A stretch of 37,628 nucleotides of DNA, taken from positions 1-37,628 of the IMG/VR virus record IMGVR_UViG_3300009104_000052. The stretch is one strand, 5' to 3'. Below, piece after piece: positions 1 to 37,628 of the stretch. Source of the stretch: a virus. How positions within the stretch are numbered: the first letter of the stretch is position 1; every line of letters starts with the position of its first letter. The notes below the pieces were generated by a model. It was not told the DNA's origin, searched no databases, and worked only from the letters and a program-made list of their open reading frames with translations. Made by a program: the position numbers and the translations under genes.

Positions 1-1449
1 AAGATTTCAGAAACAGAACTACAGAAAAGATTAAGAAAGTTAGAAGCTGCCGTTGAAGATCCAGATGATACAGTTGTTCTAACTGATGACCAATATGAGC
101 TTTCAGAAAATGTAGTATATGTTGCTTATGCCTCTGCTCTTAGTAATTTAACAAATGGAACAATACCTAATCAAAGCGATGCTACTGATTTTCAATACTC
201 ACCTTACAATATTGCTGGAAACTTAATGCCATATAGGGGTTACTTTAGTTCTACTTCTATATATCAATCAGGCGATCCAACAGACTATCTTTGGGAGAGT
301 ACAACAGGACTAACTGGATTTGAATCATCTGAAAGATATTACACCACTTCCAGTGGATTTAGAAAGAGCTTAGGAAATCCTACTGAACCGGGAGATGGTG
401 TTACTTGGACAGTAATATCTGCTGGTACTGCTGTACCGGGAACTGCAATATGGCTTGCAGAGAGATATACAGTTAGTGGAATTACTTCTGGCTGGTCTAT
501 TACTTCCGTTGCTGCTTATGTTAATTCTGATTTATTAATTGACAGCTCGGTAACAAGTGCTAAGATAGCTGACAATGCAATTACAACTGCTAAGTTAGTT
601 GACAATGCAATTACAACTACAGAGATATCTGATAATGCAGTAACTACTGCAAAAGTAGCTGCTAATGCAATTACAGCTAATGAGATTGCAGCTAATGCAG
701 TTACAGCTAGTGAGATTGCAGCTAATACAGTTACAGCTAGTGAGATTGCAGCTAATACAGTTACAGCTAGCCAGATTGCTGCAGGAACTATTACAGCCAC
801 TCAAATAGCTACAGGTACTATTACATCAGACCAGATAGCTACTAATAGTATTGTTGCTGGAGATATAAATACTTCAGGATTAGTAGCAGATAGTGTAGCA
901 GCAGAAGATATAACAGGAACAGTAATCTCTGCAAAGACTTTGGCTACTAGCAAGTTTCGCATAAGCAATCAAAATCTCTTTGAGAATAATGATGAGCAAA
1001 CAAAATATTTTCCTTTGGCTTTAGTTGGAGGATTAACTGTTTCTAGTACTGCTGCAGCGAATACTTACCACACAGGCTCTGGAGTTGAATTTTTAGGTCA
1101 AGACCATTTTACTGGTTTTAATGCTAGAGGTATGAATGCTTCTGACAGTGGAACTGCTCTTACTTTCATAGTTACTGCTCAAGGATTAGTAGATGATTAT
1201 ATATCTATTTACTATAGTATATACTCCAGCGGTTCTTATGGAAGTTGGGTTCATATAGCTCAAGTACAAGAACCACAAGGTGATTATGGAACTGCTGCTG
1301 TAGTTGGAACTGTTACACAAACTATGTATCCTGCATCTAAAATAAGATTTGCAGTTAGAGCATGTGATTCTAATGGTAATAAATATGGTGGGGTTAACCA
1401 TAACCCTAACATTACAGGTGGTTTAGTTGTTACAGCATCAAATATGTAG
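1..1449 (+). CDS. Tail fibre/tail tip protein, 5' end outside window
   Basis: The frame is open from base 1, so this is the C-terminal 482 residues of a larger protein; the ATG at 226 is internal. About residues 182-290 are eleven 10-residue repeats of the form xNAVTASEIA, typical of rod-like shafts in phage tail fibres and host-specificity proteins. A Ser/Thr/Gly-rich globular C-terminal domain follows, the usual place for receptor binding. The gene lies at the head of the visible virion-protein operon, just before a small tail-chaperone-like gene. The fibre role is inferred from repeats and position; I do not recognise the C-terminal domain. Confidence 0.75.
   Translation, partial: KISETELQKRLRKLEAAVEDPDDTVVLTDDQYELSENVVYVAYASALSNLTNGTIPNQSDATDFQYSPYNIAGNLMPYRGYFSSTSIYQSGDPTDYLWESTTGLTGFESSERYYTTSSGFRKSLGNPTEPGDGVTWTVISAGTAVPGTAIWLAERYTVSGITSGWSITSVAAYVNSDLLIDSSVTSAKIADNAITTAKLVDNAITTTEISDNAVTTAKVAANAITANEIAANAVTASEIAANTVTASEIAANTVTASQIAAGTITATQIATGTITSDQIATNSIVAGDINTSGLVADSVAAEDITGTVISAKTLATSKFRISNQNLFENNDEQTKYFPLALVGGLTVSSTAAANTYHTGSGVEFLGQDHFTGFNARGMNASDSGTALTFIVTAQGLVDDYISIYYSIYSSGSYGSWVHIAQVQEPQGDYGTAAVVGTVTQTMYPASKIRFAVRACDSNGNKYGGVNHNPNITGGLVVTASNM
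502..890 (+). repeat. In-frame 30-bp repeats coding the tail shaft
   Basis: Roughly eleven consecutive 30-bp units encode 10-residue repeats. Units near 690-780 are almost identical at DNA level (core gcagctaatacagttacagc), which suggests recent expansion by slippage or recombination; outer units have diverged. Unit number may vary between relatives. Confidence 0.8.
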
Positions 1450-1457
1450 GAGAGAAT

Positions 1458-1658
1458 ATGTTACATAAGAGAGCGTTGAATAGAACAGATTGGATGGTTA
1501 GAAGACATAGGGAAGAAGTAGAGTTAGGTGTTACTACTTCTCTTACTGCTGAACAATACCAAGACTTATTAACAACTAGACAAAGTTGGCGTGAGTCAGT
1601 ATCAGGAAATGCAAGTCCAGTTAGTTTGATACAAGAATTAAAAGATGAAATAGGATAA
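1458..1658 (+). CDS. Small tail assembly chaperone-like protein
   Basis: 66 residues, no membrane segment. The pattern RTDWMVRRHREEVELG...TAEQYQDLLTTRQSWRE resembles the short tail-fibre assembly chaperone (APC) type, in which an N-terminal 'R..L..tDW' is followed by an 'R..lR' helix. It starts 9 bp after the tail-fibre stop, with an AGGAGAGAAT ribosome site overlapping the end of that gene. Such chaperones usually sit directly behind the fibre they fold. Family assignment is by motif only. Confidence 0.5.
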   Translation: MLHKRALNRTDWMVRRHREEVELGVTTSLTAEQYQDLLTTRQSWRESVSGNASPVSLIQELKDEIG

Positions 1659-1660
1659 AC

Positions 1661-2095
1661 ATGTACACAATACAAAGAATATTAGGAGAGAATTTACTTC
1701 TCAATTATCAATTTATTAAAACAGAACTAGAAAAAGCACTAGAATACTCCGATGGTGATCGAAATGCACCACAAATTATACTAGATAGTATCTCAAACCC
1801 CCAAATTTACCAAATATGGGCAGTTTTTAAGGATGGTAATAGGGTGGCACTAGGTTCGACAAGAGTCGTCCAATACGCAGGATTTAGAGCTCTGCACATA
1901 ATTACACTGGCTGGTGAAACTGATGGTGATCTATCAGAATGGGCAGCTATTTTTGAAGAAGAAATGAAAGAACAACCTATAGACATGTTAGAGTTAACAG
2001 GTCGTAAAGGATTTGTTAAACAACTAGAGAAAGCAGGTTGGACTGAAAGGTATACAACTATGCGAAAATTAATCAAGGAGACACCGAATGGCTAA
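1661..2095 (+). CDS. gp13-like / GNAT-fold-like virion-operon protein
   Basis: 144 residues with an acetyltransferase-like pattern: a strand 'IWAVFKDGNRVALGSTRVV', a central 'ALHIITLAGETDGDLSEW', then 'IDMLELTGRKGFVKQLEKAG' and a basic C-terminus. Proteins of this size and type precede the internal virion proteins in T7-like phages (T7 gp13 position). The acetyl-CoA loop is not clear, so enzymatic activity is doubtful. It starts 3 bp after the previous gene and overlaps the next by 8 bp. Confidence 0.45.
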   Translation: MYTIQRILGENLLLNYQFIKTELEKALEYSDGDRNAPQIILDSISNPQIYQIWAVFKDGNRVALGSTRVVQYAGFRALHIITLAGETDGDLSEWAAIFEEEMKEQPIDMLELTGRKGFVKQLEKAGWTERYTTMRKLIKETPNG

Positions 2096-2687
2096 TAGTA
2101 CAATGACATCCATAACGCAATACGCATCGCCTTATGCAGCTCAAGCCAAGAAGATATTAGAGGATGCTCAAAACCTGTATGATGCAGGAAGTTTGGGACA
2201 AGTTGCTGGATTTACTGATGCTCAGACACAAGGTCAAGCAGCTGGTTTAGCAGCAGGTCAAGCACAGATAGGTCTTGAAGGTCAGCTTGCAGGTATGGCA
2301 GGTCAAACTGATCTCTCAGGAATGAGACAAGCAGCACAACAAGAAGCCTTGCAAGCTCTGGGACTTAATTCTGCAGCAGCTGGACGAATGGGAGGACTTG
2401 GTGGTTCTCGACAATTTGTTAATCAGCAATCTATAGCAAATGATTTAGCTGGTAAGTTTGGACAAATAGATTTACAAAGACAGCAAATGGATTTTGCCAA
2501 TACTCAAGCAGCACTTCAGGCTCAAGGAACGGGTGCAGGACAAATGGCACAGATTGGTCAGGCACAACAACAGCAAGCACAAAATGTTCTTGATGCTCCT
2601 TATACAGGGCTGACACAACTTGGAGAGATGTTCTCTAATATCGCAGCCAAGCAAACACGAACTGAGTCAGACCAAGGAGGTAAGTAA
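2088..2687 (+). CDS. Internal virion protein, gp14-like (Ala/Gln-rich)
   Basis: 199 residues, close to T7 gp14 (196). It is very rich in Ala, Gln and Gly (repeated AAGQAQIGLEGQLAG-like stretches) and predicted mostly helical. It has the same place as gp14, ahead of the two large core proteins. Role inferred: a small ejection protein that leaves the head with the DNA and helps build the envelope channel. Ribosome site AAGGAGACACCGAATG; its stop overlaps the next ATG by 1 bp (TAATG). Confidence 0.5.
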   Translation: MANSTMTSITQYASPYAAQAKKILEDAQNLYDAGSLGQVAGFTDAQTQGQAAGLAAGQAQIGLEGQLAGMAGQTDLSGMRQAAQQEALQALGLNSAAAGRMGGLGGSRQFVNQQSIANDLAGKFGQIDLQRQQMDFANTQAALQAQGTGAGQMAQIGQAQQQQAQNVLDAPYTGLTQLGEMFSNIAAKQTRTESDQGGK

Positions 2688-3298
2688 TGTTAGGACCTTT
2701 AGGAAATTATGGAATTGCCAAATCTCTTGTACAGACACCGGGATGGAAAGCTTTAGAAGCTGAAGAAAACGAAATGCTTCCGGGAGGAGGAGGCGGTGGT
2801 GGTTTTGGTATGAGATTTGGAGGTGGTTCACAACCTTATAACGATATGGAACGAACTATTCTTGCTCATAATTACCCCGGTGGTTATAAAGTTGCTACTG
2901 ACCAATATGCTGCTAAATATTCAGATCAATTAAATGAATGGGCTTTAGCAGAATTGAAATATAAGAAACCTCAAGGTCCAGCAGGTGGTGGAACGTGGGA
3001 AGAAGAATTTGCTAGACAAGCTGCTGCAAGAGAAAATTATTATGAAACAGGTGATTTGTGGGGAGTGCCGAAAGCTGTACAGAAAAAAATAACAGCAAAA
3101 CCAAGTGGCTTAGATAAATTAAAAAAGACTGCAAAACCTACTTATAAAGTAAGAGATGATTATAGTACTGGCTGGGTTAAACCAGTAACTAAGAAAGCTA
3201 AAACAGTTTGGGGGGTTAGTCCGGGAGCAGGTAATTCTCGTAGAATAACAGGACCATCTCAATCATCAGTATATAGAAATATCGGGAGGTTTAGATAA
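2687..3298 (+). CDS. Gly-rich virion-operon protein of unknown function
   Basis: 203 residues. Residues about 31-48 are a Gly tract (PGGGGGGGFGMRFGGGSQP) and the C-terminal half is Lys-rich and basic (KKITAKPSGLDKLKKTAKP). No domain recognised. It overlaps both neighbours by 1 bp, so it belongs to the virion operon and is probably a minor structural or DNA-contacting protein. That role is inference from place and charge. Confidence 0.6.
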   Translation: MLGPLGNYGIAKSLVQTPGWKALEAEENEMLPGGGGGGGFGMRFGGGSQPYNDMERTILAHNYPGGYKVATDQYAAKYSDQLNEWALAELKYKKPQGPAGGGTWEEEFARQAAARENYYETGDLWGVPKAVQKKITAKPSGLDKLKKTAKPTYKVRDDYSTGWVKPVTKKAKTVWGVSPGAGNSRRITGPSQSSVYRNIGRFR

Positions 3299-3807
3299 TG
3301 GCAAATGTTTACGCACCGTTATATAATAGCGTACAAGCAAGAGGCAGACTATCTCCTTTAGGAGCACCGGGTGCTGTAAGACCTTATGAAAAGAAAAAAG
3401 CTCTTGGAGACAAGATGGCTGGAGCTTTAGGTGATATGATAGACCAAGCAGGCGAAAGCAAGAAGGCTATGAAGAAAGAACAAATAGCTCAGCTTGAAAT
3501 GGAAATGAAAGAGATGAACAAGCTTTTTGAAGGTGGTGAATTTAGAACCTTTGAAGGAGCTGATCCAATGCAACAAGCAGAGAAATGGTTTTGGCATGAA
3601 GACTATCGAGGAGATAGAACCTTTACTCCAGACATAAGTTTTATAGATAGATTCTTTGCAATTAAAGGACAGCTTGGTCAACTTAAAGGGCAGACACAAT
3701 ACAAAGATAGAGAACCATCTGCCTTTGATTTTAAATTTACAGAAACTGCTAAGCCTTCAAGCAATGGTATCTTTGGTAATGCTTTTAGACAAATAATGGG
3801 AATATAG
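3298..3807 (+). CDS. Virion-operon protein with a coiled coil, unknown
   Basis: 169 residues. About residues 28-80 form a charged helix with coiled-coil character (ESKKAMKKEQIAQLEMEMKE). The rest is hydrophilic, with a conserved-looking aromatic patch (EKWFWHEDYRGDRTF). No membrane segment or known domain. It sits tightly between two virion-operon genes; likely a minor virion or scaffold component. Confidence 0.6.
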   Translation: MANVYAPLYNSVQARGRLSPLGAPGAVRPYEKKKALGDKMAGALGDMIDQAGESKKAMKKEQIAQLEMEMKEMNKLFEGGEFRTFEGADPMQQAEKWFWHEDYRGDRTFTPDISFIDRFFAIKGQLGQLKGQTQYKDREPSAFDFKFTETAKPSSNGIFGNAFRQIMGI

Positions 3808-3816
3808 GAGACAGGA

Positions 3817-5946
3817 ATGGCAGAACTAACATGGGATGAGAAAATGGCTTTATCTAGAGCCAGACATGCCGAAAACATGTATCAGAATAGAGCTACGCAT
3901 TACCAAGGTAGAAAAGTTGCAGACCCTGCTCCTAGTGGCGGACCAAGAAGGCAATCTAATAAACCAAAAGATGATTCATCTAATAAAGCCAAACGAGTAA
4001 TATCACAAGTCTTTGATTTGCATGGTATAACAGAAACCGAAATAAATACAGATCCAAATGGTATAGTAACAAAGAAAGAAATAAAAACACCATCATCTGT
4101 TTTTGATGATTATCGTAATGAAGAAGGTGAACCTTTTTACTCTGAAGCTCGTGAATCTGCTCGTTCTTCTATTGCTACTCCACCAGCTGCAGCCTTTAAT
4201 CCAGAAGATCCACCAGCTGAAGCCTTTGGAGATGGTCCAAATGATTTATCTCCACATTTTTCTTTTATAGAAGGAAGATATTTAACAAATGCTGAATTTT
4301 ATGGTACTCCAGCTGACCACTGGGAGTCTACTCCTATTAATAAAGAAGTTGTTTACAATGAGGAAACACAAGAATTTGAAGTACAGTCAGAGCCTGACCC
4401 AGTTGTAAATGATACTGGTTTAGTATGGCTATCTGATAATGATATATATCTTGCTCAGGACAAGATAAGACAGGATTATGACGAAAGAGATTTAATGGAT
4501 ATCAGGAATCACCATCCAGATTTATTTGTAGAAATGATGAACGAAGGTGGTTTTGAAAGCAGACCAGACCCTCATCCACATGCAGGAGAAGGCTTCATAG
4601 AAAATGAAGAAGGAGAGATAGTTCCTGATACAAGTGAACTGAAAAAAAATCTTGATGACATTCCTTGGGCAGAAAATAAAGGTCTTGTATTAGATTCTAT
4701 TAAGACGCTTCAAGAAGAAGACCCTTCTGGTGAAGCAATTAAAACTATCAATAATTTTGCTGAATGGGCTGATGAGGTTTCTGATGAGGAGTCTCAGGCA
4801 GCAGCCGAAGCATATCTAGAAGATCTAGCAAACCAACCTACAGTTAATGATAGGTTTAAAAAAGCTATGGCAATTGCTTTTGCTGCAATGTTATTTGGTG
4901 ATGACTTTAGTACAGCTATGAACACAGGATTCGGTGTAGTTGCTGATGATTACGATGAAGAGAAATTAGAAGCACAAACTATTGCTGAAGCTGAGGCTGA
5001 GCTAGCCAAGAAAATAGCTGAAGAAGAAAGAGCTTGGATACGTGGTAATTTAAATTCAGAGAGAGACTTCAGAGAAGCAGCTGCTCTTCAATTAATGAAA
5101 GATAAAGTTGCTGCAGAGAAAGCTGCTAAAGAAGACAATCAGAAAAGGTTGAATAAGAATGTTGAACTTGGTGACAAAGCTTTGAAAGACTTATTTGAAA
5201 TGAATAAGGGACATGAGAATTTTCATAATCTGTCAAACAAAAGTGTACAAACTCAAATGGCAGGATTGCGAGAGAAGATTGAGGATTTTGCTCCTGAAGG
5301 ATTTGTATTAGACTTTAGAGATGCTACACAAATGCATGCTATTGGTACTGTTTTGAAGAAGTTTGTATCAGAGCAATTGCATTTTCAAGATGGAACAGCT
5401 CCAGATCTTGCTACATATGCAGAAGAAATATTTACTAAGATTGAGTTGGAACAATATACAAATATAAATCCAGATTTAATTGCACCTAGCAGAGCTTATT
5501 TACAAAATGAAAGAAAAGTTAATATGGATAAGCTTGACAAATCTGAATGGCATGGCTTGCAATATGGAACAAAAGAAACAGTTAGGCTTGGTGAATTAAT
5601 ACAACAAATTGCAGGAATTAGTGATGGAAAAACCTCTATAGGAGAGCAGACAGCAACTCATCTTCTTTATAAAGACTACTTAATGTTTAAAGCTAATAGA
5701 CCAAAGAGCTTTGAAGAGATGGCTGAGATTGCAGACAATAAAGGAGTCGGTCACTTTACACAATTTGTAAATGTTGTTCTAGGAGATATGTTAAAAGATG
5801 GACATATTGATGGATATGGCATGAACTTTGATCCTGCTTATCAGGCTATAAAAAGAAGTGACTATACATCTGATGAAGACTTTAGGAAAGCACAAGACAA
5901 CTATATAATAAAATATATTAAAGACCACCCACTTGACTTTCAATAA
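3817..5946 (+). CDS. Large internal virion protein, gp15-like
   Basis: 709 residues, close to T7 gp15 (747), and placed directly before the largest ejection protein as gp15 is before gp16. The N-terminal third is acidic and Pro-rich. About residues 345-375 form a hydrophobic segment (AMAIAFAAMLFGDD) and 385-455 a long Ala/Glu/Lys coiled coil. The C-terminal third is mixed alpha. Homology to gp15 is not visible in sequence; the call rests on length and order. Ribosome site TAGGAGACAGGAATG. Confidence 0.5.
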   Translation: MAELTWDEKMALSRARHAENMYQNRATHYQGRKVADPAPSGGPRRQSNKPKDDSSNKAKRVISQVFDLHGITETEINTDPNGIVTKKEIKTPSSVFDDYRNEEGEPFYSEARESARSSIATPPAAAFNPEDPPAEAFGDGPNDLSPHFSFIEGRYLTNAEFYGTPADHWESTPINKEVVYNEETQEFEVQSEPDPVVNDTGLVWLSDNDIYLAQDKIRQDYDERDLMDIRNHHPDLFVEMMNEGGFESRPDPHPHAGEGFIENEEGEIVPDTSELKKNLDDIPWAENKGLVLDSIKTLQEEDPSGEAIKTINNFAEWADEVSDEESQAAAEAYLEDLANQPTVNDRFKKAMAIAFAAMLFGDDFSTAMNTGFGVVADDYDEEKLEAQTIAEAEAELAKKIAEEERAWIRGNLNSERDFREAAALQLMKDKVAAEKAAKEDNQKRLNKNVELGDKALKDLFEMNKGHENFHNLSNKSVQTQMAGLREKIEDFAPEGFVLDFRDATQMHAIGTVLKKFVSEQLHFQDGTAPDLATYAEEIFTKIELEQYTNINPDLIAPSRAYLQNERKVNMDKLDKSEWHGLQYGTKETVRLGELIQQIAGISDGKTSIGEQTATHLLYKDYLMFKANRPKSFEEMAEIADNKGVGHFTQFVNVVLGDMLKDGHIDGYGMNFDPAYQAIKRSDYTSDEDFRKAQDNYIIKYIKDHPLDFQ

Positions 5947-5961
5947 TTAGAAGAGGGCTTT

Positions 5962-8900
5962 ATGGCTACAGATAGCGATATTAAAAAAAGAATGCAAAGT
6001 ATACTTTCTTTGCTACCAGAAATTCGCACTATAGATGCAGATACAGTTGCAGATGCAGAAGGCTCTATTCGTTTTGAAGGATTGAATGCTCCTGAAGTAC
6101 AACACATTACTCCTGATGGATTAAAGAGAGCTGGTTGGGGCGGTGAGTTTTATAAAGACCTTTATGAACAACTATGGACTGAAGGTGGATTCACCACTCC
6201 TTATCGTTCTGGTGAGAAAGGTTATTGGGATCGTGACTTAGGCGGTATGGAAAACGAACAAGGAAGAAGCTTTGCTAACAAGGCTGTCTATGAGGGCGTT
6301 GCCACACCTACGAATGCTGAACAACAGGAGCTTTATGATATAGGTGTTTTTCAAAGAGCATTTAAAAATGATGTTTCTGGAGATGTAGATAATGACATAT
6401 GGGCTCAAGCCAGAGATAAGATTATTGATTACAAAAAGAAAACATTTGTTGGTATTAAAGAAAAAGCGATAGATGAAAAACAACTAAGAGAATATAAAGA
6501 TTTTTATGGTGAATCTTTTAGTCCTTTCTTTGGTCATGATGTCAGGTTCAGAGATTATAGTAGAACTATAGACAATGAAGCACGAGCAGACTATGGTCCG
6601 GGCTGGTCGCAAGGCTGGCAGATGATGAAAGAGAATATGAACAATGCTATTTCATGGGCTGGAGATGTAGGAGGAAGCGAAAAGATTTTTGATGTTGGTC
6701 AGGTAAGAGCCGCTGAATCTAGATATAGATTAGCTGACATGCCTCTGATTAAAAATGATTTTACAAAAGTAAAAAACCTTGGCGATCTTGTTGACTGGGC
6801 ACAAACTTCGGCTGGTGTTTCTATGCCATGGATACTTGGAATGGTAAGTTCAGCTATCGCTGGCACTCTTCTATTGGCATCAACTCCAATTACTGGACCT
6901 ATAGGAGCCGTCTTTGGGACAGCTTTAGTTTGGCAAGTCCCAATGTTCTGGCAGTATGCTGGAGAAGCATACGGAAATATGGAAGGTGGCATGGACCAAA
7001 GAAACGCTGGTCTTGCTTTTGCTGGCGGAGTAGGAATGACTGCACTTGATAGACTTGGACTAAAGGGACTAATGTCTGTTGGACAAACATTAAAGAAAGA
7101 TGCTTTAGAAGAGATGGCTCAACTATATGCTAAGAAAAATAATGTAACTATAGAAGTTGCTAGAAAAAAAGTGACAGATACAACTGGCAATATAACTATG
7201 GGGGCTATAGCAGACTTATCTCAAATTGCTTCACTGCAAATGAGTAAAGCAACTCTTGCAAAACAAACAGGCAAAGGATTTTTATTAGGTGCTGGTATAG
7301 AAAGTGTAACTGAGATTGGACAAGAAAGTATTGGTTACTTAGCTGGTATTTATGGTACAGATGAAGACATCAGACCTCGATATAATCATGATGAATACAT
7401 GAGGCTTATGGCTAATGCTGCAGCAGGTGGTTTTATGCTTGGTGGTGCAATTAGAGGAACATCAACTGTTACTAGTGAAGTAGGATCGTTTAAAAGTTTA
7501 CAAAGAAAATTAAGAAATGATGCACAGATAGCTGATAACTGGATGGCTGGAAATGTAGAAGACAACTTTGATGAAATGGTTGGCAATACTGACCCTATAA
7601 GAGTAGATACTAGACAGCAACGTAAGTTGAATGAAGTCAATACTGAGATGGATGAAGAGTATGAGAAGGGAGACATTGCAGATAAATCTAAATGGAGAGG
7701 TGGACTTAAATCTATTTATCAAACAATAAAAGAGTTTCCTAAAAGATTTACACAGTCTGGTCCTAAGTATTGGGAAAATAAAGTACTCAATAGTAAACTA
7801 ATTTCTGAGAAAGGCAAGAGAGCTTTTCTAATTGCACAAACTTTAGTCGGTGGTGGAAAGCTTTCTGCTATGGAAGGCGTAGATATATTTGAGCAGAAAA
7901 GAATATTACAAGCTGGTTTAATGGCAGAAACAAGAATGTTTCGAGATAGACTTTATCACCTGCTTGGTGTTGGAGTACAAGTATCAGACCGTTTATATAC
8001 TGGAAGGACAAGACAAGAGGCAAATGAATTTTTTGTTGAGTATCTAAATGAAAGAGCTTCTGGTAAAAGTGTTGATGAAGTAAGTGCTAAGTTTAAACCT
8101 TATGCTAAAGAGCTTGAGAACCTAAGACAAGATATAGGTGGTCAAGATACAGATAGTAATGGTATAACTGATAGGCTTTATGATGCAGTTTCAGGTCTTC
8201 TTCAAGGGACTGGTCCAAAGAAACTACCACAATGGTTTCAAAATAGTAGACGCTTAAAGAAAGACGAAGTTCTTAATAATAAAGATGAGTTTTTGCAAAC
8301 TCTAAGAGACAATGGTTGGAGTGAGCAAGAAGCAAAAGATTTTTATGACATGATTGAGAATGGTCCAGCAGGATATGATGTAAGTCAAGTTGCACAGTTA
8401 GGTTTTATGAACTTTCCATCAAGGTCTTTGAAAACAACTAAAGGAATTCTTGAAAAAACTTTTGGTAGTGATTCAAAGTTCTTAGAGAATGACCCGTTCC
8501 AAAGACTAATGGAAAATATTCAAGAGCAAGTTAACTATGCAGTTGATAGAAGATATCTTGGTAAAAATGGAACCAAGTTTAATCAATTATTAAAAATAAT
8601 TAAAGATGAAATGGGTGATGATTGGGATCCACGCATTGCTTCTCAGTTTAGAGATTATGTTGCAGCTAGTCGTGGTGACTATCGTAGATTAAGTAGCAAA
8701 AGAATGGAAAGAATGATAGGTCATATTACATTCTTTAATACTTTTGGTCATCTTGATTTGTCAGCTTTAGCTTCAGCACCAGAGGCAGCAATTGTTCTGC
8801 TTGGAGCTACCCAAGACAAAAAGATAATGCCTCTTATTGAGAAAGGTGTGACTGAAATGTCTTATAAACTTAGGATGGAGGCTGCAAACAACTGGTCATA

Positions 8901-10044
8901 TATTAATCCTAAGTCAGGTGTAACTCGTGAACAGTATCTTAGAAATCTCACAGATTTCTATAGGTATGGTTATGACACTGGTGCTCACGGTGCAATTGGT
9001 CAGGTAGGTATTGATGAAGCTGTATATAAAACATCTAAGATTAAAGAAGCAGTAATGAAAGCATTCTTTACTGTTAATCTTTTGAAAGTTTATACAGATG
9101 CTACAAGAGTAGCTCGTCTTGCTCTAGCCAATGATGCAATCTTTGGTGACTTAGAAATAATTGCAATGTTTCCTCCCGGTCATGATAGTAGAAGCACTGG
9201 TTTATTCGTAGATGCTTTTGAAAGAATGAGAGAGCTTAACATTGATCCTGATACAGCTGCTTTTGATTATTCTGTTATGGTTAAATTAGCTAAAGACCAT
9301 CTTGGACGAGGTGCAAGCACTGAAGCTATATACGAAGAGATGATTAAAAGAAATCCTAAGTTCATGAGAACAATGGACATTGCTAGAATGAGCTGGGTAG
9401 ATAATGCTATTGCTCATCCAACAGCAATGAACCGACCTGTTTGGTATTCTAATCCAGCGTATAGAGTCTTTACTCAATACAATGGTTTCATGTCCGTCTT
9501 TACTGCACATCTTCTTCCTAAAATCTGGAGAAGAATTAAAGGTGCAGATCCGTCTGCTAAATATAATGCAGTTGCAGTTGCAGTTTCAATGTTAGCATTA
9601 GGATTCTTAAGCCAAATGCTTAAAGATGAATGGAGGTATGATGGTGCTCCGGGTTGGATAACTCCTAAAGGATATATCCAACGTGGTATTACTTCATCAG
9701 GACTTATTGGTACACCTGAAAAACTTTTAGCAGCTGTCAGTCCCTTATATGATATGAGTAAGAGATGGAATGAAAGCAGAATGGATAACATTCTTAAGAG
9801 AACAGGTCATGGTATTGAAGATTTACTTGGTCCAACTTGGGCTCATGGTGAACAACTATCTAAAATCTTTTTCAATTATCTATCAGGTAATGAAGAGATG
9901 GCAAAGCTTTATTTATCAAAAGAGATTCCTTTTTGGGGTAAGTTAAGAGCTGCCAAAGAATATAATCTTGGATCGAATAGAAAAGGAATTGAATTAAAAG
10001 ATGCATTGAGAAACTCAATGCCGTCTATTACATTTCCATTATAG
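5962..10044 (+). CDS. DNA ejection protein, gp16-like, with SNase-like N-terminus
   Basis: 1360 residues; T7 gp16 has 1318. The N-terminus does not look like the gp16 transglycosylase. Instead residues 24-112 match the staphylococcal-nuclease pattern: IDADTV (D27), SIRFEGLNAPE (R37, N42, E45), and a later QGRSFANKAVYEG (R102). Residues about 275-330 contain two hydrophobic helices (PWILGMVSSAIAGTLLLAS; GAVFGTALVWQVPMFW), and another lies near 1210. The C-terminal region has the 'NPAYRVFTQYNGFMSVF' segment that I associate with large phage ejection proteins. Inferred role: released from the head during infection to form the DNA path across the envelope, with a possible nuclease or DNA-binding head. 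Confidence 0.65.
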   Translation: MATDSDIKKRMQSILSLLPEIRTIDADTVADAEGSIRFEGLNAPEVQHITPDGLKRAGWGGEFYKDLYEQLWTEGGFTTPYRSGEKGYWDRDLGGMENEQGRSFANKAVYEGVATPTNAEQQELYDIGVFQRAFKNDVSGDVDNDIWAQARDKIIDYKKKTFVGIKEKAIDEKQLREYKDFYGESFSPFFGHDVRFRDYSRTIDNEARADYGPGWSQGWQMMKENMNNAISWAGDVGGSEKIFDVGQVRAAESRYRLADMPLIKNDFTKVKNLGDLVDWAQTSAGVSMPWILGMVSSAIAGTLLLASTPITGPIGAVFGTALVWQVPMFWQYAGEAYGNMEGGMDQRNAGLAFAGGVGMTALDRLGLKGLMSVGQTLKKDALEEMAQLYAKKNNVTIEVARKKVTDTTGNITMGAIADLSQIASLQMSKATLAKQTGKGFLLGAGIESVTEIGQESIGYLAGIYGTDEDIRPRYNHDEYMRLMANAAAGGFMLGGAIRGTSTVTSEVGSFKSLQRKLRNDAQIADNWMAGNVEDNFDEMVGNTDPIRVDTRQQRKLNEVNTEMDEEYEKGDIADKSKWRGGLKSIYQTIKEFPKRFTQSGPKYWENKVLNSKLISEKGKRAFLIAQTLVGGGKLSAMEGVDIFEQKRILQAGLMAETRMFRDRLYHLLGVGVQVSDRLYTGRTRQEANEFFVEYLNERASGKSVDEVSAKFKPYAKELENLRQDIGGQDTDSNGITDRLYDAVSGLLQGTGPKKLPQWFQNSRRLKKDEVLNNKDEFLQTLRDNGWSEQEAKDFYDMIENGPAGYDVSQVAQLGFMNFPSRSLKTTKGILEKTFGSDSKFLENDPFQRLMENIQEQVNYAVDRRYLGKNGTKFNQLLKIIKDEMGDDWDPRIASQFRDYVAASRGDYRRLSSKRMERMIGHITFFNTFGHLDLSALASAPEAAIVLLGATQDKKIMPLIEKGVTEMSYKLRMEAANNWSYINPKSGVTREQYLRNLTDFYRYGYDTGAHGAIGQVGIDEAVYKTSKIKEAVMKAFFTVNLLKVYTDATRVARLALANDAIFGDLEIIAMFPPGHDSRSTGLFVDAFERMRELNIDPDTAAFDYSVMVKLAKDHLGRGASTEAIYEEMIKRNPKFMRTMDIARMSWVDNAIAHPTAMNRPVWYSNPAYRVFTQYNGFMSVFTAHLLPKIWRRIKGADPSAKYNAVAVAVSMLALGFLSQMLKDEWRYDGAPGWITPKGYIQRGITSSGLIGTPEKLLAAVSPLYDMSKRWNESRMDNILKRTGHGIEDLLGPTWAHGEQLSKIFFNYLSGNEEMAKLYLSKEIPFWGKLRAAKEYNLGSNRKGIELKDALRNSMPSITFPL

Positions 10045-10057
10045 AAAGGAGTTATAA

Positions 10058-13000
10058 ATGGCTATAGGACTTAGAGGGGCAGTACAAGGAAGACAAGGCT
10101 CCAAGTTAAATCAAAATCATCCAGCAACAAAACGTATGATGACTTTGGTTAACTCTCTTAATGTAGGAGACATGGAAGAGCAAGCAGTAAATGAAGCCTT
10201 TAAAGAGGGTGAATCCATTTGGACTGATGTTGTCAATGAAAATGTATCACAGGAATCTCTGCCAGCAAGAGCATCTATTGGACAGGCTCAGGTTAATTAT
10301 CCTCCAGAGATGATAGAAACTTTGTTTCCTAATGAAGCAGCTGCTTATGGTTTAGAAACTCCTCCAGCTCTTCCACCAGAAGTGGAAGATGAAATGGCAT
10401 TAGATTTTGCTAGACTTAAAGGGGTAACTCTTTTAGATATGCTAAACAATCCAGCTCTTAGAGAGGAATATGCTAGATATCTTGGTCAAAGAACTAGGAC
10501 AATGGATAATGATAGATACTATTTATATGATGACCAAGGATATAGTGATGATAAAGAAGGTGTTAAATATAGTACAGAACGTGCACCTACTTTATATAGA
10601 ACGCCTACAAGATTAGAGCAGCTAGCTAGAGAAACGTATCCAGATTATACAAGTGCTCCTAAACTTGCTGAAGCTGCAAGAGGTGTAGAAGAAAATGTAA
10701 AGTATCGTCTTAAACAATATGGAGCAACAGAGGAAGAAGCTAATAGAATCTGGGAAGAAAACAAGAACTTCAATACTGAAGAAAATATTATTGCTGGTGC
10801 TTTAGGAAGTCTTGCTAATACAGCTACGACACTTGCTCATCAAGACGATCATCCTAGATTTATAGATGGATTAGAACAGATGGCAGAAAAGGTTTTCTAT
10901 TCTTTACGACAAACATTCTTAGGCAACGAACCTAGAATGAATCCACAAGCTATGGAAAGATTTGTAGATAGGGTTATAGAAAACAACCCTGATATTAATA
11001 GAATAAATGCAAGAGAATTTCTCTTCAAATATATGGCTAACTATGGAAGCATAGCGGAAATGAATCCGAATGCTGCAAGAGCTTATTCTGATTTCATGTT
11101 GTTATCAGTAATGGACTATGCAAAAAGAAAGTTAGTTCGTTATGAACAAAATAAAGAAGATGATGATGCTGGTGAATTAACTGCAGAACAAAGAGCCGAG
11201 ACAACGGAGCAAGCTGTTGCTAGAAATGAGCAAAAGCTTATGATGAATGTTGCTGATGACCGTGCTATAGGTGAAGTAATCCTAACTAATATGAGATGGG
11301 AAGGAGCTTCTGCAGAAGACCAAGCAATAGCAGGAGCCCTTGCAAAAGCTATAGTTGGAGATGCATTTAAATTTGAAGACGCATCCAAAGCAGATCCTGA
11401 TTTTAAATACATGGCTGATGAAAAATTATTTGAAGTAACAACTTCACCTAAACAATTACCAGATGGTACTTATGCAACACACCCAACAACAGGAAGAGTT
11501 CTAGAATATACTGGTGTAACTTTAACAGAAAGAGGTTTGGAAATTGCAAACAGACTTGAGCCTTTGATGGCTGCTGTAATGAAAAACTCAAGGAGAACAG
11601 TAAGATATAATAGAACGAATAGAAATAATGCTGTTGTTAGAAAATTAAAGAACAAACAAACTGCTGAAGGTAAAGATGTAGATATAGGCGATACTAGTGA
11701 GATGGATGAGATGCTTACTGTTGCTAGAAATACACCAGTAACAATCAATCCTCTTATGGCTGAGTTTATTAAAGTAATTGCAGCAGAGCTAAAGAAGTTT
11801 AGTACAGAGTTTGGAAGAAGATTAGACTCACAGGAAGCTCTTACAGCTTATCAACAAACTTTAATGAGTTTGCTTGATGGTCCTGCCTTTCAAAATATGA
11901 AAGGAGATGGTGAAGGTAATGTAGGTATATATGGTTTTCGTCCCGGTAAGGTTTATTCTAGAAATAGACAAGGAGAGATAGAGCTTGATGAAGCTGGAGA
12001 AAGAGTAAGTTTTCAAGACTTTAGTGATGGTATTAAAGACAATAGTTTTAATGATGCTGTTCAATTTATAACAGATAATGCAGGTGTAGAGTTTTTCTAT
12101 GATTATTTCTTTGGATTAAATACTAGACTTAATGTTTCTCAAACCGTTGGAAATTATCAAGGTAGTAAGTTAATCAGGTCTACGATAAGTTCATTTGAAC
12201 CTCATGCTTATAAGTTAAATGACCCTATAGAAGTTATATCTTTGAAGGCTGGAATCATGAAACGATTTAGCTTTGATAAAATGGATTTACTTACAGCTGC
12301 TGATATGTTTGATGCTCAAGTTGCTGAATGGTCCCAAGCAGATGCAAGACGAATGATAGAAATTGCTGCAGAACATGAAGGCTGGGGATCTATTGCTTCA
12401 ATGCTAGAAGCAGTTGCATTTAATACAGAATTACAAAACCCTAATAGCAAGGGCGTTTATACAACTGGTTTCTACACAGAGATTGATGGTTTAACTAATG
12501 GTATGGCTCACTCTTCAGTTCAAGCTGGAGATTTAAAGACTGGGTGGGCTGCCAATTTATTTGATCCTAAGACGCATGCACATTGGGCTAAAAATTATGA
12601 TGAGCTTGAAAGACTTGTAAGAGAAGGTGAGTTTGATGGTTTAGATCCGGGACAAAGAGCTGAACTTGCTATTTATTTAGATGCTTATAATCAAGTCAAT
12701 GATCGTATGAAGAATATGATGAGACGCTTATGGGGCAAGGGTGACCTTAAACCTGTAGATATATATGATGTGGGATTGCCGGGATTAATAGAAACTTCTG
12801 CTAGTGAAGCAGCTAAGACTATAATGAATAGAGCTCATGGAGCTTCTGGTGATGGCAAGGGATTCGGAAGTGTCAAGTTTAAAGATGCTTTGAAAATCTT
12901 AAGAGACTTTGACTCTCCGCTTGGAAGGAAGTTTATTAAAAAACCTGTGATGATTTTTGGATATGGTGCAGGTGCAGCAAGGATTGGTGAAGCTGTTCGT

Positions 13001-14146
13001 AATTTTGTTGATGAATTATTTATGACTAAAGAAGGCATAGAAATGCGTCAAGCAATGGTAGATAATGGAATTGATATTGATAAACATTTTATTGATCCAT
13101 TAGGAATAATTGCAGCTGAAGCTGTAAACCAACAGTTCGCAGCGATTAAAGACTTTGCTTCCACTCTTTCTGCAACAGCAACTGAGGCTGCTAGCCAAGG
13201 ATTTGCTTTACGAATACCTACATTGGCTGGATACTTTATTAACCTAGGTGGAATAGAATATGAGGTAGACAGAGCTAAAGGTAGAACCGTTAACTTTCAA
13301 TACTTTCCGGGAAGAGCTGCTGCTGCAGCAAACAGAAGGAAAGGAAAGGGTGGTAAGAAAGGCATGGCTAGAACAACTTCTGGTGTAATGAAAGCAACTT
13401 TCAATCCTTTCTTTGGTCCTCAAGGTTTCTTAAAAGCTGCAACACAAATAACTGTAATGCTTAATCATGCGAATGATAATATAAATATGAACAGGCATTT
13501 GGTTAATGTCCATAAAAGGAAACTTACCGATAAAGGTATAACAAGTTATGAAGCTTGGCTTGCCCAATTAGAAAATCCAAACAATGCTATAGGCAAACGT
13601 AATGGAAACACAGCCCTACATATATTTGATGGCTTACTTGTCCAACCATTTGAAGCAGAGATGCATGCGAATGAACTTAATAAAGTATTTTTGCAAATGA
13701 TGAAGGCACAAAAAGGTCATACAAGTTTTGTTGAAGATGCTCTTACCTTTGAGTTAAGTAACTCTGGTGAGAGAATTGCTGAAAGAATTCCTAGAAGGCT
13801 TGGTAAAAAGAAATGGAGTCAGTATAGTAAGATAAAACAATCAGATATGATATGGAAAAGACTTCTTACTGATGAAGGCATGGCATTACATAAGTCTAGA
13901 CAGCCAGCTGTTAGCACCTGGCATCCAGATTTTGATGAGTTTGCATTTGATTGGGATAATCCAGTGGCTGGTGAGATTAGAAATTCATTACGTCACTTTG
14001 ATACTGAAAGACAGAAGATGGCTAACACTGTTAAACATGTCCATCAATTCTTTTGGGGCACTCGTCCTCTCAGCCAGCAGATATCTAATGCTGATAAGAA
14101 GCGTGTCAATAAACATGTCCAACCTAAAAAGAAGATAGCAGCGTAA
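10058..14146 (+). CDS. Single-subunit RNA polymerase in the virion operon (N4 vRNAP-type)
   Basis: 1362 residues, last gene of the virion operon. All family motifs are in order: a DxxGR-like stretch FFGLNTRLN (R690) followed by NYQGSKLIR (T7 has NPQGNDMTK); motif A TEIDGLTNGMAHSS (D810); motif B GRKFIKKPVMIFGYGAG (R957, K961, Y969), with the same R-x3-K-x7-Y spacing as T7 R627/K631/Y639; motif C LHIFDGLLVQP (D1191). Motif C has Phe where T7 has His811. The A-to-C distance (381 residues) is nearer N4 virion RNAP (D559 to D951 in its mini form) than T7 (275). About 650 residues precede the catalytic part and match nothing I know. Place in the late operon beside ejection proteins suggests it is packaged and injected to transcribe early genes, as gp50 is in N4. 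Packaging is inferred. Ribosome site AAAGGAGTTATAAATG. Confidence 0.85.
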   Translation: MAIGLRGAVQGRQGSKLNQNHPATKRMMTLVNSLNVGDMEEQAVNEAFKEGESIWTDVVNENVSQESLPARASIGQAQVNYPPEMIETLFPNEAAAYGLETPPALPPEVEDEMALDFARLKGVTLLDMLNNPALREEYARYLGQRTRTMDNDRYYLYDDQGYSDDKEGVKYSTERAPTLYRTPTRLEQLARETYPDYTSAPKLAEAARGVEENVKYRLKQYGATEEEANRIWEENKNFNTEENIIAGALGSLANTATTLAHQDDHPRFIDGLEQMAEKVFYSLRQTFLGNEPRMNPQAMERFVDRVIENNPDINRINAREFLFKYMANYGSIAEMNPNAARAYSDFMLLSVMDYAKRKLVRYEQNKEDDDAGELTAEQRAETTEQAVARNEQKLMMNVADDRAIGEVILTNMRWEGASAEDQAIAGALAKAIVGDAFKFEDASKADPDFKYMADEKLFEVTTSPKQLPDGTYATHPTTGRVLEYTGVTLTERGLEIANRLEPLMAAVMKNSRRTVRYNRTNRNNAVVRKLKNKQTAEGKDVDIGDTSEMDEMLTVARNTPVTINPLMAEFIKVIAAELKKFSTEFGRRLDSQEALTAYQQTLMSLLDGPAFQNMKGDGEGNVGIYGFRPGKVYSRNRQGEIELDEAGERVSFQDFSDGIKDNSFNDAVQFITDNAGVEFFYDYFFGLNTRLNVSQTVGNYQGSKLIRSTISSFEPHAYKLNDPIEVISLKAGIMKRFSFDKMDLLTAADMFDAQVAEWSQADARRMIEIAAEHEGWGSIASMLEAVAFNTELQNPNSKGVYTTGFYTEIDGLTNGMAHSSVQAGDLKTGWAANLFDPKTHAHWAKNYDELERLVREGEFDGLDPGQRAELAIYLDAYNQVNDRMKNMMRRLWGKGDLKPVDIYDVGLPGLIETSASEAAKTIMNRAHGASGDGKGFGSVKFKDALKILRDFDSPLGRKFIKKPVMIFGYGAGAARIGEAVRNFVDELFMTKEGIEMRQAMVDNGIDIDKHFIDPLGIIAAEAVNQQFAAIKDFASTLSATATEAASQGFALRIPTLAGYFINLGGIEYEVDRAKGRTVNFQYFPGRAAAAANRRKGKGGKKGMARTTSGVMKATFNPFFGPQGFLKAATQITVMLNHANDNINMNRHLVNVHKRKLTDKGITSYEAWLAQLENPNNAIGKRNGNTALHIFDGLLVQPFEAEMHANELNKVFLQMMKAQKGHTSFVEDALTFELSNSGERIAERIPRRLGKKKWSQYSKIKQSDMIWKRLLTDEGMALHKSRQPAVSTWHPDFDEFAFDWDNPVAGEIRNSLRHFDTERQKMANTVKHVHQFFWGTRPLSQQISNADKKRVNKHVQPKKKIAA

Positions 14147-14148
14147 AC

Positions 14149-14195
14149 AAAAAAACCCCAACAGAATTCTTTATGAAATCTGTTGGGGTTTTTTT
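14149..14195. terminator. Two-way intrinsic terminator between convergent operons
   Basis: A 17-bp perfect stem (7 A, then ccccaacaga; mirror at 14179-14195) with a 13-nt loop and T-runs in both directions. It ends the rightward virion operon and the leftward replication operon, and overlaps the stop codon of the 14194-14484 gene. Confidence 0.95.
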
Positions 14196-14484
14196 AATAG
14201 CCTCTCTTTTGTTTTACTTCTCTTAATAAATTTCTTGCTTCTTGTCTTCCTTTATTTGCTACTTTCTTAGAATAGGCAGTTGCTTCTTGTTCTGATCTGC
14301 CTCGTTTTATTGCTTGAGTATATTCTAACTCAAGATTTTTTTCATAAGTATCATTGATTAACCAAGTATTAATCTCTGGAGTATTAGCTAAAGCTTCTGG
14401 AACTCCAAATAATTCTACGTATTCTCGATCCTTTACTCCATCTATAGCCATTATATTGTGATCTAACTTTTCTTTCTTTGCCAT
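14194..14484 (-). CDS. Hypothetical 96-residue protein
   Basis: Charged, mostly helical, no Cys or membrane segment. The centre 'EYTQAIKRGRSEQEATAYSKKVANKGRQ' looks like a short basic helical pair. Last gene of the leftward replication operon; its stop lies in the two-way terminator. Ribosome site AGGACATTAACATG. Function unknown. Confidence 0.7.
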   Translation of the reverse strand: MAKKEKLDHNIMAIDGVKDREYVELFGVPEALANTPEINTWLINDTYEKNLELEYTQAIKRGRSEQEATAYSKKVANKGRQEARNLLREVKQKRGY

Positions 14485-14485
14485 G

Positions 14486-14671
14486 TTAATGTCCTGTTAG
14501 TATGGTTGATTTAGCAGTCTCTTCGTTTTCATCGTCTTCAAGGTAATCAATTAATGCTTTTAAAAAATTTCTATTCTCATCCATTGGATATACCATTTCA
14601 ATAACTTCTGTTCTCTTTGCCTTTGAGTCATCATCTATGATAGTAAAGGTTGCTTTAACCATGGTTTGCAT
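14486..14671 (-). CDS. Hypothetical 61-residue acidic protein
   Basis: Small protein with a beta-rich first half (MVKATFTIIDDDSKAKRTEVI) and an acidic helix (ALIDYLEDDENEE). The first ATG is chosen because CAGGAGACTCAC precedes it at ideal spacing. It overlaps the upstream gene by 17 bp, suggesting coupled translation. Function unknown. Confidence 0.65.
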   Translation of the reverse strand: MQTMVKATFTIIDDDSKAKRTEVIEMVYPMDENRNFLKALIDYLEDDENEETAKSTILTGH

Positions 14672-14849
14672 GTGAGTCTCCTGATACCATGTTGTATCCT
14701 AAGATAGCCATGCTTTTAATTAAACTACGTAGAGCATCTTCTGCTGCAACTTTTATTTCATCTGAAACAGAGTCTTGCTCTAGTACGTGTATACAAGTAT
14801 TAGTCATATCGACTAATGAGTATGCTTTGTTATGCTGTTCTTCAGTCAT
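14655..14849 (-). CDS. Hypothetical 64-residue helical protein
   Basis: MTEEQHNKAYSLVDMTNTCI... is amphipathic helical with no known motif. Ribosome site AAAAGGAAATTATAATG. It sits in the chain of short overlapping genes at the end of the replication operon. Function unknown. Confidence 0.65.
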   Translation of the reverse strand: MTEEQHNKAYSLVDMTNTCIHVLEQDSVSDEIKVAAEDALRSLIKSMAILGYNMVSGDSHANHG

Positions 14850-14861
14850 TATAATTTCCTT

Positions 14862-14996
14862 TTATTTTCTCCAGTCGTTTCTCCAAAGCGGTCTGGATTT
14901 TTTATTTAATTTTCTGTAAAGTTCGGCAGTCTTATCTTTCTTGATAAGACCACCGGGTTCTTTGTGTTTTTCTTTACGAGCTTTATGCTCCACCAC
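14862..14996 (-). CDS. Small basic protein (GTG start), 44 residues
   Basis: Reading from a GTG at 14996 (a second GTG follows at once) gives a Lys/Arg-rich peptide (KARKEKHKEPGGLIKKDKTA...) ending RPLWRNDWRK. It overlaps the end of the upstream membrane peptide by 14 bp and stops 12 bp before the next ATG, filling the gap exactly. The start codon is uncertain because no strong ribosome site is present; coupling to the upstream gene is likely. Function unknown. Confidence 0.5.
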   Translation of the reverse strand: MVEHKARKEKHKEPGGLIKKDKTAELYRKLNKKSRPLWRNDWRK

Positions 14997-15096
14997 CAAT
15001 CCATCCAAAGAGTAATGCCAGTACGACAATACCTAAAAAGATAGTTAATGATTTATTTTCTAACACTTTTTTTGCTAGGTCTGTTAATTGTTCCAT
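14983..15096 (-). CDS. One-helix membrane peptide, 37 residues
   Basis: MEQLTDLAKKVLENK followed by a membrane helix (SLTIFLGIVVLALLFGWIG). Ribosome site GTAGGAGATATACATG. It directly follows a two-helix membrane protein in the same operon; the pair could be lysis or envelope proteins, but no lysozyme is near. Function unknown. Confidence 0.65.
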   Translation of the reverse strand: MEQLTDLAKKVLENKSLTIFLGIVVLALLFGWIGGGA

Positions 15097-15105
15097 GTAT
15101 ATCTC

Positions 15106-15348
15106 CTACTTAGATAGTTCATTTGTTATATCTTTATCTAGTAGTTTCCAGATAATACCAGCTGCAATTAAGCCTGCCAAGCCTGCGTTACCAAGCGTCC
15201 AAACTATATTCAGTATAGAGCTAATAACGTCCCCAGTTAGGAACGCCACTTTGTTACCGAAAATAATTTGAAGCACGATACTCAAACTAATTAGTTTGAT
15301 GCCGACATCTATCGCAGCGTCAGCAGCATTCTTTATTTTTTCTAACAT
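15106..15348 (-). CDS. Small membrane protein, holin-like
   Basis: 80 residues from the ATG at 15348, chosen over an upstream ATG at 15363 because GAAAGGAG lies 5-7 nt before it. Residues about 14-35 (AIDVGIKLISLSIVLQIIFG) and 45-70 (ILNIVWTLGNAGLAGLIAAGIIW) are membrane segments, with a charged C-terminus (KLLDKDITNELSK). Size and topology fit a class II holin, but the absence of an endolysin nearby leaves the role open. Confidence 0.55.
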   Translation of the reverse strand: MLEKIKNAADAAIDVGIKLISLSIVLQIIFGNKVAFLTGDVISSILNIVWTLGNAGLAGLIAAGIIWKLLDKDITNELSK

Positions 15349-15359
15349 ATATACTCCTT

Positions 15360-15761
15360 TCATTTTGTTTTAATGTTGTGTTTCTTCATGTAGTTTATAA
15401 GACCTTGAGCTACTTCAGGGCTTCCTTTCAAATAACCTTCTGCTGAATTACACCAAAGACATAACAAACCTCTTACTTTGTTTGTTTCATGACAGTGGTC
15501 AACAAAAAGTTTATGATCGTCATCCAGTCCATAGTTGCAAGCTTCATTTGCACATGTCCCACCTTGTTTTTTCAGTAGTTCATTATACTCTTCAAGTGTC
15601 ATGCCATACTCATGTTTTAAATGTACGGCAGGTCGCATCTCTTTTTTGCAGGCGGAACATCTTCTGTCTCTACCAAGTTTAGAATTTGCTTTATTGTGAA
15701 ATTCATCTTCATCTTTTACTTCACCACAAATTGTACACCTGATTTTAAGTACATTGGACAT
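15360..15761 (-). CDS. Endonuclease VII-type HNH nuclease
   Basis: 133 residues. An N-terminal zinc knuckle (CTICGEV...CSACKKE) is followed by YGMTLEEYNELLKKQGGTC, then the catalytic FVDHCHETNKVRGLLCLWCN. This matches the recombination endonuclease VII family (T4 gp49-like): DHCH is the His/metal motif and the last Asn belongs to the beta-beta-alpha metal fold, with paired Cys binding zinc. Inferred role: resolving branched replicating DNA before packaging, or a free-standing homing-type nuclease. The start at 15761 has AAAGGAGACGAC before it; the longer in-frame start at 15803 overlaps nrdJ and lacks a good site. Confidence 0.85.
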   Translation of the reverse strand: MSNVLKIRCTICGEVKDEDEFHNKANSKLGRDRRCSACKKEMRPAVHLKHEYGMTLEEYNELLKKQGGTCANEACNYGLDDDHKLFVDHCHETNKVRGLLCLWCNSAEGYLKGSPEVAQGLINYMKKHNIKTK

Positions 15762-15799
15762 GTCGTCTCCTTTCCAGAGTTTACGCATTAAGCTTACTC

Positions 15800-17761
15800 T
15801 CATTCTTGGTCGTTATCCTCTTCCACTAGGTCAACTAACTCGCATACACTGCCCGTACAGGCTAGTGATTTATTACCTACTGTTGTATCTTCCAGTTCAT
15901 ACTTACTTATTAAGTCCCAGTTAACTGACTTAGGCATCTTCTTAACTAATGCTAAGTAATCTGCTTTAGTACAATCTTCATAAGGAGCTTGTTGGTACGA
16001 GTGGTCTGAATGCGGTAGGAAACTTACACCTGATACCTCATCGAAGTGTTTGTATACCCACGCACCTACCTCCATCCATTCATGTTCTTTGACGGAGACA
16101 GTAACACTAGGTTTATGTTCGCAGTAATACCTTTGATATGTGAGCCACAATTCAAGTTGTTCGATAGCATTTCTATCATTCCTTAGCACCGCATCTTTGG
16201 GTGCTTTCATAGGAAATGTAAAGACTTTGACGCTGTTTGGTTTCATTACGTCATCTTCACATGGTATACCTTGGTCTTCCATAAGCTGAGCAATTGGATC
16301 TTTTGAATCTGCTCTAACCCTACGGAAGTAGTAGTCATTGTGTCTGGTGTGGATACCAGACGCTGAGTCTACTAGTTGACTAACTGTACCACTAGGTTTA
16401 ATAGCAGTGGTTGCAGTAGCCTGACTGATTCCAAGTTTCTCTGACCAGCCTTTATTTGTTTCAACAGATTTCTTTTTAAGGTCTATAAGGAAGTCGGGTA
16501 AGTCTTTCTTTCCATAGTATCCTCTATCTTTAGTGCCATTCATGAATGAATTATCCATGATGCCAGTTAGGGACACGCCTAATAGTGCCTCTTCTTCTGT
16601 ATTCTTAACCCACTTGGGTCTTAATCTTCTAATATTGGTAAGAGATGCTTGGAATGTACCAAGTATTGTAGCCATCTTTACCTTGTGCATTATTTCTTTC
16701 TGTGTATCTTCAGCTCTGACTACAACTTCAGTAAGATTACAGAACTGACCATCCCTTAAAATGATTTCGCTGCAAGGGTTGCATCCAAAATGATGTTCAG
16801 GATCACGTCTGCCTATAGATTTAACTTGTTGTATCGCAGCTTGTCTATTAAAGATGCCACGTTCACCAGACTTAGACTCATAAAGTGCAGTCCATTCTTT
16901 CATAAAGATACTCATATCTGGTTTTTCTGTATAGCATACACTGTTATTACTGAGTGCCATCTCGGGTGTATCACTCCACCACTGACCAGATTTAGCACTT
17001 CTCATGCGTTCATCTGTCAAATTACTTAGTGAAATCAATGCACTACGTCTAACACCACCGACAACAACAACCTCTGCTACTTTACACATCATGCGGTGAC
17101 ATTCATAACTTGTTAGTCTCCTGCCTACAGCATCTTTAAAGATGTTAGTAGCAAAATGAAACAAATCTACTAATGGTTCTGGTCCACTGGCTCTACCACC
17201 AAAAGTTTTTAGTCTTGAACCTTTCTTTCTTATTCTAGAGAAGTCCCAATTAGGACTCTCGCCATCATATAGATATGTAATGAGCTTTCTAAAAGCTGAT
17301 TGCCAGCCTTCTTTAGAATCTTGTACTACAATTACATCGTCAACATCCAGTATTTCTTCTGGTATTTCTGGTAGTTTGTTAATGTGTTGACGTTCAACAC
17401 TAAAGCCTACACCAGTGCCATGCATAAGAATATATAAACATTCATCGAATGCTTTTGGATGATCCACACTTAGATATGCACAGTTGTATCCTGCTATATT
17501 GTTTTTGGCAAGAGCTGGACCAGCTGTCATTAACGCCCTCATGCTTGGCATTATTTGTAATGTAAGGACTGCATGTTCAAGTCTTCTTCTAGTTGTGGTA
17601 TCTAATTCGTAATCTGTATTTTCTTTAAGGTGCTCTGCCATAAAGTCAAAGTACCTAGCTACAGTTTCTTCCCATGTTTCTCTTCGTTTCTTTTCTGGTA
17701 ACCATCTAGCATAGCGACTAAGTGCTATGAAATTTTGGTAATCGTTTGGTAATTTATTCAT
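15800..17761 (-). CDS. nrdJ: B12-dependent (class II) ribonucleoside triphosphate reductase
   Basis: 653 residues, monomeric Lactobacillus RTPR/NrdJ type. It reduces ribonucleotides to deoxyribonucleotides using adenosylcobalamin as radical source. Visible residues: C94 and C341 (NCAYLS; FCNLTEV) as the redox pair, and N328-P-C330-S-E332 with the thiyl-radical Cys and catalytic Asn/Glu. At the C-terminus, C635 and C640 (CTGSVC) are the thioredoxin-facing dithiol. Shorter than the 739-residue Lactobacillus enzyme. Such genes are common in marine phages, where they supply DNA precursors without oxygen-dependent chemistry; the host must have or take up B12. It overlaps the upstream 41-residue gene by 8 bp. 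Confidence 0.95.
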   Translation of the reverse strand: MNKLPNDYQNFIALSRYARWLPEKKRRETWEETVARYFDFMAEHLKENTDYELDTTTRRRLEHAVLTLQIMPSMRALMTAGPALAKNNIAGYNCAYLSVDHPKAFDECLYILMHGTGVGFSVERQHINKLPEIPEEILDVDDVIVVQDSKEGWQSAFRKLITYLYDGESPNWDFSRIRKKGSRLKTFGGRASGPEPLVDLFHFATNIFKDAVGRRLTSYECHRMMCKVAEVVVVGGVRRSALISLSNLTDERMRSAKSGQWWSDTPEMALSNNSVCYTEKPDMSIFMKEWTALYESKSGERGIFNRQAAIQQVKSIGRRDPEHHFGCNPCSEIILRDGQFCNLTEVVVRAEDTQKEIMHKVKMATILGTFQASLTNIRRLRPKWVKNTEEEALLGVSLTGIMDNSFMNGTKDRGYYGKKDLPDFLIDLKKKSVETNKGWSEKLGISQATATTAIKPSGTVSQLVDSASGIHTRHNDYYFRRVRADSKDPIAQLMEDQGIPCEDDVMKPNSVKVFTFPMKAPKDAVLRNDRNAIEQLELWLTYQRYYCEHKPSVTVSVKEHEWMEVGAWVYKHFDEVSGVSFLPHSDHSYQQAPYEDCTKADYLALVKKMPKSVNWDLISKYELEDTTVGNKSLACTGSVCELVDLVEEDNDQE

Positions 17762-17879
17762 ATTTAATTCCTTCTTTTTTTAATTGTTTTTTCTTATCCT
17801 TGAAAATTTTAGTACTCCATATTTTATTATGTCTTACAGAGTACTTAAGTTTATTAATGATAGGATGTTTTTTTTTCAT
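17754..17879 (-). CDS. Very basic 41-residue protein
   Basis: MKKKHPIINKLKYSVRHNKIWSTK... is about one-third Lys/Arg. It has a near-perfect ribosome site (GGAGGATAAATG) and its end overlaps the nrdJ start by 8 bp, so translation of nrdJ is probably coupled to it. Function unknown; the charge suggests nucleic-acid contact. Confidence 0.65.
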   Translation of the reverse strand: MKKKHPIINKLKYSVRHNKIWSTKIFKDKKKQLKKEGIKYE

Positions 17880-18083
17880 TTATCCTCCATTAATTTTTAT
17901 TTCAATATCCTCGTTGCCATTATTGTCAACAGTTATTTTGTATTTTAATTCACCTGAGTTATGCATACATATTGCATCTGTCATACCCTCAGCGTATTGT
18001 CTTTTTCCATATTGTTTATAGGAATAATATATTCCTGTGGCTAATAAAGCCCATAAAGCTATATATAAATTGTCTACTATCAT
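17880..18083 (-). CDS. Small N-terminally anchored membrane protein
   Basis: 67 residues: a membrane helix (IVDNLYIALWALLATGIYYSY) at the start, then a hydrophilic tail ending DIEIKINGG. Overlaps rusA by 4 bp (ATGA); its stop codon lies inside the ribosome site of the next gene. Function unknown. Confidence 0.65.
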   Translation of the reverse strand: MIVDNLYIALWALLATGIYYSYKQYGKRQYAEGMTDAICMHNSGELKYKITVDNNGNEDIEIKINGG

Positions 18084-18502
18084 TCTATCTCCCTTAAAAT
18101 TATTTTTATTTTTCCTGTTTCAGCCCAGATTTTCTGAGACTTTTGGGATACTATTTGTCTATCATCTTTAAAATATATACCATTTAGAGAATCTAGTATT
18201 GCTTTCTCATAATTATCGAGATCAGCATTATTGTCACAGAATTGTCCATTTTTCAACGATTTCTTTTTCTTGGACCATGACCTTGCCATAGGTATAAAGA
18301 ACGTCATATCGGCAAATATGAGCCTGTCAAGCCATATTACAGTGTTCATTAGGTTCTGTCTGTCTTCATGTGAGGTTTTTTCTTTCATTTCCTCTTTGAA
18401 TTTATTATATCTTTTTCCATAGTAAGTTCCCCACCTCGTCACCCGTGGGCGAGAGGCAGGAATAGGATTGATATTATAAGTTAGACAGATTTCATTGTTC
18501 AT
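18080..18502 (-). CDS. rusA: RusA-family Holliday junction resolvase
   Basis: 140 residues, close to E. coli RusA (120). The signature is present: an N-terminal NPIPASRPRVT strand, a Lys-rich 'SKKKKSLKNGQFCDNNADLDNYEKAILDSLNG' region with the D-x-D-N catalytic cluster, then IYFKDDRQIV. RusA enzymes cut four-way junctions with dimeric symmetry. It overlaps the exonuclease gene upstream by 4 bp, forming a recombination pair; the window also has an endonuclease VII. Confidence 0.9.
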   Translation of the reverse strand: MNNEICLTYNINPIPASRPRVTRWGTYYGKRYNKFKEEMKEKTSHEDRQNLMNTVIWLDRLIFADMTFFIPMARSWSKKKKSLKNGQFCDNNADLDNYEKAILDSLNGIYFKDDRQIVSQKSQKIWAETGKIKIILREIE

Positions 18503-19380
18503 ATCATCTTAAGATAGTGTTTAGTTATATCTTCACCTCTATATGCTTCAAGATCTACACCAGCTAATTCTGGAATATTTTTATAGTTTACTCTACCTTT
18601 AGAAGTTCCGTGCTTTAATTGCACTCCGCCACCAATGAATGATTGTCCCTTTGAAAGTTCAATTAATTCTTTTCTGATTTCTTCTTCTGTTGCTTTGACT
18701 TCTTGAAGAGTATTATAAATTTCTCTCCACTCTCTGGCTTTTATTAACCATTGAGAATCATTTGTTTCTATTAAATCTTCTGGCAGTGGTTCTGGTTTGT
18801 CAGTTGAATAGTATTTTGTCCAAGCATTAACAATCTTTGCTTGTGTTTTCAGATGTGGTTTAACAACCTGAAGTAATCCTGATGTATTCTTTACATCATA
18901 TACCCAAAAGTATAACTTCTGTGCATTACATACTAGTAATTGTTGTTGACATTGCAGCCAGTATTGTTCAGGCAGCAACGAAGTTTCTACAACTTCTTTC
19001 CATAACTCAGAAGCAGTCCCTTTAAGTGGACATTTAATCTCCAGTATAGTGTTGTCTTCTTTTCTATATCCATCTAATGAAGCACCGATTGGCACTCCAT
19101 CAAAGTCTTCGATGACAACAACAGGAGAATATTTAGCACCCATATCATCTTCAAACATATTTCTAGCTTCATCTTCGTATTTGTTTCCGTGTTCCATAGC
19201 GAAGCTTGTTTCTATTATTGTTTCACCATTCTTTACTTTCCATAATGCTAATGGAGTTTTTGGCTCCCACTTAGAGCCTCCTAATAGAGCACCAACTTCT
19301 GATGCCATTCCACATTTGCTTCTTACATCTAGCCATTCTTGTGACCCTTGTGGTAGGTCTTCATTTTTAATTATCTTCAT
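18499..19380 (-). CDS. YqaJ/lambda-Exo-type exonuclease
   Basis: 293 residues. YqaJ-family motifs in order: QGSQEWLDVRSKCGMAS, ALLG, EHGNKYEDEARNMFE (Glu in motif I), PIGASLDGY (catalytic Asp), ILEIKCP (E-x-K), and EQYWLQCQQQLLV. PD-(D/E)XK nucleases of this type chew 5' strands to make 3' single-stranded tails for annealing, usually with a ssDNA-annealing partner; here the gp2.5-like protein in the same operon is the candidate. Overlaps the primase by 14 bp and RusA by 4 bp. Confidence 0.9.
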   Translation of the reverse strand: MKIIKNEDLPQGSQEWLDVRSKCGMASEVGALLGGSKWEPKTPLALWKVKNGETIIETSFAMEHGNKYEDEARNMFEDDMGAKYSPVVVIEDFDGVPIGASLDGYRKEDNTILEIKCPLKGTASELWKEVVETSLLPEQYWLQCQQQLLVCNAQKLYFWVYDVKNTSGLLQVVKPHLKTQAKIVNAWTKYYSTDKPEPLPEDLIETNDSQWLIKAREWREIYNTLQEVKATEEEIRKELIELSKGQSFIGGGVQLKHGTSKGRVNYKNIPELAGVDLEAYRGEDITKHYLKMI

Positions 19381-20299
19381 TGAATAATTCCTTTAGTTTA
19401 AGTTTATTAAATTCATCTAACCAATCCTCTCCGGGAGTTGGTGATATCAATACCTCTACATCTATTGCTTTGGCAGCCAACCTCTCAGCTAATTGATAAG
19501 CAGACTTCTGACCAACATAGGATTTATCGTTGTCAGCATATATCTTAACACATTCTATATCTTCAGGTGGTTCAAAAGTTGCCATGCAATGTGCATTCAT
19601 TACAGAAAAGGCAGGTAGTTTAGAGATTACACTTGCAGCTAATGCTGTTTCTATGCCTTCAGCTAAACAAATAGTTCCCTCATGTTCATGAAGTCTAATT
19701 GCAGCACCAGTGATTGTTCCTTTTGGTGGCATTATCTTTCTTGATGTGCAGCCTTTAAGTTTTCTTCCTTTAAGCGTATAGGTTATATGCCATGATACAC
19801 CAACTCCTCTAGCATCTTGAATTAATCCAAGCATAGAGGGAAATGGTCCTATCTTTGTTCCGTGTTCCCAGCTATATAACATAGCCTCCTTAAGAGTATC
19901 AGGATAATTGTCTATTCCACGTAATGTTAGATAAGTATCTATATCACTATTAGGTCTGATTGCTTGTGACATCTTGGCTACTTTACGTAATGCAGGTACA
20001 GGATCTTTCTTTGGTTTGGCAGGTTGGAATGTTGTGTGATCTATAATAGGTCTTATAGCATCTAAACAATCCGTAAAGCTCCAGCCATGTACTTTCTGTA
20101 ATAATTCGAAGCCGTCACCAGCACCGCAAGTATTACAAAAGTAGGTTCCTCTACCTTCTTTGTCATCAAATCTAAATCTGTCTGTCCCTTCCATGCATAT
20201 TGGACAAGGACCATGTTTATTTTGTAGGTATTGTCTGTCTATTCCTAAAGTGGTTAAGACACCATACCATTTTCCAGTTACATCTAATTTATTATTCAT
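19367..20299 (-). CDS. DNA primase (zinc ribbon + Toprim)
   Basis: 310 residues. A zinc ribbon at about residues 33-60 (CPICMEGTDRFRFDD...YFCNTC) is of the phage P4/T7 primase type. The Toprim region, about 205-290, has AEGIETALAAS (motif I Glu) and IYADND (DxD), then EDWLDEF. It makes RNA primers for lagging-strand synthesis. Unlike T7 gp4 there is no fused DnaB-type helicase; the next gene upstream is an SF2 helicase instead. Ribosome site AAGGAATAACTATG. Confidence 0.9.
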   Translation of the reverse strand: MNNKLDVTGKWYGVLTTLGIDRQYLQNKHGPCPICMEGTDRFRFDDKEGRGTYFCNTCGAGDGFELLQKVHGWSFTDCLDAIRPIIDHTTFQPAKPKKDPVPALRKVAKMSQAIRPNSDIDTYLTLRGIDNYPDTLKEAMLYSWEHGTKIGPFPSMLGLIQDARGVGVSWHITYTLKGRKLKGCTSRKIMPPKGTITGAAIRLHEHEGTICLAEGIETALAASVISKLPAFSVMNAHCMATFEPPEDIECVKIYADNDKSYVGQKSAYQLAERLAAKAIDVEVLISPTPGEDWLDEFNKLKLKELFNEDN

Positions 20300-20308
20300 A
20301 GTTATTCC

Positions 20309-21808
20309 TTATTTATTATATTTACTTTTTGCTTTCTTTATTTGTAAGTGTTTTATATAGCTTGCACACTCACTACTTGGTTTTATTGCTTGAACATTTT
20401 GATAGTTCGGATAATCATTAAATCTTAATTTATAAGTATGATAAGCCCATCCCGGTTTATAGTTGTGTATCTTACAGTATCCTAATAGCATACTATAAAA
20501 TTCCTTTCTAAACTCTGGAGCATAGGTTAGTTTTTTCTTGACAGTCTTGGTTTGTTTATTAACAAAGCCAAGTTCTTTATCAAGTACAGCTACATACTTT
20601 GATTTCTTTAATTGTATATGCCCACATTTGCTGCATATATTTGAGCCAGAAAACATAGAGAAGCAACCCTCACATATTATTTGAGCTTCTTCTTTAGGTT
20701 TTGCCAGTTTTCTTTCTTTAATTGTCATCGGTTTCTTTGGATCAAGAATCCATTCAATATCATCTTCCACAAATCCATGCATATATACAGCACCAGAGTG
20801 GTCTATTATAGTTGCATATTCTTTACCCTCATAAGGTCTAAGAACTCTGCCAACCATTTGTATATACATGCCCAACGATTTAGTTGGTCTTGCAAGTACA
20901 CATACTTCTGCAGGGGGGCAGTCAAATCCTTCAGTCAAAACCATACAATTGCAAATTATTTTCATATCGCCATTGTTGAATTCTTTTAATACCCTTTCTC
21001 TTTCTGCATGATCTGTTGTTCCATCTATGTGCGCAGCCTTTACCCCAATATCTATAAAAGATTCTGCAAGGTTTTTGCTGTGTGCTACTGATGATGCAAA
21101 CACAATAGTCTTTCTATTGTTTGCTATCTTTTTCCATGAAGATACTATGTCTCCTATTAGCTTTGGTTTGTCCATTCTATCTGCTAATTGTACAGAGTTG
21201 TAATCTCCCATAGATGTTTGGATACCATTAAGGTCAGGAATAGTTGGAGCATAATACTCACAACTAACTAAATGTCCTTCCTTTATAAGCTCACCAATAG
21301 ATGGGGCTTGTATCATATCTGAAAAGATATGTCCAAGACCTCTGCCATCGGAACGTATAGGGGTTGCAGTTAGTCCTAGCACTTGACTATTCTTATACAT
21401 CTGAATAATCTTTAAGTAAGTTTTACTTAAACATCTATGTGCCTCGTCAATTATTATGAGGTCTGCTTTTGGCAGAGCTTGTCTCTTATTGGTTATTGAA
21501 CGTGATCTTAATGTATCTATAGAAGCTACTTGTGTGCTATGCCAGAACTGAAATTGCTCTCCAGCCATAATGATTCCATGTCTTACGTTTTCTAGCGTTA
21601 GTTTCTCTGAGCATTGTGTTATTAATTCTCTTCTATGTGCTAGAAATAATACATTTTTATTTTGTTTTATTGAATGATTTACAAAAGCAGATGCCATGAC
21701 AGTTTTACCTGACCCAGTAGCTGCTTGTAGTAATATGTTTTTGTTTCCTTTTCTTTGGGACCGAATGATATTATTAAGAGTTTCTTTTTGATATTTTCTT
21801 AATGCCAT
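20309..21808 (-). CDS. SF2 DNA helicase (DEAH, RadD/UvsW-like)
   Basis: 499 residues. Motifs: RKYQ (Q-motif-like), AATGSGKT (I), IIIDEAHRC (II), LGLTATP (III), FASSVAHS (IV), TEGFDCPPAE (V), QMVGRVLRP (VI). A zinc ribbon (CEGC...CSKC) follows near residues 394-412, and a C-terminal domain ends Lys-rich. The layout resembles RadD/YejH and phage branch-migration helicases rather than a ring-shaped replicative helicase. It may unwind forks, or remodel recombination intermediates made by the exonuclease and RusA beside it. A pseudoknot motif lies just upstream (21826-21856). Confidence 0.9.
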   Translation of the reverse strand: MALRKYQKETLNNIIRSQRKGNKNILLQAATGSGKTVMASAFVNHSIKQNKNVLFLAHRRELITQCSEKLTLENVRHGIIMAGEQFQFWHSTQVASIDTLRSRSITNKRQALPKADLIIIDEAHRCLSKTYLKIIQMYKNSQVLGLTATPIRSDGRGLGHIFSDMIQAPSIGELIKEGHLVSCEYYAPTIPDLNGIQTSMGDYNSVQLADRMDKPKLIGDIVSSWKKIANNRKTIVFASSVAHSKNLAESFIDIGVKAAHIDGTTDHAERERVLKEFNNGDMKIICNCMVLTEGFDCPPAEVCVLARPTKSLGMYIQMVGRVLRPYEGKEYATIIDHSGAVYMHGFVEDDIEWILDPKKPMTIKERKLAKPKEEAQIICEGCFSMFSGSNICSKCGHIQLKKSKYVAVLDKELGFVNKQTKTVKKKLTYAPEFRKEFYSMLLGYCKIHNYKPGWAYHTYKLRFNDYPNYQNVQAIKPSSECASYIKHLQIKKAKSKYNK

Positions 21809-21825
21809 TCTTTACTCCTTATAAG

Positions 21826-21856
21826 TGAGCAGTTTTTGCCAGTCATACTCAGGACT
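21826..21856 (-). promoter_or_regulatory. Pseudoknot leader motif, copy a (before helicase)
   Basis: In the leftward RNA: AGUC-CUGAGUAU-GACU, then GGCAAAAACUGCUCA. Stem 1 is AGUC/GACU; the loop UGAGUA can pair with UGCUCA downstream, giving an H-type pseudoknot. The pairing strand ends about 6 nt before the helicase ribosome site (AAGGAG), so it could control helicase translation. Confidence 0.6.
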
Positions 21857-21864
21857 ATTTAGGT

Positions 21865-22374
21865 TTAGAATGGTACGTTTTCGTCTGTATCTTCTAATTC
21901 AGCAGTTGGCTTTTCAAGATAAGTAAACTCATCTCCTCCACCAGTGCCTTCATATTCTACAAGTTCCATGACTTGTACTCCAACTAATGTTGCAGTGATT
22001 CCAGTCTTGCCTGCGTACTCCCATGGTCTTTCCATGTATTGTACATTGCAGACAGAACCATTACCTATATTTGTTTCACCCATATTATCACCGTACTTAT
22101 CTTTTACGAATGGAGCGGATATTTCCATCTTTTCCATAGCACCTGTGATAGGGTTCTTCTTATTGAAGTGTGTATTACGTTTAATCTTAACAAAAGGTGT
22201 GCCATCTTCGGGATCGAAGCGTTCTTTCTGTGCGAACCCTTTGGCTACCCATTCTTTAGATTGTTCTGGTGTCACATGGCAGTCTATTGTCCACTCTGTG
22301 TCTTCAGAAGCATACTTTTGAGCAGGATTGTTGCCAACTCTAGCCCATTTTACTTTTACGTTGTTTAGAATCAT
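21865..22374 (-). CDS. T7 gp2.5-like ssDNA-binding protein
   Basis: 169 residues. The beta-rich OB-type core (VKWARVGNNPAQKYAS..., FVKIKRNTHFNKKN, GITATLVGVQVMEL) ends in an acidic tail with terminal Phe (ELEDTDENVPF), the arrangement of T7 gp2.5, where the tail contacts replication partners. Coats single-stranded DNA and may anneal strands with the exonuclease. It heads the leftward replication operon and has a long, hairpin-rich leader with terminators (22405-22605). The phage also has a bacterial-type SSB at 34106-34603. Confidence 0.8.
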   Translation of the reverse strand: MILNNVKVKWARVGNNPAQKYASEDTEWTIDCHVTPEQSKEWVAKGFAQKERFDPEDGTPFVKIKRNTHFNKKNPITGAMEKMEISAPFVKDKYGDNMGETNIGNGSVCNVQYMERPWEYAGKTGITATLVGVQVMELVEYEGTGGGDEFTYLEKPTAELEDTDENVPF

Positions 22375-22427
22375 TTAGATTCTCCTTATTACTTGTTATA
22401 AAATGATGGATTGTTTTCCATCGCCAT

Positions 22428-22454
22428 AAAAAGACTTTTATTTGAAGTCTTTTT
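22428..22454. terminator. Two-way hairpin terminator before the gp2.5-like gene
   Basis: 10-bp stem aaaaagactt / aagtcttttt with a 7-nt loop and T-runs on either strand. In the leftward direction it is the second possible stop after the RNA polymerase operon; readthrough would feed the replication operon. A small hairpin (gatgga/tccatc, 22405-22422) follows it. Confidence 0.75.
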
Positions 22455-22474
22455 GTTCTATTAATGAACATCTG

Positions 22475-22493
22475 AGATGCCTGAAAGGCATCT
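22475..22493 (-). promoter_or_regulatory. Perfect 7-bp hairpin, CC/GG-closed 5-nt loop
   Basis: AGATGCC-UUUCA-GGCAUCU in the leftward RNA. Its left arm can also pair with the GGCATCTTT at the foot of the preceding terminator, so the two are mutually exclusive. Similar hairpins with loops UUUCC and CUUCU precede the genes at 34603 and 35131. Confidence 0.6.
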
Positions 22494-22509
22494 TTAGTTC
22501 TATTGTTCT

Positions 22510-22566
22510 AAAAAAAAGATGCCATACGTTTCTCATAGGAGGTGTGGTAGTATGAGAAAGTATGGC
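22510..22566 (-). terminator. Terminator with a loop antisense to the RNA polymerase start site
   Basis: In leftward RNA the arms GCCAUACUUUCUCAU and AUGAGAAACGUAUGGC pair over 15 bp (one bulge), followed by AUC and eight U: a strong intrinsic terminator for the RNA polymerase operon. The 15-nt loop reads ACUACCACACCUCCU. With the loop-closing bases it is complementary to the ribosome site and start codon of the RNA polymerase gene (positions 25938-25956), in blocks of 9 and 10 nt separated by a 3-nt bulge. It therefore presents an anti-Shine-Dalgarno CCUCCU in a loop. Confidence 0.85.
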
Positions 22567-22574
22567 GTTATGTT

Positions 22575-22605
22575 TAAGCTGAGTTACTACCACAGTGGCA
22601 GCTTA
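22575..22605 (-). promoter_or_regulatory. Hairpin mimicking the RNA polymerase start site
   Basis: 7-bp stem UAAGCUG/CAGCUUA. Its loop contains UGUGGUAGUA, sharing 9 nt (GUGGUAGUA) with the RNA polymerase translation start. It is complementary over 10 nt to the loop of the next hairpin (22543-22552). The two could kiss, or form an alternative stem that breaks the terminator. Confidence 0.7.
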
Positions 22606-22648
22606 TTATTTTTATGAAAAGTTTTTTTCTTTTCCTTTAAGGGGCTAG

Positions 22649-22903
22649 TCAAAACTTTTCTTCTTGTTCTATCAGTTTATCTAGGAACCATCTAGCTTTC
22701 TTTAAATCACATAAACCGTCTTTAAATCGCCAGCGTGCAATATATTTTTGCACATTTGCTGTAAGATAATCCATTTTTTGGTCTATGATAAAGTCTATAA
22801 CTTCTATTTCACCTTGTTTATAATGGTCAGGATTTATTTTAGCGTCTTTATCTGATTCAAAAGGAGACATAGGTGGTGAGGGTGGAAGTCTTTTCTTTGT
22901 CAT
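22649..22903 (-). CDS. DUF3310 protein
   Basis: 84 residues. A Pro-rich start (PPSPPMSP) is followed by the DUF3310 signature: INPDHYKQGEIEVIDFIIDQ, ...NVQKYIARWRFKDG, DLKKARWFLDKLI. The domain is common in T7-like phages, and I recall it as part of T7 gp1.7, a nucleotide kinase; activity of this short form is unknown. Last gene of the RNA polymerase operon, 4-bp overlap with the nuclease upstream, followed by terminators. Confidence 0.85.
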   Translation of the reverse strand: MTKKRLPPSPPMSPFESDKDAKINPDHYKQGEIEVIDFIIDQKMDYLTANVQKYIARWRFKDGLCDLKKARWFLDKLIEQEEKF

Positions 22904-23487
22904 TGTACTCTCCTTACTTGTAATGCTGTATCTGCTATCAAATGTTTCTTTATAAGATAAGCTTTCTTGTAGTATGGATCTCCCGGTCCACGAAACTTTG
23001 CAGGATACAGTTTATTGTCTTCTATTATTTTATTTAGAATTCCTGGTGTTGTTACTATCACTTCTTTTCCTGTATGAAATACCCAGCGATATGCTTTAGT
23101 AGTTGAGAGGGCGGAAGGTTTTCCATTGTATTCTATTTCAACTACAAGGTTGCCAGTCTTTTGGGACATAGGATCATATTTAACTTCTACTCCCTTGTCG
23201 TGTGAGGGTATATGTATGTCCCATTCTTTACAGTATCCATCAACTAAATAAGCATCATCGTATTTCTTTTTAACTTCTACTAATATTTCTTTTTCTATTT
23301 TTTGACCTCGTTCAAGGTCTTTGTTAAAGCTTGTTTCCATATTAATTTCCTTGATAACTAAATTTATATTTTTATTATTAGATTCTTCTCTTGCAACAAC
23401 ATCATATAATCTTTTTGCTTCTTCATATGTTAAAGGTGATAGGTGTTTCATAAGCTCTATATCTTCTAACAATACTTTATATTTCAT
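22900..23487 (-). CDS. PD-(D/E)XK nuclease-like protein
   Basis: 195 residues from the ATG at 23487, chosen because TTAGGAGGTAAT precedes it. The core DLERGQKIEKEIL (helix with Glu), KEWDIHIPSH (Asp) and KGVEVKYDPMSQ (E-x-K), then NLVVEIEYNG, fits a restriction-endonuclease fold, as in phage-type endonucleases that degrade host DNA or resolve junctions. Its ribosome site overlaps the polymerase stop codon, so the two are translated together. Exact family not identified. Confidence 0.7.
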   Translation of the reverse strand: MKYKVLLEDIELMKHLSPLTYEEAKRLYDVVAREESNNKNINLVIKEINMETSFNKDLERGQKIEKEILVEVKKKYDDAYLVDGYCKEWDIHIPSHDKGVEVKYDPMSQKTGNLVVEIEYNGKPSALSTTKAYRWVFHTGKEVIVTTPGILNKIIEDNKLYPAKFRGPGDPYYKKAYLIKKHLIADTALQVRRVQ

Positions 23488-23495
23488 ATTACCTC

Positions 23496-25940
23496 CTAAC
23501 AAAAGAAAAAGTCTGAGTCGTATATATCTTCCAGTATTAACTTACCTACTGTCGGTATATCTTTATCAAACATTTGGTCATTGTATATTATTTCTTCACG
23601 CATAATCGCAAATATATCTTTAGCATACATCTTTATAAATTCACTTTTAGTTGTGTATATAAGCTCTTCAACATTACAAGCGTGAACGCTGAAGCTGTCA
23701 TGAATCGCACCAAAACTCGCATACCCCAACTTATTAATAACCAAAGACATGTGGCTTGCATCATAAGAATGCACCCAGTTAGCACCAATTGCTGATAAAT
23801 GTTCTGCTAATGCAGGCTTATCAGTTACATCTAAATATACATGTGCTATTTGTTTTTTTTGAATGGTTCCTTTGTAAACCTTTTTTCGTGCAACCCATTT
23901 TTGTGTGAGTACAGGGAAGCCACTTGGTGTTTCCCATGATATGTCTTTAAGTTGCATAGATTTCAATCTATGTTCAACCAGTGCTTGTAAATATTTCTTA
24001 ATTTCTACAGGTCCATGACATATAGAGTCATAAGCTTCTACTAAATCTTTGCCTAGTGATCTTGAGTCTGACCTTGTTATGTTATAGGCAGATGTAATAC
24101 CAGCATCATAAGAATCTTGATATATTATTTCGCCTATTTTTCTAGCACCTGCATCATATGCTCTAGTCATGGAACCACGTTTGCTGATACCTTTTCTTAT
24201 AAGTTTCATAGGTATGTGTTTTAGTTTGTCGCCTATATCTGTATCTTTATTTAGTTCTAGTATTTTTTTACCCATTACTAAATAAAAGTCTTTTGGCATT
24301 TCCATAGGTGTAAGTCCTACTAGTTTTCCAGCTCTTTCATCTAAAGACATTGCTGCTAAATGTTGCGTACCGTTGTTAACTCCGTCAATTGAGATTGGCA
24401 TTGATGAATAATATGGTTCACCTGATAATGCACTACCAACAATTCCACCGATTTCAAAACAGAGGGATAAGAATACCCATGGTTTTTCTGCTTGTTGCCA
24501 ATAATTTATATATCCAATAGGATTTTCAGCAATGTCTAATAATTTTTCTATATGTTCTACTGTCCAGTTGTGTTTGTCTTCTGCACTCATTTTATCGACT
24601 GATATATCAACCAAACCGTCTGCTTTTAATGGTTTAGCATAATCTAGAGTTATCCATTCTTGATGTTTAAGTTCGTCTATTTTATATGTTTGATTAAATG
24701 ATGTTGCAGCATGTATAAATGTGTATTCTGCACCTTTTTGGTCTACTTCTTGTTCTTCATGGAATAAAAAATGTGCTCTAGCTAAATCGTTTGATTGATA
24801 ACTAAAGTATGGATCACGATTATATATTCTTCCCCTGTAATCTAAATACATTGATTGATAAAAACTATATCCAAGCCATCCGGGTTCTGTTTCATTTCCA
24901 CTAATTGTTTCTAATATTGCCTTGTTTCTTGTTGCTTGGGACTGTTTTCTTAAGCAATATTGTTTATCTGACCATCTTCTGTTCTCTATATTGTATTTTT
25001 CTTTAATTTTTTCTAGTTTTTTTCGTGTTTCTTCTATTTTTTGTTCGTTTTTCAGCTTTTCTAGCCTATCATTTAGGTTTTCTATCTCTTTTTCAAGCTT
25101 TGGTACACTGCTTGAGTTGCCTAGGTGGGGTTCAAATATGTCATTATCTCTATAAAGTTTAATATTTTTTAAATGTTTATTTATATTTTCACGTTTAATG
25201 TCAATTGTATTAAATTGTATATTTTCATTATCAGCATTTTTTAATTCAATATTTGTATCTATAAGAGTATCTTTTAGTTGGTTGCTTATTCTTGCAACGT
25301 CTGGATTTATTTTCCATCTAACATTTTCTAATTTATGTATTGATTGCATAAACATTGCATCTGCATATGTTTTATCAGTTTTAACATTAGATTTTATTAG
25401 GTTTTCTTTTACTCCTTGGGTTGTACGGTGACCATTTTTCCATTCTTTGTATTTATGTAGAGATATCCCAGTTCTTTCTTTTGGGTTTGTTGAGATTTTT
25501 ATAAAGTTTTCACCCATTTCTAGTTTGTAAGGATTGTAATTTATTTTTCTCTTGTTTCCTTGTGCAAATACCTCTTCTATTCTAAAAAACGGCTCACGGA
25601 GAAGCACAAGGTATCTATTTTCAATTAAAATGTCTAAGATGAAGTCCCCCATCATGATTGACTTAGCTACCGTAGAATTGAATCCTCGTGCGTTTAAGAC
25701 ATTTAGTGCAATTGTGCCTATATATGTACTTGTGTTAGTTAATTTCAGCGATCCTTCGCCCATTTTAAATTTTTGTATCAAAAAGTTGAATGTCATATTC
25801 AATATTTTTATAGTGCGAAAGTCATTGTATACACATTGTGCATCCCTAAAGATGATTGCAGCGTTTGAGTTGTTACTGTGTCTAGATGCTATTTTATTTT
25901 CTAAAATGTCAGCTAGTTGATTGATTTTGTTAGTTTCCAT
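23496..25940 (-). CDS. T7-type single-subunit RNA polymerase
   Basis: 814 residues (T7: 883). Motifs: YLDYRGRIYN (D367-R371, DxxGR), motif A ISIDGVNNGTQH (D519), motif B KGISKRGSMTRAYDAG (K587, Y595, K-x7-Y as in T7) and motif C GAIHDSFSVH (H747, D748). The C-terminus ends DFFFC, close to the aromatic 'foot' of T7 RNAP. A charged coiled coil at about 275-325 (KLEKEIENLNDRLEKLKNEQ) is an insertion relative to T7. It transcribes the middle and late phage genes from its own promoters. Translation start: AUAGGAGUGGUAGUAUG, which is the target of the antisense loop at 22510-22566. Upstream are a twin promoter-like repeat and a hairpin. Confidence 0.96.
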   Translation of the reverse strand: METNKINQLADILENKIASRHSNNSNAAIIFRDAQCVYNDFRTIKILNMTFNFLIQKFKMGEGSLKLTNTSTYIGTIALNVLNARGFNSTVAKSIMMGDFILDILIENRYLVLLREPFFRIEEVFAQGNKRKINYNPYKLEMGENFIKISTNPKERTGISLHKYKEWKNGHRTTQGVKENLIKSNVKTDKTYADAMFMQSIHKLENVRWKINPDVARISNQLKDTLIDTNIELKNADNENIQFNTIDIKRENINKHLKNIKLYRDNDIFEPHLGNSSSVPKLEKEIENLNDRLEKLKNEQKIEETRKKLEKIKEKYNIENRRWSDKQYCLRKQSQATRNKAILETISGNETEPGWLGYSFYQSMYLDYRGRIYNRDPYFSYQSNDLARAHFLFHEEQEVDQKGAEYTFIHAATSFNQTYKIDELKHQEWITLDYAKPLKADGLVDISVDKMSAEDKHNWTVEHIEKLLDIAENPIGYINYWQQAEKPWVFLSLCFEIGGIVGSALSGEPYYSSMPISIDGVNNGTQHLAAMSLDERAGKLVGLTPMEMPKDFYLVMGKKILELNKDTDIGDKLKHIPMKLIRKGISKRGSMTRAYDAGARKIGEIIYQDSYDAGITSAYNITRSDSRSLGKDLVEAYDSICHGPVEIKKYLQALVEHRLKSMQLKDISWETPSGFPVLTQKWVARKKVYKGTIQKKQIAHVYLDVTDKPALAEHLSAIGANWVHSYDASHMSLVINKLGYASFGAIHDSFSVHACNVEELIYTTKSEFIKMYAKDIFAIMREEIIYNDQMFDKDIPTVGKLILEDIYDSDFFFC

Positions 25941-25966
25941 ACTACCACTCCTATGAATTTTTTTGT

Positions 25967-26006
25967 GTATACCCTTATTATTCTAGTAGAGTATACCCTT
26001 ATTATT
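25967..26006 (-). promoter_or_regulatory. Twin promoter-like repeat before the RNA polymerase gene
   Basis: Two exact 16-bp copies, 24 bp apart, read AATAATAAGGGTATAC on the minus strand and end 27 bp before the polymerase ATG. The core TAATAAGGGT also occurs at 33271-33281 (head of the folded non-coding region) and at 29921-29931 inside a gene, same orientation. This is a candidate promoter or operator. Confidence 0.5.
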
Positions 26007-26029
26007 AAATGAGATGTTCTAAAATGATA

Positions 26030-26055
26030 GAGCATCGTTAAAGAAAACGATGCTC
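26030..26055 (-). terminator. Hairpin at the end of the small-gene operon
   Basis: 10-bp perfect stem gagcatcgtt/aacgatgctc with a 6-nt loop, seven bases after the last stop of the small-gene operon. The U-run on the minus strand is weak (UAUCAUUUUAG), so termination may be partial and the polymerase gene may be reached by readthrough. Confidence 0.65.
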
Positions 26056-26061
26056 CTTGTC

Positions 26062-26160
26062 CTATTTTTTTCTTCTTCCTTTAATGTTTTTTGCTTTTAG
26101 AATGTTAATGCTTATTGCAACTAACCAAGCACTGATTACTACGAATGCTATAAATAACAT
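26062..26160 (-). CDS. One-helix membrane peptide, 32 residues
   Basis: MLFIAFVVISAWLVAISINIL followed by a basic tail (KAKNIKGRRKK): a membrane anchor with inside-positive end. It starts one base after the previous stop and lies just before the operon-end hairpin. Ribosome site is weak, so translation is probably coupled. Function unknown. Confidence 0.6.
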   Translation of the reverse strand: MLFIAFVVISAWLVAISINILKAKNIKGRRKK

Positions 26161-26161
26161 T

Positions 26162-26653
26162 TTATGTTTCTTGTTGCATCATATCTTTTAGTCTTTCTGG
26201 TATTACTATATTAGTATTACAAGCATCGCAACATTCTGCGTCAAGACTAAATTTCATTTTTCCGTATGTTTCTGGATTATTACCAAAACCAGTGAAATGA
26301 CCTTTGCAATAAACACATTGCCATATCTTTTCACCCTCAAGTTCTTCGCCTTGAGTTGGTTCTTTTATTACGTCCATATTATGTACTTCCATATTGACCA
26401 TCCAGTCTTCTTCTTCTACTTCATCTAATGCTAAATCTTCTGCAAGCATTTGATTTGTTGAATTAAATTCATCTTTGTGTTGATAATCTTTATCTATGCC
26501 GTAACTTTCTAGCATTTCTTTATTCATATCACCTCTGTATTGGTCAATTTCATCTACATAGATTCTTTTGGTACATACTGCTGTTACATCTAGTTCTACT
26601 TCTACATCATAGTATTTTCTTTTGTATGATTTTAATAATAATTGTTTAGACAT
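26162..26653 (-). CDS. Hypothetical protein with C-terminal zinc ribbon
   Basis: 163 residues: a beta-rich N-terminus (YYDVEVELDVTAVCTKRIYVD), an acidic middle, then two Cys pairs, CVYCKGHF and CCDACNT, near residues 113 and 141, spaced like a zinc ribbon. Overlaps the upstream gene by 1 bp (TAATG). Function unknown. Confidence 0.7.
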   Translation of the reverse strand: MSKQLLLKSYKRKYYDVEVELDVTAVCTKRIYVDEIDQYRGDMNKEMLESYGIDKDYQHKDEFNSTNQMLAEDLALDEVEEEDWMVNMEVHNMDVIKEPTQGEELEGEKIWQCVYCKGHFTGFGNNPETYGKMKFSLDAECCDACNTNIVIPERLKDMMQQET

Positions 26654-26856
26654 TATCTACCCTCCTGTATTACTACATCTTTGTAGTTTAAAGCCTGATA
26701 TTGTTTTAACAGTTCTTTTGCTATTGAATAGGTGACAAAGTAATCTGTTATTTCTGTGCCACCTACCCATACTGTATATTTTTTAAGTTCTTTATTAATG
26801 TTTTTGGGTTTATTTGTATTTTTCAAATTATATAAATTTCCTTTTTTAGTTTTCAA
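26653..26856 (-). CDS. Hypothetical 67-residue protein (TTG start)
   Basis: A basic N-terminus (KNTNKPKNINKELKK) is followed by a compact fold, YTVWVGGTEITDYFVTYSIAKELL...YKDVVIQE, a pattern I have seen in small phage proteins. The TTG at 26856 is preceded by AAAGGAAATAGAAA. Overlaps its neighbours by 11 and 1 bp. Function unknown. Confidence 0.6.
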   Translation of the reverse strand: MKTKKGNLYNLKNTNKPKNINKELKKYTVWVGGTEITDYFVTYSIAKELLKQYQALNYKDVVIQEGR

Positions 26857-27130
26857 TTTCTATTTCCTTTATGCTATTTATTAATTGTTCTTGTAAATGT
26901 ATTGTTGCTAACATTTCACTGTTTATATTTTTGATTGAATATCCTAAATTACCTGCAATCTCTGTTGATTCTCTTAATGACCAATCGTGTTCGCTTAGAT
27001 ATTCCATTGCTTTATGGTAATAGATTATTTCTTGTTCTATACAATATTGGTATGCATCTTCATAGTCATCAAAAGTTTCTTCGGAAGAATAATCATCAGA
27101 AGGAGCAGTAATTGTCCATTTAGTTTTCAT
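26846..27130 (-). CDS. Hypothetical 94-residue acidic protein
   Basis: MKTKWTITAPSDDYSSEETFDDYEDAYQYC has a short beta hairpin, then helices; rich in Glu, Tyr and Ser. One gene of the overlapping small-gene chain. No motif recognised. Confidence 0.65.
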   Translation of the reverse strand: MKTKWTITAPSDDYSSEETFDDYEDAYQYCIEQEIIYYHKAMEYLSEHDWSLRESTEIAGNLGYSIKNINSEMLATIHLQEQLINSIKEIEIEN

Positions 27131-27131
27131 A

Positions 27132-27488
27132 TTATCCTCTTGGTTCTGCTACTATTTCTTCATCCCAACAAGCGATATATTCTGCTTGTACTTCTGCTCT
27201 GTCATCAGTTTGTAATTCTGCATCAAAGTCAGGGTCTACATTTTCTAATGCATCTTGTCCACCACCACCGTAATAACTACTTTCTGCTAGTTCTTCTGCT
27301 TCTTTTTTACTATATGCAAAAGTATCTATAAAAGTAGTTGTTGCAGTTACACGTGTATGATAATGTTTTAAGCCTTTAGGTGCTAATATATTTCCGTCTT
27401 TATCTCTTTCAATTGGTACTTCATCTTGTTTATCTGCTAGTATTATTTTTTCATCCCAATCTATACCACCTTGATTAAAGTCTGTCAT
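27132..27488 (-). CDS. Hypothetical 118-residue acidic protein
   Basis: Start at 27488 is set by AAGGGGA eight bases upstream and by a 4-bp ATGA overlap with the gene before; longer in-frame starts are less likely. The centre (HYHTRVTATTTFIDTFAYSKKEAEELAESSYYGGGG) looks like a beta pair plus helix. Function unknown. Confidence 0.65.
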   Translation of the reverse strand: MTDFNQGGIDWDEKIILADKQDEVPIERDKDGNILAPKGLKHYHTRVTATTTFIDTFAYSKKEAEELAESSYYGGGGQDALENVDPDFDAELQTDDRAEVQAEYIACWDEEIVAEPRG

Positions 27489-27718
27489 GTCCATTCCCCT
27501 TGAGGAATTATTGACATATCTCTGTGTGTTGTAAAGAAAGCACCACAACCATTACCCTCATCATCTGCACTAGCCATTATTTCGTGACCATCAGTGAATT
27601 CTATAATTGGTGCTTGTTTCCAATCCCATTTTTTTGCATCTTCTTTTGTCATATATTTTATTCTTTTAATAGTTTTACCTTTGAATATCTTTGTTGCATC
27701 TTTTTCCCAATTTTTCAT
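27485..27718 (-). CDS. Hypothetical 77-residue protein
   Basis: MKNWEKDATKIFKGKTIKRIKYMTKEDAK, then IIEFTDGHEIMASADDEGN. The second part resembles a small beta domain found in phage proteins, but I cannot name it. Ribosome site AGAGGAATTAATAAAATG; overlaps both neighbours by 4 bp. Confidence 0.65.
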   Translation of the reverse strand: MKNWEKDATKIFKGKTIKRIKYMTKEDAKKWDWKQAPIIEFTDGHEIMASADDEGNGCGAFFTTHRDMSIIPQGEWT

Positions 27719-27975
27719 TTTATTAATTCCTCTGATTTTGTTAAATGTGAAATATCGTGAACCTCATTCCAACCACCCTGTATATGTTCCATTCTTACGT
27801 GATCCATTGATAATATATGTGCTACATCTTCTCTGCCAAGTGAATGCAGTTCAAGTTTATAGCATTCTAAATTACTTGCAGTATTATCTAAGGCTTGTTC
27901 TTTTGTAGGGTAGTATTTACTGAATAATAAATCTTCGATTGTTTTATATTTATTTGTTACTTCATATATTATCAT
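27715..27975 (-). CDS. Hypothetical 86-residue protein
   Basis: The start at 27975 (MIIYEVTNKYKTIEDLL) is chosen over a longer frame because it gives a 4-bp ATGA overlap with the upstream gene and has AAAGGAACATG before it. Mixed alpha/beta, three His in the second half. Function unknown. Confidence 0.65.
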   Translation of the reverse strand: MIIYEVTNKYKTIEDLLFSKYYPTKEQALDNTASNLECYKLELHSLGREDVAHILSMDHVRMEHIQGGWNEVHDISHLTKSEELIK

Positions 27976-28214
27976 GTTCCTTTTTCCTTTAATGTGTCCC
28001 AAAATCTTACTAATTCTACATCTACTTCGTAAATGATATCGCATTTTGCACAATACCAATCTTCCCATTCCATTGTTGAACCACCATCCCAATCTAGTTC
28101 TTCACCACATTTAGGACATTCACTTTCAACATTATTTTTTCTTTGTTGTTCCCATTCTTTTTGATGTTTTAATCTTTTTTCTAATAATTTCCATTCAGTA
28201 TCTTCTGTACTCAT
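27972..28214 (-). CDS. Small zinc-ribbon protein
   Basis: 80 residues: a basic helix (LEKRLKHQKEWEQQRKNN) followed by CPKCGEELDWDGG...WYCAKCDIIYEVDVEL, a four-Cys zinc ribbon. The ATG at 28214 is preceded by AAGGGAGG. Such proteins often bind nucleic acid or other proteins; target unknown. Confidence 0.7.
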   Translation of the reverse strand: MSTEDTEWKLLEKRLKHQKEWEQQRKNNVESECPKCGEELDWDGGSTMEWEDWYCAKCDIIYEVDVELVRFWDTLKEKGT

Positions 28215-28498
28215 GGATATGCCTCCCTTTGCCATTCAGAATAGAAATGATAACCTTTAGCATAACTATGATAAAGATTGAATAATCCATATTTTTCTTT
28301 TAGATATTTTTCAGCGTCTTCATCATTTATAAAAGTTTTTCCATCTTCTTCACAATATATTCCAATAAATGCCCAACCCTCTTTATACATACTTGGAAAC
28401 AGTTCTTTAAAAGTTTTTCCACTTGCGTCATCAATCCAGAGTTCTTCACTTGGATGTGTTTTCATTCCTGTCGGATATATTACATTTGTAAATTCCAT
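28211..28498 (-). CDS. Hypothetical 95-residue protein
   Basis: The start at 28498 (MEFTNVIYPTGMK) is preferred: the longer frame runs into the upstream gene and lacks a site, while AAGGAAATTAAAT lies just before this ATG. Rich in aromatic residues (YHSYAKGYHFYSEW). No motif recognised. Confidence 0.65.
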   Translation of the reverse strand: MEFTNVIYPTGMKTHPSEELWIDDASGKTFKELFPSMYKEGWAFIGIYCEEDGKTFINDEDAEKYLKEKYGLFNLYHSYAKGYHFYSEWQREAYP

Positions 28499-28500
28499 AT

Positions 28501-28776
28501 TTAATTTCCTTGTCCTTCTAAGTAAGACCATTCTAAATCTTCTTTGGTTAATGTATATGTACCCCAATAATTTTCTCTTTCAATATTGTCTATCATATCT
28601 TTACATTCTTCTCTTAAGTTTTCGGATAGTATTAATGTCATTTCGTTGACACTATCCCCTATTAATTTTTCTCTTGTTAAATTGTCTAGGTTTTGAGTTT
28701 CTGGAACGTTGTCAATGTGTTCTTGAACAACGTCCCATATAACTACACCTAATGCTATTTCAAGTTTGCTTTGCAT
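28501..28776 (-). CDS. Hypothetical 91-residue protein
   Basis: MQSKLEIALGVVIWDVVQEHIDNVPETQN... mainly helical and acidic, ending GQGN. Ribosome site AAGGAACTTCTAAATG. Function unknown. Confidence 0.65.
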   Translation of the reverse strand: MQSKLEIALGVVIWDVVQEHIDNVPETQNLDNLTREKLIGDSVNEMTLILSENLREECKDMIDNIERENYWGTYTLTKEDLEWSYLEGQGN

Positions 28777-28848
28777 TTAGAAGTTCCTTATTTGTATAAC
28801 AATTATTATTATCATTGTTATTATAAATATTTGGAAAAATAACAGCAC
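28777..28848 (-). CDS. Possible 23-residue membrane peptide (GTG start)
   Basis: GTG at 28848 with AAGAGTAAGG upstream gives an almost wholly hydrophobic peptide (LLFFQIFIITMIIIIVIQIR) whose TAA abuts the next ATG. Exact fit between neighbours and hydrophobicity support it; size and start codon make it uncertain. Confidence 0.35.
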   Translation of the reverse strand: MLLFFQIFIITMIIIIVIQIRNF

Positions 28849-28857
28849 ACCTTACTC

Positions 28858-29340
28858 TTAACATTCTGCTTGGAAGGTTAGGTAATCTTCATCTGGATTA
28901 TCTTTAAAGAATTTTTGCATTTTTCTACCCATATCTAATCTTGCTAACCATTCCCATACGTGTTTGAATTCACCATCTAAAGAGTCTGTGAATGATTTTT
29001 CACCATTTCCTATTTGATGTTCGTCTTTTAACCATTGTGCGAATGATTTATATTTATATCTATTTTCTGGATTATCTTCATTGTCTTTATAGTGTTTATT
29101 AATCATTTTTTGCCAATCATCGTGTAATACCCACCATCTTTTGGTTTTTCCATTGTGTCTAAATGTTAATTCCTTTTTACATTTATTAATTCCATCTATT
29201 TCTTTAAAATCATCTCTTTCTACACAATAATCTATCCAGTTACTTTCTTGTTCTTGTGCACCGAAGAATTCACCATCATCACTACATTGTATTCCAAACC
29301 AAAATTTTCCGTCTATGTCACCCTCGTAATATCTTCCCAT
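28858..29340 (-). CDS. Hypothetical 160-residue protein (MGRYYEGDI type)
   Basis: The N-terminus MGRYYEGDIDGKFWFGIQCSDD is a pattern I have met in hypothetical proteins of aquatic phages. Rich in Trp, Asp and Lys (KTKRWWVLHDDWQKM). No catalytic motif or membrane segment. Overlaps the upstream gene by 1 bp. Function unknown. Confidence 0.7.
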   Translation of the reverse strand: MGRYYEGDIDGKFWFGIQCSDDGEFFGAQEQESNWIDYCVERDDFKEIDGINKCKKELTFRHNGKTKRWWVLHDDWQKMINKHYKDNEDNPENRYKYKSFAQWLKDEHQIGNGEKSFTDSLDGEFKHVWEWLARLDMGRKMQKFFKDNPDEDYLTFQAEC

Positions 29341-29594
29341 TATTGCACCTTTCCTAGTTTAACTGCTAAATTTAATGTATCAAAAATCTTTTTATATTTC
29401 TTACTTTTAGTGTATTTATCATCTGTTTCTTCTGTTTTAATTTCAACTTTTAATACACTTGTTTTATGTTCTTCTTTTTCATCATTTTCCTGTGGTAGTT
29501 TTATGTCTATCCAATCCATTTTAATTGCGTCATAGTTTAGATGTAGTAAATCCCATAGGTCAAATTCATCTTTACTTTTAATATATAAAATCAT
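29340..29594 (-). CDS. Hypothetical 84-residue charged protein
   Basis: MILYIKSKDEFDLWDLLHLNY, then a Glu/Lys-rich middle and a helical C-terminus (KKIFDTLNLAVKLGKVQ). Ribosome site GGAGACATAATATG; 4-bp overlap upstream. Function unknown. Confidence 0.65.
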   Translation of the reverse strand: MILYIKSKDEFDLWDLLHLNYDAIKMDWIDIKLPQENDEKEEHKTSVLKVEIKTEETDDKYTKSKKYKKIFDTLNLAVKLGKVQ

Positions 29595-29995
29595 ATTATG
29601 TCTCCAGATTTTGTAGTTTTTAATTTAATTTTATGTTTATCAACATATTCCTTATATTCTTTAGTCATTTTGACTTGTCTTGCTGTTTCACAATGAAAGT
29701 CACGTCCATCTAAATCTTGCATAAATGCAGTATCTTCTATTTGTCTTTCCATTTCTTCTATTGCCTCTTCAGCACTGTTAGCCTCTATATATTGAACTAA
29801 TGGATACAATTCTATTTCACATTGATATTCATATTTTTTCATATCTTTTATTGCTTCATCTTCTTCTTTCATTTCTGTTATTGCATTTGTTAGAGATGTT
29901 GCAAGTTCTACTGTTGATTTACCCTTATTACATTCTTTTAGTAAATCCTTTAAATATGTATTTATTCTTTGTATATTCTCTTGATTTAATTTCAT
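29591..29995 (-). CDS. Hypothetical 134-residue protein
   Basis: The start at 29995 (MKLNQENIQRINTYL) has AAGGAATAAAA before it. The helical first half (LKDLLKECNKGKSTVELATS) is followed by a beta-alpha unit (YEYQCEIELYPLVQYIEANSAEEAIEEMERQI) like the small repeat seen in many phage proteins. Function unknown. A TAATAAGGGT motif lies inside this gene (29921-29931). Confidence 0.65.
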   Translation of the reverse strand: MKLNQENIQRINTYLKDLLKECNKGKSTVELATSLTNAITEMKEEDEAIKDMKKYEYQCEIELYPLVQYIEANSAEEAIEEMERQIEDTAFMQDLDGRDFHCETARQVKMTKEYKEYVDKHKIKLKTTKSGDII

Positions 29996-29997
29996 TT

Positions 29998-30147
29998 TTA
30001 TTCCTTTGGTAACCAACCTGCACAACCGTTAGATTCTGCAGGTTCACAATTTATTTGGTTCATCTTTCCTTGTTGTGCATCTATTGGAAATTGTGTACAA
30101 GAAACAAGGAATAATGATGTTAATATTATTTTATATACTTTCTTCAA
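29998..30147 (-). CDS. Small lipoprotein (TTG start)
   Basis: 49 residues from a TTG at 30147 inside the end of the upstream gene: MKKVYKIILTSLFLVSC is a textbook lipoprotein signal (basic n-region, hydrophobic core, lipobox LVSC with Cys17). The mature part, about 33 residues, has two further Cys and ends GWLPKE. It would be anchored in the envelope facing the periplasm. Early-operon position suits a superinfection-exclusion lipoprotein more than a spanin; either is inference. No strong ribosome site, so coupling to the upstream gene is likely. Confidence 0.7.
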   Translation of the reverse strand: MKKVYKIILTSLFLVSCTQFPIDAQQGKMNQINCEPAESNGCAGWLPKE

Positions 30148-30415
30148 GAACATTAACAGGAACATTCCAACCTCCTTCTGGAGTGTCGATCACAACTCTT
30201 TTAATATTCTTCTTTCTAATTGTTCCACTTATTATTTTTCCTTTATTATTAAATGAAACTTTGTCACCTACACTGAGTTCTTTCATTTTGTGTTGACTTA
30301 GTGTTTCTTTTCTAGTTTTTATTAATTCTACTAGTTCTCTGATTTCAGTCATACTAGCATTTCTTATATATTTATGTACTGTTACAATGTTTGAATCTTC
30401 TGAGTTAAAATCCAT
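30131..30415 (-). CDS. SH3/KOW-like small protein
   Basis: 94 residues: an N-terminal helical part (SMTEIRELVELIKTRKETLS) and a C-terminal beta barrel-like unit (LSVGDKVSFNNKGKIISGTI...VVIDTPEGGWNVP) of the type found in small nucleic-acid- or ribosome-binding domains. Ribosome site AGAGAGGTAAAAATG. Target unknown. Confidence 0.65.
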   Translation of the reverse strand: MDFNSEDSNIVTVHKYIRNASMTEIRELVELIKTRKETLSQHKMKELSVGDKVSFNNKGKIISGTIRKKNIKRVVIDTPEGGWNVPVNVLEESI

Positions 30416-30425
30416 TTTTACCTCT

Positions 30426-30734
30426 CTAGTCTATTAATTTAAAATATGCCTCTACATTGTTTTCTATAAACCAATCTTTGCCTTTATAGAAATCTTTGTA
30501 TAAGCCCTTTGCAACTTCTGTTTGTCCAGCGTTTCCTGCTGCTAGATGTGCATGGTATGAACCCATTAGGCAATCATATATTGCTACCTCTACAGGATTT
30601 AGTTTTACTTCTACTTCTGTGTATGGGTTTTTTACTGTTTCATCTTCTTTGCCTATCATCATTCCGGGGAATGGAATTTTGTCTTTATCATATCCATATT
30701 TCTTGTATATAGTTTCTTTATCCTTATTAGTCAT
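30426..30734 (-). CDS. Hypothetical 102-residue protein
   Basis: MTNKDKETIYKKYGYDKDKIPFPG..., with a helical middle (NPVEVAIYDCLMGSYHAHLAAG) and FYKGKDWFIENNVEAYFKL at the end. It looks like a compact helical protein. No motif I can name. Confidence 0.65.
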   Translation of the reverse strand: MTNKDKETIYKKYGYDKDKIPFPGMMIGKEDETVKNPYTEVEVKLNPVEVAIYDCLMGSYHAHLAAGNAGQTEVAKGLYKDFYKGKDWFIENNVEAYFKLID

Positions 30735-30828
30735 TTCTAATTTCCTTATTTATTACATAGTAGAATAAAATAATAACACTACCCATTGAGAGTAGTGCTA
30801 TTATCTGTATGATGTCTGTTACCACCAT
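30727..30828 (-). CDS. One-helix membrane peptide, 33 residues
   Basis: ATG at 30828 overlaps the upstream gene's end by 10 bp and the stop overlaps the next gene by 8 bp. The sequence is a single membrane helix (IIQIIALLSMGSVIILFYYV) plus a short charged tail. No ribosome site, so translational coupling would be needed. Confidence 0.45.
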   Translation of the reverse strand: MVVTDIIQIIALLSMGSVIILFYYVINKEIRND

Positions 30829-31205
30829 GAGTTATATATGACAGTGTATCCATCGTCTATGGCTTTTAATCCTTTTTCAACGAATTCTAAATCATATCTT
30901 GTTGCTTCATCTATTTCTTCTTCGTGCCAATCGTAACTATCATGACCAAAGAAGAACCCTGATGTTTCTGGTAGGGTTCTAGATAATATATCTGCCTTTA
31001 ATTGTTCTAAATCTTCTTTAGTTAATGTTAATGGTACACAATTAAATGCATCAGGGTCACCCTCACCGTCATATGGACAGCCTTTGTCTACCCATAGTTC
31101 GGTGAACCATCCGTGCAGTCTGTTATGTTTCCTCCAGTCTGCTATTTGTTCACCCTCTTGTTCATCTGTATCTTTTAATTTCATTGCCCACATATCTAGT
31201 CCCAT
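30819..31205 (-). CDS. Conserved phage protein of the MGLDMW type
   Basis: 128 residues. The start MGLDMWAMKL and the WRKHNRLHGWFTELW segment are hallmarks of a widespread but uncharacterised phage family; TSGFFFGHDSYDWH and a C-terminal Trp pair follow. No enzymatic motif is known to me. Ribosome site GTGAGGTAATATAAATG. Confidence 0.75.
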   Translation of the reverse strand: MGLDMWAMKLKDTDEQEGEQIADWRKHNRLHGWFTELWVDKGCPYDGEGDPDAFNCVPLTLTKEDLEQLKADILSRTLPETSGFFFGHDSYDWHEEEIDEATRYDLEFVEKGLKAIDDGYTVIYNSWW

Positions 31206-31430
31206 TTATATTACCTCACTTAGTTTATTATATTCTTCAAGAAACCTTTTAGACATTACATAATCTTTTTGTTTCTCATTCATAGAGTCAAACCAAGTTA
31301 GGTCTTGGTTGTTTGCTCTCATTTCTGTTATTGCATCTTTACTTGACATATTAAAGTGTGAAATAAAATAGCAAAACATATCTGCTCCAGTTAAAGCAAC
31401 AGTGTTTTTACCTGATGGTATTATCGCCAT
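31206..31430 (-). CDS. Hypothetical 74-residue protein
   Basis: MAIIPSGKNTVALTGADMFCYFISHFNM... followed by helices (KDAITEMRANNQDLTWF). Ribosome site GAAGGAGATCAACATG. Its start overlaps the end of the upstream membrane peptide. Function unknown. Confidence 0.65.
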   Translation of the reverse strand: MAIIPSGKNTVALTGADMFCYFISHFNMSSKDAITEMRANNQDLTWFDSMNEKQKDYVMSKRFLEEYNKLSEVI

Positions 31431-31567
31431 GTTGATCTCCTTCTATTTCTAAAGAAATAGTATTTGCTCATTACCATTATCATTATTCCGAAGAATAAAA
31501 TGGATAAGGTAACGTGTGTTGCAATAAATACAATTAGTAACTGATTTATAGTTAAAGATTCTATCAT
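31421..31567 (-). CDS. One-helix membrane peptide, 48 residues
   Basis: MIESLTINQ, then a long hydrophobic segment (LLIVFIATHVTLSILFFGIM), then a strongly basic tail (KYYFFRNRRRSTWR). Good ribosome site (AAGGAGTAATAAAATG). Overlaps the next gene by 10 bp. Function unknown; one of several such peptides in this operon. Confidence 0.7.
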   Translation of the reverse strand: MIESLTINQLLIVFIATHVTLSILFFGIMIMVMSKYYFFRNRRRSTWR

Positions 31568-31578
31568 TTTATTACTCC

Positions 31579-31896
31579 TTACGAACTATGTCGCATTGTA
31601 GCGTCACCGTATGTTTCTGGTTCTTCTATTGGTTCACTAGTTGGCTGATTTTCAAGCCAGTTTTTGTACCTTTCTTGCTCACTATTTATATCATCAACAA
31701 CAATTTTTAGATGATTTCTGCAACAGAAATCCCAAAATTGTCTTTTGTATGATAATCTACTGAGTTTATATAGCATTTCAGCAGAGCCTAAATCGTACTT
31801 TTTATCTATAACTTTATTAAATCTTGCTATAGTTTCAGGGTGTTGCCATGCTAGGTTAAAGTCAGTTCTTTTTATATCTCTGATATTTACTATCAT
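31579..31896 (-). CDS. Hypothetical 105-residue protein, first gene of small-gene operon
   Basis: MIVNIRDIKRTDFNLAWQHPETIARFNKVIDKKY... helical, basic in the first two thirds, ending in a polar tail. Ribosome site TAGGAGTTAGAAATG. Preceded by a long folded leader containing pseudoknot motif copy b. Function unknown. Confidence 0.65.
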   Translation of the reverse strand: MIVNIRDIKRTDFNLAWQHPETIARFNKVIDKKYDLGSAEMLYKLSRLSYKRQFWDFCCRNHLKIVVDDINSEQERYKNWLENQPTSEPIEEPETYGDATMRHSS

Positions 31897-32249
31897 TTCT
31901 AACTCCTATTTAGTTATTATAAATTGAGCAGTTTAACAACTCTATATATAAGACGACCATTTCCTTCTAGAGATAAACTCCTAGAGGCATTTGCACATTC
32001 TTGAATATATATTATTATTTCCGATACTAATTGTATCTCGAATAAATACTCAGGTTGTTGAAAGACTAACTGTTTGGATATGTTTGGCTATTCGTTTTTA
32101 TGTGATATCCGGTAACATTTAACAAGCGGTTTTATTCTTGGCTTTAATCACATATATACAGTATGCCTCTTCAGTCCTCTTCAGACGCTTTCAAATCTTG
32201 ATACATTATAAGTTGCACGCACTCGGAGTTATTTTTTACCGACTTCATC
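31897..32249 (-). promoter_or_regulatory. Folded leader of the small-gene operon
   Basis: 353 bases without a credible gene. Contains pseudoknot copy b (31925-32059) and, within its insert, hairpins gatac-taatt-gtatc (32024-32038) and a CTAG-based hairpin near 31970. A TGTGAT/ATCACA pair (about 32100 and 32146) lies upstream. No clear host-type promoter seen. Confidence 0.45.
31925..32059 (-). promoter_or_regulatory. Pseudoknot leader motif, copy b (large insert)
   Basis: Leftward RNA: AACAAC-CUGAGUAU, then about 105 nt with its own hairpins, then GUUGUU-AAACUGCUCA. Stem 1 is AACAAC/GUUGUU (6 bp); UGAGUA can pair with UGCUCA. The 3' strand lies 29 nt before the ATG at 31896. Confidence 0.6.
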
Positions 32250-32459
32250 TTATTTTATGTCATCAAATTTCTTTAGTTTCTTATGTATTTGTATTTGTCC
32301 TTCAATGATTAATGTTTGTCTTTCGTTTGCGTATGGTATTAATCTTATTATCTTGTCTAGTTCATCATTGGACATTCCAAGTTTTCTCTTGATTTGTTCA
32401 GCATTATATTTGTGTAATTCTTCAATAGGTTCAAGGTATTCTTGATAATCTGGTTTCAT
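32250..32459 (-). CDS. Hypothetical 69-residue helical protein
   Basis: MKPDYQEYLEPIEELHKYNAEQIKRKLGMSNDELDKIIRLI... an HTH-like pair (AEQIKRKLGMSNDELDKII) followed by a basic tail (HKKLKKFDDIK); a small DNA-binding regulator is possible. Strong ribosome site (GAGGAGGAAATAAAATG). It is the only gene in a 1.4-kb folded non-coding stretch, with pseudoknot copy e in its leader. Confidence 0.65.
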   Translation of the reverse strand: MKPDYQEYLEPIEELHKYNAEQIKRKLGMSNDELDKIIRLIPYANERQTLIIEGQIQIHKKLKKFDDIK

Positions 32460-32479
32460 TTTATTTCCTCCTCATTAAA

Positions 32480-32534
32480 TTAGGTGCAGTTTTTTCGGTT
32501 GATTCATAGTAGATTGTTAAACCTTACCTAACCG
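32480..32534 (-). promoter_or_regulatory. Pseudoknot leader motif, diverged copy e
   Basis: Leftward RNA: CGGUUAGGUAAGG ... AACCG-AAAAAACUGCACCUAA. CGG(UU)/(AA)CCG forms stem 1, and UUAGGU pairs with ACCUAA. Compared with other copies both sides of stem 2 have changed together while AAACUGC is kept. ACCUUA/UAAGGU is a competing hairpin. It ends about 12 nt before the ribosome site of the 69-residue gene. Confidence 0.45.
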
Positions 32535-32786
32535 ATAAGGTATCTATGCCGTATTCTTCCAAGTGTTTCCTTTTGTTCTCAGACTGCAAACTGTGCTTTC
32601 ACTTCTCATTACTATTTCTTTACATCACATAACTACGACTATTTAGAAAATCGTTAGCATTACTCCACTTGATTTCACGCTATTGATACATTTAAATAGC
32701 ATTCTTATTATGCATTGGTTAGTATCTCGTAAAGCAATATAGTAACCGTTATATTGTTGTTTCCAGTTTATATATCTACTGGAGTC

Positions 32787-32827
32787 ATACTCAGGACAGT
32801 CATATTAAATGAGCAGTTTATTCTGTC
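32787..32827 (-). promoter_or_regulatory. Pseudoknot motif, copy c (circularly permuted)
   Basis: Leftward RNA: GACAG-AAUAAACUGCUCA-UUUAAUAUGA-CUGUC-CUGAGUAU. The same two conserved strands occur as in copies a, b and d, but the order is rotated; stem 1 is GACAG/CUGUC and each stem-1 strand keeps its usual conserved neighbour. Confidence 0.6.
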
Positions 32828-33114
32828 GCCCACAAGTGTAAATAGCAACAGTCGCAAGGCTTACTAGTATTATTAATTCCACCTTGCTCGTCAAACTATA
32901 CCCGTATACGACATCTAGTATAGTTCTGACTTTGGTGAGAGAAGACTACGCTTTATTTAGTATACTTAGGTTTCAAACCCGGTCAATCGTTTCTCTATAT
33001 CTTAAACTATGTACATTCACGCTGTTTAAGAGAGCATTGTGGATTAATATATTGTATACATATATTAATCGCTATTAGTTATATACTATACCGTGTGGTA
33101 GTTTTAGTCGGAAC

Positions 33115-33166
33115 TTCTCTCATAATTAATGAGCACTTTAACGTGATACTCAGCACGTAGAGAGAA
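33115..33166 (-). promoter_or_regulatory. Pseudoknot motif, copy d, inside an outer stem
   Basis: Leftward RNA: ACGUG-CUGAGUAU-CACGU-UAAAGUGCUCA, with a CUCAU/AUGAG alternative hairpin. The whole is closed by UUCUCUC/GAGAGAA (7 bp). Stem 1 ACGUG/CACGU differs from the other copies but stays paired. Confidence 0.6.
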
Positions 33167-33228
33167 AGATAAGCCATAATTCCATAGGAGAGAATTAATC
33201 TAACATCTTTCTAATGTAGTATTATCGT

Positions 33229-33256
33229 ATACTCGGACGCCTGTAGGAGCAACAGG
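33229..33256 (-). promoter_or_regulatory. Pseudoknot motif, diverged permuted copy f
   Basis: Leftward RNA: CCUGU-UGCUCCU-ACAGG-CGUC-CGAGUAU. Stem CCUGU/ACAGG encloses UGCUC, which can pair with GAGUA, the same order as copy c. The AAAC preceding UGCUC is lost, so this copy is tentative. Confidence 0.4.
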
Positions 33257-33309
33257 ATTGAAATAGGATCACCCTTATTACCTACTCCTGTTTATGGGGT
33301 TAAAACAAT

Positions 33310-33345
33310 AAAAAGAATACCATTTAAGATTATTGTATTCTTTTT
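33310..33345 (-). terminator. Terminator after the SLOG gene
   Basis: 11-bp perfect stem aaaaagaatac/gtattcttttt with a 14-nt loop; flanking AAAACAAT/ATTGTTTT extend it. U-runs exist in both directions. It follows the SLOG stop codon by about six bases. Confidence 0.8.
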
Positions 33346-33351
33346 AGAATT

Positions 33352-33876
33352 CTATTGTTTTCTTCGTTTAACTGCCCAACAATTTTCCAATTCTTGTTCA
33401 GTTTCTATACGATGATGTAAGTTTTTGACTCTTACATCTAATTCGTACTTTTTTGCAACTTCTATCATATGTCCAGTCCCACTAGAGTGACCATTCCATA
33501 TTGCTAATAGTGCGTCAGACCTTTTAGCCATATATCCATTGCGTTTAAAACCAGCACTTCTGTCGAATTTACCTTTTACTTTCCAGATAGCAGGAAATTC
33601 TTCGACAGGAATATTGTGCTCTTTGGCATAACGATGTCCTATTTCGTCAATACCTTTTGCCATACCTGACATTATGACAAGGTTTTTATCATTTATTCTT
33701 TTACTTAGGTAAAAGTCAATGATAGGTTTTATCTCATCATAATTGGTTAATGACCTTGAACCAGCAATTATGATTTTGTATTTACCGTCATATGGACGTG
33801 TTTCTTCCAATGCGAAAATACCTTTTAAACCTAATTTGTGTAATTCTTTATTAGGTGAGAATGTTTTAATAGTCAT
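33352..33876 (-). CDS. SLOG-fold (DUF2493/DprA-like) protein
   Basis: 174 residues. A Rossmann-like SLOG pattern: YKIIIAGSRSLTNYDEI (GSR), LVIMSGMAKGIDEIGHRYAKEH (SGxAxGiD) and SDALLAIWNGHSSGTGHMIEVAKK (GTxxmI). This family (YAcAr/DUF2493) is predicted to bind nucleotides or nucleotide-derived signals and is common in phages; the role here is unknown. Monocistronic, with ribosome site AGGAGGATTTATG, its own terminator and a 230-nt folded leader. Early timing is inferred from position near the divergent control region. Confidence 0.85.
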   Translation of the reverse strand: MTIKTFSPNKELHKLGLKGIFALEETRPYDGKYKIIIAGSRSLTNYDEIKPIIDFYLSKRINDKNLVIMSGMAKGIDEIGHRYAKEHNIPVEEFPAIWKVKGKFDRSAGFKRNGYMAKRSDALLAIWNGHSSGTGHMIEVAKKYELDVRVKNLHHRIETEQELENCWAVKRRKQ

Positions 33877-33902
33877 AAATCCTCCTATGATTTATTCTTA
33901 TT

Positions 33903-33981
33903 GGGGAACAGACCTCACGAGATTGTGAGGTCATCTATGCACTTAGTCAAAATGAACTCTTATTCAGAGTTACATAGCCCC
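33903..33981 (-). promoter_or_regulatory. Branched RNA element 1 in the SLOG leader
   Basis: 79 nt closed by GGGG/CCCC, with CTATG/CATAG inside. It bears two perfect hairpins: gacctcac-6 nt-gtgaggtc (33911-33932) and aactct-tattc-agagtt (33954-33970). Forms a three-way junction in either strand's RNA. Confidence 0.5.
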
Positions 33982-33985
33982 ATAA

Positions 33986-34055
33986 GTTTACTTAGTTATA
34001 TCTTCACTTGTTGTGAGATTTGAGACCTACTTAGGTTTAATCAACTAAAGTAAAC
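33986..34055 (-). promoter_or_regulatory. Branched RNA element 2 between ssb and SLOG genes
   Basis: 70 nt closed by gtttacttagtt with aactaaagtaaac (one bulge), carrying hairpins tcac-ttgtt-gtga and acct-actt-aggt: a second three-way junction directly beside element 1. A gtgcta/tagcac hairpin (34061-34086) follows toward ssb. Confidence 0.5.
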
Positions 34056-34105
34056 GATAAGTGCTACTCACCTGACTGAATAGCACCTACTCTTACTCTA
34101 ACCGC

Positions 34106-34603
34106 TTAAAACGGCTCGTCATCTTCCAAATCGTTATCGGATTTAGTTGATTCCTTGTCATCACGTGATATTTCTTTTCCACCGCTAGAGTCACCTCCAC
34201 GTTGAATTTCAATACCACTAGATGAACCACTGGGTGCAAGGACAGAGATACTGCCTTTACCGTTTGTCAAGACTTCAGTGATACTTTCAGTACCATTTTC
34301 GCCTTTAAACTCACGTGTCTGTAAACGTCCAGTAACGTGTACAGGCACACCGCTTAATAGATTTTCGTGAAGATAATCTAGTTGAGCAGGATACTTGCCT
34401 TTGGTGTCAGCGTTGAATGATTGAACTACGTGAAACCATTCAGCAGTTTCTCGCTTATCACCAGAGGAAGTGTATGTTGTGTGGTTAGCACAAACGTTGA
34501 AACGTAAGACTCTATAGTTAGAACCTGCTTTAGATTTAAACTCTTTCATCTTAGCGTCTTTCCCTAGTTGACCTAGGATTGTAACAGAATTATAGTTTAA
34601 CAT
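34106..34603 (-). CDS. ssb: Bacterial-type single-stranded DNA-binding protein
   Basis: 165 residues from the ATG at 34603 (AGGAGTATAGTT before it; the longer frame lacks a site). N-terminal OB fold: VTILGQLGKDAKMKEF, YRVLRFNVCANH, AEWFHVVQSF, VPVHVTGRLQTREF. A Gly/Ser/Asp-rich linker ends in the acidic tip DLEDDEPF, matching the bacterial SSB C-terminal tip that recruits host replication proteins. The phage therefore carries two ssDNA-binding proteins. In N4, an SSB activates virion-polymerase promoters; a parallel here is inference. Confidence 0.92.
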   Translation of the reverse strand: MLNYNSVTILGQLGKDAKMKEFKSKAGSNYRVLRFNVCANHTTYTSSGDKRETAEWFHVVQSFNADTKGKYPAQLDYLHENLLSGVPVHVTGRLQTREFKGENGTESITEVLTNGKGSISVLAPSGSSSGIEIQRGGDSSGGKEISRDDKESTKSDNDLEDDEPF

Positions 34604-34638
34604 AACTATACTCCTACGAAGTCTTATTAAAATACTCA

Positions 34639-34695
34639 CTGATAGCGACTCCAAGAACTATCAGGAGATAACTTCTGAGTTGCCGGAAAGGCAAC
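34639..34695 (-). promoter_or_regulatory. Two hairpins in the ssb leader
   Basis: ctgatag/ctatcag (34639-34664, 12-nt loop) and gttgcc-ggaaa-ggcaac (34679-34695). The first is flanked by ATACTCA, the conserved strand of the pseudoknot family, but its UGCUCA partner is missing. Confidence 0.55.
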
Positions 34696-34696
34696 C

Positions 34697-34745
34697 AAAA
34701 GTATACGATAAAGACCACTCATAAGAATGGTCTTGACTTATACTT
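34697..34745 (-). terminator. Compound hairpin after the 34745-35131 gene
   Basis: Outer stem aagtata/tatactt and inner stem aagacca/tggtctt, starting at the stop codon and followed by UUUU on the minus strand. A likely terminator, or a processing site between this gene and ssb. Confidence 0.6.
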
Positions 34746-35131
34746 TACTGCTCAATTGCCATTACTAACTTGGACTTATGAGCAGTTTTTATGTCATCTT
34801 TTCTAAGATGAATATCAAGTACGCCTTTGGCTACTTGAGTTGTACGTATAAAATGTGGACGTTTAGACGTTCCTGTCCAATATTTACGTGTACAACTAAT
34901 TGGAACTGTATTACTTGCTAGAAAGTCACCAGCAAGATATCCAGCACCCATTTTCTTGGCATCATCAGCAGTAAGAACTTTACAGTTCCATTTCTTAGAT
35001 GCATTCAAAGTTTCCTTTAAAGCACGATTTGCTTTAGAGTATTTCTTTGGTGAAAATGTTTGGCTTGATTCCATTCCACACACAAACTTGCTTAGAATGG
35101 AAATCGCTAACTTCTTATTCTCGATGTTCAT
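34745..35131 (-). CDS. Basic hypothetical protein, first leftward gene
   Basis: 128 residues, Lys/Arg-rich (FSPKKYSKANRALKETLNASKKW; RKYWTGTSKRPHFIRTTQ), no known domain or membrane segment. Nearest leftward gene to the divergent control region, so probably among the first expressed; such genes often act on host proteins or DNA. Ribosome site AAGGAGTTCACTATG lies just behind a 7-bp, 3-nt-loop hairpin (35150-35166). Confidence 0.7.
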   Translation of the reverse strand: MNIENKKLAISILSKFVCGMESSQTFSPKKYSKANRALKETLNASKKWNCKVLTADDAKKMGAGYLAGDFLASNTVPISCTRKYWTGTSKRPHFIRTTQVAKGVLDIHLRKDDIKTAHKSKLVMAIEQ

Positions 35132-35149
35132 AGTGAACTCCTTAAGAAT

Positions 35150-35166
35150 GATGAGTGTGACTCATC
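35150..35166 (-). promoter_or_regulatory. 7-3-7 hairpin, candidate N4-type promoter (leftward)
   Basis: GATGAGT-CAC-ACTCATC on the minus strand: perfect 7-bp stem, 3-nt loop with a central purine, the build of N4 virion-polymerase promoters (5-7 bp stem, 3-nt loop centred near -11). That spacing would start RNA near 35147, about 16 nt before the ATG. Confidence 0.45.
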
Positions 35167-35170
35167 GGTT

Positions 35171-35227
35171 ATTGTGGAACGAGATTGTGCCACAATTAAT
35201 ATCCTCTGCGTTTCCAGAAGGGAAACG
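35171..35227 (-). promoter_or_regulatory. Two perfect hairpins upstream of the first leftward gene
   Basis: attgtgg/ccacaat (35171-35196, 12-nt loop) and cgtttcc-agaag-ggaaacg (35209-35227). The second has the same CC/GG-closed 5-nt loop plan as hairpins at 22475 and 34679. Confidence 0.6.
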
Positions 35228-35385
35228 TTGAGAAGGCAATGACGAAGCGTGAAGTGATACTTACGTACACTGCTGGATTCTGTTAGTACCACGGAAACAC
35301 CCAACCTACAGGCGAGCGACCTTTGAATTTCGCCTTTTAAATTCATTGGGAGCGAGCAAATGTACCAACAATAGAAACCATATGT

Positions 35386-35402
35386 ATGGCACGATGTGCC
35401 AT
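35386..35402 (+). promoter_or_regulatory. 7-3-7 hairpin, candidate N4-type promoter (rightward)
   Basis: ATGGCAC-GAT-GTGCCAT: perfect 7-bp stem with a 3-nt loop, central purine on the plus strand. If used like an N4 promoter, RNA would start near 35405 and run through the folded region toward the T-rich end at 35993-36010. Confidence 0.4.
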
Positions 35403-35505
35403 TGCGGTGCTTGAGGCGTTTAGGGGGTGTCCATTTTAGATTCGGGTATCTGTATATATTATAACCCACATGCGATAGGGGGAACGGAACCACGAATAGG
35501 CTCTA

Positions 35506-35611
35506 GGTGGGGTAAAAGTAAAAACTTGGCTGTTAATATTTTATATAAAATCCTTTAGTAGTAGGGTCTGTAGAGGTTTTGGCAGCGGTTTTAGGGTTAC
35601 TATACCCCACC
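35506..35611 (+). ncRNA. 106-nt stem-closed RNA domain
   Basis: Closed by a perfect 9-bp stem ggtggggta/taccccacc. Inside are AAAAC/GTTTT and GCTG/CAGC pairings (35520-35593) and an attttatataaaat hairpin. A strong candidate for a structured RNA; strand assigned only from the downstream T-run, so uncertain. Confidence 0.45.
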
Positions 35612-35822
35612 AGATCTCGACTAGCCCCTATAAGGAAAGAAAAAAAATATTTATTCTGGCTCAACATTGGTAATCACGAATAGCCGTTGAGTTGGTTGCA
35701 GGGCATTCCCCATGATGGCAAGCATGGTTCGTTGACGGATACTATAGATATCCCTGCTTAAGTAAAGTCGGTTTATCGAACCTCGAAGGCAACATCTTGG
35801 CTGAGAGGCTTGAGAACTCTAG

Positions 35823-35844
35823 GACACATCATAGACACATCATA
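35823..35844. repeat. 11-bp tandem repeat, two copies
   Basis: gacacatcata occurs twice head to tail, right at the edge of the large inverted repeat. Possibly a protein-binding site. Confidence 0.6.
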
Positions 35845-35994
35845 GTATCTTTAATTAATTGTACAAGCTCATAGAGATTTTTAATATATCTCCACATGCC
35901 CACTAGTGTATTCCGTTGAATGCCCTAGAAACATATAGGGAAAGCAACGGAATCGAAAGATTCGTTACAGCTTGTATGATTAATTAAAGATACT
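35844..35994. ncRNA. Branched inverted repeat with T-rich end
   Basis: Arms of 26 nt (agtatctttaattaat... and mirror at 35969-35994) match at 24 positions. Inside are gagat/atctc, a two-part stem attccgttg/caacggaat with cccta/taggg, and gaatc-gaaa-gattc with a GNRA tetraloop. The last two share bases, so they are alternatives. On the plus strand it runs into CTTTTTTATTTTTATTTT, like a terminator for a rightward RNA. Confidence 0.6.
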
Positions 35995-36019
35995 TTTTTA
36001 TTTTTATTTTCGTAAAACA

Positions 36020-36034
36020 TTAAGTAGTACTTAA
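36020..36034 (+). promoter_or_regulatory. 6-3-6 hairpin before the late operon
   Basis: TTAAGT-AGT-ACTTAA, a perfect stem with a 3-nt loop and central G, 33 nt before the ATG at 36068. By N4 geometry RNA would start near 36038. It is the third such hairpin in about 900 bases. Confidence 0.4.
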
Positions 36035-36067
36035 AGATGCGAGATAATTTATTTTGGAGAGAAACAA

Positions 36068-36685
36068 ATGGCGCAAGGAGACTACAGTACTGGTTGGGAA
36101 GAAGGGTGGTTAGCACAACAAGAAAGAAATGAAAAAATACTACAAGAAGCACGATCAGTCCTTGGCTCTGATGATTTAGGACCACTCTATCAGACAGAGC
36201 CACAAAGTCCAGCTGCTCGTGTTATACCGAGCTGGCTTCCTTTAGCCGCTTATGGCACAGGTCTGGCTCTTGGAGAATCAAAACCTTTAAGTGGGATTGG
36301 CGATATGTTAACTCCAAATGTAAATTCCGCTGCAATGGAAGGACCAATGCGATTTGCTGGCAGAGGAATACCGAGAAATGAAGGTCATTATTATCATGAT
36401 CCGGGGCTGCCCGGTCCTGTCTATCCGATCGAAGTTGATCCTACGCCTAGATTTCCAATCCATCCGGGAGGACCTCCTATTTCAATATGGGAAACATCGC
36501 CAGATGGTGGACCTCGAAGAGGAAGCAGAGGTGGTAGAGGACACATTAAAAGACCAATAATTCCAGAGGTGGTTTATCCAGAAGCTGCAACTGAGATTGG
36601 ACAAGAAGTTATTGGTGTAGATACTAGATCAGAATGGGAAAAATGGAGAGATTCTTTTAAAGAAGACTGGGCGGTACGAAAATGA
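36068..36685 (+). CDS. Gly/Pro-rich hypothetical protein, first late gene
   Basis: 205 residues: a charged N-terminus (STGWEEGWLAQQERNEKI), one weak hydrophobic stretch (SWLPLAAYGTGLALG), then a Gly/Pro/Arg-rich region (GGPRRGSRGGRGHIKRP) and a charged end. It starts the rightward operon that leads to terminase. Possibly a virion or scaffold protein; no domain recognised. Ribosome site TTGGAGAGAAACAAATG. Confidence 0.65.
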   Translation: MAQGDYSTGWEEGWLAQQERNEKILQEARSVLGSDDLGPLYQTEPQSPAARVIPSWLPLAAYGTGLALGESKPLSGIGDMLTPNVNSAAMEGPMRFAGRGIPRNEGHYYHDPGLPGPVYPIEVDPTPRFPIHPGGPPISIWETSPDGGPRRGSRGGRGHIKRPIIPEVVYPEAATEIGQEVIGVDTRSEWEKWRDSFKEDWAVRK

Positions 36686-36843
36686 CAACATTAACAAGCC
36701 TTCAAAAATTACCAACATTAACTGAAATATTTTTCGGCAAGGGTATAGATCCTGCAACTGATGAACCTTATATCGAAAATAATTCTGAAGAACCTATAGA
36801 AGAAGTCCTTACAGAGGCATTAGATTCTAATGACGGACTTTAA
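36682..36843 (+). CDS. Acidic 53-residue protein
   Basis: ATG at 36682 overlaps the previous stop (ATGA). MTTLTSLQKLPTLTEIFFGKG is followed by a Glu/Asp-rich tail (ENNSEEPIEEVLTEALDSND). It overlaps the next gene by 14 bp. No known family; translationally coupled. Confidence 0.6.
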   Translation: MTTLTSLQKLPTLTEIFFGKGIDPATDEPYIENNSEEPIEEVLTEALDSNDGL

Positions 36844-37057
36844 TAGTAAGCAATACAAGAAAGTAATAGCAGCGTGTAAATTACGAGATAAGTTCCCCAC
36901 TCAAGCTTGGGTTGCAGATGACTCTGAAGAATTTATAGCGGAAGTCCTTAAAACAGAATTGGGAGAAAGTCTTGAAAAATTAGAAGATGGTGTGGCTGTT
37001 GGAATTGACTTCACACAAGATTCAGAATATAAAAGATTATTCGGGGAGGAGCCATGA
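36830..37057 (+). CDS. Hypothetical 75-residue protein
   Basis: MTDFNSKQYKKVIAACKLRDKFPTQAWVADDSEEFIAEVL... acidic alpha/beta protein ending RLFGEEP. Tightly overlapped on both sides in the late operon before terminase. Function unknown. Confidence 0.65.
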   Translation: MTDFNSKQYKKVIAACKLRDKFPTQAWVADDSEEFIAEVLKTELGESLEKLEDGVAVGIDFTQDSEYKRLFGEEP

Positions 37058-37314
37058 AGGATCAAATTGTAATGTTACTACTCGGACTGCTCATGGCTTT
37101 GGGTGGTTGGACAATGACACAGACATTTTCACTATCAACGACTCAGGCAGTTATTGACGACAAGGTTGATAAATTAGAGAGAGAAGTAGAGAAACTACGA
37201 GAGCAGATGGACGAAATGCTTAAGGTCGATGAAGAAATTATGGAGCAACATGAGGACTTGTTTAATCAGATTTTAAATAGTCAAGGTTCTGGTGGTACGT
37301 CATATAATTATTAG
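37054..37314 (+). CDS. Membrane-anchored coiled-coil protein (spanin/holin-like)
   Basis: 86 residues: an N-terminal membrane helix (IVMLLLGLLMALGGWTM) followed by a long coiled coil at about 32-68 (DDKVDKLEREVEKLREQMDE) and a short polar end. This N-anchor plus coiled coil is the plan of inner-membrane spanins (Rz/gp18.5), and in T7-like phages such a gene lies beside the terminase genes. No outer-membrane partner is seen next to it. Ribosome site GGGGAGGAGCCATG. Confidence 0.6.
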   Translation: MKDQIVMLLLGLLMALGGWTMTQTFSLSTTQAVIDDKVDKLEREVEKLREQMDEMLKVDEEIMEQHEDLFNQILNSQGSGGTSYNY

Positions 37315-37323
37315 GGAGAATTT

Positions 37324-37628
37324 ATGCCAAAGAAAATTGATCCGGCAGGGCACTTAAAGAAATATGCATGGAAGCCGGGGGAGTCTGGTAATCCAAATGG
37401 TCGCCCACTTGGTTCTAAAAATAAATTGAAATTGACCAAGGAAGCTTTTGAAGAAGTTGCAGGCGTGTCTCCCGGAGAGATGTTGGCACAAATAGCCCAA
37501 CGACAGTTTGCACAGAAAACTGCTGCAGGGGACGCTATGGCTATTAAAGCTATTACCGAAGCTAATAAATATATTGAACCTACTCAGGATGCTAAATCTG
37601 CCAAAGAGGAAAAGGTTGAAGATATGTC
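37324..37628 (+). CDS. Terminase small subunit-like protein (DUF5681), 3' end cut
   Basis: 101 residues visible before the window ends. The N-terminus KYAWKPGESGNPNGRPLGSK is the DUF5681 signature, seen in phage proteins encoded just before the large terminase. A helical part (LKLTKEAFEEVAGVSPGEML...) follows. The small terminase recognises the phage DNA for packaging. Ribosome site GGGAGAATTTATG. The large subunit is expected just beyond the window. Confidence 0.65.
   Translation, partial: MPKKIDPAGHLKKYAWKPGESGNPNGRPLGSKNKLKLTKEAFEEVAGVSPGEMLAQIAQRQFAQKTAAGDAMAIKAITEANKYIEPTQDAKSAKEEKVEDM

Follow-up and report, generated by a model that had tools for sequence, protein, structure and literature searches.

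In phage N4, a virion RNA polymerase (vRNAP) acts first and is followed by RNAPII, a heterodimer of the T7 family; the vRNAP starts transcription at DNA hairpins by reading the loop and the closing bases directly, and needs the host single-strand DNA-binding protein (SSB) (PMC4496689). N4 gp50 and its Schitoviridae orthologues are giants of about 2,800–3,800 aa that carry ejection/autoinhibitory domains at both termini, and this injected, hairpin-reading polymerase has hitherto been treated as a hallmark of one family and as a giant protein. The motif ExDGxxxG defines N4 vRNAPs, and the broadest survey of N4-like viruses dropped all hits under 2500 aa (PMC10654107). The Schitoviridae are recognized by seven hallmark genes (DNAP, MCP, portal, tail, TerL, TerS, and vRNAP). 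A 2,083-aa vRNAP together with a second RNAP has been reported in the Alteromonas schitovirus R22Y (PMC11705849), and a large protein encoded at a similar position has been proposed as a vRNAP in StenR_269, DES1, and the Zobellviridae (PMC10747016). Thermus phage P23-45 transcribes its pre-early genes with a virion RNAP and then uses a non-virion RNAP (PMC10770324).

The DNA analysed here (the window) is an entire IMG/VR viral record, linear and incomplete, with a length of 37,628 bases. Virion genes form a rightward operon from position 1 to 14146, and a leftward operon converges with it, encoding endonuclease VII, ribonucleotide reductase, resolvase, exonuclease, primase, helicase, a gp2.5-like SSB, and a T7-type RNAP; many small early genes precede these. 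The rightward operon ends with a gene (10058..14146, + strand) for a protein of 1362 aa. Our main reading, to which we assign a probability of about three in four, is that this protein is a free-standing compact N4-type polymerase, most likely packaged, which would start early transcription at hairpins before handing over to the T7-type enzyme.

By its sequence, the product of 10058..14146 belongs to the single-subunit RNA polymerases and, among these, to the N4 virion type. It matches PHROG 414 'RNA polymerase' with an E value of 2.4e-10 (close relatives down to 7.9e-21), and the single protein matches a profile that we built from 17 Schitoviridae vRNAP domains in phage records, with an E value of 3.7e-10. 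A search with the shared motif region yielded nine close IMG/VR relatives, and the family profile added more, giving a final alignment of 13 members; the relatives' polymerases are about 1,145–1,672 aa long. In hhalign, the 13-member family aligned with the Schitoviridae vRNAP profile over 544 columns (probability 99.3, E 1.5e-20) with all four catalytic motifs in register. An earlier note on this DNA had already called the ORF an N4-type RNA polymerase, and the family profile places that assignment far beyond chance. Single-protein queries found no match in phage records, IMG/VR, or PDB sequences, and hhalign of the single sequence against N4 alone was uninformative until profiles were used. 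No polymerase relatives were found in genome_contigs; the family members are all metagenomic contigs, with no isolate matches by sequence.

The catalytic motifs were located by alignment. The R690 block, TR...NxQxxKxxR (12095..12178, +), is the counterpart of N4 TxxGR and stands in register with N4 ..TRVGRMQ..NPQSAKLVR. Motif A, YTEIDGLTNG (12473..12502, +), contains D810, and its residues E808-I-D810-G811-L-T-N-G815 fit the diagnostic ExDGxxxG and are invariant in the 13 homologues. Motif B, RKFIKKPVMIFGYGAG (12926..12973, +), contains R957, K961, and Y969, which sit within RKFIKKPVMIFGYG, and motif C, LHIFDG (13616..13633, +; LKIFDG in N4), contains D1191.

The T7-type partner proposed in the earlier note, an 814-residue single-chain RNAP (P0006; 23496..25940, −), proved to be real (Pfam RNA_pol, E 9e-59) and is 37% identical to gp30 of the Roseobacter phage CRP-7 in the best segment. 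The pairing of the compact N4-type gene with a T7-type RNAP gene is conserved and recurrent. At least ten other viral contigs carry both (G002, G011, G013, G014, G018, G019, G021, G023, G024, and G025; also the truncated G012), in a convergent layout where the contig covers it, which bears out the compact size and the pairing that the note had suggested. The N4-type gene of G019 is split over three frames.

Three hairpins in the window are candidate start sites of the compact polymerase. H1, CGTTTCC[CTTCT]GGAAACG (35209..35227, −), precedes the first of the leftward early genes (ATG at 35131) by about 80 nt. H2, GTTGCC[TTTCC]GGCAAC (34679..34695, −), lies upstream of an SSB-family gene (34106..34654, −; PHROG 44, E 2.7e-13), and H3, AGATGCC[TTTCA]GGCATCT (22475..22493, −), 100 nt upstream of the gp2.5-like ssDNA-binding protein gene (21865..22374, −; PHROG 112, E 6.1e-10). 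The stems differ, the loop motif and a downstream CAGA motif are common to all three, and all face early or middle genes. The window contains three copies of the pattern CCYTTCNGGNANCNCAGA, against a chance expectation of 0.00, and shuffled sequences contain none. A search for repeated 20-mers in the non-coding DNA of the window returned only the H3/H2 copies and one bidirectional terminator. Two of the three hairpins (H2 and H3) precede genes for ssDNA-binding proteins, a position that is suggestive because the N4 vRNAP requires host SSB.

The relatives carry comparable sets. Wherever a relative's contig covers the early region, it has a hairpin set of its own; most relatives have a hairpin at the site orthologous to H3, and contigs with truncated early regions have one hairpin only. 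Same-loop hairpins number 3 in the window, 3 in G011, 4 in G018, and 4 in G023, counts matched in none of 300 shuffles in each case. The loops are TGC (three copies) in G011, TAA(A/C) (four) in G018, and (A)TAC (four) in G023, on unrelated stems; in both G014 and G019, the loop of the hairpin that precedes the SSB gene is CAAG. Applied to N4, the identical procedure found hairpins at 90–102, 557–573, and 4546–4562 with coding-strand loops TTC, TCC, and TCC, which we take to be the known early promoters from the published design and the P2 sequence; applied to T7, it gave nothing significant. A coding-strand TNC loop (GNA on the template strand) is thus common to N4 (TTC/TCC), the window (TTC), G011 (TGC), and G023 (TAC), and in N4, as in the window, such template-strand GNA loops stand before early genes; the G018 loop is not of GNA type. 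A first scan confined to triloops had caught one of the three window copies. The hairpin analysis was post hoc, and its shuffle and phage controls behaved as expected. The hairpins are non-random, recurrent, and of N4-promoter design, and these candidates, which the earlier note did not contain, support the early-transcription role it had proposed.

A hairpin can also be an RNA element, and H1–H3 might be RNA processing signals or terminators, the early genes being transcribed by host RNAP. A conserved terminator-like RNA just upstream of H3 is in line with this, and sigma-70-like sites are present in the window, though at chance level (98 in the scan versus 87 ± 9 expected, no enrichment). 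However, on the coding strand none of H1–H3 has a run of T residues after it, the constant loop on a freely varying stem within each phage fits loop recognition, and the layout matches that of the N4 promoters. We consider this explanation unlikely, and we infer that the compact polymerase recognizes the hairpins.

The case for packaging is one of gene order. The polymerase gene closes the virion operon, as gp50 closes the N4 late operon, and its upstream neighbour (5962..10044, +) encodes a large internal/ejection-type virion protein of 1360 aa (P0007; PHROG 6958, virion structural, E 5.9e-15), a match that also supports the 'virion operon' of the earlier note. A homologue of P0007 adjoins the N4-type gene in the relatives where the contig covers the locus. 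From this position we infer that the polymerase is carried in the virion. As a product of the structural operon, it would be made late; most likely it enters the virion together with the ejection protein and would reach the next host along with the DNA. There, it would presumably be active at short DNA hairpins (stem of 6–8 bp, loop specific to the phage) that precede early genes and ssDNA-binding-protein genes, where the first transcripts may be made; these would lead to the 814-aa T7-type RNAP, which would then transcribe middle and late genes.

Since the N4-type catalytic core is intact, the same enzyme might instead be active but unpackaged, synthesized during infection as an additional RNAP, either a late one or one that primes replication. 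This appears quite unlikely: the gene ends the structural operon beside the ejection-type protein in all relatives examined, and the candidate hairpins precede early genes, and a polymerase made late could not be available for these when the DNA first enters. A packaged polymerase that starts early transcription remains the preferred reading.

R690, D810, R957, K961, Y969, and D1191 (motifs T, A, B, and C), which the earlier note had placed correctly, align with N4 and are invariant in 13/13 homologues that share only 28–54% identity. Invariance at such divergence argues for purifying selection for activity and makes it very unlikely that the protein is a structural or ejection protein of vRNAP descent that has lost catalysis. 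What can be said for such a loss comes from CRP-7 (MK613349), a cultured phage with the convergent layout, a T7-type RNAP, and a neighbour gene product, gp34, homologous to that of the window. Its gp33, at the polymerase position, is annotated as hypothetical and shows no BLAST similarity and no confident fold, so the polymerase locus can diverge widely. When gp33 of the CRP-7 type was examined as an orthologue, it showed motif-like strings, which hint at polymerase identity, no significant profile match, and a model of low confidence (pTM 0.36).

An AlphaFold2 model of residues 330–1362 (pTM 0.71, mean pLDDT 72) adopts a single-subunit right-hand polymerase fold, and a fold search with this model retrieved mitochondrial, T7, and N4 RNAPs (VIA Z 24.3, 23.9, and 22.8, respectively). 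Among N4 mini-vRNAP structures, the scores were Z 22.8 to 3c46, 22.4 to 3c2p (rmsd 3.6 Å over 529 residues), and 19.5 to 2po4; the comparison with N4 mini-vRNAP was one of the checks that the earlier note had named, and the polymerase fold is present. N4 and T7 types are not separable by the fold search alone and are separable by sequence profiles. It is hardly credible that the protein is another T7-type (Autographiviridae) polymerase extended at its N terminus, although the superfamily is the same and T7 and mitochondrial RNAPs rank high in the structure search, because the profile score prefers N4 vRNAP by 13 orders of magnitude (the 13-member family reaches only E 1.3e-7 against T7-type RNAPs) and EIDGLTNG, KKPVM, and IFDG are N4 forms, whereas P0006 holds the T7 motifs SIDGVNNGTQH, KRGSMTRAY, and IHDSF. 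P0007 and P0001 were also considered as a split gp50 and rejected; P0007 matched the N4 N-terminal domain only weakly, with a probability of 53%, and comparison with the C-terminal domain gave nothing.

The compact N4-type polymerase resembles N4 gp50/mini-vRNAP and its Schitoviridae orthologues in catalytic motifs, fold, and last-gene position in the late operon, but at 1362 aa it has neither the size nor the extra domains of the giants, is free-standing, and belongs to a different phage group. Schitoviridae hallmarks other than vRNAP (DNAP, MCP, portal, tail, TerL, and TerS) were not identified in the window, which is a genome fragment. The statement in the earlier note that no described phage has this pairing was too strong, as N4 combines vRNAP with RNAPII (PMC4496689) and R22Y is reported to have two RNAPs (PMC11705849). 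The pairing is in principle already known; new are the compact size, the single-chain partner in place of the heterodimeric RNAPII, and the phage group. R22Y is like the window in its two RNAPs and smaller vRNAP, yet it is a schitovirus by its other genes and its vRNAP is still larger. The proposal for StenR_269, DES1, and the Zobellviridae has weak grounds, namely size, lack of cysteine, and helicity, unlike the motif-based assignment in the window, and the P23-45 virion RNAP is of cellular type, fused to the tape measure protein, and of a polymerase family unrelated to that of the window. In the open-access literature, we found no paper in which a single-chain T7-type enzyme accompanies a compact, free-standing N4-type RNAP, and a free-standing vRNAP of about 1,150–1,400 residues with such a partner appears to be undescribed. 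With its 2500-aa cut-off, the survey of N4-like viruses would have filtered out the compact family.

These data favour, with fair but not full assurance, a marine podovirus-like lineage in which a minimal separate N4-type vRNAP would use phage-specific hairpin loops and hand over to a single-chain T7-type RNAP. The compact version with its T7-type partner suggests that the polymerase module can stand without giant ejection domains and that the family bridges N4-type and T7-type transcription strategies. Moreover, the infection programme with two polymerases, regarded as typical of N4-like phages, seems to be present in a different, overlooked phage group. If this is true, the hairpin-reading polymerase is a module independent of giant gp50 and of the Schitoviridae, and the loop-swapped natural variants (TTC, TGC, TAC, and TAA) would reveal a recognition code. 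Small polymerases that have diversified in nature, together with their matching sets of hairpins, should be useful for learning how the loop is read.

Some further signals were seen near these genes. The terminator-like RNA lies directly upstream of H3, and an Rfam search of the RNA upstream of SSB gave no family. T7-like promoters with a TATAGG core were not identified in the window; such promoters occur as pairs in G018, G023, and G025, and in G018 and G023 one promoter of each pair lies just after the RNAP gene.

On the minus strand of the window, a tandem pair of RNA hairpins (22500-22620) lies upstream of the gene for the gp2.5-like ssDNA-binding protein (SSB). The loops of the two hairpins are complementary (..GTGGTAGT.. 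versus ACTACCAC, ACCTCC), and a T run follows the second hairpin. The pair is kept 5′ of the SSB gene in eight other sequences (L133, L136, L101, L145, L141, L103, L100, and L132), and both loops co-vary in L132 (GTGGTAGGC / GCCTACCAC). No Rfam family matches this RNA. The element looks like a kissing-loop structure with a terminator at its end. An inverted repeat with AAAAACCCCAACAGA arms (14151-14193), located between the convergent operons, is probably a bidirectional terminator.

The position of the compact N4-type virion RNA polymerase (vRNAP) is occupied by the unannotated gp33 (L004:17859-21566) in Roseobacter phage CRP-7 and by clusters of unannotated proteins in L009-L049, with sizes of 1,210-1,300 aa for the whole set including gp33. 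These proteins carry motif-like strings, such as VGDAGSAS, KDYARGLVVAGLYG, and IHDAL, and are candidates that may represent very divergent vRNAPs. L093:1-5397 encodes a vRNAP with a minimum length of 1,799 aa that is possibly intermediate between the giant and compact vRNAPs: it contains KKPVMVFGYG and a HELIH string resembling that of metalloproteases, and its C-terminal portion is N4-like. A 2,374-aa protein carrying VIEVDGLTNG (L131:70-7191) is a putative vRNAP of a further size class. In the relative G019, the vRNAP gene (L092, 5945-10146) is split over three frames, reflecting either a real disruption or sequencing errors.

In an hhalign comparison, residues 392-511 of the virion protein encoded at 5962-10044, directly upstream of the compact polymerase gene, show weak similarity to the N-terminal domain of the N4 vRNAP at residues 330-465 (probability 53%, E = 1.4e-4). 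This alignment is consistent with a possible membrane/ejection segment common to both proteins.

Near-identical T7-like promoter sequences, with the core CCYTATAGR, occur in pairs in the relatives G018 (L139), G023 (L140), and G025 (L143/L144). In G018, TCTCGACCATCACCCTATAGGAA is present twice, with one copy directly after the T7-type RNA polymerase gene.
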